Origin: an uncultured Gammaproteobacteria bacterium
Lineage (GTDB): Bacteria; Pseudomonadota; Gammaproteobacteria; PS1; Pseudothioglobaceae
NCBI GenBank assembly: GCA_913057955.1
Contig: CAJXOB010000002.1
Location: 25,079-89,078 of the forward strand
DNA length: 64,000 bases
Reading direction: 5' to 3'
This document shows positions 1-64,000 of the stretch, piece after piece; position 1 is the first letter of the stretch, and every line of letters starts with the position of its first letter. The notes below the pieces were generated by a model. The model was not told where the DNA came from, did no database searches, and was given only the letters and a program-made list of their open reading frames with translations. Position numbers and translations under genes: made by a program.

Positions 1-881
1 CCATTAGTCGGAGCAGTAACAACCATATGACCAGCAGCATTCTCTTCATTTACTGCCATGGCATAGGCACAAAGCCAGTCACTAGAATTTGTATTTTCTG
101 GATCACTCTGGAGGCTTTCATGTAATTTTTTTGCGCGCCTCTTTGTATTCAAGCCACCTGGCAATATGCCTTCGGTAGCAAGACCAGTCTCAACACAAGT
201 TTTCATTGCATTCCAAATATCATCAAGCTCTTTGTTTAGAATTTTTTCAGGAATATTTTCTAATTCATTGGCAAGCTTCATTTCCCAAATGGTTTTATTG
301 TGTTTTTTAGACATTTCAAGCATTTGGTCTGAATTATCAAAGGGGAATGGATAAGCTGAGCTCGGCTCTGCTGCAATCGGCGCTTTAATATTATCTATTT
401 CTGCTAATGTAGATATAAAACCTCCACCGATAGAAAAGTAAGTGTGTGAAATTAGAATTACATCTGACTTATCAAGGAGCTCAAACACCATTCCATTAGG
501 ATTTTGCTTTAATGAGTTTCTGGTATCAAAAATGATATCATCTTCTGAAAAGAATGCTACTTTTTGAGTCTTGCTGATATCTATACTTTTTGAATTCCAT
601 GTTTGCTCAATGACCTCATCCATATTCTCTTTAATGATGGTATGTGGAAGATATCCATTCAGACCAAGAGTTACCGCTTTATCTGTTGCATGCCCTACTC
701 CTGTATAAGCTAAAGAATTCTTTAAAGTACACCTAATATGATAGGTATTAATTGTAGGGTTTAATTCTACAAAATTTCGAACATGTTGCATGAAATCATT
801 AGCAGCTACCATCGGCCCCATTGTGTGAGAGCTTGAAGGACCAACGCCTATTTTGAATAAGTCTAAAACGCTAATAAACAT
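1..881 (-). CDS. sdaA: L-serine ammonia-lyase (serine dehydratase), 3' end truncated by window start
   Basis: Minus-strand ORF translating MFISVLDLFKIGVGPSSSHTMGPMVAANDFM..., the N-terminal GPSSSHTMGP signature of SdaA; open to the window edge. Confidence 0.93.
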   Translation of the reverse strand, partial: MFISVLDLFKIGVGPSSSHTMGPMVAANDFMQHVRNFVELNPTINTYHIRCTLKNSLAYTGVGHATDKAVTLGLNGYLPHTIIKENMDEVIEQTWNSKSIDISKTQKVAFFSEDDIIFDTRNSLKQNPNGMVFELLDKSDVILISHTYFSIGGGFISTLAEIDNIKAPIAAEPSSAYPFPFDNSDQMLEMSKKHNKTIWEMKLANELENIPEKILNKELDDIWNAMKTCVETGLATEGILPGGLNTKRRAKKLHESLQSDPENTNSSDWLCAYAMAVNEENAAGHMVVTAPTN

Positions 882-1043
882 AATAAAATCATATATATAA
901 AGTTTTGCATTCTACATTATGGCTGTAAACGTAGCTATTAAAAAATTCACCATTTAATGAATTAATTTACAATTTTTTTTTAGTGTTTTACTAATTAATT
1001 TATAATGTTGATATAAATCTGCAACCTAAATATGGAATAAATT

Positions 1044-1982
1044 ATGGCGTTATTATTAGCATCAACTGACTTTTGGGAGGATATGGATGTTTGGTCAAAA
1101 GGCCTTAGATTGGCTATGCCAGAGATAGATATCAGAGTTTATCCTGATGATGGAGATGTTAATGAGGTTGAATTTGCTGTGGTCTGGAAACATCCTCGTG
1201 GCATATTAAAAAAGTATCCAAATTTAAAAGCGATTTTGTCTCTAGGGGCTGGAGTAGATCACATTATCAGTGATCCTGATCTGCCCAAAGGGCTCCCAAT
1301 AGTTCGTTTAGTTGATAAAAAATTAACTCATGAAATGTGCCTTCATGCCTTGCATTGGGTGCTTCATTTTCATAGCGATCAGTACCTTTATCGAATTCAA
1401 CAATCTAGATCTGAGTGGACTCAACAAAGCTCGATTCAAAGTGAGGATAGAACAATTGGAATTATGGGACTAGGTAATATTGGAAAAAGTATTGGTGACT
1501 CATTGGTTAATCTAGACTTTAATGTTATTGGTTGGGGAGCTACTAAAAAGAAATCTATGGATGGAATTCATTATTACTATGGTAAAGATCAATTAACTGA
1601 TTTTTTAAATAAAACAAACATATTAATTAATGTACTTCCATTAACTCAAGCCACAACTAACTTAGTTACAAAAAAAGAAATGCTGTCTTTACCAAAGGGC
1701 ACGTTTATTATTAATATCGGTAGAGGTAATATTATCAATGAGATAGATTTATTATCTCTACTCGATGATGGTCATATTGCTGCAGCTGCATTGGATGTGT
1801 TTGAGAAAGAGCCATTACCGGAAAATAATTCACTTTGGAATCATCCTTTAGTTTACATAACTCCGCATATTGCAGGTCAAAGCAACCCAAATTCAGCATC
1901 TAAAACAATTTCTAAAAATATTTATCGTATCAAAAATGGAGAACTTCCTTATCCTATATATAGCCTAACTAATAGGTATTGA
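1044..1982 (+). CDS. ghrA: D-isomer-specific 2-hydroxyacid dehydrogenase (glyoxylate/hydroxypyruvate reductase A type)
   Basis: NAD-binding GLGNIGKSIGDSL, INIGRGNIINEIDL and catalytic-region TPHIAGQ motifs. Confidence 0.8.
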   Translation: MALLLASTDFWEDMDVWSKGLRLAMPEIDIRVYPDDGDVNEVEFAVVWKHPRGILKKYPNLKAILSLGAGVDHIISDPDLPKGLPIVRLVDKKLTHEMCLHALHWVLHFHSDQYLYRIQQSRSEWTQQSSIQSEDRTIGIMGLGNIGKSIGDSLVNLDFNVIGWGATKKKSMDGIHYYYGKDQLTDFLNKTNILINVLPLTQATTNLVTKKEMLSLPKGTFIINIGRGNIINEIDLLSLLDDGHIAAAALDVFEKEPLPENNSLWNHPLVYITPHIAGQSNPNSASKTISKNIYRIKNGELPYPIYSLTNRY

Positions 1983-2074
1983 TTAAAGCAAAAACTTAAG
2001 TATTAACATATGAAAAACTAGGTAAATTTTTATGTTGTTTACGTGCCAAACAATTATTTAATCTTATTTATGTC

Positions 2075-2094
2075 AATTCAATAACAATTGAATT
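2075..2094. promoter_or_regulatory. Perfect inverted repeat AATTCAAT-AACA-ATTGAATT upstream of gcvT
   Basis: 8-bp arms, 4-nt spacer, about 50 bp upstream of the gcvT start codon; function unknown. Confidence 0.4.
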
Positions 2095-2144
2095 AAACTA
2101 AAAACACTATTCTTATATAATAAGGTTTTTTGAGGCAAATACTA

Positions 2145-3269
2145 ATGTCTGCAGATAAACAAATTCGGGTCACTCCTTTATATCAAATGCATTTAGATGC
2201 AGGAGCTAAAATGGTTCCATTTGCTGGATATGAAATGCCTGTAAGTTACCCTCTTGGGATAAAAAAAGAGCATATTCATACTCGCGAAAAAGCAGGACTT
2301 TTTGATGTCTCTCATATGGGTCAAATAAGGTTAGTTGGTCCAAATTCAAAAAAAGCACTTGAGTCTATAGTCCCAGTTGATATTATTGATTTACCTTTAA
2401 TGAAATTACGTTATGCCTTGTTTACAAATAAATCTGGCGGCGTAATGGATGATTTAATGGTTACAAACCTGGGCGACGAAGATTTATTTTTAGTTGTCAA
2501 TGCTGCTTGCAAAGACGCTGATTATGATCATTTGCAAAGCACTATTGGCGATGATTGCAAAGTAGAGTTTCTTGAAGATGTTGCATTGCTTGCACTGCAA
2601 GGACCTAAGGCACATGAGGTTTTATCTGAAATTGCACCGTCTACCAGTGAGATGACTTTTATGACCGCTAGGCAGCTAGTGATAAATGGAATGAACTGTC
2701 TCATTACTAGATCTGGGTATACAGGCGAGGATGGTTTTGAAATTTCAGTATCAGCTAAAGATGCTGAAGAATTAGCAAAGCTCTTTCTTTCGAATACGGA
2801 AGTTGAATGGGTTGGTTTGGGGGCGAGAGATTCACTTCGTTTAGAGGCTGGATTATCACTTTATGGGCATGAGCTTGATAACGATCATAGTCCTGTCGAG
2901 TCCTCATTGAGCTGGGCATTGTCGAAGGCAAGAAGGACCGGAGGAGTGAGAGAGGGCAATTATCTAGGTGCTGATGTTATTATTAGCCATCTTGATGAGG
3001 GCGCTGAATCAAAGGTTGTTGGATTGCAGCCAGAAGGAAGAATGCCTGTTCGAGAGGGAGCCATGATTGAAGATGAGTTAGGTAATAATGTGGGAAAGGT
3101 AACGAGCGGTGGTTTTGGTCCTAGCATAAATAGGCCAATAGCTATAGCAAGATTAAAAAAGAGTTATATAGAAAAAAATTCCAAGCTTTTTGCATTAGTT
3201 AGGGATAAAAAAATTGCAGTTGAGGTTGTAAGTCTGCCATTTGTTAAACAGAACTATTACAGAGGTTAA
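2145..3269 (+). CDS. gcvT: Glycine cleavage system T protein (aminomethyltransferase)
   Basis: LYQMHLDAGAKMVPFAGYEMPVSY..., DVSHMGQ, RSGYTGEDGFEI; ATG at 2145 preferred over the TTG at 2130 used by the ORF track. Confidence 0.96.
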   Translation: MSADKQIRVTPLYQMHLDAGAKMVPFAGYEMPVSYPLGIKKEHIHTREKAGLFDVSHMGQIRLVGPNSKKALESIVPVDIIDLPLMKLRYALFTNKSGGVMDDLMVTNLGDEDLFLVVNAACKDADYDHLQSTIGDDCKVEFLEDVALLALQGPKAHEVLSEIAPSTSEMTFMTARQLVINGMNCLITRSGYTGEDGFEISVSAKDAEELAKLFLSNTEVEWVGLGARDSLRLEAGLSLYGHELDNDHSPVESSLSWALSKARRTGGVREGNYLGADVIISHLDEGAESKVVGLQPEGRMPVREGAMIEDELGNNVGKVTSGGFGPSINRPIAIARLKKSYIEKNSKLFALVRDKKIAVEVVSLPFVKQNYYRG

Positions 3270-3290
3270 ATATTAATATGAGGAGCAGTA

Positions 3291-3662
3291 ATGAGTATTA
3301 AATTTTCAGAAGATCATGAATGGATTCAATCACAAGGAGATGATCTGGTAGTTATTGGGATAACGGATTTTGCCCAAGAGCAATTAGGCGACCTAGTTTA
3401 TGTTGAGTTGCCAGAAGTTGGGGATGAGTGTAGCCGCGGAGAGAATATTTCCGTAATTGAGTCAGTTAAAGCTGCTTCAGATTTAATTGCTCCAGTTTCT
3501 GGAACTATTGTTGAAGTAAACAGTCGCTTGGAAGAGGAGCCAGAGCTTGTCACTGAAGACTCTATGGGGGATGGTTGGTTTATCAAGGTGAAATTATCGA
3601 GTCCTGAAGAGCTGGATGATTTAATGGACGAAAGCGCATATAACAATTTTATTGAAGAATAA
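3291..3662 (+). CDS. gcvH: Glycine cleavage system H protein
   Basis: Lipoyl-lysine motif SVIESVKAASDLIAPVSG; located between gcvT and gcvP. Confidence 0.97.
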   Translation: MSIKFSEDHEWIQSQGDDLVVIGITDFAQEQLGDLVYVELPEVGDECSRGENISVIESVKAASDLIAPVSGTIVEVNSRLEEEPELVTEDSMGDGWFIKVKLSSPEELDDLMDESAYNNFIEE

Positions 3663-3674
3663 GGAAAGAGTTCA

Positions 3675-6527
3675 ATGGCGAATAAGATTGAAGATTTATT
3701 AAATAATGATGCCTTTACTACTAGGCATATTGGTTCATCAACTGAGCAGAAAAATCAGATGCTTGATTATCTTGGTTTTGATAACTTAGATAAATTGATT
3801 GATGAGATTGTTCCAGACGTTATTCGTCGTAAAAAGCCAATGAATATAGCTAAAGGAATGTCAGAGTTGGCAGCGCTTAAAAAATTAAGAAATCTAGCTA
3901 GAATGAATATTCGTTATAAGTCATTCATAGGTCAGGGCTATTACAATTCAATCACGCCACCAGTAATCCAGCGTAATGTCCAAGAAAATCCTTCTTGGTA
4001 TACTGCTTATACCCCTTATCAGCCAGAAATATCTCAGGGCCGTTTAGAAGCGTTAATGAATTTTCAAACAATGGTTTCAGATTTGACAGGAATGGATTTA
4101 GCTAATGCATCAATGCTTGATGAAGCTACTGCCTGTGCAGAGGCTATGACTTTATGTCATCGGGTTAGCAAGTCTAAAAGTAATGTTTTTTTTGTAGCTA
4201 ATGATTGCTTTGCACAAAATATTGAAGTAATTAAGACACGGGCTGAGCCATTAAATATTGTTGTTGTTGTTGGTGACCCTTTGACTGAGCTTGAAGAGCT
4301 CGATTGTTTTGGAGTGTTGTTGCAATACCCCAATACTTTTGGTGGCTATAGTGATTTCTCAAATTTAATAGAGTTAGTTCATCAAAAAAAAGCACTCGTT
4401 GCAGTTAGTGCAGACTTGCTTTCTTTGACGCTTTTAAAACCACCTGGTGAAATGGGTGCAGATATAGTAGTTGGTAATACGCAACGATTTGGAGTGCCAA
4501 TTGGATATGGTGGGCCACATGCCGCTTACATGTCAATCAATGATAAGTATAAAAGATCAATGCCTGGCCGTATTATTGGCGCATCAGTTGACACTAAAGG
4601 TAGGCTGGCTTATCGACTTGCGCTTCAGACTAGAGAGCAACACATTCGTCGTGAGAAAGCAACAAGTAATATTTGCACTGCCCAGGCTCTATTGGCAATT
4701 ATGGCAAGTATGTATGCGGTTTATCATGGACCAGAGGGCCTTAAAAATATTGCCGATCGAATTTTTCGTTACTCCAGTGTTTTTGCTGATGGTATGAGAG
4801 AAATGGGGTTTCGAATTTTAAATGAAACATTTTTTGATACCTTAACTGTAGAGGTTGAAAACTCTGATGCTGTAGTTATGCAGGCAGAAAAAAATGGATA
4901 CAACATACATGTTTTTAGTAAAACACTCGTTTCAGTTTCATTTGACGAGCTAAGTACTCCTGAGGATATAGAGTATTTATGGAAAATATTTAATAAAGAA
5001 TCTGACCTTAGTACTCAAGCTATATTTGAAAAAAATAAGGCTCAAATCAATAAGAGTCTGAAACGAAAATCAAGTTTCTTAACGCATGACGTTTTTAATA
5101 CCTATCGCTCAGAAACAAATATGATGCGTTATATTCGTTATTTAGGGGACAAGGATATTGCGCTTGATCGATCAATGATTCCTCTTGGTTCATGTACTAT
5201 GAAGCTTAATGCTGCAGCTGAATTAATACCAGTATCTTGGCCAGAATTTTCTCAAATTCATCCGGCAGTACCAATGAATCAGGTCATAGGCTACCAGCAA
5301 ATGATTAGTGAGCTTGAAGAAATGCTTTGCGAGGCGACAGGTTATTCAGCAATATCACTTCAACCAAATTCAGGAGCTCAGGGAGAGTACGCTGGGTTAA
5401 TTGCAATTCGCGCTTATCATAAAAGTAGAGGTGAAGAAAATAGGAATATTTGTTTAATTCCATCTTCTGCTCATGGCACCAACCCAGCGTCTGCACAAAT
5501 GGCTGGAATGAAGGTAATCGTAATTGATAGCGCAGATGATGGAAACATTGATCTTTTAGATTTAAGATCAAAAACTAAGGAGCACGCCAATAATTTAGCG
5601 GCAATAATGATTACATATCCCTCTACTCATGGAGTATTTGAAAAGGATGTAAAAGAGGTTTGTGAAATTGTTCATAATGCTGGGGGTCAGGTTTATATCG
5701 ATGGAGCCAATATGAATGCAATGGTGGGCGTTTCTGCTCCGGGTGAATTTGGAGGTGATGTTTCACACCTTAATTTACATAAAACATTTGCCATTCCTCA
5801 TGGCGGCGGTGGACCAGGAGTTGGACCCATTGGTGTTAAAGAGCATTTAGTACATTTTTTACCTACTACGCCACTTAATAATACAGACGTTGGAAGTATT
5901 TCTGGTGCTCCATGGGGTTCTGGCAGTATTTTGCCTATCAGTTGGATGTATATTGCAATGCTTGGTAAAGAGGGTCTTTATGAATCTACATGTAATGCAA
6001 TCTTAAACGCGAACTATATATCAAAGAGACTTGAAGAGCATTATCCGATACTTTATAGTGATGAAAATGGCAGGATTGCTCATGAGTGTATTATTGATAT
6101 TAGGCCCATTAAAGATACAGTTGGTATTAGTGTTGATGACGTAGCCAAACGATTAATTGACTATGGTTTTCATGCGCCAACTATGTCGTTTCCTGTCGCT
6201 GGTACATTGATGATTGAACCAACAGAATCAGAGTCATTGGATGAGCTTGATCGGTTTTGCGATGCTATGATACAAATCAGAAAAGAGATATTAAAAGTTG
6301 AATCTGGAGAATATTCTACTGAAGATAATCCATTAATTAATTCTCCACATACTCTAGAAATGGTAACATCTACGCAATGGAATTTTTCATACTCCAGGGA
6401 AGAGGCAGCATATCCTGTCGAAAGTTTAAGGCGAGTTAAGTACTGGCCACCAGTTTCGCGAGTGGATAATGTCTATGGAGATAAGAATTTAGTTTGCTCT
6501 TGTCCAAGCGTAGAAAATTATAGATAA
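3675..6527 (+). CDS. gcvP: Glycine dehydrogenase (decarboxylating), P protein
   Basis: 950 aa; PLP site region [24 protein letters not shown]; full-length fused P protein. Confidence 0.97.
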
Positions 6528-6534
6528 AAATTTT

Positions 6535-7050
6535 ATGATATCATTTTTGATTAGTGTTTTAGGTGACGATAAACCTGGACTGGTTGACGGTCTTTCAAAG
6601 ATTATTGTTGCTAATAATGGTGACTGGATCGAAAGTAATATGTCCAGCTTTGAAGGGAAGTTTGCAGGAATTCTAAAGGTTAACGTGCCTTCTAAAAATG
6701 CGGCTCAATTAAGTAAAGAGTTGGTTTCATCCTCTCTAGGGCTGCAAGTAGCGTGTGAAGAAACCTCGCCATTAAAACAAACCAATGTAAAGAGTTATAA
6801 CATTGAGCTTATTGGTCAAAACCATGTCGGTATTATTAATAAATTGTCCCATGTTTTGGCAGATGATTTGAAAGCTAATGTAGAGGAGCTAAAGACTGAA
6901 ATAATTGATGCATCGATGTCTGGAGAGCAGCTTTTTAAAGCGCAAATCACACTTCATTTGCCTGTATCAATTGACGAGAGTCTTATCAGAGATAAGCTTG
7001 AGAAAATTGCTGATGAGATGATGGTAGAGATATATTCTTATGAAAGTTAG
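6535..7050 (+). CDS. ACT-domain protein, glycine cleavage system repressor (GcvR)-like
   Basis: Tandem ACT-type halves (ISVLGDDKPGLVDGLSKII..., IELIGQNHVGIINKLSHVL...), 8 bp after gcvP. Confidence 0.75.
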   Translation: MISFLISVLGDDKPGLVDGLSKIIVANNGDWIESNMSSFEGKFAGILKVNVPSKNAAQLSKELVSSSLGLQVACEETSPLKQTNVKSYNIELIGQNHVGIINKLSHVLADDLKANVEELKTEIIDASMSGEQLFKAQITLHLPVSIDESLIRDKLEKIADEMMVEIYSYES

Positions 7051-7087
7051 GGTTGGTTAATTAATAATCTCTATTAATTCTTTTGAT

Positions 7088-7858
7088 CTAGAAACTTCCG
7101 TGAGCAATAAATGGACCATTTCTGTAGTTGGATTTTCCATATTTGAAAGGTTCGTCATTTGGAAGCTTAACTGTCCCCCCTGCAGATCTTAATACAGCAT
7201 CCCCGGCAGCAGTATCCCATTCCATAGTTGGGCCAAATCGAGGGTAAACATCAGCTTCTCCGCAAGCTACTAAACAAAATTTCAATGAAGATCCAATAGA
7301 TGTCGTATTTTTAATATTATGATCATTTAACCAAGTATTTGTCAACTCATCACGGTGAGAAACACTTGCTACAGCAACAGCTCCAGATTGAGGTATTGCT
7401 CGAATAGTGATAGGCTTAATTAAGCCATTTGATTCTTCGAAAGCACCTGCAGAAACTGAAGCAAAAAACATTCGATTTAGTGCAGGTGCGTATACAACAC
7501 CTAATGTTGGAATACCATTTTCAATAAGTCCAATATTTACGGTAAATGAACCTAATCCATCTTTTTTTAGGAATTCTTTAGTGCCATCAAGCGGATCAAT
7601 AAGAAAAAACTTATTAGTAGCTTTTGCGCTATGACTGCTAGAATTTTCTTCTGAAATTATGAGAATTTCTGGGATGATTTCTTTAAGTTTATTGAGAATT
7701 ACATGCTCGGCAGCTTGATCTGCAAGGGTTACGGGGGATCCATCTTCTTTGTAGTCGACCTTTATTGAATTGGCATAGATTTTCATAATCTCATTGCCAG
7801 CTTCTCGAGCTGCTATCTGCAATTCTTTTAATAGGTAAGAATAATCAATAGTATCCAT
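7088..7858 (-). CDS. cysQ: 3'(2'),5'-bisphosphate nucleotidase / inositol monophosphatase family
   Basis: ISEE and IDPLDGTKEFL motifs, EWDTAAGDAVLRSAGG. Confidence 0.82.
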   Translation of the reverse strand: MDTIDYSYLLKELQIAAREAGNEIMKIYANSIKVDYKEDGSPVTLADQAAEHVILNKLKEIIPEILIISEENSSSHSAKATNKFFLIDPLDGTKEFLKKDGLGSFTVNIGLIENGIPTLGVVYAPALNRMFFASVSAGAFEESNGLIKPITIRAIPQSGAVAVASVSHRDELTNTWLNDHNIKNTTSIGSSLKFCLVACGEADVYPRFGPTMEWDTAAGDAVLRSAGGTVKLPNDEPFKYGKSNYRNGPFIAHGSF

Positions 7859-7889
7859 TTATCTGAGTTTTAGAGCTTTATTAAAACTA

Positions 7890-9095
7890 CTAAGTAATAA
7901 TATTATGCCCTGGACCAAATGGGAATTTAGTTATGTCATAGGCGCTATCTTCAGTTAACACCATAACGTCATGCTCACGGTAACCACCAGCACCTGGTTG
8001 ACTTCCTGGAATCATAATCATAGGCTCCATAGAAACAACCATATTTTTTTGAAGAACTGTATCAATATCTTCTCTTAGCTCTACTCCAGCTTCACGCCCA
8101 TAGTAGTGAGATAGGACTCCAAATGAATGGCCATATCCAAAGGTCCTACTTTCAAGTAAGCCATATTCTTCAAAAATTTTATTAAGTTCAAGAGCAATGT
8201 CTTTACATGCAACCCCAGGTTTAATAAGCTTCATTCCTTCTTCATGAACCTTTACATTAATTTCCCACAATCTAAGAGATTCGTCATCAACATGATCATA
8301 AAATAATGTTCTTTCAAGTGCAACATAATAGCCAGCAATCATTGAAAAACAATTAAGACTTAGAATATCACCTTTTTGAACTTTCCTAGTCGTCACAGGA
8401 TTATGTGCACCATCAGTATTAATGCCAGATTGAAACCAAGTCCAAGTGTCCATAAGTTCTGAGCTTGGAAAGCGCTTAGCAATCTCTCTGACCATGGCTT
8501 GTGTTGAATGAAGGGCTATCTCATGTTCTGGTGCGCCTTCTTTAATCGCCTCCACTAGGGCTGCGCCACCTATATCACAAACATTTGCTCCCTGAATAAT
8601 ATGAGCAATTTCTTCATCTGATTTGATTGAGCGCATCTTCATGCAATCAACTGAAATATCAATAAAGTTAGATTGATTAAATGCAGCTTGAAGCTTATCT
8701 AAACGTTCTTTAGTTATATGGTCATACTCTATACCAATTTTATCGCCGTTATTTACAAGTTGCTGAAGCGCATAAAAGAAGCTATCTTTTTGCCAGTCTG
8801 TGTAGACTAGGTTTTCACCAAAAGTTCGGCGCCAAGGTTGACCACCGTCAATATTTGCCGTTACCGTTGTTGCTTTATCCTGAGTAACGACAAGCGCGTA
8901 AGGCCTCCCAAAAGAGCAATAGAGGAAGTCACTGTAGTAATTAATGCCATGAATTGATGTAAAAATTACACTATCAATGTTATTTTTTGACATATGGCTT
9001 CTAAGGCGTTCTTGACGGTTTTGGAATTCTTTATCACTAAATGTATGAACTATATTGTCACCATTCGGTATAAGTATTGTTCTTGGCATATTCAT
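7890..9095 (-). CDS. Creatinase (creatine amidinohydrolase, M24 fold)
   Basis: 401 aa, collinear with Pseudomonas creatinase as recalled: NINYYSDFLYCSFGRPYALVVT-like, DGGQPWRRT, LMDTWTWFQSGINTDGAHNPVTTRKV, FGYGHSFG.LSHYYGREAG. Confidence 0.92.
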   Translation of the reverse strand: MNMPRTILIPNGDNIVHTFSDKEFQNRQERLRSHMSKNNIDSVIFTSIHGINYYSDFLYCSFGRPYALVVTQDKATTVTANIDGGQPWRRTFGENLVYTDWQKDSFFYALQQLVNNGDKIGIEYDHITKERLDKLQAAFNQSNFIDISVDCMKMRSIKSDEEIAHIIQGANVCDIGGAALVEAIKEGAPEHEIALHSTQAMVREIAKRFPSSELMDTWTWFQSGINTDGAHNPVTTRKVQKGDILSLNCFSMIAGYYVALERTLFYDHVDDESLRLWEINVKVHEEGMKLIKPGVACKDIALELNKIFEEYGLLESRTFGYGHSFGVLSHYYGREAGVELREDIDTVLQKNMVVSMEPMIMIPGSQPGAGGYREHDVMVLTEDSAYDITKFPFGPGHNIIT

Positions 9096-9139
9096 AGCGA
9101 CTCCTGTATATGGTTTAATTTGTGCGAAATGTTAGTCAA

Positions 9140-9153
9140 TATACTTAAGTATA
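9140..9153. promoter_or_regulatory. 14-bp perfect palindrome TATACTTAAGTATA upstream of creatinase
   Basis: Lies 45-58 bp upstream of the creatinase start codon (minus strand). Confidence 0.4.
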
Positions 9154-9230
9154 GCAAGCTTTTTCTAAATCATATGTTTTTAGTTTGTTGAAAAAAAGAG
9201 ATTATGATCTATGGTTAAAACTTTTGAATT

Positions 9231-10097
9231 TCATTGAGGCCGCTTTAAAACACTTTCACGAATGAATGTGTAAAGTCCTGATGCGACAATAATTGAAGCT
9301 CCAATCAATGTTAGGCTGTCTGGCCTCTCCCCAAGAATTATGATTGCTAGAAGGATTGCAAATACTATTCTTGAGTATCTGAATGGCGAAATCACAGACA
9401 TTTCACCGATACGTGAAGATGTAACCAGTGAATAGTATGCAATAACTCCAAAAATTGATGCTCCAATAAAATATATGATAAGGTTTGTTGTTGGCACTAT
9501 CATTGGAGAGTTAAATGGAATAATTAAAACACCTGAGATTCCAAAGGCAATAAATGCATATAAAGCAATAGTTACTGAAGAAAGTGAAGTCTTCATTGCT
9601 CGAGTTGCCAAGTCTCTTGCTGCTAGAAATAAAGACCCAAGCAATGCGAATATTGATTCTGGCATAAATCCTTCAAAGCCAGGACGTAAAATCAATAATA
9701 CTCCGATGAACCCAACGAATACTGCGCTCCAGCGTCTCCACCCTACCTTTTCTTTAAAAAATATTACAGCACCAATGGTTACTAATAATGGCGTTATTTG
9801 TAGGATTGCTGAAGCCGATGAAAGTGGTGTTAGGGCAATTGCTGTAACAAAAAATACCGCCCCTAACAATTCAAAAATTGTTCGCATTATCACATGCTTA
9901 TCTAATGCATCTTTGTGAATAATTGGCTCTCTCTGAATAATTGCAATAATAAGAAATACAACGCTTCCGGTAAAACCAAGAATTATTATAATTTCTGATA
10001 TTGGTAAATGAGCCGAGAGTATCTTGATAAATAAGTCTTCAAATGCAAAGCCCGCCATAGCAAGAATCATGAATAAAATACCTCTCAAGTTTTCCAT
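9231..10097 (-). CDS. EamA/DMT family transporter
   Basis: About 10 TM segments, two EamA repeats. Confidence 0.85.
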   Translation of the reverse strand: MENLRGILFMILAMAGFAFEDLFIKILSAHLPISEIIIILGFTGSVVFLIIAIIQREPIIHKDALDKHVIMRTIFELLGAVFFVTAIALTPLSSASAILQITPLLVTIGAVIFFKEKVGWRRWSAVFVGFIGVLLILRPGFEGFMPESIFALLGSLFLAARDLATRAMKTSLSSVTIALYAFIAFGISGVLIIPFNSPMIVPTTNLIIYFIGASIFGVIAYYSLVTSSRIGEMSVISPFRYSRIVFAILLAIIILGERPDSLTLIGASIIVASGLYTFIRESVLKRPQ

Positions 10098-10152
10098 GAT
10101 TTTTCATTGATCCATAGGGCTAAAGTTGAATTTTAACTGCTACTATGATTTG

Positions 10153-10191
10153 AATCTACTTATTTTTTTGAACAAATAATATAAGTAGGTT
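10153..10191. promoter_or_regulatory. Imperfect inverted repeat AATCTACTTAT...ATAAGTAGGTT between two divergent EamA genes
   Basis: 11-bp arms with one G/T mismatch, 17-nt spacer, in the divergent intergenic region. Confidence 0.3.
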
Positions 10192-10264
10192 TAATGTTTC
10201 AACTTAGTGCTTAAAAAAATGATTGACAGATATATATTTTAAGAACACAATGCGAAAATAATTA

Positions 10265-11191
10265 ATGTCAATCTTTATGTTTAATAGGGGTTTCATGCAG
10301 AATAGATATTTCCTTGGATTTGTATTAGTAGTTGTCAGTGGAATCATTTGGAGCTTTGGTGCTCCACTTGTGCGCCTTCTAGAAGATGCTGAAAACTATA
10401 GGCTTCAATATCTACTTTATAGAGGCCTAATCATTACATCAGTGATACTCATTTTTGTTGCTCTTAGAGAGGGCAAAGACTTTTTTAATACGTTTAAAAG
10501 GATTGATTCTTGGAGCTTGGTTGGAAGCGTAGTAATGTCATTTACATTTTTTGGTTGGATTTATGCGCTAACCACCACCACAGTAGCTATTACATTGTTA
10601 ATGCTTGCCTTGTCTCCAGTTCTTTCTGCATTTTTAGGCTATCTTATTTTAGGTGAAAGGCTAAGTCGCATCACTTTCATAAATATGTTGATTGTTGCTG
10701 CTGGAATTACAATTATGGTTTGGGATACTGAGAAATCAACTACTTTATTAGGGGTTGTTTATGGTTTCTTTGTAGCTTTAGGCTTTGCAATATACACAAT
10801 TACAATTCGAAAAAATCCTGAAGTCCCTAAATTATTAACGCCTGCTCTTGCTGGCTTTTTTTGCATGTTATGGTCAACAATTTTAATCCTAGTAAGTGGA
10901 GGTAGCTTTGAAATGGTCCCAGTCAATATTGGAATTAGCATGATGCATGGTTTAGTTGTTGGCCTTGGCCTTATATTATATGGGTTAGGCGCAAAATATT
11001 TGCCTAGTGGCGAGCTTGTGATGCTTTCATTGTTAGAGGTGGTGTTGGGTATTTTTTGGGCATGGCTGCCAATTTTTGGGATTCATGAGGTGCCAAGTAC
11101 AAATACTTTAATTGGTGGTTGTGCTATCTTTATGGCAATTATTTTTCAGGGAATGAATGCAAGAAAAAAACATATAATCCCTATGCCTTAG
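10265..11191 (+). CDS. EamA/DMT family transporter
   Basis: Hydrophobic 10-TM protein, EamA repeats; alternative ATG at 10295. Confidence 0.84.
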   Translation: MSIFMFNRGFMQNRYFLGFVLVVVSGIIWSFGAPLVRLLEDAENYRLQYLLYRGLIITSVILIFVALREGKDFFNTFKRIDSWSLVGSVVMSFTFFGWIYALTTTTVAITLLMLALSPVLSAFLGYLILGERLSRITFINMLIVAAGITIMVWDTEKSTTLLGVVYGFFVALGFAIYTITIRKNPEVPKLLTPALAGFFCMLWSTILILVSGGSFEMVPVNIGISMMHGLVVGLGLILYGLGAKYLPSGELVMLSLLEVVLGIFWAWLPIFGIHEVPSTNTLIGGCAIFMAIIFQGMNARKKHIIPMP

Positions 11192-11303
11192 CTTATTGTT
11201 TTAATTGGTTTTAAAAACACTCTGTTTTCTTTTCTAATTTTTACAACGGCTCCGGCCAATGATAAAATTGTAAATAATTATTTAAATATTAAGTTGAAGC
11301 AAG

Positions 11304-12410
11304 ATGAGTGGATTAATTTTTCCTAATATAAATATTGAAAATCTTGATAGATGGGTGGGTGACTTGTCGCCTCTAGAGTGTATTGAGATTAAAGATGAAA
11401 CTCACAATGTTAAGAGTTTTACTTTTAAATCCAAGAAAGATGCTTGGTTTCAGTTTTTGCCAGGCCAGCATACAACTTTATTTTTAAATATAGATGGAAT
11501 TGAGGTAATGAGAACTTATACCATTGCTTCAAGTCCAACGCGACCACATACAATTACCATTACCAATAAACGAATGAAAGTTGGTGTCGTTACAAACTGG
11601 ATGCATGATACTTTGAAGGTTGGTGATTGCATTGATGCGCTTAATATTGGAGGATCTTTTAGTGCTGCACTTGATCAGCCTAGGCGCAAAATGTTACTCA
11701 TGTCAGGCGGAAGTGGAATTACTCCTATGCTTTCCATGACAAGGTATTTTATTGATTTGTCTATAAATGTTGATTTAGTCTTTATCCATAATGCACAATC
11801 TCCTAAAGACCTGATTTCAAAAGAAGAGCTGGAGTTTTATGAGCTCCATCAATCTAACTTTAAAAGACATTTTATATGTGATACTCCAGATTCAACTTGG
11901 GAGGGGGAAAGTGGATTTTTGAGTTCTGAAATGCTTTTAGATCTTGTCCCTGATTTCATTGATAGAGAAATATATTGTTGTGGACCAGAGCCATATATGC
12001 TAAATGCACAAAAAATTTTAAAGTTAAGTGATTTTGATATGTCAGCATACCACCAAGAGAGTTTTGATATTGAGAGTTCAACCGCTCAAAGCAATATGGC
12101 AATTAATCTAGAATTGCCTGAGCATAAAGTTCCAAATAGTGGGATAAATGAATATAATGTCACCCTGTCGAAGAGCGGGAAAATAGTATCTTGCGGTAGT
12201 AATTCGAGTATATTAGTTTCAATACAAAAACAAGGTATTACAGTTCCTTTTGCATGTTCTATGGGTTTATGCGGGACATGTCGAACCAAAATGTTAGAAG
12301 GTACAGTTGAGATGGATTCTCAGGGCGGGCTTTTAAAGTCCCATGAGGAAGAAGGATACATACTTACTTGTTGTTCTTATCCTACAAGTGACGTAGTTCT
12401 TGATTTATAG
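11304..12410 (+). CDS. Flavin reductase with C-terminal plant-type [2Fe-2S] ferredoxin domain (GbcB-like)
   Basis: RTYTIASSPT FAD motif, GGSGITPMLSM NAD motif, C-terminal CSMGLCGTCRTKMLEG...C ferredoxin cluster. Confidence 0.85.
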   Translation: MSGLIFPNINIENLDRWVGDLSPLECIEIKDETHNVKSFTFKSKKDAWFQFLPGQHTTLFLNIDGIEVMRTYTIASSPTRPHTITITNKRMKVGVVTNWMHDTLKVGDCIDALNIGGSFSAALDQPRRKMLLMSGGSGITPMLSMTRYFIDLSINVDLVFIHNAQSPKDLISKEELEFYELHQSNFKRHFICDTPDSTWEGESGFLSSEMLLDLVPDFIDREIYCCGPEPYMLNAQKILKLSDFDMSAYHQESFDIESSTAQSNMAINLELPEHKVPNSGINEYNVTLSKSGKIVSCGSNSSILVSIQKQGITVPFACSMGLCGTCRTKMLEGTVEMDSQGGLLKSHEEEGYILTCCSYPTSDVVLDL

Positions 12411-12435
12411 TTTTATTGTTCGAGCTTAAATTATT

Positions 12436-13686
12436 ATGCAAAAAAAATATTCTTGGTATTCGTTATTAAAGGCTGGATTGGGTAATCAAGAATGGGATCA
12501 AGCAATCCCATTATCAAAGCCTAAGTCTAAGTACGATGTTATTATTATTGGCGGCGGCGGCCATGGCCTTGCAACAGCTTATTATTTGGCTAAGGAGTGT
12601 GGCATTACAAATGTTGCAGTTCTGGAAAAAGGCTATATTGGCGGCGGTAATACTGGCAGAAATACAACTATTATTCGTTCAAACTATTTAAGAGATGAGG
12701 CATCTAGTCTTTATGAGCACTCCATGAGACTCTGGGAGGGGCTTAGCGAAGACCTAAACTTTAATGTCATGTTTAGCCAGAGAGGTGTATACAACCTTGG
12801 ACACACTCTTCAAGATATGAGAGATATTGAGAGAAGAGTAAACGCTAATGTGCTTAATGGTGTTGATGCTGTAGTGGTCGACCATAAAGAAATAAAGGAA
12901 CAAATTCCAATTATTAATACCTCTAAAAATGCAAGGTATCCAATTATGGGAGCCTCTTTCCAGGCGCGTGCTGGTGTTGCGAGACATGATGGTGTTGCTT
13001 GGGGATTTGCTAGGGCTGCCTCAAATCTTGGTGTTGATATCATACAAAATTGTGAGGTTATTGATTTTGAGATTGATGGAGGGAGAATTAAAGGCGTTAA
13101 GACAACGCAAGGTGACATCATGGCAGATCGTGTTGGCTGTGTAAGCGCAGGGCACTCTTCAGTGGTAGCAAAAATGGCAGGATTAAGATTGCCAGTTGAA
13201 AGCCACCCTTTGCAAGCGTTTGTATCTGAAGCTATGAAACCAATTCTTCATACGGTAGTTATGTCTAACGCTGTTCATGGTTATGTAAGTCAGAGCGATA
13301 AGGGAGATTTAGTTATTGGTGCCGGTATCGATGGATACAACTCATATGCTCAAAGAGGTAGCGCGAAAATAGTAGAGCATTGCGCTGCCGCAATACTTGA
13401 ACTATTTCCAATTTTTTCGAGAGTTCGAATGAACCGACAATGGGGTGGCATAGTTGATGTTTGTCCAGATGCTTGTCCAATTATTAGCCCAACAAAAGTT
13501 GAAGGGCTTTACTTTAACTGTGGCTGGGGTACTGGTGGCTTTAAAGCAACTCCAGGCTCTGGTAATGTTTTTGCACACACTATAGCTCAAGATAAACAAC
13601 ATGAGCTTGCAGTCCCGTTTCATATCGATCGTTTTACAAGTGGCGCTCTTATCGATGAGCATGGCGCAGCAGGAGTTGCGCATTAG
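12436..13686 (+). CDS. soxB: Sarcosine oxidase subunit beta
   Basis: [24 protein letters not shown] motif, [31 protein letters not shown]; start of the soxBDAG order. Confidence 0.95.
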
Positions 13687-13706
13687 TTTTTTATAAAGGT
13701 AATATT

Positions 13707-13991
13707 ATGTTTTTGATAGATTGTCCATATTGTAAAGAATCGAGAGATCAAAATGAATTCTCCCCTGCTGGAGAAGCTTTCATTGCTAGACCTCAGAACC
13801 CTGAAGAGCTAAGCGATGATGAGTGGGCTGATTACGTATTTTATCGCACTAATCATAAAGGAGATCATTGGGAGCAGTGGGTCCACACTAACGGTTGTCG
13901 AAAATACTTCTTAGTTAAAAGATCTACGATTAGCCATGAAATTCTTGAAGTTGCGGCTTTTGGAGAGGTAACAAGTGAGAATAAATCATGA
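13707..13991 (+). CDS. soxD: Sarcosine oxidase subunit delta
   Basis: CPYCKESRDQNEF...HTNGCRKYF zinc-binding pattern; between soxB and soxA. Confidence 0.94.
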   Translation: MFLIDCPYCKESRDQNEFSPAGEAFIARPQNPEELSDDEWADYVFYRTNHKGDHWEQWVHTNGCRKYFLVKRSTISHEILEVAAFGEVTSENKS

Positions 13992-16900
13992 GATTAAGAA
14001 ATCATAACAATGACCATATAGACCAATCAGAATCATTAAGTTTTATATTTAATAATAGGTCCTACAAGGGATATAAGGGTGATACATTGGCTTCTGCACT
14101 AATAGCAAATGATGTTCTTTTCTTTGCTAGAAGCTTTAAATATGGTCGTAAGCGTGGTCTTATGGGTTCAGGCGTTGAAGAGCCTAACGCACTTGTTTCA
14201 CTTGAAATTGGTGGGCGCTATACTCCTAATTTAAAGGCAACTGAAGTGATGCTTTATGATGGCTTAAGTGCGGTGAGCTCTAGTAACCCTAATTCGATTG
14301 ATTTTCGCGCTATTATTAAGCCTTTACATCGATTTATGCCTGCTGGTTTTTATTATAAAACGTTTATAAAACAAAAGGTTTGGGCATTGGTTGAAGACAG
14401 CCTAAGATCGCTTTCAGGTTTTTCAAAAGCTCCAACCGAAAAAGATGAAGATGTTTATGATCATATCTTCCATCATGCTGAAGTTCTTATTGTTGGGGGA
14501 GGCGTCGCAGGAATAACAGCTGCACTAGAAGTTCTTAATAACTCTAAAACAACAAGGGTTGTGTTAGTTGATGAGCGGGCTCATCTGGGTGGTGAGTTAT
14601 TTAATGAATTTAAAAGTGATGATTCAGCTATTAGTTGGCATCGTGGTAGCATTAATAAGCTGCTGGAATTTAAAAATGAAGCTAACAGTCGCTTGAAATT
14701 ACTTTCCCGTTCTACCGCATATGCTTGGTATGATCACAACTACATAGAAGTGTTGCAGACTAATGCTACAGGCGAGTCACTTTTTGCAGGAAGCACTCAG
14801 GGAGCTAGGAAAGTACTACATAAAATAAGAGCAAAGGAAGTTATATTGGCAACTGGTGCTCACGAGCGTCCTATGCTATTTGAAACAAACGATTTAGCAA
14901 ATACTATGTTGAGTCAGTCTGTGAGACGTTATCTTAATGAGTTTGGTGTAATCTCAGGCAAAAATGTTATTTTGTATGGAAATAATGATAGTATTTATAG
15001 CACAGCAATTGATATTAAAAGTAATGAGATTAACTGTAAGGTTATAGATGTTAGGGCTTCTGGTAATGAGAGCGAAATTGTTTTAAAAGCGATAAAATCA
15101 GGCATCGAGGTCCTTCAAGGTTATGCTGTATTAAAAGCACATGGTACAAATCTTGTAAAAGGTATCGAGATTTCTAAGGTTGAAATGCAAGGCAAGAAGT
15201 GGATGCTTATAGGCTCTTCAAAAAGACTTAATTGCGACTTGTTGGCTTCATCAGGGGGCTTTAACCCCGTGGTTCATCTTGATTGTCATTGCGGTGCAAA
15301 GACTTTTTTTGATGATGATTCTCAAGCATTTTTGCCACAAAAGGAACGAAAAAATAGACAAGTATGTGGCTCTGTTAGTGCGATCGGTTTTTGGAAGGAT
15401 GCTGTAATTGATGCAAAAAATAAAGCCCAATTGACTCTTGTATCTTTAGGGGAAGTTAAAAAAGCCCAGCAAGGCGTTATGAGTGAAAATTACTTGGACT
15501 ATTTCAATGCCAGTCAATTTTTTATGCCAATAGAAATTCTTAATAGGCCAAAAGTGTTTATTGATATGCAAAATGACGTCACTACTTTGGATGTTGCTCT
15601 TGCAATAAGAGAAGGGTATCGTTCGATTGAACATATTAAGCGCTACACGGCAATGGGGTTTGGAACTGATCAAGGCAAAACTGGTAACATTAATGGTATT
15701 GCTGTTGCAGCTGAGTTTCTTGATGTACCCTTGTCTGAAGTAGGAACAACTACATTTCGCCCAGCCTATACTGGGGTTGATTTTGGTGCTATGGCAGGTA
15801 GGGAAGTGGGAGGTTTTTTTGATCCTCAAAGGTATACAGCAATCCATGATTCTCATATAGACAGTGGAGCTGAGTTTGAGGTTGTTGGTCAGTGGTATCG
15901 ACCATGGTATTATCCAAAGAGTGGAGAGGATATGCATCAGGCAGTTAACAGAGAGTGCCTTGCAGTTAGAACTTCTCTTGGAATGATGGATGCATCGACT
16001 CTTGGAAAAATTGATGTTCAGGGAGGCGATGCTAGAGAATTTTTATCGAGAGTTTACACCAATGCTTGGATGAAGCTTGCGCCAGGAAGTTGTCGTTATG
16101 GCCTTATGTGTAATGAAAAAGGAATGATCATTGATGATGGTGTATCAACCTGTATCAATGACAATCATTTTATTATGACTACTACAACTGGAGGCGCTGC
16201 AAGCGTTTACACCACTTTAGAGATGTGGCTTCAAACTGAATGGGATGATTTAGATGTCCACCTTAGTAGTGTTACAGATCAATTTGCAACTGTCGCAGTT
16301 GTGGGTCCAAATGCCCGTAATTTGATGAAAGTTTTGTGTCAAGACGTTGATTTTGAGCGTGATAATTTTAAATTTATGCAGTGGCGACCTGGAACAGTAT
16401 GCGGTGTAGACGCAAGGATTATGAGAATTAGTTTTTCCGGTGAACTTGCCTATGAAATTAATGTGGAAGCTAATTATGGTCGCTATATTTGGGATGAAGT
16501 AGCTCTGGCTGGAAAGCAATGGAATATAACGCCTTATGGCACTGAATCAATGCATGTTCTTCGTGCTGAGAAGGGCTATATTATTGTTGGACAAGATACT
16601 GATGGTTCGATGACGCCAATGGATGTCAATATGAATTGGATCCTTGCAAAAGACAAGCCCTTTTCTTATATTGGTCGTCGTTCTTTTAGTATTTCTGCAC
16701 TAAATTCTAAAGATCGTTTTCAACTAGTAGGTCTTTTAACTAAGGATGAGGGAGTTGTTCTCCCTGAGGGCTCGCATATAATTAACAATAATAGAAGCTC
16801 TATAGGTTATATTACCTCAAGTTATTACAGCCCTATTCTTGGAAGATCAATTGCAATGGCTCAGCTTAAGGGAGGCCTGTCAAAAATGAGTGAAACAGTA

Positions 16901-17008
16901 TTAGTCAAGATTGTTCAAGAAAAACAAGGCCTAAAGGAAATCCCTTGTGAAGTCTCTAGTAGTGTCTTTTATGATATTCAAGGAGAAAAGGTGGATGGCA
17001 ATGACTAA
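13988..17008 (+). CDS. soxA: Sarcosine oxidase subunit alpha (FAD/NAD domain plus C-terminal GcvT-like domain)
   Basis: 1006 aa; N-terminal 2Fe-2S-like fold region, ILIVGGGVAGI-type motif, C-terminal GcvT domain; ATGA overlap with soxD. Confidence 0.95.
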   Translation: MRLRNHNNDHIDQSESLSFIFNNRSYKGYKGDTLASALIANDVLFFARSFKYGRKRGLMGSGVEEPNALVSLEIGGRYTPNLKATEVMLYDGLSAVSSSNPNSIDFRAIIKPLHRFMPAGFYYKTFIKQKVWALVEDSLRSLSGFSKAPTEKDEDVYDHIFHHAEVLIVGGGVAGITAALEVLNNSKTTRVVLVDERAHLGGELFNEFKSDDSAISWHRGSINKLLEFKNEANSRLKLLSRSTAYAWYDHNYIEVLQTNATGESLFAGSTQGARKVLHKIRAKEVILATGAHERPMLFETNDLANTMLSQSVRRYLNEFGVISGKNVILYGNNDSIYSTAIDIKSNEINCKVIDVRASGNESEIVLKAIKSGIEVLQGYAVLKAHGTNLVKGIEISKVEMQGKKWMLIGSSKRLNCDLLASSGGFNPVVHLDCHCGAKTFFDDDSQAFLPQKERKNRQVCGSVSAIGFWKDAVIDAKNKAQLTLVSLGEVKKAQQGVMSENYLDYFNASQFFMPIEILNRPKVFIDMQNDVTTLDVALAIREGYRSIEHIKRYTAMGFGTDQGKTGNINGIAVAAEFLDVPLSEVGTTTFRPAYTGVDFGAMAGREVGGFFDPQRYTAIHDSHIDSGAEFEVVGQWYRPWYYPKSGEDMHQAVNRECLAVRTSLGMMDASTLGKIDVQGGDAREFLSRVYTNAWMKLAPGSCRYGLMCNEKGMIIDDGVSTCINDNHFIMTTTTGGAASVYTTLEMWLQTEWDDLDVHLSSVTDQFATVAVVGPNARNLMKVLCQDVDFERDNFKFMQWRPGTVCGVDARIMRISFSGELAYEINVEANYGRYIWDEVALAGKQWNITPYGTESMHVLRAEKGYIIVGQDTDGSMTPMDVNMNWILAKDKPFSYIGRRSFSISALNSKDRFQLVGLLTKDEGVVLPEGSHIINNNRSSIGYITSSYYSPILGRSIAMAQLKGGLSKMSETVLVKIVQEKQGLKEIPCEVSSSVFYDIQGEKVDGND

Positions 17009-17591
17009 TCCCATCACAGTAGAAAATAGTATGCCAGAATTTAGATCAATATTCAGTTCTCTTATCGATGAGGATGGATATTTGATAAACCAGGAACATC
17101 TTAATTGCCGTGAAATTACAGGTAAATCTTTACTGGTATTAAGGACATCTAAAGATTCTAAAAAAAATAATAAAGCTGCAAAAGAGTTTTTTAACATTCA
17201 GTTGCCAAGTTCTCTTGGCATAAGTACTGGAGAAAATGATGCTAAATGTTTTTGGATAAGCCCTGACGAGTTTTGGTTGCTCAATAACCAGCAAGATAAA
17301 GAAAACTTGGTGGGCAAGATTAAATTACTTCCTGAAGGGCTGTCAATGACAGATAATTCAGCTGCTTATGGTATTCTTGAGTTTACTGGTGAGAATACAG
17401 ATAATCTATTGGCTAGATGGATGAGTTATGACTTGAGTGGCTCTCTTAAAGAAGGAAAAGTGATCTCAACAACTTTTGGGCAGGCACCTGTATTTGTTTA
17501 TCGTGAGAATCAAAAACTTTTAATGATGGTTAGGCATTCATTTTCGCATTATGTTGTTGGATTGTTTCAGGATAGTGCAAAAAGAATCTAA
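16995..17591 (+). CDS. soxG: Sarcosine oxidase subunit gamma
   Basis: ISPDEFWLL and DNSAAYGILEFTG pattern; ATG at 16995 overlaps soxA by 14 bp (the ORF track start 16947 is upstream). Confidence 0.88.
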   Translation: MAMTNPITVENSMPEFRSIFSSLIDEDGYLINQEHLNCREITGKSLLVLRTSKDSKKNNKAAKEFFNIQLPSSLGISTGENDAKCFWISPDEFWLLNNQQDKENLVGKIKLLPEGLSMTDNSAAYGILEFTGENTDNLLARWMSYDLSGSLKEGKVISTTFGQAPVFVYRENQKLLMMVRHSFSHYVVGLFQDSAKRI

Positions 17592-17617
17592 GCCTTAATA
17601 TTGGTAAGGTATTAATT

Positions 17618-18202
17618 ATGGACAAGGTTAACTTTATAAACATGGAGGACGGCACTGCTGATGAGTATGCTTTTCTTGATGCTCTAGAAGATGAATATAA
17701 GGCAGATCTTCCAAAACGCTTGATTTCTGCTTTAAGAAATCTAAATGCCAGCCTTTCTGGCTATCAAATTAGTCGACTTGAGCACTCTTTGCAGGGGGCT
17801 ACTAGAGCGTATCATGCTAAAGAAAGCATAGAAATGATTATGGCTATTTTATTTCACGACATTGGTGATGAGTTAGCCCCCTATTCTCATTCTGAAATGG
17901 CTGCATCGCTGCTTCGACCATTTGTCTCTGAAAAATTTTATTGGATTATTAAACATCATGGCGCTTTTCAAATGTATTACTATGCTCACCATACTGGAGG
18001 AGATAGAGATGCAAGAGAAGTTTTTGCAGATAGTCCATGGTATGAGGATGCAATTCAATTTTGCCACCAATATGACCAAAACTGCTTTGACCCTGAGTAT
18101 GACTCTAAGCCTTTAGAGTTTTTTGTTCCTATGATTAATGAGTTTTTTGCTCGGCCAAGAGTGGATGACCCGGAAGAGCTTGCAAAATATGGAAAGAGAT
18201 AA
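17618..18202 (+). CDS. HD-domain protein, candidate HD-domain oxygenase (PhnZ/TmpB-like)
   Basis: RLEHSLQGA, LFHDIGDEL, YSHSEMAASLL, IIKHHGAFQMYYYAHH, FCHQYDQN; ligand spacing resembles PhnZ. Confidence 0.7.
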   Translation: MDKVNFINMEDGTADEYAFLDALEDEYKADLPKRLISALRNLNASLSGYQISRLEHSLQGATRAYHAKESIEMIMAILFHDIGDELAPYSHSEMAASLLRPFVSEKFYWIIKHHGAFQMYYYAHHTGGDRDAREVFADSPWYEDAIQFCHQYDQNCFDPEYDSKPLEFFVPMINEFFARPRVDDPEELAKYGKR

Positions 18203-18228
18203 TTTTTAAATTTATAGAGGATGTAATA

Positions 18229-18741
18229 GTGACTAATTTTTTTCTTAAACTTCCAACCCGGCAGATACATTTAATTATTTTTTTACTTGTTGGTTCGCTT
18301 CTTGGCTATGCAGCTTATAGTATTAAAGTTCTTGGGCTTGAGGCTTGCACACTATGCATAACCCAACAGTTTTTTTATTGCATGATTGGTGTTAGTTCAT
18401 TTGTAGCTTTTTTGCATAGACCGAGTATTCGAATCAGTAAATTATATTCATTCTTTATAGCCATTTTTGCTATCGCAGGAGCATGGATCTCTGCTCGTCA
18501 AGTTTGGCTGCAAGGACTTCCTGAAGATGAAGTTCCATTGTGCGGTCCTCCACTTGAGTATATTATTGATGTGTTTCCATTTGCTGATGTTTTGAATGCG
18601 TTATTTATGGGCGATGGAAATTGTGCTGAAATTCCATGGCAATTTTTAGGTATGAGTATGGCTGGCTGGTCCTTAATCTGGTTTATAGTAATTATCTCTC
18701 TGAGCCTATTTGCCTTATTAAAAAATTATTTTTCTAATTAA
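18229..18741 (+). CDS. dsbB: Disulfide bond formation protein B
   Basis: Four-TM protein with CTLC motif and second periplasmic Cys pair; GTG start. Confidence 0.85.
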   Translation: MTNFFLKLPTRQIHLIIFLLVGSLLGYAAYSIKVLGLEACTLCITQQFFYCMIGVSSFVAFLHRPSIRISKLYSFFIAIFAIAGAWISARQVWLQGLPEDEVPLCGPPLEYIIDVFPFADVLNALFMGDGNCAEIPWQFLGMSMAGWSLIWFIVIISLSLFALLKNYFSN

Positions 18742-18825
18742 AATTCAAAATTAATTCACAATTTCCAAAATAATTATTTCTGTGGTAAGATAATATTTCA
18801 ATAATAAACTGAAGTATTTTTATAT

Positions 18826-19986
18826 TTGACTGATTTTAAAAAAACAGTTGACAAGCTATTTAATTCCGTTGATATTCAAATCAATGGAACCCGCTCTTGG
18901 GATCCACAAATTAACAATGATTTATTCTATGCACGTGTTCTCAGTGGGGGGTCTTTGGCGCTTGGTGAGAGCTATATGGATGGATGGTGGGATTGTAAGT
19001 CATTAGATCAATTTGGAGATAAGTTACTGAGTGGTCGAATAGATAAACAAGTCAAAACAACTACCCCCTATTTTTTAATGAATGTAGCAAAAGCCTTCCT
19101 GTTCAATGCTCAAACAAAAAAAAGATCATATATAGTCGGAAGAGAACATTATGATATCGGCAACGATTTATTTTCATTAATGCTTGATGAGAAAATGAAT
19201 TATTCTTGTGGATATTGGAGGAAAGCAAAGAATCTGGAACAAGCTCAAATCAATAAGTTAGATTTAATTTGCAGAAAACTCCACCTCAAGCCTGGGATGA
19301 ATGTTCTGGAGATTGGTTGTGGGTGGGGCAGTTTTGCGAAATATGCTGCTGAAAATTACGGGGTAAGTTTTCATGGCGTGACCATATCAAAGGAACAAGT
19401 AAGTTATGCAAAAAAATCTTGCGAAGGACTTGATGTATCATTCGAATTAAAAGATTACCGTGAACTCAATAAGAAATATGATTGTATAGTTTCAATAGGG
19501 ATGTTCGAGCATGTTGGCTATAAAAACTATAGAAATTACATGGAAGTTGTAAATAGGTGCTTAAAGGATGACGGTTTATTTTTATTGCACACTATTGGAA
19601 GAAACAACCCGGGGCGTGCTACAGACCCATGGATTAATAAGTATATTTTTCCAAATGGCATGACTCCATCTTCGAGTCAAATTTGCGAATCCATTGAAGG
19701 TTTGTTTGTTATTGAGGATTGGCATAATTTTGGCCAAGATTACGACGCAACTTTAATGGCATGGCATGAAAATTTTCAAAAAAACTTCGATTTATTAACT
19801 GATACATATGATGAAAGATTTAAGAGAATGTGGGAGTACTATTTGCTAATGTGTGCTGCCGCTTTTCGCTCTAGAAAAAATCATTTGTGGCAGTTTGTGG
19901 TCTCAAAAAAAGGCTTAAAAGGTGGCTATAACTACAAAAATAATTCTAGATTTAGCGACCAAAAAGACCCTCTATCATTGCAATAG
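18826..19986 (+). CDS. cfa: Cyclopropane-fatty-acyl-phospholipid synthase
   Basis: HYDIGNDLFSLMLDEKMNYSCGYW, VLEIGCGWGSFAKYAAE, FPNGMTPS; TTG start. Confidence 0.95.
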   Translation: MTDFKKTVDKLFNSVDIQINGTRSWDPQINNDLFYARVLSGGSLALGESYMDGWWDCKSLDQFGDKLLSGRIDKQVKTTTPYFLMNVAKAFLFNAQTKKRSYIVGREHYDIGNDLFSLMLDEKMNYSCGYWRKAKNLEQAQINKLDLICRKLHLKPGMNVLEIGCGWGSFAKYAAENYGVSFHGVTISKEQVSYAKKSCEGLDVSFELKDYRELNKKYDCIVSIGMFEHVGYKNYRNYMEVVNRCLKDDGLFLLHTIGRNNPGRATDPWINKYIFPNGMTPSSSQICESIEGLFVIEDWHNFGQDYDATLMAWHENFQKNFDLLTDTYDERFKRMWEYYLLMCAAAFRSRKNHLWQFVVSKKGLKGGYNYKNNSRFSDQKDPLSLQ

Positions 19987-20524
19987 AGTTGCAGCCTGCA
20001 TCTAATGCACTTTGTTGATTATCAAAAGTAATTCCACCTATGCCAACAATAGGGATATTAATTTTTTTTCGGATATTTTGAATTGTTGATAGAGAGCAAC
20101 TGGCAGCATTTGGCTTAGTAGTAGATTTAAAAATAGCCCCTAAAGCAATATAATCTGCTCCATTTTTTTCAGCTTCTACAGCAAGTTCAAGATTATTATA
20201 GCAGGAGACCCCAATAATAAATTTCTCGCCAAGTTGGCTTCTTGCAGAATTTACATCGACATCATTTTGACCTAAGTGAACTCCGTCAGCACTAATTTTC
20301 TTGCAAAGGTTGACATCATCATTGACTATAAATAAAGTATTATGTTGTAGACATAGCTCTAGCAACTGTGTTGCCTCATCTAGCTTACGTTTTTCATCTT
20401 GATTTTTACGGCGGTATTGGAGAATATTTACTTTATGTTTTTTAATTGCACTCTCAATAAGGCTGATATTCAGGTCTTTGTCTGGGGTAATTCCGTACAG
20501 ACCTTTTATTCTTTGATTTAACAT
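19952..20524 (-). CDS. thiE: Thiamine-phosphate synthase
   Basis: GLYGITPD, LQYRRKN, VHLGQNDV, GADYIALGAIFKSTTKP, PIVGIGGI; start MLNQRIKGLYG at 20524. Confidence 0.92.
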   Translation of the reverse strand: MLNQRIKGLYGITPDKDLNISLIESAIKKHKVNILQYRRKNQDEKRKLDEATQLLELCLQHNTLFIVNDDVNLCKKISADGVHLGQNDVDVNSARSQLGEKFIIGVSCYNNLELAVEAEKNGADYIALGAIFKSTTKPNAASCSLSTIQNIRKKINIPIVGIGGITFDNQQSALDAGCNSIAMIEGLFGR

Positions 20525-20527
20525 ATC

Positions 20528-21484
20528 ATGGCACTTTTTCAAACTAAGAAAATTCAATCATTTATAGTATTCATTATAGTCTTGGTAGTCATTCTATGGG
20601 TGTTTCAAGATAATTTTTTAAAGCTTTTGGCCTTCCAAAAACCTATAGAACAATTAGTATCCATTAATGAAGAAGCTAAAGAAACAGCTTATCTTGAAAA
20701 AATAGATAATTTTCTCCTTAAGGAATATTCAAAAGACCAAGTTCTTTTGCATTCAATACAAGCTACAACATACTATAGTTATAAAAATTCCCCAGTTCAA
20801 CTTGTTGATGTAGAGGTTAAAACATTTAATGAAGCACAAAAAGAAGGTCTTGTATTAACATCAAATCGTGCTGAAATGCTTAAATCAGGCGAGATGTTTT
20901 TTAATGGTGAGGTCAAAATTCAAACGAAAACAGGAGTCTCACATGAGCTTGATACCGAGTCTTTAATTGTTCTTACCAATAGTGGACAAATTAAAAGTAA
21001 TAAAGAGGTGACATATTTGGGCGAGACGGCAAGAATCATTTCTGAAGGGATGGAAATGAGTATTGAAAGTGATACTATGTATTTAAATGGTGTTGTTAGG
21101 ATTCTTGAAGACTCCGGAGTGACGATAGACACAATGAATTTGTATATTAGTCATAATGCAGGTGAAAAAACATATAAAAGTAAAGAAGCGACAGTTTATA
21201 GGTCAAAAGATAATATTGTTAATTCAGACAGTGGTATTGATATAGATATGAATTTAAGGATTATTAAGCTTTTAGGCAAAGTGGAGGTTTTGAATAGCTC
21301 TGGAAGTAGCCTTAATAGCTCTAATCTTTTAATTGATCAGTCCAATGGTGGTGAAGTTTTAAAGTCTAATTCATCTTCTCACTTTAAATCAAATACAGTT
21401 GACATCAAGGCAAAAAAAATGCATTATGATGCTGTTACAAAAAAACTTGAATTAATGAATAAGGTTGTAGCTGTTTATGAATAA
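20528..21484 (+). CDS. lptC: LptC-family LPS export protein, unusually long (318 aa)
   Basis: N-terminal TM anchor and OstA/LptC-like beta repeats; directly followed by lptA. Confidence 0.8.
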   Translation: MALFQTKKIQSFIVFIIVLVVILWVFQDNFLKLLAFQKPIEQLVSINEEAKETAYLEKIDNFLLKEYSKDQVLLHSIQATTYYSYKNSPVQLVDVEVKTFNEAQKEGLVLTSNRAEMLKSGEMFFNGEVKIQTKTGVSHELDTESLIVLTNSGQIKSNKEVTYLGETARIISEGMEMSIESDTMYLNGVVRILEDSGVTIDTMNLYISHNAGEKTYKSKEATVYRSKDNIVNSDSGIDIDMNLRIIKLLGKVEVLNSSGSSLNSSNLLIDQSNGGEVLKSNSSSHFKSNTVDIKAKKMHYDAVTKKLELMNKVVAVYE

Positions 21485-21962
21485 AATTATTTTATTAACT
21501 ACTATATTTTTTTCAACATTTGCTTTTGCACTCTCGGAAGATGCAAAGCAGCCCATAGAAATTGAAGCAGAATCTGTAATAGTTGACGAGGCATCAGGCT
21601 TTAATGAATTTAGTGGAAATGCTGAAATTAGGCAAGGGTCACTTCTGATGACTGCAGAGCTTATACAGGTCCAAACTAATGCAGAGGGTGTTGAAACGAT
21701 GAAAGCAACAGGAACATTAGATAATCCTGCCAAGTACATTCAAAGTCAAGAAAATCAGGCTCGCTTTATAGAGGCAACAGCAAAAAAAATTACTTATGAT
21801 GTAAATGAGGGTATGATTTTTTTGGTTGGGAACGCCTATTTAATTCAAGGATTTGACTCATTCAGTGGCGACTCATTAACGTATGACATAAATAATGATA
21901 AAGTCATTGTTAAGGGCTCGGAGGATGGGACTACGCGAGTTAAGTTTAAAATCGACCTTTAG
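21477..21962 (+). CDS. lptA: LPS transport periplasmic protein LptA
   Basis: Signal peptide, QPIEIEAESVIVDEASGFNEFSGNAEIRQGSLLMTAELIQV. Confidence 0.9.
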   Translation: MNKIILLTTIFFSTFAFALSEDAKQPIEIEAESVIVDEASGFNEFSGNAEIRQGSLLMTAELIQVQTNAEGVETMKATGTLDNPAKYIQSQENQARFIEATAKKITYDVNEGMIFLVGNAYLIQGFDSFSGDSLTYDINNDKVIVKGSEDGTTRVKFKIDL

Positions 21963-21974
21963 AAAATTTATGAT

Positions 21975-22628
21975 TTAACTAATTAGTGCTGATGTAATTC
22001 TATCTTTGACTTCATCAAGTGAGCCAACACCGCTTATAGCTATAAATTTTGAGTCAGAAAAAGCTGCTTTTGCATCATCACGATAGTATTTAACTAGAGG
22101 CTCAGTTTGCTTGTGGTAAATCTTTAAACGTCCTCTAACAATATTTTCATCGTCATCAACGCGTTGAATTAAATTTTCGCCGGTTAAGTTGTCCTTACCT
22201 TTTTCTATGGGTGGGTTGAATGTAATATGATATGTCCTTCCTGAGGGCAGATGGACACGACGACCAGACATCCTTACTACTATGTCATCATCTGGAACTT
22301 TAACCTCAACAATATAGTCAATTGTGATGCCTTGTTGTTTAAGTGCATTGGCTTGAGTGATGGTTCTAGGAAAGCCATCGAGCAAATAGCCATTTTTACA
22401 GTCTGGCGATTCAATTCTTTCTTTGACCAAAGCAATGATTATCTCGTCAGAGACAAGGTTGCCTGCGTCAATAGTTTTTTTGGCTTCTTTCCCAATAGAA
22501 GTACCTGTATTTACTGCTGCTCGCAACATATCTCCAGTAGAAACCTGGGGTATATTAAATTTTTCACAAATATGAGCCGCTTGAGTGCCTTTTCCAGCAC
22601 CTGGTGGACCTAATAATATAATATTCAT
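21975..22628 (-). CDS. adk: Adenylate kinase
   Basis: [31 protein letters not shown]. Confidence 0.98.
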
Positions 22629-22640
22629 ACGAGCTTATAA

Positions 22641-23885
22641 TTAAATTTCAAAAGGTGGAAGTTTTTTCTCAATTTTTAATTTTTTCATTACGACATAATC
22701 AGGTAACCCGTTATTATAAGGTGGATAGTTCTCTCCTGCAATAAGCGGAAGTAAATATTCACGACATGTATCAGTGATCGAAAACCCATCATCAGATATA
22801 TAATTTTTTGGCATCATTTTTTCAACATTTGCAATATCTTTTAATTCACCATAACCTATTTCCCATGTATAGGGATCGTTGGATGTTCTGATAATTGCGG
22901 GCATAATTGAATTCTTTCCAGCTAACGCCATTTCAACTGCAGCTTTGCCAAGTGCATAAGCCTGCTCAACATCTGAATTAGAGGCTAAATGACGGGCCGA
23001 TCGCTGAAGGTAGTCTGCTACTGCCCAGTGAAATTTATAACCTAAGGCTTTTTTTATTATATTGGCAACAACTGGAGCAGCTCCGCCTAATTGAGCATGG
23101 CCAAAGTCATCACGCGTCCCTTGCTCAGCCAAGAATTTTCCGTTAGGCCACTTTGTTCCTTCAGAAACAACAATAGTGCAGTAACCAAACTCTTTTACAT
23201 TTTTATCAACCTTTGCTAGGAATTTTTCTTCATTAAAGTCTATTTCTGGAAAGAGAATAACAACGGGTATAGATGAATCAACAAGTCCTCCAGCAGCTGC
23301 TATCCAGCCAGCATGACGCCCCATGACCTCAAGTACAAAAATTTTGGTTGAGGTTGCAGCCATTGAAGCAACATCAAAGCTCGCCTCCATCGTAGAGACA
23401 GCGATGTACTTTGCAACTGAGCCAAAACCAGGGCAATTATCAGTTACAGGTAGATCATTATCAACAGTTTTAGGGATATGGATTGCTTGTATTGGGAATC
23501 CCATGCTTTCAGAGAGTTGAGAGACTTTTAGGCAAGTATCTGCAGAGTCACCGCCACCATTATAAAAAAAATAACCTATGTTATGAGTCTTAAAAACTTC
23601 AATTAAGCGCTCATATTCAACTCTATTTGCTTCAAGAGATTTCATTTTATAACGACAAGATCCAAATCCACCTGAAGGGGTATGGATAAGTGCGGCTATA
23701 TCCGCATCGGTTTCAAGTGATGTATCAATCAGATTCTCAGTTAAGGCGCCAATGATTCCATTTTCACCTGCATACACAGTACCAATTTTGTCTGGATGTT
23801 TACGAGCAGTTTCAATAACGCCACTAGCCGAAGCATTAATTACTGCTGTAACTCCTCCAGATTGGGCATAAAAAGCATTTTTCAT
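22641..23885 (-). CDS. pfp: 6-phosphofructokinase, probably pyrophosphate-dependent
   Basis: NGGGDSADT and PKTVDNDLP motifs (PPi-type rather than ATP-type PGTIDND), MGRHAGWIAA. Confidence 0.88.
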   Translation of the reverse strand: MKNAFYAQSGGVTAVINASASGVIETARKHPDKIGTVYAGENGIIGALTENLIDTSLETDADIAALIHTPSGGFGSCRYKMKSLEANRVEYERLIEVFKTHNIGYFFYNGGGDSADTCLKVSQLSESMGFPIQAIHIPKTVDNDLPVTDNCPGFGSVAKYIAVSTMEASFDVASMAATSTKIFVLEVMGRHAGWIAAAGGLVDSSIPVVILFPEIDFNEEKFLAKVDKNVKEFGYCTIVVSEGTKWPNGKFLAEQGTRDDFGHAQLGGAAPVVANIIKKALGYKFHWAVADYLQRSARHLASNSDVEQAYALGKAAVEMALAGKNSIMPAIIRTSNDPYTWEIGYGELKDIANVEKMMPKNYISDDGFSITDTCREYLLPLIAGENYPPYNNGLPDYVVMKKLKIEKKLPPFEI

Positions 23886-23967
23886 AATATTATATTGTTA
23901 GTTTGTAGTTGAAATAAAAAGGAGGTTGATTTTAGGATGTCGCACTAAAAAACCCCTATAAAATTCT

Positions 23968-23985
23968 CTTCTAACAAGTTAGAAG
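23968..23985. promoter_or_regulatory. Perfect inverted repeat CTTCTAAC-AA-GTTAGAAG upstream of pfp
   Basis: 8-bp arms, 2-nt spacer, 83-100 bp upstream of the pfp start codon. Confidence 0.4.
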
Positions 23986-24143
23986 TATAACATTTGATGT
24001 AAATATAGCCTGCAATAAATCTATAGCACAGTTTAATTATATTAATACAAAGTACATTTAAAGAAATATAATTTTAAAGTGAGAAAATTAAGAATTTGTG
24101 TCAATTTGTTTCATTATTAATTAGTAGCTTTTAAGAGTGCCTT

Positions 24144-24830
24144 TTAAGGCATTACTTCCAGAAAATTCTCAATATTAATAAAACCAGGAACTACTTTTTT
24201 ATCAATTATGCTACTTGGCTTATTTATTGCAATTATATTCTTAATTTTAAATTTTGAAGCGGACTCTAAAACATCTAGTGAATCATCAAAAAAAATTGTT
24301 CTTTCCTTGTCAAATTCAATTACATTAGTCAGTTGCTCCCAAAACTGTTGTTCTTGCTTTATAACTCCAAAGTCATGGGAAGAAATAATTTGATCAAAGT
24401 AGCCTTGCAGTTTTGACATCTGCATTTTTAGTGCAATGCCTTTTCGATGAGCGTTAGTTACTAAGTAAATACGTTTTTCTTTCTCTTTTGCTGTATTAAG
24501 GAAATTTAGAACATGATTATGAACTTGAATTAAGTGTGAAATATCGCCTTTCAACTTCATGATGTCGAAATCTAGTTTTTCCTCCCAATAATCTAGACAA
24601 TACCAATTTAACTTGCCTTCTTGAGAGTCAAGCATTGAAATTATTAGGTTTTTTGAGTCCTCAAAGCTAACATTATGTTTTTTAGAATAAACTTTTGGGA
24701 GGTATTTAAGCCAGAAATGTAGGTCAAAATTTAAATCTAAGAGCGTCCCATCTAAATCAAGCAAAATGGTATCAATTTGATTCCAATCAACATAAGAATT
24801 TAGTTTATTTTCTTCGCCAGGATGTGCCAT
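24144..24830 (-). CDS. HAD-family hydrolase, GMP/IMP nucleotidase (YrfG)-like
   Basis: ILLDLDGTLLDLNFD, NWYCLDYWEEKL, FFDDSLDVLESA. Confidence 0.75.
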   Translation of the reverse strand: MAHPGEENKLNSYVDWNQIDTILLDLDGTLLDLNFDLHFWLKYLPKVYSKKHNVSFEDSKNLIISMLDSQEGKLNWYCLDYWEEKLDFDIMKLKGDISHLIQVHNHVLNFLNTAKEKEKRIYLVTNAHRKGIALKMQMSKLQGYFDQIISSHDFGVIKQEQQFWEQLTNVIEFDKERTIFFDDSLDVLESASKFKIKNIIAINKPSSIIDKKVVPGFINIENFLEVMP

Positions 24831-26193
24831 CTATACTATCTTCAAGAATAATTCCAAGTGTTAAAAGTTCATCACGAATCTGATCCGACATTGCAAAGTT
24901 TTTTGTAGCCCTAGCCTCTTCTCTCTGGTTTATTTTTTTAGCAACTTCAGCTTCTGATAACTCTGATCCTTGTTGAAGATACTTATCTGCATCATATTCA
25001 AGAATACCTAGGTAATTTCCTAATTTTTTTAGTAGTTGAGCTAAAGTTGCAGCTTGCTCAGCGCTATTTGAGCGCTCAATATTTACTTGCTTAGCAATTT
25101 CAAATAATATACTTAATGCGATGGGGGTATTAAAGTCATCATTTAATGCGGCATTAAATCTATCCTCATAATCAAAAACCTTGCTTGATTGGGCGTCTAT
25201 TTTTTCACCAGAAGAGAAACCTTTTGTTGCAGTATAGAGTCTTTTTAATGCAGACTTTGCGCTTTCAATGTTAGTGTTGCTAAAATTTAGTGGGGAGCGA
25301 TAATGACTACTTATAAGAAAATATCGCAGAGTTTCACCATCATATTTATCTAAAACACCACGGATCGTAAAGAAGTTTTTAAGTGATTTGCTCATTTTTT
25401 CATCATTAATGTTCACGAAGCCAACGTGCATCCAAGTATTGACAAACTTGCAATTATTGGCACCCTCTGATTGAGCTATTTCATTTTCATGATGAGGAAA
25501 TGTCAAGTCCATGCCGCCGCCATGAATGTCAAAATGATTCGATATGAAATGAGTGGACATTGCCGAGCACTCTATATGCCAGCCTGGCCTTCCTTCTCCC
25601 CATGGTGATGGCCATTTAGGTTCATTTGGCTTTGCTTTTTTCCAGAGAACAAAATCAAGAGGATCTTGCTTATTACTCTCAATATCTACGCGAGCTCCAG
25701 CCACAAGGTCGTCTAAATTTTTCCCCGAGAGCTTACCGTAATCTTTAAATTTTCTGACAGAATAAAAAACATCACCATTTTTGCCTTGATAAGCAAGACC
25801 TTGCTTTGAAAGTGATTCAATCATATCTATCATCTGATCAATTGAGTCAGTAGCTCGCGGCTCAATGTCAGGACTAAGTACACCTAGGGCTTTTTCATCT
25901 TCATGCATAGCATCGATAAATCGATTTGTTAGAGAGTAGATATCTTCATTATTTTCTATTGCCCGGCTAATAATTTTGTCGTCAATATCAGTAATGTTTC
26001 TTATATATTTAACATTTGGATAGTTCCGTCTCATATGGCGGGTAATAACATCAAACATAACCAATACTCTAGCATGACCCATATGACAAAAATCATAAAC
26101 GGTCATTCCACACACGTAAATTCCAATATTGTTTGGGTCAATAGGACGAAAGTCTTCTTTTTGATTAGTAAGCGTATTATAAATTTTGAGCAT
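24805..26193 (-). CDS. cysS: Cysteinyl-tRNA synthetase
   Basis: GMTVYDFCHMGHARVLV, GWHIECSAMS, KMSKSLKNF. Confidence 0.98.
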   Translation of the reverse strand: MLKIYNTLTNQKEDFRPIDPNNIGIYVCGMTVYDFCHMGHARVLVMFDVITRHMRRNYPNVKYIRNITDIDDKIISRAIENNEDIYSLTNRFIDAMHEDEKALGVLSPDIEPRATDSIDQMIDMIESLSKQGLAYQGKNGDVFYSVRKFKDYGKLSGKNLDDLVAGARVDIESNKQDPLDFVLWKKAKPNEPKWPSPWGEGRPGWHIECSAMSTHFISNHFDIHGGGMDLTFPHHENEIAQSEGANNCKFVNTWMHVGFVNINDEKMSKSLKNFFTIRGVLDKYDGETLRYFLISSHYRSPLNFSNTNIESAKSALKRLYTATKGFSSGEKIDAQSSKVFDYEDRFNAALNDDFNTPIALSILFEIAKQVNIERSNSAEQAATLAQLLKKLGNYLGILEYDADKYLQQGSELSEAEVAKKINQREEARATKNFAMSDQIRDELLTLGIILEDSIDGTSWRRK

Positions 26194-26353
26194 GGCGATA
26201 TTTTATACTGGATTATCTAATTAATATGAGTACAAGTCATATTTGTTCTAGCTATGATTATCAATTAATCACCAACAAAATGTATAATTATTTTTTTAAT
26301 TTCATTTTAGTGCAGGGCAACTTTAAGAGCCCTTCTGCTTCTTAATAATCGTT

Positions 26354-26518
26354 ATGAAAAAATATAAATGTAATATGTGTGGCTGGATTTATGATGAGAG
26401 CAAGGGAGCTCCTGATGAAGGAATTGACCCAGGCACAGCTTGGAAAAATATACCTGCTGACTGGGTTTGCCCTGTTTGTGGCTCTGGCAAAGAAGATTTT
26501 GATATGGTTGAAATGTAA
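26354..26518 (+). CDS. Rubredoxin (54 aa)
   Basis: Translated by hand: MKKYKCNMCGWIYDESKGAPDEGIDPGTAWKNIPADWVCPVCGSGKEDFDMVEM; two CxxCG motifs; absent from the ORF track because of its length. Confidence 0.96.
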   Translation: MKKYKCNMCGWIYDESKGAPDEGIDPGTAWKNIPADWVCPVCGSGKEDFDMVEM

Positions 26519-26580
26519 ATTCATTGCAATTGAGCCAGCGTAAAATACATTAATTAAATTTTTTAAATTCTAATAAATAT

Positions 26581-27654
26581 ATGTCAAAAATATTAATTCT
26601 TCCCGGTGATGGTATTGGTACAGAAATTGTAGATCAAGCGGTCAAGGTAATCAACTCATTAAATGCCAATCATGAAATGGGAATGACCCTTGTGAATGGG
26701 CTTATAGGTGGAGTTGCATACGACGAAACGGGATCACCTCTTCCAGATGAAACTATAAAAGTTGCTAAGAGCTGTGACTCAATATTATTAGGAGCAGTTG
26801 GGGGGCCAAAATGGGAGTCACTAGAAAGAGATCTAAGGCCAGAGCGCGGACTATTAGGCATTCGATCAGAGCTCGACTTATTTTCTAATTTAAGGCCTGC
26901 TATTCTCTACCCACAATTAGCGAATGCATCGAGTCTTAAAACTGAAATTGTTTCAGGACTAGATCTAATGATTGTACGTGAGCTCGTTGGCGGTATATAT
27001 TTCGGCAAGCCAAGAGGAGTTGAAATTAGGGATGGAGAGCGCTTTGGAATAAACTCAGCGACCTACTATGAATCCGAAATAGCTCGTATTGCCCACTCTG
27101 CTTTTCAGATTGCTCAAAAAAGAGGAAAGCGAATTTGCTCTGTTGATAAAGCGAATGTTCTTGAAGTTTGTGAGCTTTGGAGAGAAGTCATGGAAGAGGT
27201 TTCAGTCAGCTATCCTGATGTTGCACTTTCTCATATGTATGTTGATAATGCTGCAATGCAGCTTGTAAGGGACCCTAAGCAGTTTGATGTTATGGTCACT
27301 AGTAATCTTTTTGGAGATGTTTTATCTGACTGCGCAGCAATGCTTACTGGGTCAATTGGCATGCTTCCATCTGCGTCACTTGATAAAAATAATTTTGGAA
27401 TGTATGAGCCTATCCATGGCTCTGCACCGGATATCGCTGGCCAAGATATTGCTAATCCATTGGCAACGATATTATCTGTTTCAATGATGCTTAGGTACTC
27501 GCTAAATCAGGAAGAGTTGGCAGATAAAATTAATTCAGCTGTTAGCGTTGTATTGGATAAAGGCTATAGAACAAAAGATATTGCTGCTGCTGGAGATAAA
27601 GTAGTTGGAACTGAAGAAATGGGCGATTTAATTGTTGAGGCATTAGAGTCTTAG
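26581..27654 (+). CDS. leuB: 3-isopropylmalate dehydrogenase
   Basis: [48 protein letters not shown]. Confidence 0.97.
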
Positions 27655-28274
27655 TAGAGCACTTCTTCACTGTCAATAGATCTCCATAAAAACCAACATG
27701 CAACTGATCTATAGGGCTTCCAAGTATCTGAAATTTTCACAATTTTATCTATATCGATTCTTTCACCATTGTTATAAAGTTGATACATAGCTCTTAGAAT
27801 CCCTACATCTTTTAATGGGAAAATGTCTTTTTCTAACAAGTAAAACATGCCAAACATTTCTGCAGTCCATGGCCCAATTCCTTTAATAGTAATTAGCTCT
27901 TCATAGACACTGAGATAAGTTCGGTTTTCCCAGTATGTATCATCAATAATATTATTGATTTTGAAGTGTTCAGAAATATTAAGAATGTATTGCGTTTTTT
28001 GTTTCGATAAGCCGCAAAGTTTTAATTTTTCTTTGCTTGTTGACAGAACTTTATTGGGCTCAATAATTTTAATTAAATCAATTATTTTATTCCAAACACT
28101 CGCTGCTGCCTTTACAGATATTTGCTGGCCAACTATCGCGCGAAGCAACGTTTCATATGCCTCTCCCCGAGCTGTTATAGAATAATCTTTGTGCTGGCTA
28201 ATAACATCACCTAGTGTTTTGTCAGCGCTAGTTAAATATTGAAGTGAGTCTTGCCAATAAGCTGGATTTTTCAT
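27651..28274 (-). CDS. DNA-3-methyladenine glycosylase II (AlkA-like, HhH-GPD)
   Basis: [30 protein letters not shown]...DVGI helix-hairpin-helix motif. Confidence 0.85.
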
Positions 28275-28401
28275 AAAAACCGGATTAATTTATATTAAAA
28301 GAGTCTTTTTAAGTACAACTATTTACTATATCTGATTATATGTTTAAAACGCATTGTCGTATAATCTGATTTATGACATCAATCAAGAATTAAGGAATCT
28401 A

Positions 28402-29286
28402 ATGAATATAAAAAAAAATGTAGCATTTATTGGTCTTGGAACTATGGGTTACCCAATGGCAGGCCATTTATCTAAATCAAATCTTTTTAATTTAAGAGTG
28501 TATAACCGATCTTCTCAAAAGGCCACTGAATGGAGTAAGGAGTATGAGGGAGAAGTCTCCAACTCGATTAAAGAGGTGGTAATGGATGCCGATTTTGTTG
28601 TTACTTGTACTGGAAAAGATGAGGATATGATGGAAATTGTATTTTCTGACCAAGGAGTGATTACATATCTTAAAAAAGGATCAATCTTTATTGACCATAC
28701 AACAACGTCTTATAAATTAGCTAAGCATTTAAATGAATCATTAACTGAGAAAGGGGTTTCGTTTATAGACGCTCCTGTTAGTGGCGGAGAGGCAGGTGCA
28801 ATAAATGGAGTTCTCAGCGTCATGGCAGGAGGAAGTAATGCAATTCTAGAAGAGTCAAACGAGCTCATAAAAACTTATTCAAAAAATGTGACTTATATGG
28901 GGGAGTCTGGAAAGGGCCAGCTTGCGAAAATGGTAAACCAGATTTGTATTGCAGGTTTGCTGCAAGGATTGTCTGAAGGTTTGTTATTTGCAGAAGCCGA
29001 AAATCTTGATATGGATAGCTTGCTATCTGCAATCTCTGGAGGGGCTGCCCAATCTTGGCAAATGGTTAATCGAGCAGAAACAATGCATCAAAGGGAGTTT
29101 GATTTTGGCTTTGCAATTAAGTGGATGGTAAAAGATTTGGGCTATTGTATAGATCAATCCAGAACCAATAATTCAAATTTAGGATTCACTAAGGAAGTAT
29201 TCGATCGATACGTTAATTTAATGGATAAAGGCCATTCTTATAGTGATACTTCAGCCTTAATGTTATTTGATCAATTGAATAAATAA
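28402..29286 (+). CDS. NAD(P)-dependent beta-hydroxyacid dehydrogenase (3-hydroxyisobutyrate dehydrogenase family)
   Basis: VAFIGLGTMGYPMAGHL, DAPVSGGEAGA, GKGQLAKMVNQI; ATG at 28402 preferred. Confidence 0.85.
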   Translation: MNIKKNVAFIGLGTMGYPMAGHLSKSNLFNLRVYNRSSQKATEWSKEYEGEVSNSIKEVVMDADFVVTCTGKDEDMMEIVFSDQGVITYLKKGSIFIDHTTTSYKLAKHLNESLTEKGVSFIDAPVSGGEAGAINGVLSVMAGGSNAILEESNELIKTYSKNVTYMGESGKGQLAKMVNQICIAGLLQGLSEGLLFAEAENLDMDSLLSAISGGAAQSWQMVNRAETMHQREFDFGFAIKWMVKDLGYCIDQSRTNNSNLGFTKEVFDRYVNLMDKGHSYSDTSALMLFDQLNK

Positions 29287-29324
29287 GAATTTTATTCTTA
29301 ATAATTTACTAAATTTATAGGAAG

Positions 29325-30407
29325 CTATTTTTTAGGTTCTACGAACCCCTTCCAGTTACTCATGTAGTTAACGAATTTATCTGAAAGCCCTTGTTTTTTA
29401 AGGTATTCATAAGAGACAGGAAGTTCTACAGGGATAAATTTTGAATTCTCTTTGTAAAGGCTAGGGAAGTCATGATGTAATATCGCAGCTTTTCCAAGCA
29501 TTACCCAGTCAACACCATTTGAAATAACTTTTTCTGCATCAATTGGGGTTCTAATATTGCCGGCAACGCCTAGCTTGGTATTTCCTCTTTCAAGGCCAGT
29601 AAAATGTGAAAGTAAGGACCATCCCTTGTATTTTTTGTCAGATGGATCTTTAAAAACATCCCAAAGTGACATATCTAAAAAATCTATCTCTCCTGAGGTC
29701 ATTAATTTTTCTGCTAACTCTTTTGTCTCACCTAAGTCTATGCCAAATCTTTCTGGAGATAGCCTAACTCCCAATACAAAATTAGAGTTACACTTGCGTC
29801 TAATGCCATCAATTATCTCCTGGAGAATTCGACTTCGGTTTTGTTTGCTTCCTCCGTACTTGTCAGTTCTTATGTTGATTTCGCTACTTAAGAACTGCCC
29901 TAAAATATATCCATGAGCCCCATGTAATTCAACCCCGTCAAATCCAGCTTTTTCACATCGAATTGCTGCTGATATAAAATCATCTCTTAACTTTGTTACT
30001 TCTTCCAAGCTCAAGGCTCTGGCAGAAAATTCTTCATTATCTGAAGGGCAAACTGGAGGTTCACCAATGATATCTTCTGGTGATCGCATGCCAGCATGAT
30101 GGAGCTGACATATTGACATACTATTATTAGACTTTATCTCTTTAGCAAGCCTTGTCAAGCCAGATAAGTGAATCTCTGAAAAAACACCAAGTTGACCTGG
30201 AAACCCCTGGCCAATTGCTTGTACATGAGCTGCACAAGTCATTGTTAAGCCAAAGCCGCCTGAAGCTCGCATAGTTAGCCACTTAAATTCCTCTTCTGAG
30301 AGTCTTCCATCATCATAGCTTTGAGTATTTGTCAGGGGGGCTAAGATGAATCGATTTTTTATTTCTGGTCCACGTACAAATTTCAAAGGCGCTAAAAGAT
30401 TTGACAT
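29325..30407 (-). CDS. NADH:flavin oxidoreductase (Old Yellow Enzyme family)
   Basis: RFILAPLTN, QLHHAGMRS, GFDGVELHGAHGYILGQFLS. Confidence 0.9.
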   Translation of the reverse strand: MSNLLAPLKFVRGPEIKNRFILAPLTNTQSYDDGRLSEEEFKWLTMRASGGFGLTMTCAAHVQAIGQGFPGQLGVFSEIHLSGLTRLAKEIKSNNSMSICQLHHAGMRSPEDIIGEPPVCPSDNEEFSARALSLEEVTKLRDDFISAAIRCEKAGFDGVELHGAHGYILGQFLSSEINIRTDKYGGSKQNRSRILQEIIDGIRRKCNSNFVLGVRLSPERFGIDLGETKELAEKLMTSGEIDFLDMSLWDVFKDPSDKKYKGWSLLSHFTGLERGNTKLGVAGNIRTPIDAEKVISNGVDWVMLGKAAILHHDFPSLYKENSKFIPVELPVSYEYLKKQGLSDKFVNYMSNWKGFVEPKK

Positions 30408-30554
30408 TTTCTTACTCCACTAATTGTGATTAATTTTTAATGCTTAAAACAAGTCTTTTAAGATAATTTTGATGAGTGTAAAAGCTAATTAATCGGATGT
30501 TAACATTTTTTTTCTTTGGTAGTAAAAACTTTAAACAAATGGCATAATATTGTT

Positions 30555-31100
30555 ATGCGAAAAAAACCAAAACTAACTAATATTCATACGGTTGCACAGA
30601 GCCGTATTTTCAATCTTGAGTCTATGGATGTTGAGTTTTCAAATGGAGCAACTCGAATTTATGAAAGGCTAATGTCTAGAGGAAATGGGGCTGTTTTAGT
30701 TATTCCAATGCTTGATGATGACACCGTTCTAATGATTTATGAATTTTCTGGCGGGACTGAGCGATATGAGTTAGGTCTGACAAAAGGCAAGATTGATAAG
30801 GGCGAAACTCCTATTGAGGCTGCTGGAAGGGAGTTAAAAGAAGAGATTGGTTATGGCGCTCGTAAACTTACTTTTCTAAAAACTATTACTCTTGCTCCAG
30901 GCTATCAATCAAATGAAACTCATATTGTTCTTGCTGAAGATCTTTATGAGGAATCGGCGGAAGGAGATGAGCCAGAACCTCTAGAGATTGTCCCTCATAA
31001 GCTATCTGAACTAGAAACGCTTACTTATAATGAAGATTTAACGGAAGCCCGAAGCTTACTTGCTTTGTATATGGCAAGAGAGATTATTCGAGGTCGATAA
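30555..31100 (+). CDS. nudE: ADP compounds hydrolase, Nudix (NudE)
   Basis: Nudix box GKIDKGETPIEAAGRELKEEIGYG; ATG at 30555. Confidence 0.85.
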   Translation: MRKKPKLTNIHTVAQSRIFNLESMDVEFSNGATRIYERLMSRGNGAVLVIPMLDDDTVLMIYEFSGGTERYELGLTKGKIDKGETPIEAAGRELKEEIGYGARKLTFLKTITLAPGYQSNETHIVLAEDLYEESAEGDEPEPLEIVPHKLSELETLTYNEDLTEARSLLALYMAREIIRGR

Positions 31101-31103
31101 AGG

Positions 31104-31763
31104 GTGACTGAAATACCACCTTCTTTTTGGCTTGATGAGAACAACTCTGAATTTCCAAAACTAAGTCTTGCTCTAACAGAGCCTAACGGCCTTATTGCAA
31201 TTGGTGGTAGTTTATCCGTTGAAAGGTTACTGAAAGCTTATTCACTAGGAATCTTCCCATGGTATGGCAAGGATGAGCCTATACTTTGGTATTCGCCTGA
31301 CCCCAGAATGGTTATTACATCTAGCAAATTTCATCTTTCAAAGAGCTTAAGAAAGGTTATTCAATCCTCTAAATTCGATATTTTTATTGATACTTCCTTT
31401 AAAAATGTCATTATTCAATGTCAAAAAATAGCAAGGCCAGGCCAGTCTGGTACATGGATAAATGATGAGATGGTTGAGGCTTATTGTAGGCTTCATGATG
31501 CTGGGTATGCTCACTCATATGAGGTGTACGAAAATGGCCAGCTTGTTGGTGGGTTGTATGGCGTTGCTTTGGGGGGCGTTTTTTTTGGTGAATCTATGTT
31601 CTCTTTTGTTAGTAATGCATCAAAAGTTGCTTTTGCTTATTTACTTCAGCAAAACCTATACCAATTAATTGATTGCCAAGTTGAGAATAAACATTTAGAA
31701 AGTTTAGGCGCCTTTAAAATGCCTAGGGATTTGTTTATACAACAGCTTAAAGCCTTTGTGTAA
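31104..31763 (+). CDS. aat: Leucyl/phenylalanyl-tRNA--protein transferase
   Basis: GIFPWYGKDEPILWYSPDPRMVI, GGLYGVALGGVFFGESMFS; GTG start. Confidence 0.96.
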   Translation: MTEIPPSFWLDENNSEFPKLSLALTEPNGLIAIGGSLSVERLLKAYSLGIFPWYGKDEPILWYSPDPRMVITSSKFHLSKSLRKVIQSSKFDIFIDTSFKNVIIQCQKIARPGQSGTWINDEMVEAYCRLHDAGYAHSYEVYENGQLVGGLYGVALGGVFFGESMFSFVSNASKVAFAYLLQQNLYQLIDCQVENKHLESLGAFKMPRDLFIQQLKAFV

Positions 31764-31796
31764 AATAGTACTATTGAAGAAAGCATCTGAGGCCCC

Positions 31797-31931
31797 ATGA
31801 AAAATCTATTTAAATTTGTTGTATTAATAGCGTTTGTATTCACTTTGTCTGCATGTGGCAGAATGGGTGATTTAACTTCTACTGAAGGTAGCCAGATAGA
31901 TTCTGGAGAGTCAACTTTTAGTGCCGACTAG
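31797..31931 (+). CDS. Small lipoprotein, LptM/YifL-like (44 aa)
   Basis: Translated by hand: MKNLFKFVVLIAFVFTLSACGRMGDLTSTEGSQIDSGESTFSAD; lipobox LSAC followed by CGRMGDL; immediately upstream of lysA. Absent from the ORF track. Confidence 0.8.
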   Translation: MKNLFKFVVLIAFVFTLSACGRMGDLTSTEGSQIDSGESTFSAD

Positions 31932-31943
31932 TCATATAATTAA

Positions 31944-33197
31944 TTGAATTCATTCTATTTTCAAAATAAAGTATTGCACGCCGAGTCTGTTCCTGTTTCA
32001 GACTTAATGAGCGCGTATGGGTCACCCCTTTACATTTACTCTAAAAGTCAAATAGAGTTTAACTGGCAACAGTTTGAGGACTCCTTTGGCGCGCATCCTC
32101 ATTTAATTTGTTATGCCGTAAAGGCCAACTCAAATTTGGCAGTGTTAAATGTTCTAGCGAATTTAGGCTCTGGGTTTGACATAGTATCAATTGGTGAGCT
32201 CGAAAGAGTAATTGCTGCAGGCGGTGATCCAAAAAAATGTGTATTCTCTGGAGTCGCTAAAACAGAGAATTCGATTCATAAAGCTCTTGAATATGGTATT
32301 TACTGCTTTAATGTTGAATCTGAAGCAGAGTTAGATCGAATTGAATCTGTTGCTGCGTCAATAAAAATGAATGCACCAATATCAATTCGTGTGAATCCGA
32401 ATGTAGATGCAAAGACTCATCCATATATCTCGACAGGCTTAACCGAAAATAAGTTTGGAGTTGGAGTTGATTTAGCTTTGTCTTTGTATAAAAAGGCAAG
32501 CCTCTCAAGCCATCTTGAAGTCTTTGGCCTAGACTATCATATTGGATCTCAAATTACAGATATTTCACCTTTTTTAGAGGCTCTTGATAAAGCTTTGGAG
32601 CTAATAATAAGGCTCAAAGAGGAACAAATTTTTTTAAATCATATAGATATTGGTGGTGGGGTAGGCGTTACTTATGACAAAGAAGCAACTATTAGTATTA
32701 ATGACTATATACAGTCTGTAATTCAAAAAGCCGGTGATTTGAAAATTTTGGTAGAGCCTGGTCGTTCGATTGTAGGTAATGCAGGGATCTTTGTCACTAA
32801 AGTTGAGTATTTAAAACAGAATGAATTAAAATCTTTTGCTATTGTCGATGGTGCAATGAATGATTTACTTCGACCCGCTCTTTACGGCTCTTATCATCAG
32901 GCAGTTACAATTGAAGATAATTCAAAAGGCATAAGTGATTCATGGGATCTAGTTGGGCCTGTATGCGAGACTGCAGATTTTTTGGCAAAGAATAGAAGCC
33001 TTACCCTTGAGCAGGGAGACTATATTGCAATGATGACCGCCGGTGCATATGGATTTGTTTTAAGTTCTAACTACAACTCTAGGCCAAGAGTTGCAGAGGT
33101 CATGGTTGATGGCTCAAGACATCAATTAGTGCGTAAGAGAGAAACTATTGAATCGCTTTTTAAAAATGAGATGATATTAAAAGATGAAATTAACTAA
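31944..33197 (+). CDS. lysA: Diaminopimelate decarboxylase
   Basis: YAVKANSNLAVL, HIGSQI, GGGVGVTY, EPGRSIVGNAG; TTG start. Confidence 0.96.
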   Translation: MNSFYFQNKVLHAESVPVSDLMSAYGSPLYIYSKSQIEFNWQQFEDSFGAHPHLICYAVKANSNLAVLNVLANLGSGFDIVSIGELERVIAAGGDPKKCVFSGVAKTENSIHKALEYGIYCFNVESEAELDRIESVAASIKMNAPISIRVNPNVDAKTHPYISTGLTENKFGVGVDLALSLYKKASLSSHLEVFGLDYHIGSQITDISPFLEALDKALELIIRLKEEQIFLNHIDIGGGVGVTYDKEATISINDYIQSVIQKAGDLKILVEPGRSIVGNAGIFVTKVEYLKQNELKSFAIVDGAMNDLLRPALYGSYHQAVTIEDNSKGISDSWDLVGPVCETADFLAKNRSLTLEQGDYIAMMTAGAYGFVLSSNYNSRPRVAEVMVDGSRHQLVRKRETIESLFKNEMILKDEIN

Positions 33198-33483
33198 CAA
33201 CCAGAAAAAATATTTGCGCTCTATGGCGCATGATTTAAAACCTTTTGTGATGATTGGTCAGCATGGCCTGAGTGAGTCAGTACTTGCTGAAATGGAATCA
33301 ACAATGCTAAAACATGAATTGATTAAAATCAAGCTAAGAATGAGTGATCGAGAGGAAAAGCTAAAAATTATTAATAAAATTATAGAACTCTCTAAGGCTC
33401 AACTAATACAAGTGATTGGAGGAGTGATGGTTATTTATAGGCCCTTTGAAGATAACCCAGATATTATTTTACCAAGATCATAA
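33184..33483 (+). CDS. yhbY: YhbY/CRM-domain RNA-binding protein
   Basis: QKKYLRSMAHDLKPFVMIGQHGLSESVLAE. Confidence 0.92.
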   Translation: MKLTNNQKKYLRSMAHDLKPFVMIGQHGLSESVLAEMESTMLKHELIKIKLRMSDREEKLKIINKIIELSKAQLIQVIGGVMVIYRPFEDNPDIILPRS

Positions 33484-33527
33484 GGATTCAAAAGCTTTTA
33501 AATAAACCCTGTTAATGTTGAGATAAA

Positions 33528-34613
33528 ATGAAAATTGCCATCAGCGCTGCAGAAACTTCTGGTGATCTTATCGCATCATCTCTAGTGAGTGCATTGAAAT
33601 CATATCAGCCAGATTATGAAATAGAGGGCTTAGTGGGTGATAAGATGACTGAAGCTGGCTGCAAAAGGTTATGGCACACTGACCAAGTCAACGTGATGGG
33701 CTTTAGTGAAGTTTTAAGGAAATTGCCTTCAGTGTTGAGTCTTAGGCGAGCTATGATTCGATACTACTCCTCTAATAGACCTGATGTCTTTATTGGAGTC
33801 GACTCCCCTGATTTTAATTTTAAGATTGAGAGAAAACTTAAGGGAAATGGAGTTAAAACGATTCATTTTGTTAGTCCTTCAGTATGGGCATGGCGAGCAA
33901 AACGAATAAAAAAGATTAAAAAGTCAACCGACTTAATGCTGTGTCTTTTTCCATTTGAGGTAGATTTTTATCGCACCCACAACCAAAAAGCTGTGTTTGT
34001 GGGCCATCCATTGGCTGAAAAATTAAAGCCTAGGAAAAAACATACTCCAAATAAGCAGATTTTATTAATGCCAGGATCAAGAGAGGCTGAAATTAAAACT
34101 CTATTGCCTGAATTATTATCTGCTGTTCATTTGATGCATAAAAAAGACCCTCAGATCCAATTTAGTTTGTCACTTGCAAACGAACATCTAAAGGATTGGG
34201 TTGAAGATAAACTTCAAGGACTAGATATTATTCTAAGTGTTGGCGACGCGCATGAGAAGATTAAAAATTCTGATCTAGTTATTGTTGCCTCTGGAACTGC
34301 TACTCTTGAGGTAGCCCTTCTTGCAGTACCAATGGTTGTTGTTTATAAACTTTCGAAGGTGAGCTATCAGATTGTTAAGCGTCTACTAAATACTAAAAAT
34401 ATTTCACTGCCAAACAAGATATTAGGGCGAGACATCGTTCCTGAGTTAATTCAAAATGATGTAACTGGTCAAAATATTTCTGATCATGCTATGAAATTGA
34501 TTGTATCTGATAATACGAATCTAGTTAAAGAGTTAGAAAAAATTCATAGTCTTTTAAACCAAAAAGCTAGCGTTAAATCTGCTGAAGCAATTATTGAGTT
34601 TTTGCATGGATAA
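33528..34613 (+). CDS. lpxB: Lipid-A-disaccharide synthase
   Basis: AAETSGDLIAS, MGFSEVLRKLP, GVDSPDFNF, VSPSVWAWR. Confidence 0.96.
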   Translation: MKIAISAAETSGDLIASSLVSALKSYQPDYEIEGLVGDKMTEAGCKRLWHTDQVNVMGFSEVLRKLPSVLSLRRAMIRYYSSNRPDVFIGVDSPDFNFKIERKLKGNGVKTIHFVSPSVWAWRAKRIKKIKKSTDLMLCLFPFEVDFYRTHNQKAVFVGHPLAEKLKPRKKHTPNKQILLMPGSREAEIKTLLPELLSAVHLMHKKDPQIQFSLSLANEHLKDWVEDKLQGLDIILSVGDAHEKIKNSDLVIVASGTATLEVALLAVPMVVVYKLSKVSYQIVKRLLNTKNISLPNKILGRDIVPELIQNDVTGQNISDHAMKLIVSDNTNLVKELEKIHSLLNQKASVKSAEAIIEFLHG

Positions 34614-35427
34614 AGAGTTAAATAAAATAGTTGAGCTAGCTCTTTCAGAAGATATGGGATCGGGAGACTTATCTTCAAGCCTTCTTGATGACGTCATAAT
34701 AAATGCTGAAATAATTTGTAGAGACCGCGCGATTATATGTGGTACAGAATATTTTGACTTATGCTTCTTATCTCTTGACCCAGGTGTGCAAATCAAATGG
34801 AATTTGAAGGATGGCTCTGAAGCTAAGCCTGGCGAAGTGATTTGCAACATTAAAGGAAAATCTCGAGCAATCATTACTGCTGAAAGAACGGCACTTAATT
34901 TTTTGCAAATTTTAAGTGGCACTTCAACCAAAACAAACTATCTTGTTAGCCTCATAAGTGAAACAAAAGCACAATTACTTGATACAAGAAAAACAATTCC
35001 AGGCCTAAGAAGTGCGCAAAAATATGCTGTTAAATGCGGTGGTGGGGTGAACCATAGGATGGGTCTTTATGACTGCATTATGCTTAAAGAAAACCATATT
35101 TTATCGATTGGCTCACTTGATAAATCTATCAATAAAGCACTTAAGCAATATCCAGATACACCAATTGTTGTTGAAGTAGAGACTATGGGCCAGCTTCGTT
35201 CTGTGCTGTCAATAAAAGGAATAACGAGAATTCTTTGTGATAACTTTAGTCTTATCGATCTCAGGGAGGCTGTCAAAATTGCACAAGGCATATATCCAAT
35301 TGAGGCTTCAGGCGGAGTGAACGAAGAAAATATTGTTAGCTATGCAAATACTGGAGTTGATTATATTTCAATTGGCTCAGTTACAAAAGATATTACTTCG
35401 GTTGATTTATCTTTGAGATTCTCTTGA
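34606..35427 (+). CDS. nadC: Nicotinate-nucleotide pyrophosphorylase (carboxylating)
   Basis: EDMGSGDLSS, TRKTIPGLRSAQKYAVKCGGGVNHRMGLYD; start ATG at 34606. Confidence 0.96.
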   Translation: MDKELNKIVELALSEDMGSGDLSSSLLDDVIINAEIICRDRAIICGTEYFDLCFLSLDPGVQIKWNLKDGSEAKPGEVICNIKGKSRAIITAERTALNFLQILSGTSTKTNYLVSLISETKAQLLDTRKTIPGLRSAQKYAVKCGGGVNHRMGLYDCIMLKENHILSIGSLDKSINKALKQYPDTPIVVEVETMGQLRSVLSIKGITRILCDNFSLIDLREAVKIAQGIYPIEASGGVNEENIVSYANTGVDYISIGSVTKDITSVDLSLRFS

Positions 35428-36182
35428 TACCCAACTGCTCTAAAGGCTGGACTTAGAGTGTCTTCTTTTAAATTATAAGTTAAAGGCTTATTATTCAAAT
35501 CGAGAACTGTGCCTCCAGCCCCTTCGAGAATATATACTCCAGCTGCAGTGTCCCATTCAGAACATCTGCCAAATTTAGGATAGCAATCATAAACTCCTTC
35601 TGCAATCAAACAAAATTTAAGTGCGCTTCCGAGTTTAAAAGTTTCAAAATTTGTTTTAGAATTGAGATAATTTTTAAGGGGCTTATTATTATTCGAGTAT
35701 CTTCCTACGACGATTTTTTCCGATCTCTTAGGTTTTTTTGAGAAAATTTTATGACTCATTTTGTCAATCATCTTCATTGATGATTGATCTGGCAGTCGAT
35801 AGTAGTGGACTTTGTGAAATGGCGAATAGATTAAGCCAAAATCTGGGTAATGGTTACGAATAAGAGCAATGCTTATACAAAAGTCTGGCGACCCATCTAT
35901 AAAGTCACGAGTTCCATCTAAAGGGTCAATTAACCAGTATTCATCCCAAGATTTTCGAATAGAAAAGGGAATGTTAGATGACTCTTCAGATAGTATTGGT
36001 ATGTTGGGGGTTATTTTTTTTAAAGTGTTTATAATTAACTCATTCGATGCTTTATCTGCCTGGGTTACAGGGGTATTGTCAGACTTAATGCTAAAGTTTC
36101 CTGCATTTTTGCGATGAGACATAATAATTTCGCCTACTTCCATAGTAAGAGAGATTAGCTGCGAAAGAATTTTGGCTGTCAT
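35361..36182 (-). CDS. cysQ: 3'(2'),5'-bisphosphate nucleotidase / inositol monophosphatase family (second copy)
   Basis: LSEESS, WLIDPLDGTRDFIDG, CSEWDTAAGVYILEGAGG. Confidence 0.85.
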   Translation of the reverse strand: MTAKILSQLISLTMEVGEIIMSHRKNAGNFSIKSDNTPVTQADKASNELIINTLKKITPNIPILSEESSNIPFSIRKSWDEYWLIDPLDGTRDFIDGSPDFCISIALIRNHYPDFGLIYSPFHKVHYYRLPDQSSMKMIDKMSHKIFSKKPKRSEKIVVGRYSNNNKPLKNYLNSKTNFETFKLGSALKFCLIAEGVYDCYPKFGRCSEWDTAAGVYILEGAGGTVLDLNNKPLTYNLKEDTLSPAFRAVGYQENLKDKSTEVISFVTEPIEI

Positions 36183-36275
36183 ATGCCAAATTATATCATC
36201 GTCGGTTGCAATTATTTTTTACACGGAAGATATCTTAAGTAAAATTTATTTAAACAATAATAAGAAGAGATAAAT

Positions 36276-36983
36276 ATGAAAAAACAGGTGTTAACTATGG
36301 GTGGTGGTGGATTTACTTCAAAGCCAGAGAATCTTAAATTGGATAAGTACTTATTGTCTTTGACTAACAAAAAAAACCCTAAAGTTTGCTTTATTCCAAC
36401 GGCAAGTGGAGATGATGAGAGTTACAAAAAACGCTTTTATTCTTCATATAAAAAGCTTAATTGTGAAACAAGTCACTTATCTCTATTTAGCCCACCAGAA
36501 GGTGACTTAAGAGATTTTGTTTTAGAAAAAGATATTTTTTATGTTGGTGGCGGCAATACAAGAAACCTTTTGGTTCTTTGGAAAGAGTGGGGGTTAGATA
36601 AATTTTTGCATGAAGCATGGTGTAATGGCGCAATAATGGCTGGGCTTAGTGCGGGTTCAATTTGTTGGTTTGAACAAGGTTTGACGGATTCAAAGACTGG
36701 CAAGTTGCTTCCTTTAGATTGTTTGGGCTTTCTTTCAGGCAGTAATTGTCCACATTTTGATAGTGAGATTCAAAGGAGGCCTGAATATCATAAGGCCATT
36801 CTAAATGGCTCCCTGAAACCAGGTATTGCTTGCGATGATGGGGTTGCTGCACACTTTATAGATGGAAAGCTTGATCGTTGTGTATCGTCCTTATCAAGTG
36901 CAAAGGCTTATAGTATTAGAAATGATAATGGTGTTATTATTGAATCCGTTATTGAGCCTATATACCTTGATGTCAATTTTTAA
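36276..36983 (+). CDS. Peptidase E / dipeptidase E-like (family S51)
   Basis: GLSAGSICWFE nucleophile motif, GGGNTRNLL. Confidence 0.85.
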   Translation: MKKQVLTMGGGGFTSKPENLKLDKYLLSLTNKKNPKVCFIPTASGDDESYKKRFYSSYKKLNCETSHLSLFSPPEGDLRDFVLEKDIFYVGGGNTRNLLVLWKEWGLDKFLHEAWCNGAIMAGLSAGSICWFEQGLTDSKTGKLLPLDCLGFLSGSNCPHFDSEIQRRPEYHKAILNGSLKPGIACDDGVAAHFIDGKLDRCVSSLSSAKAYSIRNDNGVIIESVIEPIYLDVNF

Positions 36984-36994
36984 TTTGCACAATA

Positions 36995-37021
36995 AAAAAC
37001 CTAGTGATAAACTAGGTTTTT
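36995..37021. terminator. Bidirectional intrinsic terminator
   Basis: AAAAACCTAGT-GATAA-ACTAGGTTTTT, 11-bp perfect stem with A/T tracts, between pepE and the convergent tRNA/rpoD. Confidence 0.85.
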
Positions 37022-37028
37022 ATCTATA

Positions 37029-37105
37029 TGGTGGGCCTACTTGGACTTGAACCAAGGACCAATCGATTATGAGTCGAGTGCTCTAACCAACTGAGCTATA
37101 GGCCC
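37029..37105 (-). tRNA. tRNA-Ile2 (CAT anticodon, lysidine type), CCA encoded
   Basis: GGGCCTATAGCTCAGTTGGTTAGAGCACTCGACTCATAATCGATTGGTCCTTGGTTCAAGTCCAAGTAGGCCCACCA; CAT anticodon at 37069-37071; body resembles E. coli ileX/ileY more than elongator Met. Confidence 0.9.
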
Positions 37106-37114
37106 GTAGAAGAG

Positions 37115-38986
37115 CTATTCTAAAAAACTTTGAAGTTTGTGAGCACGAGAAGGGTGTCTTAGCTTTCTAAGTGCCTTTGCTTCAATTTGGCGAATCCTTT
37201 CACGAGTAACATCAAACTGTCTACCCACTTCTTCAAGTGTGTGGTCGGTGCTCATGTCTATTCCAAATCTCATTTTTAAAACTTTTGCCTCTCGAGGCGA
37301 TAGGTTAGCTAAAAGCTCACCAGTAGTCTCCTTAAGACTTTCACGAGTTGTAACTTCAACAGGCGAAGAAAGATTTGTATCTTCGATAAAATCACCAATT
37401 GTGGAGTCTTCATCATCACCAACAGGGTTCTCCATTGATAATGGTTCTTTTGCAATTTTAAGTATTTTGTTGATTTTATATTCTGGTAATTCCATCTCGA
37501 CAGAAAGTTCTTCTGGAGTAGCTTCTCGTCCAAACCTTTGAAGAAGTTGGCGTCTTACTCGGTTAAGTTTGTTGATGGTTTCAATCATGTGAACTGGAAT
37601 GCGAATAGTGCGCGCTTGATCGGCAATTGACCTGGTAATTGCTTGACGAATCCACCATGTCGCATAGGTTGAAAATTTATAACCTCTGCGATATTCAAAT
37701 TTGTCTACCGCCTTCATTAACCCCACATTACCCTCTTGGATAAGATCTAGGAATTGTAGGCCACGATTTGCATATTTTTTTGCAATCGAAATTACCAGTC
37801 TTAAGTTTGCTTCAATCATTTGACTTTTAGCTACCTTAGCCTTCCTGTCGCCTTTTCGAAGTTTTTTGTTTATTTCTTTAAGCTCTGCAACCGTTAATTT
37901 CATTGCCTCTTCGTGCTCTAAAAGGCTCTTTTGTGAATAATAAATTTCTTTTTTACTTATTTCTAGGGATTTTAGGGTTGCTTTATCAATATCAATAGAT
38001 TTAAGCCAATCAAAATTAGTTTCATTTCCTGGAAATGATGCATAAAAAAGCTCTGAGCTCATACCAGCATCGAGGCACGCTTGACGAATAAGCTTCTCTT
38101 CTTTCTTTACCTTGTTAACTCGACTTGAGACAAGCTCCATCATCGTGCTAACAAGTTTTGGTGCGAGTCTTAGTTCTGATATACAGCTAGAAAATTTTTG
38201 TCTAGCTTTAACAGTTTTATCATCAAGATAACCATTCTTTTCAAAAGATTTAACATAGCTATTATGAGATTTTTGTATTTTATCAAAGCGCTCATATACC
38301 ATTCCCTCATCAGGTCCTGTATATTCTAACTCATCAAAATCTTCTTCTTCATCCTCATCTAACTCTTCTGAAAGCTCGTCGATCTCCATTGCATCAAGCT
38401 CCGCTTGTTTCTCATCTAACAGCGCCTGCTTTGCTTTTATTAGTACTTGTTTTTCTTCAAATTCTTCAGCATCACCTTGGTACCCTATAACAACATCAGT
38501 CATCTTACATTTACCTTCTTCTAGTCTTGTGTAAGCCTTGAAGAAATAGTCCGAGATTTCAGGGTAAAGAGAAATTGCTTGTAAAATCTGATAAACGCCT
38601 GCTTCAATTTCTTTTGCAATGCGTACTTCGTCTTTTTGCTCTAAAAGTTCAACCACGCCCATCTCTCGCATGTACATCCTAACAGGATCTGTTGTTCTTC
38701 CAAATTCTGAATCAAGGGCTGCTAATGCCGCTACTGCAACTTCTGCAGAGCTAGATTCTGCTTTTCCACCCGATTTCATTACTAGCTCATCAGCATCAGG
38801 TGCTTCATCAGCAACTAAGATGTCGAGCTCTTCTAGGATTGTTACAATTGGCTCTACCTGTTCAGGCGTTAATAAATCTTCTGGTAACAGATCATTGATT
38901 TCTGAATAAGTCAGGTAACCCTGTTCTTTTCCAATCGTTATAAGACTATTAAGGGCTTTTTTGTGAGCTTCAGTAGTTGTTTTCAT
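37115..38986 (-). CDS. rpoD: RNA polymerase sigma factor RpoD (sigma-70)
   Basis: 623 aa; [85 protein letters not shown]-terminal region 4. Confidence 0.98.
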
Positions 38987-39073
38987 AATTTGATTTTTTC
39001 AAAACAGAGAGGAAATTATACCTAAAAGGGCAGGTTGTTTCTACCATTAATTCAGCGCTATAGAGGCGCAGGA

Positions 39074-40036
39074 TTAGTTTGAATCTGCAAAAATTGTACT
39101 GATGGATTGTTCGTCACTAATTCGACGAATAACGTCTGCAAGAGTTGTGGCAATAGATAATTGTCTAATCTTACTGCATTTTTTTGCTTTTTCTGTCAAT
39201 GGAATTGTGTTTGTTGTAACAAGTTCATCTAGTTTAGAGTTTGATATATTTTCAATAGCCCCTCCAGAAAGAACAGCATGAGTTGCATATGCAACAACTT
39301 TCTTTGCGCCCTTTTCTTTTAATATTTCAGCAGCTTGGCAAAGAGTTCCCGCAGTATCAACCATGTCATCAATCATAATGCAGGTACGCCCTTCTACATC
39401 ACCAATTACATTCATGACTTTAACTAAGTTTGGCGCTGGCCGCCTCTTATCAATAATTGCAAGGTCTGCATCATTAATTCTTTTCGCTGCTGCTCTAGCT
39501 CTAGCTACTCCACCAACATCTGGAGATACTACAACTACGTCTTGATAGTTATGATCCAAAATATCTTGGACAAGGACAGGTTGAGCATATATGTTATCAA
39601 TTGGAATATTGAAGAAACCTTGGATCTGATCTGCATGTAAGTCCATTGTTAATATACGGTTAACCCCTGACGTTTCAATCAATTGAGCAACAAGTTTTGC
39701 AGTTATTGGAACGCGAGTTAGTCTAGAGCGCCTATCTTGTCTAGAGTAGCCAAGATATGGAACGACCGCTGTAATCTTTCCCGCAGAAGAGCGCCTCAGA
39801 GCGTCAACCATTATCAATAGTTCCATTAAAGTTTCAGCTGATGAAGGGCCACAGGTTGGCTGAATAACGAACACATCACATCCACGCACATTATCAAGAA
39901 TTTCAACTTGAGCCTCGCCATCACTAAATTGACCTACAAAGGCCTTGCTTTGGTTGATGTTAAGATTTGAAATAATTTCGGATGAAAGATCAGGGTTTGC
40001 GTTTCCGCTAAAGATTTTTATTCTTTCTAGAGACAT
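39074..40036 (-). CDS. prs: Ribose-phosphate pyrophosphokinase
   Basis: [55 protein letters not shown]. Confidence 0.97.
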
Positions 40037-40132
40037 CGGCTGTGCTTTTATTGATGTAGGGTGCAATTATACAAACAAATTACGTAGCTAAGAACAATAG
40101 TTTTAAATTTGAATTAAGATTTAATTGATAAT

Positions 40133-40612
40133 TTATAGTATTTTATCTATTGATGAAGAAATATCTTCTGGCTCAACAGTTGAACTAAAACGTTTAAATG
40201 GCATACCATCACGGTCAATTAGAAATTTAGTGAAATTCCATTTTACACTATCAGTTAAAGTTCCCTTGAGCTCGCTTTTTAAATATTTGAAAAGTGGATG
40301 CTCATTCTTTCCATTCACTTCGACTTTTGAAGACATGGGAAATGTAACGTCATAATTTAAACTACAAAACTCTTGTATTTCTTCTGAAGTCCCGGGCTCT
40401 TGTGTGCCAAATTGATTACAAGGAAAGCCAATGATTACTAGCCCTTCATCTTTATATTTTTGATAGAGTTTTTCTAGACCAGTATAGTGATAAGTTAGTC
40501 CACATGCACTTGCAGTATTTACAACTAAAATTGCCTTACCTTTAAAATCACTCAATGAAACTTCTTTTCCATCAAGTTGATTAAAATTAAACTGATATAC
40601 ATTTTCCTTCAT
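40133..40612 (-). CDS. Glutathione peroxidase family (Cys type)
   Basis: NTASACGLT, GFPCNQFGTQEPG, WNFTKFLID. Confidence 0.94.
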   Translation of the reverse strand: MKENVYQFNFNQLDGKEVSLSDFKGKAILVVNTASACGLTYHYTGLEKLYQKYKDEGLVIIGFPCNQFGTQEPGTSEEIQEFCSLNYDVTFPMSSKVEVNGKNEHPLFKYLKSELKGTLTDSVKWNFTKFLIDRDGMPFKRFSSTVEPEDISSSIDKIL

Positions 40613-40658
40613 GAGTCTTACCTTGTCTTAGTGGATTAGAAACTAATTCATAAAAAGA

Positions 40659-40733
40659 TGGCTGGGGCGGATGGATTCGAACCATCGGTACACGGGATCA
40701 AAACCCGATGCCTTACCACTTGGCTACACCCCA
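40659..40733 (-). tRNA. tRNA-Gln (TTG), CCA encoded
   Basis: TGGGGTGTAGCCAAGTGGTAAGGCATCGGGTTTTGATCCCGTGTACCGATGGTTCGAATCCATCCGCCCCAGCCA; 7-bp acceptor stem, TTG anticodon. Confidence 0.97.
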
Positions 40734-41564
40734 ATTATGTAATGGTGATTTATCAATCGCTTTTGCGACAAAACCAAGCCATTTTGATGGCAATTTATTA
40801 TTTGCAATCAATGCATCTTTTTCTTTTTCAAAGGCTACAAAAACACAACTTCCACTTCCAGTCATTCTTGCAATTCCTAGGTGGTTTTCAGATGAGTTTA
40901 GATGAGTTAAAACCTCCTCTATCTCTCCTTCCAAATGAATTGCAGCATCTAAGCAGTCGTTATGCGCATTAGAGACCATTGAAAAGTCTGCTATTTTCCT
41001 TTGTACGGGAGACATTGTCAATGCTTTGTGTGTGAAAATTTCTTTCGTTGATATATGTTTACCAATTGAAACAATTAAATAAAAGTATTTTGGCAAGCTT
41101 ATTGGGGTAAGTATTTCTCCTATGCCTTCGCCCCAACAGCTATGGCAATTAACAAATACTGGGACGTCTGCGCCAATATTTTGACCAATAGCCATCAGCT
41201 CTTCTTTAGATAAACTAAGATTCCAAAGCTTATTTAGAGCAATTAAAACAGTTGCTGCATTTGAACTTCCACCTCCTAGCCCGCCACCCATTGGTATTTT
41301 TTTAGCTATACTAATATCTACGCCACCTTTTGATCCAGATATTTTTTTAAGTATAGTTGCGCTGCGTACCACTAGATCTTGATCTTGTGGGATGCCTTCA
41401 TTACCACTAATTCGATTGATTGCCCCATCCTCCCTGTAATCAAGGCTTATCTCATCGCAATAATCTAAAAGCTGAAAAATAGTTTGAAGATTATGATATC
41501 CGTCAGCCCTTTTTGAGGTTACGTGTAAAAATAAATTAATTTTAGCGGGGGATAAGTAAGTCAA
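40713..41564 (-). CDS. ispE: 4-diphosphocytidyl-2-C-methyl-D-erythritol kinase
   Basis: SPAKINLFLHV, KKIPMGGGLGGGSSNAA, MTGSGSCVF; 3' end overlaps tRNA-Gln. Confidence 0.96.
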   Translation of the reverse strand: MTYLSPAKINLFLHVTSKRADGYHNLQTIFQLLDYCDEISLDYREDGAINRISGNEGIPQDQDLVVRSATILKKISGSKGGVDISIAKKIPMGGGLGGGSSNAATVLIALNKLWNLSLSKEELMAIGQNIGADVPVFVNCHSCWGEGIGEILTPISLPKYFYLIVSIGKHISTKEIFTHKALTMSPVQRKIADFSMVSNAHNDCLDAAIHLEGEIEEVLTHLNSSENHLGIARMTGSGSCVFVAFEKEKDALIANNKLPSKWLGFVAKAIDKSPLHNWGVAKW

Positions 41565-41565
41565 A

Positions 41566-42108
41566 TTATGCGTTAATAAAATGCTCTCTATAGTGCTTTA
41601 ATTCGTCAATAGAGTCATAAACATCAGACAAAGCGAGGTGCCTAGATTTTTTATATGAGGTAGAAAGGATGCTTGGCTTCCAGCGAACTGCTAGCTCCTT
41701 CAACGTGGAAACATCGATATGGCGATAATGAAAAAACTTTTCAAGGTTTGGCATATAGTTGTATAAGAATCTTCTATCCTGACAAATTGAGTTGCCACAC
41801 ATTGGCGATGCTCCTTGGTCGACATAGTTGATAAGAAATTCGAGGGTTTGGGATTCTGCATCAGCGGTGGAAATTGTACTTTCTAGTACTCTTTTTACAA
41901 GTCCAGATCGATTGTGTTGGCTAGTATTCCATTCATCCATCCCATCAAGCAGATCACTATTTTGATGAATAGCTAACGAAGGGCCTTCTTCTATTACATT
42001 TAGATTTGCGTCGGTAACCACTGTAGCTATTTCAATTATGACATCGCTTTCAGGAATTAATCCTGTCATTTCAAGGTCTATCCAGATAAGATTAGTTTTT
42101 TTATTCAT
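41566..42108 (-). CDS. orn: Oligoribonuclease
   Basis: [40 protein letters not shown]. Confidence 0.97.
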
Positions 42109-42110
42109 AT

Positions 42111-43127
42111 TTATTTATTGCTAGCAAAAATATATTCTTCAAGTTTTTCTTTTGCACTTCCATCCGATAATATTTGGTTTGCTTTTTCAATTCCTGAGTT
42201 TAGTGAATCTACAAGACCACTTACGTAAATAGCAGCACCGGCATTAAAAGAAATGATATCTTTTGCAGTACCATTTTTTCCAGAAAAGGCCTCATAAATT
42301 AGCGAAAGTGACTCATCTGCATTTTCTACTTTAATATCATTAAGGTTACCTCGCTTTAATCCAAAGTCATCTGGGTGAACGGTATAGGTTGAGATTTCAC
42401 CATTATGCAATTCGGCTACAAAGGTTTTGTCGGCTACAGAAAATTCATCAAGTCCATCTGCAGAGTGAACCACCATAACATGTCTAGATTTAAGACTTTT
42501 TAGGACGTTAGCAATTGGCTCTACTAATTTTTTATCATACACTCCAATAACTTGGTTAGGTGCCTTAGCTGGATTGGTTAGGGGTCCTAAAACATTAAAT
42601 ATTGTTCTAACTGCTAGTTCTTTTCGTGGGCCAATCGCATGTTTCATTGCGCTATGATGAGCTGGTGCAAACATAAAGCCAACACCTAATTTTTCAATGC
42701 ATTGACTGATGGCTTTTGGATTTAAGTTAAGATTTATTCCGGCTGCTTCTAAAACATCTGCGCTTCCAGATTTCGATGAAATGGATCGATTTCCATGCTT
42801 TGCAACCTTTCCACCTGCAGCGGCAACAACAAAGGCAGAGGCAGTCGAGATATTAAATAAACCCAAGCCATCCCCACCAGTTCCGCAAGTATCAACAAGA
42901 TACTCAGTGCTACTGAGTTCGACTGATGTTGCCAGTGAGCGCATGACCTTTGCGCTGGCAGTAATCTCTTCAATTGTTTCACCCTTCATGGATAGACCAA
43001 CTAAAAAAGCACCAATTTGAGCATCCGTTGTTTGGCCTGTCATAATGCTATTCATGACATCAAGCATTTCACTTTCATTTAGATCTTTTTTTGAAATCAC
43101 TGATTTGATGGCTTGATTTATATTCAT
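42111..43127 (-). CDS. trpD: Anthranilate phosphoribosyltransferase
   Basis: [47 protein letters not shown]. Confidence 0.97.
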
Positions 43128-43129
43128 AG

Positions 43130-44380
43130 TTATCGATGGCTCATTAGGAGTTCAATATCATCTACATTTTTAATGGCTGCTTCAGATAGAATATGGTTTC
43201 CATCTTTAGTAACTAACACATCGTCTTCAATTCTGATTCCAATATTCCAATATTTAGGATCAATTTTATCATTCTTGCGGATGTAGATTCCTGGCTCCAC
43301 TGTGGTGACCATCCCTACTTGAAATTTTCGAAAAGACTCGCCACTTTCTTTAGTGCCAACATCATGAACATCTAAACCCAACCAATGGCCAGTGCCATGC
43401 ATATAGAATTCTCTTAAATTACTAGCATCATCCATTATCCCTAGCTTCATAAGTCCACTTGTAATAATTTCACATACTATCTCATGAGGCTTGTTTACAT
43501 TTTCACCAGGCATGATAGAGGCGATAGCTTGCTTCTGTGCATATAAAACAATTTCATATATTTCTTTTTGGGACGGACTAAACCTTCCGTTAACTGGAAA
43601 GGTTCTTGTAATATCAGACGCATAACCAAGTATTTCACAGCCAGCATCGATGAGGAGAAGGTCACCATCATTTAATAATTTATTGTTTTCGGTGTAATGA
43701 AGTATGCATGCATTTTTCCCTCCTGCAACAATTGGAGGGTAAGAATGTTCTGAGTTTTCATTTCGAAATACTGAGTCAAATTCAGCTGCAATATTGTACT
43801 CATAGAGTCCCGGATGAGTTTTTACCATAGCCTTCATATGTGCCTTTGAAGCTAAATCTGCTGCAGTTTGCATATTTTTTATTTCAGAAGGATCTTTAAT
43901 AAGTCTCATTTCTGAAATGTATGGGTTTAATGGGTTTAATTTTTTTCCCAATAATACTGTAATTGCTGCGTTTAATTTATTTGTACTTGAATTGTCTTTC
44001 CAGCCCCCATTGGTTGGAGCATCAAAATATACAGAAGAGCTTTCATTTATCTGGGAGGAAGTTTCATCAAAAAAACTATCAATGTCGAATGCATGATCAA
44101 CTAACAAGATTTCAGGTGCGAGGTCTATTCCAAGCCTCACTCCATTCCATATTTCTTTGGTTTGATCTTTAGGCCTTAAAAAAATGCTGTAATTATTTTT
44201 AGAGAAAATTGCAACTGCATCAGGCTCTATAAAGCCCGTAAGGTACCAAAAACTACTGTCTGGTCGAAAGGGGTAGTTGACATCGCTGTTTCTTTTTTGT
44301 TCACTATTGGTAGATACAATTATTACTGCATCATCGCCTAGTATGCTTAGCAACTCTTCTCTTCTTTTTTTATGTATCAT
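43130..44380 (-). CDS. pepP: Xaa-Pro aminopeptidase (M24)
   Basis: N-terminal aminopeptidase P domain; DAGCEILGYASDITRTFPVNG, HGTGHWLGLDVHDVG, VEPGIYI. Confidence 0.95.
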   Translation of the reverse strand: MIHKKRREELLSILGDDAVIIVSTNSEQKRNSDVNYPFRPDSSFWYLTGFIEPDAVAIFSKNNYSIFLRPKDQTKEIWNGVRLGIDLAPEILLVDHAFDIDSFFDETSSQINESSSVYFDAPTNGGWKDNSSTNKLNAAITVLLGKKLNPLNPYISEMRLIKDPSEIKNMQTAADLASKAHMKAMVKTHPGLYEYNIAAEFDSVFRNENSEHSYPPIVAGGKNACILHYTENNKLLNDGDLLLIDAGCEILGYASDITRTFPVNGRFSPSQKEIYEIVLYAQKQAIASIMPGENVNKPHEIVCEIITSGLMKLGIMDDASNLREFYMHGTGHWLGLDVHDVGTKESGESFRKFQVGMVTTVEPGIYIRKNDKIDPKYWNIGIRIEDDVLVTKDGNHILSEAAIKNVDDIELLMSHR

Positions 44381-44427
44381 TTTGTTAGGCGCATTAATTC
44401 ACTGATAAACAACCCAAGAAAGATACC

Positions 44428-45144
44428 ATGAAAAAGATACGACTTTATCAAAATACTGCTCTAACTGTAGGTAAAAGTGTTGAATTAAGTAAAGATAATA
44501 GCCACCATCTTAACAAAGTTTTACGTTTTCCAGGCGGTAAAGATATCACTATATTTAATGGTGATGGTTTTGACTACAACGCAACGGTTCAAAGGTTAGA
44601 AAAAATAACCAGTCTCGACATTGTTTCTAAGTTGAAAAATGACTCCGAATCTAAACTTAATTTAACACTTGCGCAAGGAATTGCTAAAGGCGAAAAAATG
44701 GATTTTTTGATCCAAAAAGCAGTAGAGTTAGGGGTATCAAATATTATCCCAATGCAGCTAGAGCGCTGTGTAGTTAGATTAAAAGGTGATCGGGCCCAAA
44801 AAAAAATAGAGCATTGGCAAAAGATAGCGAACCATGCGTGTGAGCAATCAGGGAGATCCGTAATGGTTAGTATCTTACCTCCAACTTTACTTAGTGATTT
44901 GCTTAGTAATCCAAATCATAATGGCTTTGTTTTGCATCATCGTGCAAATTTAAGTCTTACCCAGGTGCCATCATATTCAAAAGCAACAATTCTAATTGGT
45001 CCAGAAGGCGGATTAACTGACCAAGAGGTTGTCGATTCAACGCATGCTGGATTTAAGTCTCTATTATTAGGCAAAAGAATTTTAAGGACTGAAACTGCAT
45101 CACTTGTTGCTATCGCTAATATGCAGCTTTTATGGGGTAGTTGA
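44428..45144 (+). CDS. rsmE: 16S rRNA (uracil1498-N3)-methyltransferase
   Basis: HHLNKVLRFPGG, QKAVELGVSNIIPMQLERCVVR, LIGPEGGLTDQEV, LGKRILRTETA. Confidence 0.95.
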   Translation: MKKIRLYQNTALTVGKSVELSKDNSHHLNKVLRFPGGKDITIFNGDGFDYNATVQRLEKITSLDIVSKLKNDSESKLNLTLAQGIAKGEKMDFLIQKAVELGVSNIIPMQLERCVVRLKGDRAQKKIEHWQKIANHACEQSGRSVMVSILPPTLLSDLLSNPNHNGFVLHHRANLSLTQVPSYSKATILIGPEGGLTDQEVVDSTHAGFKSLLLGKRILRTETASLVAIANMQLLWGS

Positions 45145-45168
45145 TAATATTTTTTCAGGTTTCCTTAA

Positions 45169-45999
45169 TTAATCAACATCTCCAAGGTCATTACTTAGCT
45201 CGCGGGCACGGTCATATGCAGCTCGTGTAGCAGCTGCAACTATTCCTTCAAAATTTTGATCTTGAAAACTTTCAATAGCTGCTTGAGTAGTTCCATTAGG
45301 AGAAGTAACCTCTGCTCTAAGTGTTTTCGAGTCTTTGCCACTTTTGGTTGCCATTAAACTTGCCCCTAAACTTGTTTGAATGCTTAGTGAGTTCGCAGTT
45401 TTTTCATCCAAACCAAGGGAAATTGCAGCTTGCGTAATAGATTGCATTAATAGAAAAAAATATGCAGGACCACTTCCTGATATAGCAGTAATTGCATCAA
45501 TTAGTTTTTCATCATTTACCCAAAAACATTCGCCTACTGAAGACAAGATTGAGGTTACTAATTCTCTTTGTTGGCTGCTAACTAGATCATTTGCAAAAAG
45601 TCCTGTAACGCCACTTTGGTAAAGTGCAGGTGTATTGGGCATTGTTCTTACAAGGGCAAAATCACCACCCAACCAGCGGTTAATATCACTACCTCTAATT
45701 CCAGCTACGATAGAGACAAAAAGGTGATTTGGTTTAACTTTATTTTTTAATTGAAGGCAAACCACTGAGAGTACTTGAGGTTTTACTGCAAAAACAACAA
45801 TATCACTATTATTAAGTAAAGAAGTATTATCAGAGTATGTTGCGATATTCAGTTCAGATTTACGCTTAATCAGAAGCTCATCATTAGAGTCACTTACGTT
45901 TATGTTTTGAGCATCAAAGCCATTACTGAGAAGGCCTTTTATCAAAGCATATGCCATATTCCCGGCTCCAATAAATCCAATGACTGTTTTGTTTTCCAT
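45169..45999 (-). CDS. proC: Pyrroline-5-carboxylate reductase
   Basis: IGFIGAGNMAYALIKGL, VRTMPNTPALYQSGVTGLFA, AISGSGPAYFF. Confidence 0.96.
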   Translation of the reverse strand: MENKTVIGFIGAGNMAYALIKGLLSNGFDAQNINVSDSNDELLIKRKSELNIATYSDNTSLLNNSDIVVFAVKPQVLSVVCLQLKNKVKPNHLFVSIVAGIRGSDINRWLGGDFALVRTMPNTPALYQSGVTGLFANDLVSSQQRELVTSILSSVGECFWVNDEKLIDAITAISGSGPAYFFLLMQSITQAAISLGLDEKTANSLSIQTSLGASLMATKSGKDSKTLRAEVTSPNGTTQAAIESFQDQNFEGIVAAATRAAYDRARELSNDLGDVD

Positions 46000-46065
46000 A
46001 TAAAATATCTAAGTTATAAGTGCTTAAATCAATTCTACCAAACTTGTAATAAATAAAGAGCATTA

Positions 46066-46734
46066 ATGAAAAAATTTCAGCCAAAACTAATATTAATCGA
46101 TGTTGATGGGACTTTAGTTGACAGTGTTCCTGATCTTGCTTACTGTGTTGATGAGATGATGATTCAGATTGGTATGCCAGCTCGAGGAGAATCTAGTGTT
46201 AGGCAATGGGTTGGAAATGGTGTTCCCAGATTAGTAGAGCGAGCTTTGACAGGAGATTTGGATCTGAAGCCAAGTCAAGAGGTATTCGACGCGGCTTATC
46301 CAATTTTTTTAGAACTTTATGCTGACAATTCAGCAGTAAGGTCAAGTCTATATGATGGTGTCAAGGAGGGTTTAGATTATTTACAATCTAAAAACTACCT
46401 TTTAGGTTGCGTAACTAATAAGGCAGAGCAGTTTACTCACCCATTACTAAAGTCATTAAATATCTATGACTACTTCAAAATAGTCATTTCTGGCGACACT
46501 TTGGAAAAGAAAAAGCCAGACCCTTTGCCGCTCCTGTATAGCGCTGGTTTTTTTAATATAGATCCAAATGAGTGCCTTATGTTGGGAGATTCAGTAAGCG
46601 ATGTAAGGGCTGCTAGAGCAGCTAGATTTGATATAATTTGTATGTCATATGGATATAATCACGGTAATAATATATCAGATGAAAATCCTGACCTTGTAAT
46701 CGATTCGATGGCGCAATTACGAGATTACCTTTAA
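46066..46734 (+). CDS. gph: Phosphoglycolate phosphatase (HAD)
   Basis: LIDVDGTLVDSVPDLA, GCVTNKAEQFTHPLL, KKPDPLPLL, LMLGDSVSDVRAARAA. Confidence 0.92.
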   Translation: MKKFQPKLILIDVDGTLVDSVPDLAYCVDEMMIQIGMPARGESSVRQWVGNGVPRLVERALTGDLDLKPSQEVFDAAYPIFLELYADNSAVRSSLYDGVKEGLDYLQSKNYLLGCVTNKAEQFTHPLLKSLNIYDYFKIVISGDTLEKKKPDPLPLLYSAGFFNIDPNECLMLGDSVSDVRAARAARFDIICMSYGYNHGNNISDENPDLVIDSMAQLRDYL

Positions 46735-47969
46735 TGAGTATTGATGAAAATAATATCTGGCATCCTTATGCTACGATACCAAATAAGGTTCCTACTTATC
46801 TAGTTGATACAGCAGATGGTGTGTATCTAAACTTTAAAAATGGCTCTCGTGTTATCGATGGTATGAGCTCATGGTGGTCAATGATTCATGGCTACAATAA
46901 TCCTTTTATAAATAGGGCAATCAAGAGCCAGATAGATGCTGTATCGCATGTAATGTTTGGCGGTCTCACTCATCAGCCTGCGATTGACTTATGCGAAAAA
47001 CTCATAAAAATAACCCCTCAGGGGCTTGATAAGGTTTTTTTTGCTGACTCTGGCTCTGTTTCTGTAGAGGTTTCTCTTAAAATGGCTCTACAGTACTGGC
47101 ACAATAAAGGCAAAAAAGAAAAGTCACATTTTGTAACTCCGAGAGGTGGCTACCATGGAGATACTTTTGGAGCAATGAGTGTTTGCGATCCAAATAATGG
47201 CATGCACCATTTATTTAGTGGTGTTCTTCCAAAGCATTATTTTGTGACTCAGCCTAAATCAGGTCGAAGCCGTGAAGCCCTTTCAGATCTAGAGGCAACA
47301 CTTAAAAAAAATCATAATAATATTGCAGCAATGATTCTTGAGCCTATTGTTCAAGGGGCTGGTGGAATGAATATTTATGATGCTGATTATCTCCAAGGTG
47401 CCAGATCATTATGCGATGATTATGAGGTTTTATTGATCGTGGATGAAATAGCTACAGGTTTTGGCCGAACAGGCGAACTCTTTGGTTGTAATCATGCAAA
47501 TATTTCACCTGATATTCTTTGTATAGGCAAAGCTTTAACTGGCGGTTACATGACTATGGCGGCTGCAATAACTACTGAAAAAGTCTCAAGTACTGTCGGT
47601 GTTTTGATGCATGGGCCTACTTTTATGGCAAACCCTTTGGCTTGTTCAGCGGCAAATGCTAGTATTGATTTACTTCTAAGTAGCAATTGGAAAAAAAGAA
47701 TCTCAGAGCTTCAAAGTATCCTTAGCGCTCAACTTCTGACTTTAAAGGAGCATAAGTCTATATTTGACGTTAGAATAATTGGGGCAATAGGAGTCTTAGA
47801 GTTCAAAAAACCTCTTGATATGAAAAAAACCCAAGAGCAACTAATTGACTGTGGAATTTGGCTTAGACCTTATGGAAAATTACTTTATACGATGCCGCCT
47901 TTCATAATTACCGATCAAGAGTTATTGAAAATTACGGATGCAATGAAAGGAGTGGCTGAAAACCTTTAG
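46734..47969 (+). CDS. bioA: Adenosylmethionine-8-amino-7-oxononanoate aminotransferase
   Basis: IWHPYATIP, DGMSSWWSMIHGYN, DEIATGFGRTGELF, IGKALTGGYMTMAA. Confidence 0.96.
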   Translation: MSIDENNIWHPYATIPNKVPTYLVDTADGVYLNFKNGSRVIDGMSSWWSMIHGYNNPFINRAIKSQIDAVSHVMFGGLTHQPAIDLCEKLIKITPQGLDKVFFADSGSVSVEVSLKMALQYWHNKGKKEKSHFVTPRGGYHGDTFGAMSVCDPNNGMHHLFSGVLPKHYFVTQPKSGRSREALSDLEATLKKNHNNIAAMILEPIVQGAGGMNIYDADYLQGARSLCDDYEVLLIVDEIATGFGRTGELFGCNHANISPDILCIGKALTGGYMTMAAAITTEKVSSTVGVLMHGPTFMANPLACSAANASIDLLLSSNWKKRISELQSILSAQLLTLKEHKSIFDVRIIGAIGVLEFKKPLDMKKTQEQLIDCGIWLRPYGKLLYTMPPFIITDQELLKITDAMKGVAENL

Positions 47970-47986
47970 GAAAAACGTTTTATTGA

Positions 47987-49951
47987 CTATTCAATTGGGT
48001 CAATATCGATAAACCAGCGAACTGATGAGCTAACCTTGATTGTTTCAATATGCTTATAAAAGGTTTTAATTAATCTATGCAGCTGACTCCTATCTTTAGA
48101 TTGTAAATATAAATTAAAGTAGTAATAGTTCGACTTCTTCTCAATTACCCCAGGAACTGGCCCCCAAATTTCAATTGACTCTATATCAATGTTATTAATT
48201 AACTGCGCTACTTCATTTAAAAAATTTTCAGCTTCATTTTTGTTTTTAGCGTTTGCGCAAATTAATGCTTGGTGAGCATATGGTGGCAGCTGTGCATCCT
48301 CCCTTTCTAATAATAAGGTTTTTGCATATTCAATATATTGTGAGTCTCTTACAAACTTAAAAATAGGGTGATGTGGATAACGAGTTTGGATATTAACTTC
48401 CCCTCGATACTCGCCTCTTCCGCACCTTCCCGAAACTTGAATAAGTAATTGAGCTAATTGCTCTGTTGCTCTATAGTCTAGAGACATGAGGCCAACATCT
48501 ACATCTAAAATACCAACAAATGCTAAATTAGAGAAGTCATGCCCTTTTGCTAACATTTGAGTGCCTACGATAATGCAGGGCTCCCCAGAGTTTATTTTTT
48601 CTAAATGTGTTATGAATGCTTTTTTCTTGCGTGTTGTATCTCTATCAATTCTAATTACATCAGAGTTAGGAAAATACGACTCAAGATTTTCCTCTAACCT
48701 TTCTGTTCCGTAACCTAGTATCTTTAGGTTTTGGCTATTGCAAGAGGGGCAAGAGGACTCTGGTGATTTCTCAAATCCACAGTGATGACACTTTAGTCGA
48801 TTAATGTTGCGATGATAAACAAGTTTTGAATCACAATTAGTGCACTCAGATTGCCAGTCGCATTCGGTGCAATAATAAACTGGTGCGTAGCCTCGACGAT
48901 TAATAAAGAGCATGACTTGTTTATCTTCCTCTAAGTATTTTTTTATTTTAGAAACTAGAGGTATTGATAGAGCTTCTGCAGGTTGGCTCCGCATGTCAAT
49001 TAAATTAACAACCGGCATGATTGCTTCACCGGGGCGAGTGTTTAAAGTAAGACGCGTAAGTTTTTTGTCAGCAACATTTTTTAAAGTCTCGAGTGAGGGC
49101 GTTGCAGTTCCTAAAATCAGAGGAATATTTGCAAACTTGGCGCGCATAAAACTAAGATCTCGCGCAGAGTAGCGGAAGCTTGATTGTTGCTTAAAAGATC
49201 CATCATGCTCCTCATCCACTATGACTAATCCGAGATTAGGGATTGGAGTAAAGATAGCAGAGCGAGTCCCTAGAATAACTTTTGCTTCGCCACTTTTAGC
49301 CAATAGATAGGCGTCTTGTTTTTGAGTTTCGTTTAGTTGAGAATGAACAGCAACAACTCTTTCTTTTATCCTCTCTTCAAAGCGGACGATCATTTGGGGC
49401 GTTAATCCAATTTCAGGAACTAGAACAAGAACCTGCTTTCCTTCCTTTAGTAGTTTTTCAGTAAGATTAAGATACACTTCAGTTTTTCCACTTCCTGTAA
49501 CTCCTTGAAGTAGAAACCCATGAAAGCTATCTTCATGTTTAAGCACTTCATTTACTGCATTTTTTTGTTCAGATGTCGGCTTGAAGTTACTTGGCGAAGT
49601 AACATTGTTTATCGAGGCTGGCTTCTTAATAATTGCTGGCTTACCCATCCTTAGATTTTTTGGAAGTGCGTTGGTAAGAACTTCACCAATTGGATGATGG
49701 TAATAGTTGGCGGACCAAAATAAAAAATCAAGAATCTCTTTGGATAATAATACTTCAGTATCAATTACTTCTTCGACAGTACGAAGCTTATCAAATTCAC
49801 TTTTATCTTTGAGAGAAAGGACAATTCCTATAACTTTTTTTGGGCCAAAAGGAACTTTTACCCTGGCACCAACATCCACATTTTGATTACAAATGTAATC
49901 AAATGTGTTATGTAAAGGTACTGGAATGGCAACTTCTATGATTTGGCTCAA
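47987..49951 (-). CDS. priA: Primosomal protein N' (helicase PriA)
   Basis: LLQGVTGSGKTEVYL, VDEEHDGSFKQ, zinc-binding cysteine cluster CTECDWQSECTNCDSKLVYHR, QVSGRCGRG. Confidence 0.97.
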   Translation of the reverse strand: MSQIIEVAIPVPLHNTFDYICNQNVDVGARVKVPFGPKKVIGIVLSLKDKSEFDKLRTVEEVIDTEVLLSKEILDFLFWSANYYHHPIGEVLTNALPKNLRMGKPAIIKKPASINNVTSPSNFKPTSEQKNAVNEVLKHEDSFHGFLLQGVTGSGKTEVYLNLTEKLLKEGKQVLVLVPEIGLTPQMIVRFEERIKERVVAVHSQLNETQKQDAYLLAKSGEAKVILGTRSAIFTPIPNLGLVIVDEEHDGSFKQQSSFRYSARDLSFMRAKFANIPLILGTATPSLETLKNVADKKLTRLTLNTRPGEAIMPVVNLIDMRSQPAEALSIPLVSKIKKYLEEDKQVMLFINRRGYAPVYYCTECDWQSECTNCDSKLVYHRNINRLKCHHCGFEKSPESSCPSCNSQNLKILGYGTERLEENLESYFPNSDVIRIDRDTTRKKKAFITHLEKINSGEPCIIVGTQMLAKGHDFSNLAFVGILDVDVGLMSLDYRATEQLAQLLIQVSGRCGRGEYRGEVNIQTRYPHHPIFKFVRDSQYIEYAKTLLLEREDAQLPPYAHQALICANAKNKNEAENFLNEVAQLINNIDIESIEIWGPVPGVIEKKSNYYYFNLYLQSKDRSQLHRLIKTFYKHIETIKVSSSVRWFIDIDPIE

Positions 49952-50001
49952 AGTAAAATGTTTTAGGGATAAAATAAGTATTTTATCAATATAAATTAGC
50001 C

Positions 50002-50442
50002 ATGGTAGTTATTCAAAATATCATTAACGATATAAATATAGATGAAGACAAGCTAGGGTTGGTTTGCCAAAAATTCATGAGTGAAGCTGGGATTAAAGAA
50101 AGTGAGCTGCTAATCCGCATAGTTTCACCTGTTGAGATTCAAGTTCTTAATAAAGAGTATCGAGATAAAAATCAAGTTACTAATGTGCTATCTTTTCAAA
50201 GTGACATTCCTGAAGAAATTGGAGAGTCAATATTGGGAGATGTTGTTATTTGTGCTGACGTAGTAAGAGAAGAGGCGCTAGTTGGGGGTAAAACATTTTC
50301 GGATCATTTGACTCATATGGCGATTCATGGCATTCTGCATTTAGTAGGGCATGATCATGCAGACCTTGACTCTGCCAATAAAATGGAGTCAATTGAAATT
50401 GATTTTTTAAAGACATTGGGTATTAATAACCCATACAATTAG
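50002..50442 (+). CDS. ybeY: Endoribonuclease YbeY
   Basis: NVLSFQSD, LGDVVICADVV, THMAIHGILHLVGHDH. Confidence 0.96.
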   Translation: MVVIQNIINDINIDEDKLGLVCQKFMSEAGIKESELLIRIVSPVEIQVLNKEYRDKNQVTNVLSFQSDIPEEIGESILGDVVICADVVREEALVGGKTFSDHLTHMAIHGILHLVGHDHADLDSANKMESIEIDFLKTLGINNPYN

Positions 50443-50448
50443 AAAAAA

Positions 50449-51306
50449 CTAAGTTTTAATAAGTAGTTTTGCGAGCTTTTTGATGTTTTCCTCTTGCTGA
50501 TTATTTTTTCTATAAATCACTCCAATATCTCGCTTTGAATTGGTTGAATTCATATCAATGCTTATATTAGGATAATGGTTAAGAATTCCAAAATCAATCG
50601 CCATTCTGGGTAAAAAACTCACACCAATATTTGTGTCTACCATGGCAACAAGTGTTGAAATACTTGTACATGAAAAGCCAGAAATATGTTGTTTTGAAAT
50701 TTTATTATTTTGTAAGATATGTGACCTCAGGCAGTGACCTTGTTCGAGCATTAGTAGTGACCCATCCTCAATTACTTTAGAGTTACGTTTTTTATGTTGA
50801 ATAAAATAAATCGGGTCAGAAAAAACTTGAAAGCCTTCAATAAAGTTGGGCAACTCATATGGAAAAGCAAATATGGCAAAATCAATCTTAGCTTGCTCTA
50901 GTTGTTTAAGTAAATTTTCACTTGTATCTTCTTTAAATGAAACTTTGAGTTTTGGATAAAGAGTGTTTAAGTTTGATAAAAAATTAGGCAGAATATAGGT
51001 AGAGATAGTTGGAATTACACCTATAGCAACCTCAGAGTCAAAAAAATCTAACTTCGCAGTACTTAATAAAACATTTATTTCAGCCATCACTAATAACGCT
51101 TGTTTGACAACTCGATTTCCGACTGGTGTAAATCGAACATTTTTGTTATCCCTTTCAACTAGAAGAACTCCTAAGTCACTTTCAAGTTTTAATATTCCTG
51201 CGCTGAATGTTGAGGCACTAACAAAGCAATCATTTGCAGCTTTAGAAAAGTGGTTTGTATTTTTTAGCGCAATTAAATACTGTAAGTTTTTTAGTGAGGG
51301 GGTCAT
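50449..51306 (-). CDS. LysR-family transcriptional regulator, OxyR-like
   Basis: N-terminal LysR HTH (LKNLQYLIALKNTNHFSKAANDCFVSASTFSAGILKLE), LLMLEQGHCLRSHIL as in OxyR. Confidence 0.8.
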   Translation of the reverse strand: MTPSLKNLQYLIALKNTNHFSKAANDCFVSASTFSAGILKLESDLGVLLVERDNKNVRFTPVGNRVVKQALLVMAEINVLLSTAKLDFFDSEVAIGVIPTISTYILPNFLSNLNTLYPKLKVSFKEDTSENLLKQLEQAKIDFAIFAFPYELPNFIEGFQVFSDPIYFIQHKKRNSKVIEDGSLLMLEQGHCLRSHILQNNKISKQHISGFSCTSISTLVAMVDTNIGVSFLPRMAIDFGILNHYPNISIDMNSTNSKRDIGVIYRKNNQQEENIKKLAKLLIKT

Positions 51307-51409
51307 TTTTATATTCGATTTTTACGGATATTATAAACAGTTTTATTCAATTTATTTATATATAAATGACTGGTATGATGATGGCTCGTTTAACCAATCG
51401 GAGAAAATT

Positions 51410-51829
51410 ATGTCATTAAGCGGAAGTAAAACAGAACAAAGTTTAAAGGATGCATTTGCTGGTGAGTCTCAAGCAAATAGACGCTATTTATATTTTGCAA
51501 ACCAATGTGATATTCTTGGTGAGCCAGATATGGCTGCACTATTTAGATCCACTGCTGAAGGTGAAACTGGTCATGCCCATGGTCATATGGAGCATCTAAT
51601 TGAAGGTGGTGTCGGTGATCCAGGTACAGATATGCCTGCTAAGGAAGTTAGCGAGATGCTTGCTAGTGCTATTCATGGTGAAACCCATGAGTACACAGAT
51701 ATGTATCCAGGCATGGCCAAAACAGCAAGAGAAGAAGGATTTGATGAAATTGCTGAATGGTTTGAAACGTTAGCTAAGGCAGAACGTTCTCATGCAAACC
51801 GCTACCAAAAAGCGTTTGATAGCTTGTAA
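51410..51829 (+). CDS. Rubrerythrin (ferritin-like diiron, no rubredoxin tail)
   Basis: [30 protein letters not shown]...[10 protein letters not shown]..., [21 protein letters not shown]; start corrected from the ORF track (51104). Confidence 0.92.
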
Positions 51830-51835
51830 AAACCC

Positions 51836-51864
51836 TGTTGCCATAAGCTTGTCTTATGGCGACA
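51836..51864. other. Intercistronic hairpin between rubrerythrin and Fe-S protein genes
   Basis: TGTTGCCATAAG-CTTGT-CTTATGGCGACA, 12-bp stem with one G-U pair, no following T-tract. Confidence 0.65.
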
Positions 51865-51877
51865 ACACTAAAACACT

Positions 51878-53182
51878 ATGAGTAAATTTAAAGAAGGCAA
51901 CTTAGAGGCTCCAACTCGTTATCCTCTAAATTGGAAAGATAAAGATTTTTATAATGAAGAGTCTTTAAATACAGAGTTAGAAAGGGTCTTTGATATTTGT
52001 CATGGCTGTAGACGCTGCGTGAGCCTTTGCAAATCTTTTCCAACACTATTTGACTTAATTGATGAATCTCAAACATTCGAAGTTGATGGCGTTGATAAAG
52101 CCGACTATAAGAAAGTGGTAGACCAATGCTATTTGTGTGATTTATGTTTTGTAGCAAAATGTCCTTACGTGCCGCCACATGACTTTAATGTTGATTTCCC
52201 GCACCTAATGCTTAGGGCAAAAGCAATTCAATTTAAAAAAGGCGAAACTAAGCTATCTCATAAAATCTTAACATCACCACAAAAAGTAGGTGCAGTTGCC
52301 TCAATTCCAGTAATTTCACCAATCGTTAATTGGTCTAACAGCAACAAAATAATGCGTAAGGTTACTGAAAAAGTTTTAGGCGTTCATGTTGATGCTGTTG
52401 TTCCAAAATACCACACCAAAAAACTTTCAAAAATTTTCGTTGAAGATAATACTGCAAGCAAATTCAAGGTCGCAATATTTGGAACTTGTTATGGCGAATA
52501 TAATGATCCTCAAACTGTTGTGGATTTAGTTGATGTACTTAGGCACAACGGTGTAGAAGTGAAACTCATTAAAAAAACTCAGTGTTGCGGCATGCCTAAA
52601 ATGGAGCTTGGTGATCTTGAGTCAGTAGTTAAGTATGCAAATGAAAATATAAAGCCATTGATGAAATTAGTTGAAGAAGGATATAAGCTAATTGCACCGA
52701 TACCCTCTTGTGTCTTAATGTTTAAAAATGAACTTCCGATGATAATGTCAGAAAATAAAAACATTAATGACATATCTAAAGCATTTTATGATCCTTTTGA
52801 ATATCTATCATTTTTGAAGGAAAACAATCAGTTTGATAGTAATTTCAAGCCAATTGATAAAGAAGTGCTTTATCAAATTGCTTGTCATCAAAGAGTACAA
52901 AACATAGGGTCACATACGAAAAGAATTCTAGGTTTAATTCCAGATTTAGATGTAAATATTGCAGAAAGATGTTCCGGGCATGATGGTACTTATGGAGTCA
53001 GAAAAGATACACATACTTATTCTGTCCAAATTGGAATGCCAGTTGCAAAAAAAATAACTGACACGACTGATTTGGTCGTTAGTGATTGCGTTATGGCTGG
53101 AAACCATGTTGCGCATATTGCTAAACAAGATATTGAATCTATTCATCCAATTAGTTTGGTGAAAATGGCTTACGATTTATAA
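51878..53182 (+). CDS. CCG-domain (heterodisulfide reductase/GlpC-like) iron-sulfur protein
   Basis: CHGCRRCVSLC and CYLCDLCFVAKCPYVPPH 4Fe-4S motifs, CCGMP and CSGHDG C-terminal cysteine motifs. Confidence 0.88.
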   Translation: MSKFKEGNLEAPTRYPLNWKDKDFYNEESLNTELERVFDICHGCRRCVSLCKSFPTLFDLIDESQTFEVDGVDKADYKKVVDQCYLCDLCFVAKCPYVPPHDFNVDFPHLMLRAKAIQFKKGETKLSHKILTSPQKVGAVASIPVISPIVNWSNSNKIMRKVTEKVLGVHVDAVVPKYHTKKLSKIFVEDNTASKFKVAIFGTCYGEYNDPQTVVDLVDVLRHNGVEVKLIKKTQCCGMPKMELGDLESVVKYANENIKPLMKLVEEGYKLIAPIPSCVLMFKNELPMIMSENKNINDISKAFYDPFEYLSFLKENNQFDSNFKPIDKEVLYQIACHQRVQNIGSHTKRILGLIPDLDVNIAERCSGHDGTYGVRKDTHTYSVQIGMPVAKKITDTTDLVVSDCVMAGNHVAHIAKQDIESIHPISLVKMAYDL

Positions 53183-53201
53183 CAAACATGAGGTGAATTA
53201 A

Positions 53202-53783
53202 ATGCTAACAAGACAAGACCTATTGTCTCTTGAGGAATATGCAGAAAAACGCTCAGCTATTCGCTCAGATACTATTCAAATAAAAAAGCTCAGAGAAGTC
53301 AATCTTGGAGAACATATAAGGATGTTATTTGAAAATAAGAAAACAGTTCAGTTTCAGATTCAAGAGATGCTTCGTATAGAAAAAATCTTTGAAGCTGATG
53401 GTATCGAGGAAGAGCTCGATGTATACAACTCCCTGGTTCCTGAAGGTTCGAACTTAAAGGCAACCATGATGATTGAATATACAGATGTTGAAGAGCGCGT
53501 AGAGGCACTTTCTAAGTTAATAGGCGTTGAAAGAAGCATCTACTTTCAAGTTGGCAGTCATGACAAAGTCTTTGCTATTTGTAATGAAGATATGGAAAGA
53601 GAAACGGATGTCAAAACCTCAGCTGTCCACTTCATGCGTTTTGAGTTTGATCAAGACATGATTGCTGAGTTTAGCTCAGGAGCTTCAGTCAAGGTTGGCG
53701 CAACTCACCCTCATTATAATTTTGAAATTATCTTGAATTCTGAAACACAAAATGCGCTTAAGTTGGACTTTAATAATAGTTAG
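53202..53783 (+). CDS. DUF3501 family protein
   Basis: LTRQDLLSLEEYAEKR...MLFENKKTVQFQIQEMLRIEKI; recognised from its usual neighbourhood with rubrerythrin and Fe-S protein. Confidence 0.8.
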   Translation: MLTRQDLLSLEEYAEKRSAIRSDTIQIKKLREVNLGEHIRMLFENKKTVQFQIQEMLRIEKIFEADGIEEELDVYNSLVPEGSNLKATMMIEYTDVEERVEALSKLIGVERSIYFQVGSHDKVFAICNEDMERETDVKTSAVHFMRFEFDQDMIAEFSSGASVKVGATHPHYNFEIILNSETQNALKLDFNNS

Positions 53784-53798
53784 TTTGCGGAATAGTAG

Positions 53799-54998
53799 TT
53801 AGATTTCGGAAATTTCTCCTATAGTTTCCATGGCTCGTAAAGAGCCATCTACATAGTACATTCTCAATTTATCCCTTTCCCATGGAGGTATGTTTGATTC
53901 TTGAAGTATTTTTTTAAGTAATTGTGAGTGACTTTTGCCCTTAAGTTTTATACGCTGACCTTCGAGACGAAAGCGTATTTCAAAATTAGGAAGGTTTTTT
54001 AATGAATCGAAATATGGGCATGGTAAGTTTAAAGATTCAAAAGGACTGTCAAAAAAATATAACTCATTATTGTATCGCCTAACTTCATAGTGATGCCATC
54101 TCAAAATGACATTTGCATCAGTTTTAGCGCTTAATAGCGAAATAAGCTCATTAAGTACTTTATTGGAAGGTAATAGAAAATCTTGTTTAGCAATAAAGTA
54201 GCGAAGCACGTTAACTACTCTTCGATTTGGAAGCTTTGCCAGTGAGCTAACTTGAATTCTGTTATTAATGACCAATTCAAAATTTATAATATCAAGTTTA
54301 GCCAAGTCGTGCATAAGTTTTAATGCTTCACCTTGATGCGCCGCACTTCTTGATACATTTTTGACAAGTCCATTGAATGCGCTCGAGAGCTTAGGCAGAA
54401 ATGCAATTCTTAATAGGTTTCTTTTAAAGTTTGTATCTAGGTTGCTGTCGTCTTCTCTCCAATCCAATTGGTTTATTGAAGCATAATCTATGATTTGTTG
54501 TTTTGAAATATTCAGAAATGGACGATAAAGTTCTGAACCATTAACACTTTTTATTTTTGGCATTGAGGCGAGGCCTGCGACCCCACTCCCTCTAAATAAT
54601 TGCAGTAAAAAAGTTTCAGCTTGATCTTCTTGGTGATGTGCAGTGCAAAGAGTCTCATTTTCTCTTAATTCAGATGTTAGTGATATATAACGTTTTTTAC
54701 GAGCATTTTCCTCGATATTAGAAGAAGTTTTGATATTTATATCTATATATTTAAACTCGATTTTGGCTGAATTACATAAGCTTTCACAAAAAGTGCACCA
54801 CTCGTTACTGTATTTAGAAAGGTTGTGATTGATATGGATAGCTCGAACATTTCCAGGGTGATGTTTATTTAAAAAGTGAAGGAGAGCAACTGAGTCAATG
54901 CCTCCACTTAAGGCAACGACAATTTTCTTGTCAACTAAATACAGATCTTTATTCGCTAAATCTTCCAAAGCCAAGTAGTTTTTCATGCCTATCTTCAA
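53799..54998 (-). CDS. tilS: tRNA(Ile)-lysidine synthase
   Basis: [18 protein letters not shown]-loop, [19 protein letters not shown]; start may be internal (ATG near 54986). Confidence 0.93.
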
Positions 54999-55899
54999 TA
55001 AGTTTATTAATAGGCAGTTCAGTTAGGTTGTTTAATTCTTTAATTAGCGCTTTTTTAAGAAATTTAGAAGCTTTTTCAGGATCTCTATGAATTCCACCAA
55101 GAGGTTCGGGTATGACTTTGTCAATTAATTTGTGTTTTTTTAAGTGCTTACTAGTTAACTTGAGTGACTCTGCGGCAATTGGCGCTTTAGATGCATCCTT
55201 GTAAAGTATTGAGGCGCAGCCTTCGGGAGAAATAACAGAATAAATGCTATATTCAAACATCATCATAGTGTCACAAAGACCAATTGCAAGTGCCCCTCCA
55301 GAGCCACCTTCTCCAATAACTACTGATAAGATTGGCGTTCTTAAGGTTGACATTTCGAATAAGTTTCTCGCAATCGCTTCACTTTGACCTCGCTCTTCAG
55401 CTCCAATTCCAGGATAAGCTCCAGGAGTATCTATAAAAGTAATTATTGGAAGTGAGAATTTTTCAGCCATTTTCATGAGTCGAAGAGCTTTGCGATAACC
55501 TTCAGGTCTTGTCATACCAAAGTTATGAAAAATCTTTTCTTTTGTTGAGCGGCCTTTTTGTTGCCCAATAAACATAAATGTGAGGTCGTCAATCTTTGCA
55601 ATTCCACCAATCAATGAATGATCATTTGCATAGGCTCGATCTCCACAGAGCTCTGTGAACTCATCAAATATTTTGTCAATATAGTCCAAAGTGTAAAGTC
55701 TTTGAGGGTGTCTTGCCAGCTGAGAAATTTGCCAATCAGTTAGTGACGAAAAAATTTTCTGAGTTAGAAGCTCACTTTTTAATTTAAGTGAGTCCATCTC
55801 CTTAGCAATATCAGCGTCATCTTTTATGCTTTCTAATGCGTCAATTTTTTCTTCAAGTTCGGCTATTGGCTGTTCGAAGTCAAGATAGTTTAAGTTCAT
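54949..55899 (-). CDS. accA: Acetyl-CoA carboxylase carboxyltransferase subunit alpha
   Basis: [55 protein letters not shown]. Confidence 0.97.
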
Positions 55900-55967
55900 T
55901 TAATACGCTTAATAATTGTGAAAAATTTAATGATAATTATAGCAGATGCAATGTTTATAATCTTGCA

Positions 55968-56576
55968 ATGGACTTGCTCACCTTGCTATCTCTAACCTTT
56001 GCAACTTTTGTTTATGCAATTTCGCCAGGACCTGGCTTATTTGCAGTACTGGCAATTTCTACAAGACATGGGCCTGTCCCTGCCATGTGGCTTTCATTTG
56101 GACATACTATTGGGGATATTATTTATGTAGCAATTGCCATGTTGGCTCTCAATGCCTTGGCTGGACTAATTAGTGATAGTATGCTGTATGTTAAGATTTT
56201 TGGCGCATCCTATTTGATCTTCATCGGTTATCAGCAATATTGCTCAAAAGGAATCAGCTTTGAACAGTCAAATAAAAAAAGTTCAACGTTAAAACTTTTA
56301 ATTGCTGGTTTTGTTGTTGGAGTTACCAACCCTAAAACAATAATCTTTTATTTGTCATTTCTACCAATCTTTGTAGATCTAAATCATTTAACGACACTAA
56401 CTGTAATTAAAGTAATAGCTGTAATTGGAGTAACTGTCTTTTGTGTATTAAGTTTAGCAAATATATTGGGCATTCGGCTTAGAAGGCATATTGAGAATCC
56501 AGTATTCATAAAACGTATTAATGAAGTTACTGGCGTAACCATGATTTTAGTTGGCATTTTTGTCGGACTTTACTAA
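55968..56576 (+). CDS. LysE/RhtB family translocator
   Basis: MDLLTLLSLTFATFVYAISPGPGLFAVLAISTRHG; start corrected to ATG at 55968. Confidence 0.88.
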   Translation: MDLLTLLSLTFATFVYAISPGPGLFAVLAISTRHGPVPAMWLSFGHTIGDIIYVAIAMLALNALAGLISDSMLYVKIFGASYLIFIGYQQYCSKGISFEQSNKKSSTLKLLIAGFVVGVTNPKTIIFYLSFLPIFVDLNHLTTLTVIKVIAVIGVTVFCVLSLANILGIRLRRHIENPVFIKRINEVTGVTMILVGIFVGLY

Positions 56577-56594
56577 TTTAACTGAGGAGGTATA

Positions 56595-57494
56595 GTGTTT
56601 CAATCTGAAAAAAATATGACATTTGTCATGCTCCTTGTTCCATTAGTTTGGGCCTTGTCTGGGGTTTCTGCAAAATACCTTTCTTTTTATATCAGTGAGG
56701 ATGAAGTTGTTGTTTATAGATTTTTCCTTTCAGTTGTTTCTACCCTTCCGTTGCTGATTTGGATGAAAATCCCAATGAGAATTAGTTTAAAAAACTTTGT
56801 GATTTGCATTCTTTTGGCTTTTTTCCTGATTGGAAACTATAGAACTTACTTCATGGGAATGCAGAGAGGTGCGGTTGGTTTAGGGGCAGCCCTAGTAACC
56901 GTTTTGATTCCAATTTTTGTCTATATCATGATGATTTTTTCTAAAAAATCTAAACCTATTTTGAAGGATTGGTTCGCACTGACTATTGGTGCAATAGGTG
57001 TTGCTTTAATGCTTGATTTGGAGCAAATGAATCTTGATAGACTTGTAAGTGGGGGAAATATTTATTTTGTATTGGCCGCTCTAACCTATGCATTGTTCAC
57101 AGTGGCTGCCTCTTACATGAGAGATATTCATGTCTTGACCATTAACTTCTATGTCTGCCTTATAGGCTTCTTAATCGATTGGAATTTATCTTATGATAGT
57201 AATGAATTGTTTAAATTGGTGGGCATGGATTATATATTTTGGATTAACATTCTTTTTGTTTCAGTCATTGCAGGAACTTTAATTACAGCAGTCTACTATA
57301 CGGGCCTTAGGATTATTGGCTCTAAAAAAAGTTCTGCGTTTAGTATATTAACTCCATTTTTTGCAATTGCATTAGGCGCTATTTTCTTTGGTGAAATGAT
57401 CACTATTAATAATGCTATTGGGATTGTTATGGCTGTTATGGCTCTCGCTGTTCTTAACGACTTGAAGATAAAAAATATGATTCCTTTTAGATGA
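56595..57494 (+). CDS. EamA/DMT family transporter
   Basis: 10-TM hydrophobic protein with EamA repeats; GTG start. Confidence 0.85.
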   Translation: MFQSEKNMTFVMLLVPLVWALSGVSAKYLSFYISEDEVVVYRFFLSVVSTLPLLIWMKIPMRISLKNFVICILLAFFLIGNYRTYFMGMQRGAVGLGAALVTVLIPIFVYIMMIFSKKSKPILKDWFALTIGAIGVALMLDLEQMNLDRLVSGGNIYFVLAALTYALFTVAASYMRDIHVLTINFYVCLIGFLIDWNLSYDSNELFKLVGMDYIFWINILFVSVIAGTLITAVYYTGLRIIGSKKSSAFSILTPFFAIALGAIFFGEMITINNAIGIVMAVMALAVLNDLKIKNMIPFR

Positions 57495-57513
57495 CTATGA
57501 TTAGAGATATATT

Positions 57514-58122
57514 ATGGAAATAAATATTTTTTTAGTCCTTGGTTTTACTCTTTTTGTTTTTGCAGTAACCCCTGGCCCGGGAACTCTGGCACTTCTTTCT
57601 ATTTCTACTTCGAGAGGGCTAGCCTCAGCAATATTTTTTTCAATTGGAATGACGCTTGGTGATTTGTCATATTTAACCATTGTTATTTTTTCTTTAAATG
57701 CTCTGGCCGACTTTATTACACCTGTTACAAACGCGGTCCAATATTTCGGAGCCTGTTATTTATTTTATTTGGGTTATTCTCAATGGACGGCTGGAAAATT
57801 CAGTATGGATAATGAAGTTTCAGCCCAATCCCATTTGAAAGAATTACTGACTGGCTTCCTCTTAGCTGGAACGAATCCAAAGGTAATGATTTTCTATTTA
57901 TCAGTCCTTCCTTCTCTGATTGATCTCAATCAAGTAAGCATAGCTTATGGATTGAAAATCGTAGCCACTGTTGCCATCTCACTATTGCTTGGTTTGGTAT
58001 TTATTGGTGTCCTAGGAAAAAAATTAAGGCAACTAATAAGTAGTCAAAAAATGGCCCTGAGGGTTAACAGAATTTTTGGGACGGTTATGATTGGTGTTGG
58101 CTTGAGTTTGTTTTATTTTTAA
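57514..58122 (+). CDS. LysE/RhtB family translocator (paralog of the gene at 55968)
   Basis: GFTLFVFAVTPGPGTLALLSISTSRG..., NPKVMIFYLSVLPSLIDLNQ. Confidence 0.88.
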   Translation: MEINIFLVLGFTLFVFAVTPGPGTLALLSISTSRGLASAIFFSIGMTLGDLSYLTIVIFSLNALADFITPVTNAVQYFGACYLFYLGYSQWTAGKFSMDNEVSAQSHLKELLTGFLLAGTNPKVMIFYLSVLPSLIDLNQVSIAYGLKIVATVAISLLLGLVFIGVLGKKLRQLISSQKMALRVNRIFGTVMIGVGLSLFYF

Positions 58123-58129
58123 CTATTTG

Positions 58130-58330
58130 TTACTCAGGAATTAAATCAATATCTCGAGTCAATAAATCCTTCATAATTGCTGTGCGCATATCATCTGTAA
58201 AATCAAACCAGTCGAATATTTCATTCATGTGACGATTGCAACCAATACAAAAATTATTTTCATTGTATTTACAAATACTCACGCATGGACTTTTAATCTG
58301 CCTTAATTTGTTTTGCTCACTCATACTCAT
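58130..58330 (-). CDS. DUF1289 family protein
   Basis: SPCVSICKYNENNFCIGCNRHMNEIFDW four-cysteine motif. Confidence 0.88.
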   Translation of the reverse strand: MSMSEQNKLRQIKSPCVSICKYNENNFCIGCNRHMNEIFDWFDFTDDMRTAIMKDLLTRDIDLIPE

Positions 58331-58386
58331 TGGTTGGCTTGGTGTTTCAACAGTAATTTCAAAGGCATTTTAATCGAGTTATGAAT

Positions 58387-60804
58387 TTATGAACGAAGTT
58401 TTTCATTGCTATCATCATAGGCTGCACTCAATGAGACATGACAACTACGACTGCCTAGAGAGGTTTCAACACTAAGCTCAACTCCCTCTTCACAAAGGCT
58501 AGGTTGAAGATAAGCAAAGGCGACACTGTGGCCTACTCTAAATCCATAAGCGCCACTCGTTATAATTCCACTAAGCTTATCTCCTTCAAAAACTGCTTCA
58601 TTTCCAAAACACTCGGCTGGAATATCATCATCAAATATGAGGTACGCTAACTTGGTCTTAATCCCATCAATCTTTCTTTGGCGTATATTTTCACTGCCAA
58701 TGAATTCACGACTTAGATCAAGAAATCGATCCATGCCAGCTTCTAAGGCTGAAATTTCTTCAGTAAATTCAGCGCCATATGCTCTGTACATTTTCTCAAG
58801 TCTCATGCTGTTAAAAGCCTGCCCGCCAAAATCTCTCAATCCAAAGGTCGATCCCATCTCAAATAAAGACTCATAGATTGATATAACTTGCCAGCTTGGC
58901 ATATGAAGTTCCCACCCTAATTCACCAGCATAGGAAACTCTCATTGCAAAGACATTTGCAGAATCGATCTTAATTGTTTTACAGCTTAGCCAAGAAAATC
59001 CAGTGTTGCTGAGATCTTCTTGAGTGCATTGACCTAAAATATTTCTTGCTTCAGGGCCAGTCAAGAGAAGCCCACCCCATTCCTCAGTTAAATTTTCTAT
59101 TGTGATATCAAAGTCATCTGAGTGCCACTCCAGCCATTGGTAGTCTTTAACTTCAGATCCTATAGCACCCATTAGAAGAAACTCATCTTTATTAATACGG
59201 CTCACTGTTTGTTCTGCTCGTATTCCACCCATGGACGCATGAAAAAGAGTTAATCCAATTCTGCCATCTTTTGAAGGTAATTTATTGCAGGATAAATTAT
59301 CTAGAAATTTAAAAGCATCCTTGCCGGTAATTCGAAATTTTGCAGTTCCGCTAATATCAGTTATGCCGCAGGAGTTTTGAACAGCCGCACATTCTTGCAA
59401 TACTGCTTCATGAGCTTCACTATGGGCCCACGTTAAAGTTTCATTTCTTATTTTATCAGTTGTGAACCAAGAAGGCTTTTCATAGCCAGTATTAACAGTA
59501 TGAATGGCTCCCTTTTGACTCAATACTGTGTGCAGAGAGCTAACTCTAATAGGTCTTCCATGAGGGCGATTTTCATTTGGAGAGGCGAACGAATACATTC
59601 TTTCATACGACTCAATAGCACGTGTGGTGCAATATGTTTTATCAGCCCATTTGTCAAACCGACGACTATCAAGTGAGGCCATGTTGAGTTCAGTCTGACC
59701 ATGAACCATCCACTGGGCCAGGTATTTACCAATTCCGCCTTGTGCAATACCAATACTTGCACCACAAAGATTCCAAAAATTTTTCAATCCTTTGGCAGGG
59801 CCAACAAGTAAATTATCATCAGGAGTGTGGGTTATTAGTCCATTAATTACTGTGCTAATTCCAACTTCTTTAAATAATGGAACAATATCCATGCATCGTT
59901 CTAACCAAGGCATTAATCTATCAAGGTCACCTTCAAAGAGTTCCCTATCAAATGACCAATCTACGCCATCAAGCGCCCATGGTTTAGAGCCCCTTGTTTC
60001 GTAAGGGCCAATTAAAAAACCACTTCCTTCTTGCCTAATATAGGAGGCTGCAATAGAATCACGAGTTACGGGCAATTCCTTAGAGAGAGCTGCAATATCA
60101 GGATGGTTATCAGTAATTAAATACTGATGCTGTAAGTTAACTAATGGCACATAAGAACCAACCATAGCACCAACTTGTGGCGAGAAGCATCCACCAGCAT
60201 TAACTACATGTTGGGCAATAATATTTCCTAACTCAGTAACAACTTCATACTCACCACTTGGTAAGATATTGATGTCAATCACACGGTTAAAGTTACTAAC
60301 TTCAGCGCCTGCTTTTTTCCCAAGTTGTGCTAATTGAGTGACTACCGTTGTAGGATCTACGTGACCATCATTGGGTGTATATAAAATACTTCTGGCTTTA
60401 TCAAAGTTCATCATTGGATTGATGATTGAGGCTTCTTCTTTCGAGACAAAATGCATTTCACAGCCAATATGATTTGCCTTACTCAAAATATTATTAAACC
60501 ACTGTTCTTCAACTTTGTCATATCCAACCCTTAATGAGCCAGTTTTATGAAATGATGAATCTAACCCAGTTTTTTCAGGAAGAATTTCATCGTAAAGTTT
60601 TATTGTGTACTCATGAATGCTCGATAGAGTATGGTTACCATTAAAGTTTGGACATAGGCCTGCAGCATGCCAGGTCGAGCCACTTGTGAGTTCACCCTTT
60701 TCAATAAGGACAACATCAGTCCAACCTTCTTGAGTAAGATGATACATAAGGTTAACACCTAGTGATCCACCTCCAATGATTACTACTTGAGCATGTGACT
60801 TCAT
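58387..60804 (-). CDS. FAD-dependent dimethylglycine/sarcosine dehydrogenase-like protein with C-terminal GcvT domain
   Basis: 805 aa; VVIIGGGSLGVNLMYHL, covalent-FAD type GSTWHAAGL, C-terminal GcvT-like domain (RVSYAGELGWELHMP). Confidence 0.88.
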   Translation of the reverse strand: MKSHAQVVIIGGGSLGVNLMYHLTQEGWTDVVLIEKGELTSGSTWHAAGLCPNFNGNHTLSSIHEYTIKLYDEILPEKTGLDSSFHKTGSLRVGYDKVEEQWFNNILSKANHIGCEMHFVSKEEASIINPMMNFDKARSILYTPNDGHVDPTTVVTQLAQLGKKAGAEVSNFNRVIDINILPSGEYEVVTELGNIIAQHVVNAGGCFSPQVGAMVGSYVPLVNLQHQYLITDNHPDIAALSKELPVTRDSIAASYIRQEGSGFLIGPYETRGSKPWALDGVDWSFDRELFEGDLDRLMPWLERCMDIVPLFKEVGISTVINGLITHTPDDNLLVGPAKGLKNFWNLCGASIGIAQGGIGKYLAQWMVHGQTELNMASLDSRRFDKWADKTYCTTRAIESYERMYSFASPNENRPHGRPIRVSSLHTVLSQKGAIHTVNTGYEKPSWFTTDKIRNETLTWAHSEAHEAVLQECAAVQNSCGITDISGTAKFRITGKDAFKFLDNLSCNKLPSKDGRIGLTLFHASMGGIRAEQTVSRINKDEFLLMGAIGSEVKDYQWLEWHSDDFDITIENLTEEWGGLLLTGPEARNILGQCTQEDLSNTGFSWLSCKTIKIDSANVFAMRVSYAGELGWELHMPSWQVISIYESLFEMGSTFGLRDFGGQAFNSMRLEKMYRAYGAEFTEEISALEAGMDRFLDLSREFIGSENIRQRKIDGIKTKLAYLIFDDDIPAECFGNEAVFEGDKLSGIITSGAYGFRVGHSVAFAYLQPSLCEEGVELSVETSLGSRSCHVSLSAAYDDSNEKLRS

Positions 60805-60813
60805 ATTAATTAT

Positions 60814-62406
60814 CTATTTTTTAAGTGGCTTACGGCCAATATCTTTTCTACTTAATTTGATATTAAACTTTGCGCGTAATTGTTGATCAATGTCATCACT
60901 AATATGACTTGGAAAGTGTTCTGATAGTATCTCTTTCTTGCGTTGGATTGCTTTTTCTAGTAGAACAGGCTTACCCATATCAGCCCAATCATTTGGACTA
61001 TCCCTATCACTTAAATCAGGAAAGATATATTCACTTTGCATAACGCTAATTGTTAGATCTGAACCAAGATAGTGAGCTTTATCATTCAAGCAAACATCTT
61101 TAATTGTCTCAAAACAAAGAGATTCTTCACTATCATCGCTGAACCCTTTTGTCATTCTCATTGACGCGCCCAATAAATCATTATCCATCAGCAAACTTTC
61201 AGGACAGGTTCCCAAAAGACTTGCATACATTCCAGCAGATTCATAAATTATATTGGCCCCAGCAATTGCCGTGACTGTATGAGTAGATGCTCTCTCTGAT
61301 CCTGCTTGAAAATCTGGGAACTTAGAATCGGTCATACCTGCAGGCGTTCCAGTTGGCAGATCTAAGAAGTTGCCCATCTGCGCGCAAGCTGCAGAAATTA
61401 ATCCTTGTTCTGGAGAGCCTCCACACATTGACCCAGTTCTTAAGTCAGACACAAAAGGCCAAGTTCCAAGAATGGCTGGTGCACCTGGTTTTATAGCGTT
61501 CACATATACCAGTCCGCCAAGACATTCAGCCCAAGCTTGGGATACAACCCCTGGAAGGAGAGGTGGGGCAGTTGCTCCTGCTTGACCAGCCGATAGAAGT
61601 AATATTGGCATGCCACCTTCAACGCCAACACGAACACACTCTAGAGACTCCTCTGCAAATTTCATTGGAGGAACAACATGACAATTACTCATGCTTAAAA
61701 ATGGTCTCTCACGCCATTTTTCTTCACTTCCAGCAATAATATGAAGCATTTCGAGAGCATCAGTTACGTGCTGTGCTTCTGTAAAGCTTGCGCCTAAATG
61801 CTTCTCAGTTCCCATTGCCACACAATAAACTGAGTTTTGATCCATCTCACGCGGACTAACAATGTCCCTCAAGACACAAGTTCGTTGAAACATATGAATA
61901 TGTTCACACTGATCTGCAATTCTAGCCATATCATATAGATCTTGACTTTCAGATTCTCGATACTCATTGTTCTCAGGATCAGCAATAAGAACTGCAGCGC
62001 CAGCAGTTGAGAAGTGAACTCTTGAGCCACTTAAATCTAAATCATGTTTTTGGGATTGTCCATGCAGTGTAAGGCTTCGCTGTGAAAGATTCATGGCTTT
62101 TTTAACCACTTCTTTTGGCATTCTTAATCTGCCATCATCTCCAAGAATAGCGCCGAAAGCAACACAAGTTTCAATGCAGTGTGGGGTGGCATCAGCAAAT
62201 CCAATTTCTTCGAGAATTCGATAAATATTAGCTTCAATTGCTACGACTTGTTTATCACTAAGTGGTTTGTACCTTCCACCAATTTCGCCTGGCAAAACAG
62301 GTTTTTCTTCTTCCGTTAGTGGGGCACTTCTAAGTGCAATTCTTGCCTCTCTTCCACCTGATTTTCTTCTAGTCATAATAGTGATTTGAGTTGAACTATT
62401 TATCAC
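60814..62406 (-). CDS. MttB-family (trimethylamine methyltransferase superfamily) protein, non-pyrrolysine
   Basis: ILEEIGFADATP, HFSTAGAAVLIAD, GAPAILGTWPFVSDLRTGSMCGGSPEQGLISAACAQMGNFLDLPTGTPAGMTDSK; uninterrupted ORF. Confidence 0.88.
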   Translation of the reverse strand: MINSSTQITIMTRRKSGGREARIALRSAPLTEEEKPVLPGEIGGRYKPLSDKQVVAIEANIYRILEEIGFADATPHCIETCVAFGAILGDDGRLRMPKEVVKKAMNLSQRSLTLHGQSQKHDLDLSGSRVHFSTAGAAVLIADPENNEYRESESQDLYDMARIADQCEHIHMFQRTCVLRDIVSPREMDQNSVYCVAMGTEKHLGASFTEAQHVTDALEMLHIIAGSEEKWRERPFLSMSNCHVVPPMKFAEESLECVRVGVEGGMPILLLSAGQAGATAPPLLPGVVSQAWAECLGGLVYVNAIKPGAPAILGTWPFVSDLRTGSMCGGSPEQGLISAACAQMGNFLDLPTGTPAGMTDSKFPDFQAGSERASTHTVTAIAGANIIYESAGMYASLLGTCPESLLMDNDLLGASMRMTKGFSDDSEESLCFETIKDVCLNDKAHYLGSDLTISVMQSEYIFPDLSDRDSPNDWADMGKPVLLEKAIQRKKEILSEHFPSHISDDIDQQLRAKFNIKLSRKDIGRKPLKK

Positions 62407-62492
62407 ATTTTGATACTAAATCAAAGCACTGTCAATTGTTTTTTTATTGCAGGGTTAAAGTGCCTATACGAAGGTAATTTTACCGTCACTAA

Positions 62493-63992
62493 TTAGACAT
62501 CTTTGCCACTTTCAAAGTGAAATTGTGCGCCTTTTCTGATTCCAGAAGGCCACCTTGAAGTGATGGTTTTAAGTTGAGTGTAGAATCGAACACCTTCCAT
62601 ACCATGAATTGAAGAGCCTCCAAAAAGTGATCTTTTCCAACCACCAAAACTATGCATTGCAACAGGAACAGGTATTGGAATATTAACGCCAACCATTCCT
62701 ACTTGTACATTTGATGTAAAGTGACGAGCAGTATCACCATCCCTAGTAAAGATAGCAGTGCCGTTGCCATATTCATGATCATTAACTAGTTTAAGAGCTT
62801 CGTCATAAGTTGAAACTCTAACAACAGAGAGAACAGGCCCGAAAATTTCATCAGTATAAATTGACATGTCTGAAGTTACATTGTCAAAAAGACAGCCGCC
62901 AATAAAGAAGCCTTCTTTTTCTGTTTCAGATCTGCCATCAACTTTTAACTTGGCGCCTTGGTTAATACCAGCCTCAATGTAAGATACAATTTTTTCTTGA
63001 CTAGCTTTAGAGATTACTGGACCCATTTCAACCTCAGGATCATTGTAAGAGCCAATTTTTAAAGAATTGATTTTTGGTATTAGTGATTCTATCAATTTTT
63101 CAGCGGTTTCATCACCAACAGCTACAACGACTGAAATTGCCATACATCGTTCACCTGCCGAGCCGAATGCTGCTCCAATAATAGCATCACTACTTTGCTC
63201 TAGGTCTGCATCAGGCATTACAACCATGTGATTTTTTGCGCCACAAAGGGCTTGAACTCGTTTGTTATTTTTAGAGCCTTCATGGTATATATATTCACCA
63301 ACATTGGTAGAGCCTACAAAACTTACTGCTCGTACTAGTGGATTTTTAAGTATCTCATCTACCGCTTCTTTATCTCCTACAATAGTATTTAAAACACCGT
63401 TTGGGAGGCCGGCCTCATGCATAAGTTCTGTTAACCTTAATCCACATGATGGTACCTTCTCAGAGAGTTTTAAAACAAACGTGTTTCCACATGCTATCGC
63501 AACAGGGTACATCCACATTGGAACCATTGCAGGAAAATTAAAAGGAACTACACCAGCACAAACGCCCATAGGCTGACGTAAGTTATGGCTATCAATACCA
63601 CGGGACACATCTGCGCTAAAGTCAGATTTGAGGTGATTGTTAATTGCCGTGCAATATTCAACTACTTCCATGCCTCTTCCAACCTCTCCCTTAGCGTCTG
63701 AAAAGGTTTTGCCATGCTCTTGTGAAATGAGTTCAGCTAATTCATCCATATGCTCAATAATGAGCTCGCGATACTTAAACATGATTTGAGCACGCTTAGA
63801 GGGTGGCACCTGACTCCATTCTTTGAAAGCGGCATTAGATATTTCAATTGCCTTTTGAGTATCTTTTGAACTGGCGCCTTCGATTTGCCTAATGATTTTG
63901 CCTGTAGCAGGATTATAAATATCAAAAATATGACCTGAGGTTCCTGAAACTTTTTCACCATTGATGATGTGTTTTAAGTGGTTTATAGACAT
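62493..63992 (-). CDS. mmsA: Methylmalonate-semialdehyde dehydrogenase (CoA-acylating) type aldehyde dehydrogenase
   Basis: HIINGEKVSGTSGHIFDIYNPATGKI, GVVPFNFPAMVPMWMYP, GSAGERCMAIS, VGVNIPIPVPVAMHSFGGWKRSLFG. Confidence 0.93.
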   Translation of the reverse strand: MSINHLKHIINGEKVSGTSGHIFDIYNPATGKIIRQIEGASSKDTQKAIEISNAAFKEWSQVPPSKRAQIMFKYRELIIEHMDELAELISQEHGKTFSDAKGEVGRGMEVVEYCTAINNHLKSDFSADVSRGIDSHNLRQPMGVCAGVVPFNFPAMVPMWMYPVAIACGNTFVLKLSEKVPSCGLRLTELMHEAGLPNGVLNTIVGDKEAVDEILKNPLVRAVSFVGSTNVGEYIYHEGSKNNKRVQALCGAKNHMVVMPDADLEQSSDAIIGAAFGSAGERCMAISVVVAVGDETAEKLIESLIPKINSLKIGSYNDPEVEMGPVISKASQEKIVSYIEAGINQGAKLKVDGRSETEKEGFFIGGCLFDNVTSDMSIYTDEIFGPVLSVVRVSTYDEALKLVNDHEYGNGTAIFTRDGDTARHFTSNVQVGMVGVNIPIPVPVAMHSFGGWKRSLFGGSSIHGMEGVRFYTQLKTITSRWPSGIRKGAQFHFESGKDV

Positions 63993-64000
63993 AATATAAA

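Follow-up and report, generated by a model that had tools for sequence, protein, structure and literature searches.

The MttB-DMGDH gene pair and its conservation

Near the end of a contig from a gammaproteobacterium of the Pseudothioglobus/SUP05 clade, a gene for a methyltransferase of the MttB superfamily lies beside a gene for an FAD-dependent dehydrogenase fused to a tetrahydrofolate (THF)-binding GcvT domain. This arrangement raises the question of what such a pair would demethylate in an aerobic marine organism, and of which molecule would accept the methyl groups. The genome (1.57 Mb, 97.5% complete) was analyzed together with a window of 64,000 nucleotides, that is, the whole stretch of DNA under study, which is the terminal part of contig 2 (25079-89078 of 89078). 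The features of interest in this window are the following:

58387..60804, minus strand: FAD-dependent dehydrogenase-GcvT (THF-binding) fusion of the dimethylglycine dehydrogenase (DMGDH) type, by Pfam DAO/FAO_M/GCV_T/GCV_T_C
60814-62406 (open reading frame; probable CDS 60814..62376), minus strand: non-pyrrolysine methyltransferase of the MttB superfamily (PF06253), divergent clade, by Pfam, fold and tree
62407..62435 (given as 62435-62407), minus strand: promoter-like site TTGACA-17-CAAAAT, matching the consensus at 10/12 positions
62493..63992, minus strand: CoA-acylating methylmalonate-semialdehyde dehydrogenase (MMSDH/IolA type), TIGR01722, 655 bits, above the cut-off

Open reading frame coordinates and Pfam domains bear out the initial annotation of an MttB homolog and a dehydrogenase-GcvT fusion on the same strand, separated by 9 bp, and the gap between the MMSDH and MttB genes is 86 bp. 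The MttB gene probably starts at the ATG at 62376 and not at the GTG at 62406, since the N-terminus of most orthologs is M(T/A)RR(K)SGG, matching the ATG, and since the best promoter-like site, which lies within this 86-bp gap, would place the transcript start downstream of the GTG. This site weakly suggests that MttB and DMGDH form a separate transcription unit, given that the scan of the region as a whole found no more sites than in shuffled sequence. The evidence on the MMSDH gene includes an IolG match of 391 bits, above the cut-off; the contig ends at this gene, which is probably a neighbor outside the unit. Its inclusion in the unit, along the lines of a beta-alanine betaine/malonate-semialdehyde idea, was considered and rejected, as relatives show MMSDH with a myo-inositol cluster and often not beside MttB.

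A synteny comparison across relatives covered 62 loci with an MttB ortholog (at least 60% identity), some of which repeat one genome. In 47 of them the fusion follows directly downstream, on the same strand; it is within four genes in eight and absent in one, and the other six are truncated by the end of a contig or locus. The pair is thus kept, adjacent or within four genes, in 55/56 assessable loci. This pairing is beyond chance, and the pair is real and old. DMGDH-type fusions are also found near more distant MttB homologs (50-53% identity) from other gammaproteobacteria and Sinorhizobium. The wider clade varies in its neighborhoods, since the genes beside the Ruegeria pomeroyi homolog (44%) encode an Xsc-like enzyme and a class III aminotransferase. 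Directly upstream of the ortholog in two loci (L070 and L094) is a BCCT betaine transporter.

Features of the two proteins

The MttB homolog matches the Pfam MTTB model with 334.7 bits (cut-off 25) over nearly its whole length, and is thus a member of PF06253. Its AlphaFold2 model (pLDDT 83, pTM 0.83) was queried with Foldseek, and the best fold matches were MttB and MttB-MttC (7xcl/7xcn; E-value 8.7e-38 for 7xcl) and MtgB (2qne/9yce), with TM-scores of 0.8-0.9. The alignment, read with the published description of the Methanosarcina enzyme (PMC9842639), equates Gly136 with MttB Gly110, Tyr388 with Tyr364, and Met358 with Pyl334. The window protein and pyrrolysine MttB are therefore alike in fold, in these glycine and tyrosine residues and in the place of the Pyl334 residue, but differ in the residue that occupies it. 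This substitution, in a frame without internal stop, agrees with the earlier reading of the protein as a homolog without pyrrolysine. Since Met358 replaces pyrrolysine, the trimethylamine adduct proposed for MttB would not be expected here. Likewise, the score against the trimethylamine MttB model TIGR02369 (300 bits) is below its cut-off of 525, and no in-frame amber/pyrrolysine codon was found.

Four MttB copies are encoded in the genome. Against the solved MtgB (2qne), the copy on contig 3 scores 421 bits and two others 316 and 341, whereas the window copy reaches 179 bits, and 166 bits against pyrrolysine MttB. The window protein does not group with MtgB in the tree, where its clade is separate from MtgB and from the other three copies; this tree has long branches (7xcl and the L038 fragment), and no weight is placed on its joining of pyrrolysine MttB with the window clade. 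On the basis of the bit scores and the tree, the contig-3 copy is the better candidate for a glycine betaine enzyme, and a different specificity is probable for the window copy.

The domains of the partner (DAO, FAO_M, GCV_T and GCV_T_C) place it in the dimethylglycine dehydrogenase family. It has the full domain order of dimethylglycine dehydrogenase (human/rat, 5l46 and 4pab) and dimethylglycine oxidase (1pj5), and shares with them the FAD histidine (H46), the active-site His/Tyr (H226/Y255, equivalent to H225/Y259 of AgDMGO) and a GcvT domain with an acidic residue (E531, equivalent to D552). We take these residues to have the roles of their AgDMGO counterparts. Mitochondrial DMGDH is the nearest solved relative (570 bits), and no NCBIfam equivalog cut-off was reached by the partner. 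Unlike these enzymes, the partner belongs to a set of about four paralogs in one genome, which holds at least three other DMGDH-type fusions; it is, by sequence, a putative N-demethylating dehydrogenase of the DMGDH type. It would probably oxidize the demethylated product and hand the C1 unit to THF.

A probable corrinoid methyl acceptor encoded elsewhere in the genome

The initial annotation had found no corrinoid protein or reactivase and had considered the methyl acceptor unknown. The first observation stands for the window but not for the genome, since both genes are present on contig 3. When the genome was searched for B12-binding domains, one protein was retrieved, the sole match to PF02310/PF02607:

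L007:4162-4869 (contig 3): MtgC-like corrinoid protein with the motif DIHDIG...SAL (DxHxxG...SxL)

This protein carries the base-off/His-on motif, and its best model is MtgC, with a score below the strict cut-off of that model. The gene order on contig 3 is corrinoid protein, DUF1638, MetF-like, CH3-THF:corrinoid methyltransferase, GFA, RACo, MttB and formate-THF ligase. The methyl-corrinoid:THF methyltransferase scores 360 bits with NF005719, above the cut-off, and the reactivase is of the RACo/RamA type (PF14574/PF17651/PF17650), so that the genome encodes both a methyltransferase to THF and a reductive activase. Read from the letters of the contig, FdhD-like and formate dehydrogenase-like genes follow the formate-THF ligase. 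The genome further contains a BtuR-type gene and a gene for a protein with a homocysteine methyltransferase domain (an MtgE candidate), and a cobalamin riboswitch lies upstream of a TonB-receptor-like gene; the B12 domain of MetH was not found in the genome. An ordinary corrinoid partner with a known substrate had been named as evidence that would speak against the original reading; the partner was found, the known substrate was not.

Co-occurrence was analyzed in 83 genomes of the taxonomic family. All genomes with MttB belong to two genera (g1 or g7), and stand-alone MtgC (88-100% identity) is found in the same two genera only. In the other genera, MtgC matches occur only within long MetH-like frames, and the four g1 members without stand-alone MtgC are incomplete genomes (54-76%). 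Moreover, MtgC adjoins or lies near the MttB ortholog in four relatives (L068, L070, L075 and L079). In L070 the two frames overlap by 8 bp, and its MtgC is 64% identical to that of the host genome. RACo is near the ortholog in two relatives. Because of the contig-3 cluster, the co-occurrence within the family and the adjacency of MtgC in relatives, the methyl acceptor is very probably an ordinary corrinoid protein, MtgC, and can no longer be regarded as unknown. Adjacency and co-occurrence also lend indirect support to the contig-3 MtgC as the protein that would accept the methyl group from the window MttB, which is a probable quaternary amine:corrinoid (MtgC) methyltransferase.

These data bear on whether the MttB homolog might work without a corrinoid and transfer the methyl group straight to THF or homocysteine, for example via the GcvT domain of the partner. 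Such a reaction would agree with the pairing of MttB with a THF-binding domain in most loci and with a window that itself has no corrinoid gene. However, the corrinoid protein, methyltransferase and reactivase of the genome, the family-wide co-occurrence, the MtgC genes adjoining the ortholog in relatives, and a predicted MttB fold matching the MttB-MttC complex make it very improbable.

Candidate substrates

PutA (proline dehydrogenase) is divergently adjacent to MttB in 10/20 congeneric genomes holding both genes, at distances of 690-2171 bp between the matched stretches; these ten cases share ancestry and are not independent. Some congeners have the order DadA-like, pyrroline-2-carboxylate (P2C) reductase (NF004793, 420 bits, above the cut-off), PutA, Lrp, GcvA-like, MttB and DMGDH. 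In the tree, the PutA-linked lineages include early-branching members of the genus, and the link looks ancestral and later lost. In the host genome, PutA is on contig 11 (C11) and not beside the pair. Relatives outside the genus have no PutA next to MttB; instead, 5-formyl-THF cycloligase, a GcvA-type regulator, an HD protein or a second DMGDH fusion are found there. The location of PutA off the contig in the host and its absence beside MttB outside the genus count against proline betaine, as do the differing neighbors of the R. pomeroyi homolog and the cases of two successive fusions. The HD protein was evaluated as TmpB/PhnZ (phosphonate to glycine betaine) and rejected, as it reached no more than about 36 bits where the cut-offs are 214-300.

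From these neighborhoods, the most likely substrate would be proline betaine (stachydrine) or a close relative, a choice that we make tentatively. It is favored because the one N-methyl group left after the first step would fit one dehydrogenase, which would then leave proline for PutA. Both proline betaine and betonicine have been reported in polar plankton (PMC10579395).

The initial annotation had proposed glycine betaine, with MttB producing dimethylglycine and the partner oxidizing it. In its favor, no solved protein is closer to the partner than dimethylglycine dehydrogenase, the marine MtgBCD system has been demonstrated to use glycine betaine (PMC12478193), and some relatives carry two fusions in a row, which would suit a substrate with more methyl groups. 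On the other hand, the window copy is far less similar to MtgB than the contig-3 MttB of the mtgC cluster, it is less similar than the other two copies as well, and its clade stands apart in the tree. Furthermore, the genome has the other DMGDH-type fusions, in two genomes (G047 and G048) mtgC has a different DMGDH paralog about 1 kb away or less, and the PutA link would be left unexplained. The betaine-type, two-step part of that proposal is therefore retained, but glycine betaine itself is an unlikely substrate, and proline betaine is the likelier of the two.

The same corrinoid mechanism could also act on another acidic quaternary amine, such as carnitine, gamma-butyrobetaine, beta-alanine betaine, hydroxyproline betaine or taurine betaine, among others. 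MttB paralogs of one organism differ in substrate (PMC8604678, PMC12155760), a gamma-butyrobetaine-dioxygenase-like gene is near the ortholog in L068 and L100, and the R. pomeroyi homolog, with its aminotransferase and Xsc-like neighbors, points in this direction as well. Nevertheless, such neighbors are limited to single relatives or to a distant homolog, whereas the recurrent neighbors in the genus of the window are PutA and P2C reductase, and we regard these other amines as possible but somewhat doubtful substrates.

Proposed two-step N-demethylation

From the genes, folds, conserved residues, neighborhoods and co-occurrence observed here, we infer both the reactions and their substrate. 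The pair would be a two-step N-demethylation module feeding a genome-wide cobalamin/THF methyl-oxidation pathway. In the first step, MttB would move a methyl group from a quaternary ammonium carboxylate (betaine) to the MtgC-like protein, whose gene is on contig 3, with Co(I) as the acceptor. From the corrinoid, the pterin-domain protein of the same contig (MtgD/MtgA type) would pass the methyl group to THF, the MetF2-like protein and formate-THF ligase would take the THF-bound methyl towards formate, and the RACo protein would re-reduce inactive Co(II). In the second step, the FAD domain of the partner would oxidize a remaining N-methyl group, and its GcvT domain would capture it as 5,10-methylene-THF.

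A corrinoid-dependent two-step N-demethylation by this pair of some betaine, an algal osmolyte, is likely. This supports the earlier suggestion that, in an aerobic marine organism, a betaine-type substrate may be demethylated by the MttB homolog and the product oxidized by the partner. More speculatively, we propose an aerobic cobalamin-dependent route for proline betaine (perhaps betonicine) in the SUP05 clade and other marine gammaproteobacteria. Along this route MttB would form N-methylproline, the fusion would act as a THF-linked N-methylproline dehydrogenase yielding proline, both methyl groups would reach THF, and PutA would convert proline to glutamate.

Relationship to known systems

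In 2025, MtgB-MtgC-MtgD of the aerobic marine bacterium R. pomeroyi was shown to act for glycine betaine and methionine, together with the further components RamA, DUF1638 and MetF2; mtgC was reported in the SUP05 clade, and it was noted that further PF06253 paralogs may serve other methylated compounds (PMC12478193). This is the only relevant match found in our search of the literature on SUP05 and MttB, and none was found tying MttB to proline dehydrogenase or proline catabolism. Judged by its genes, the corrinoid system of the host is a variant of this already known system: it likewise comprises MtgC, MtgD, RACo/RamA, DUF1638, a MetF2-like protein and an MtgE candidate, no B12 domain of MetH, and several PF06253 paralogs. 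It differs in that the window MttB is not the MtgB-like paralog but belongs to a separate clade, forms a unit of its own together with a DMGDH-GcvT fusion, and has a linkage to proline catabolism.

Likewise, the report on Eubacterium limosum (PMC8604678) describes several non-pyrrolysine MttB paralogs (MtpB, MtcB and MtyB) that use different betaines and feed one common corrinoid protein (MtqC) and, with MtqA, THF, the mttB genes being apart from mtqC and mtqA. E. limosum, in contrast, is an anaerobic acetogen, and the passages considered here mention neither an oxidative second demethylation nor a DMGDH partner.

Implications for osmolyte use in the SUP05 clade

Betaines are abundant osmolytes of plankton, and it was only in 2025 that an aerobic, B12-dependent route was demonstrated for glycine betaine. 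What is new here is that the aerobic MtgC/THF pathway, itself already known, has a divergent MttB-DMGDH module joined to it, for which proline betaine as substrate is a testable hypothesis. The data suggest that a single corrinoid protein serves several MttB paralogs in a streamlined aerobe, as in E. limosum. If the module serves proline betaine, the B12-dependent osmolyte economy of SUP05-clade bacteria would be wider, and marker genes for proline betaine turnover would have been named.

Gene neighbourhoods of the MttB homologues and the MMSDH gene of the window

The CoA-acylating dehydrogenase gene beside the window MttB (MMSDH; 62493-63992, minus strand) probably encodes IolA, since in several relatives (e.g., L041:10258-19900) the MMSDH gene adjoins an inositol cluster with the following members:

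IolG (score over the cut-off)
ABC transporter of the rhizopine/inositol type

The source genome carries another pair of MttB and DMGDH-GcvT fusion genes on the same contig, and its surroundings were as follows:

before the pair: ABC transporter genes, together with a gene resembling those of GMC oxidoreductases
contig 2, 6529-11826 (locus L005): MttB-DMGDH pair
after the pair: DddP-like protein (472 bits, below the cut-off of 600)

An MttB paralogue (37-38%) with a DMGDH fusion was found in two congeneric genomes (L047:4751-14166 and L048), and likewise on a plasmid of Ruegeria sp. SCSIO 43209 (L110), so that this cluster is common to different classes. At all three loci the paralogue is accompanied by genes that resemble those for D-cysteine desulfhydrase, amino acid racemase, and histidinol dehydrogenase. 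On the megaplasmid of R. pomeroyi DSS-3 (L107:12001-21321, SPO_RS21400 to SPO_RS21380), the gene of an MttB homologue (44%) forms a single run with those for two FAD oxidoreductases, an aminotransferase of class III, and an enzyme resembling Xsc/acetolactate synthase.

Distribution of MetH within the family

Among the family genomes compared, no MetH-type B12 domain was seen in most genomes of genus g1, whereas a long MetH-like frame is kept in the other genera of the same family. This distribution is consistent with the split MtgCDE system (corrinoid protein, CH3-THF:corrinoid methyltransferase, and candidate homocysteine methyltransferase-domain protein) acting as a substitute for MetH in g1.
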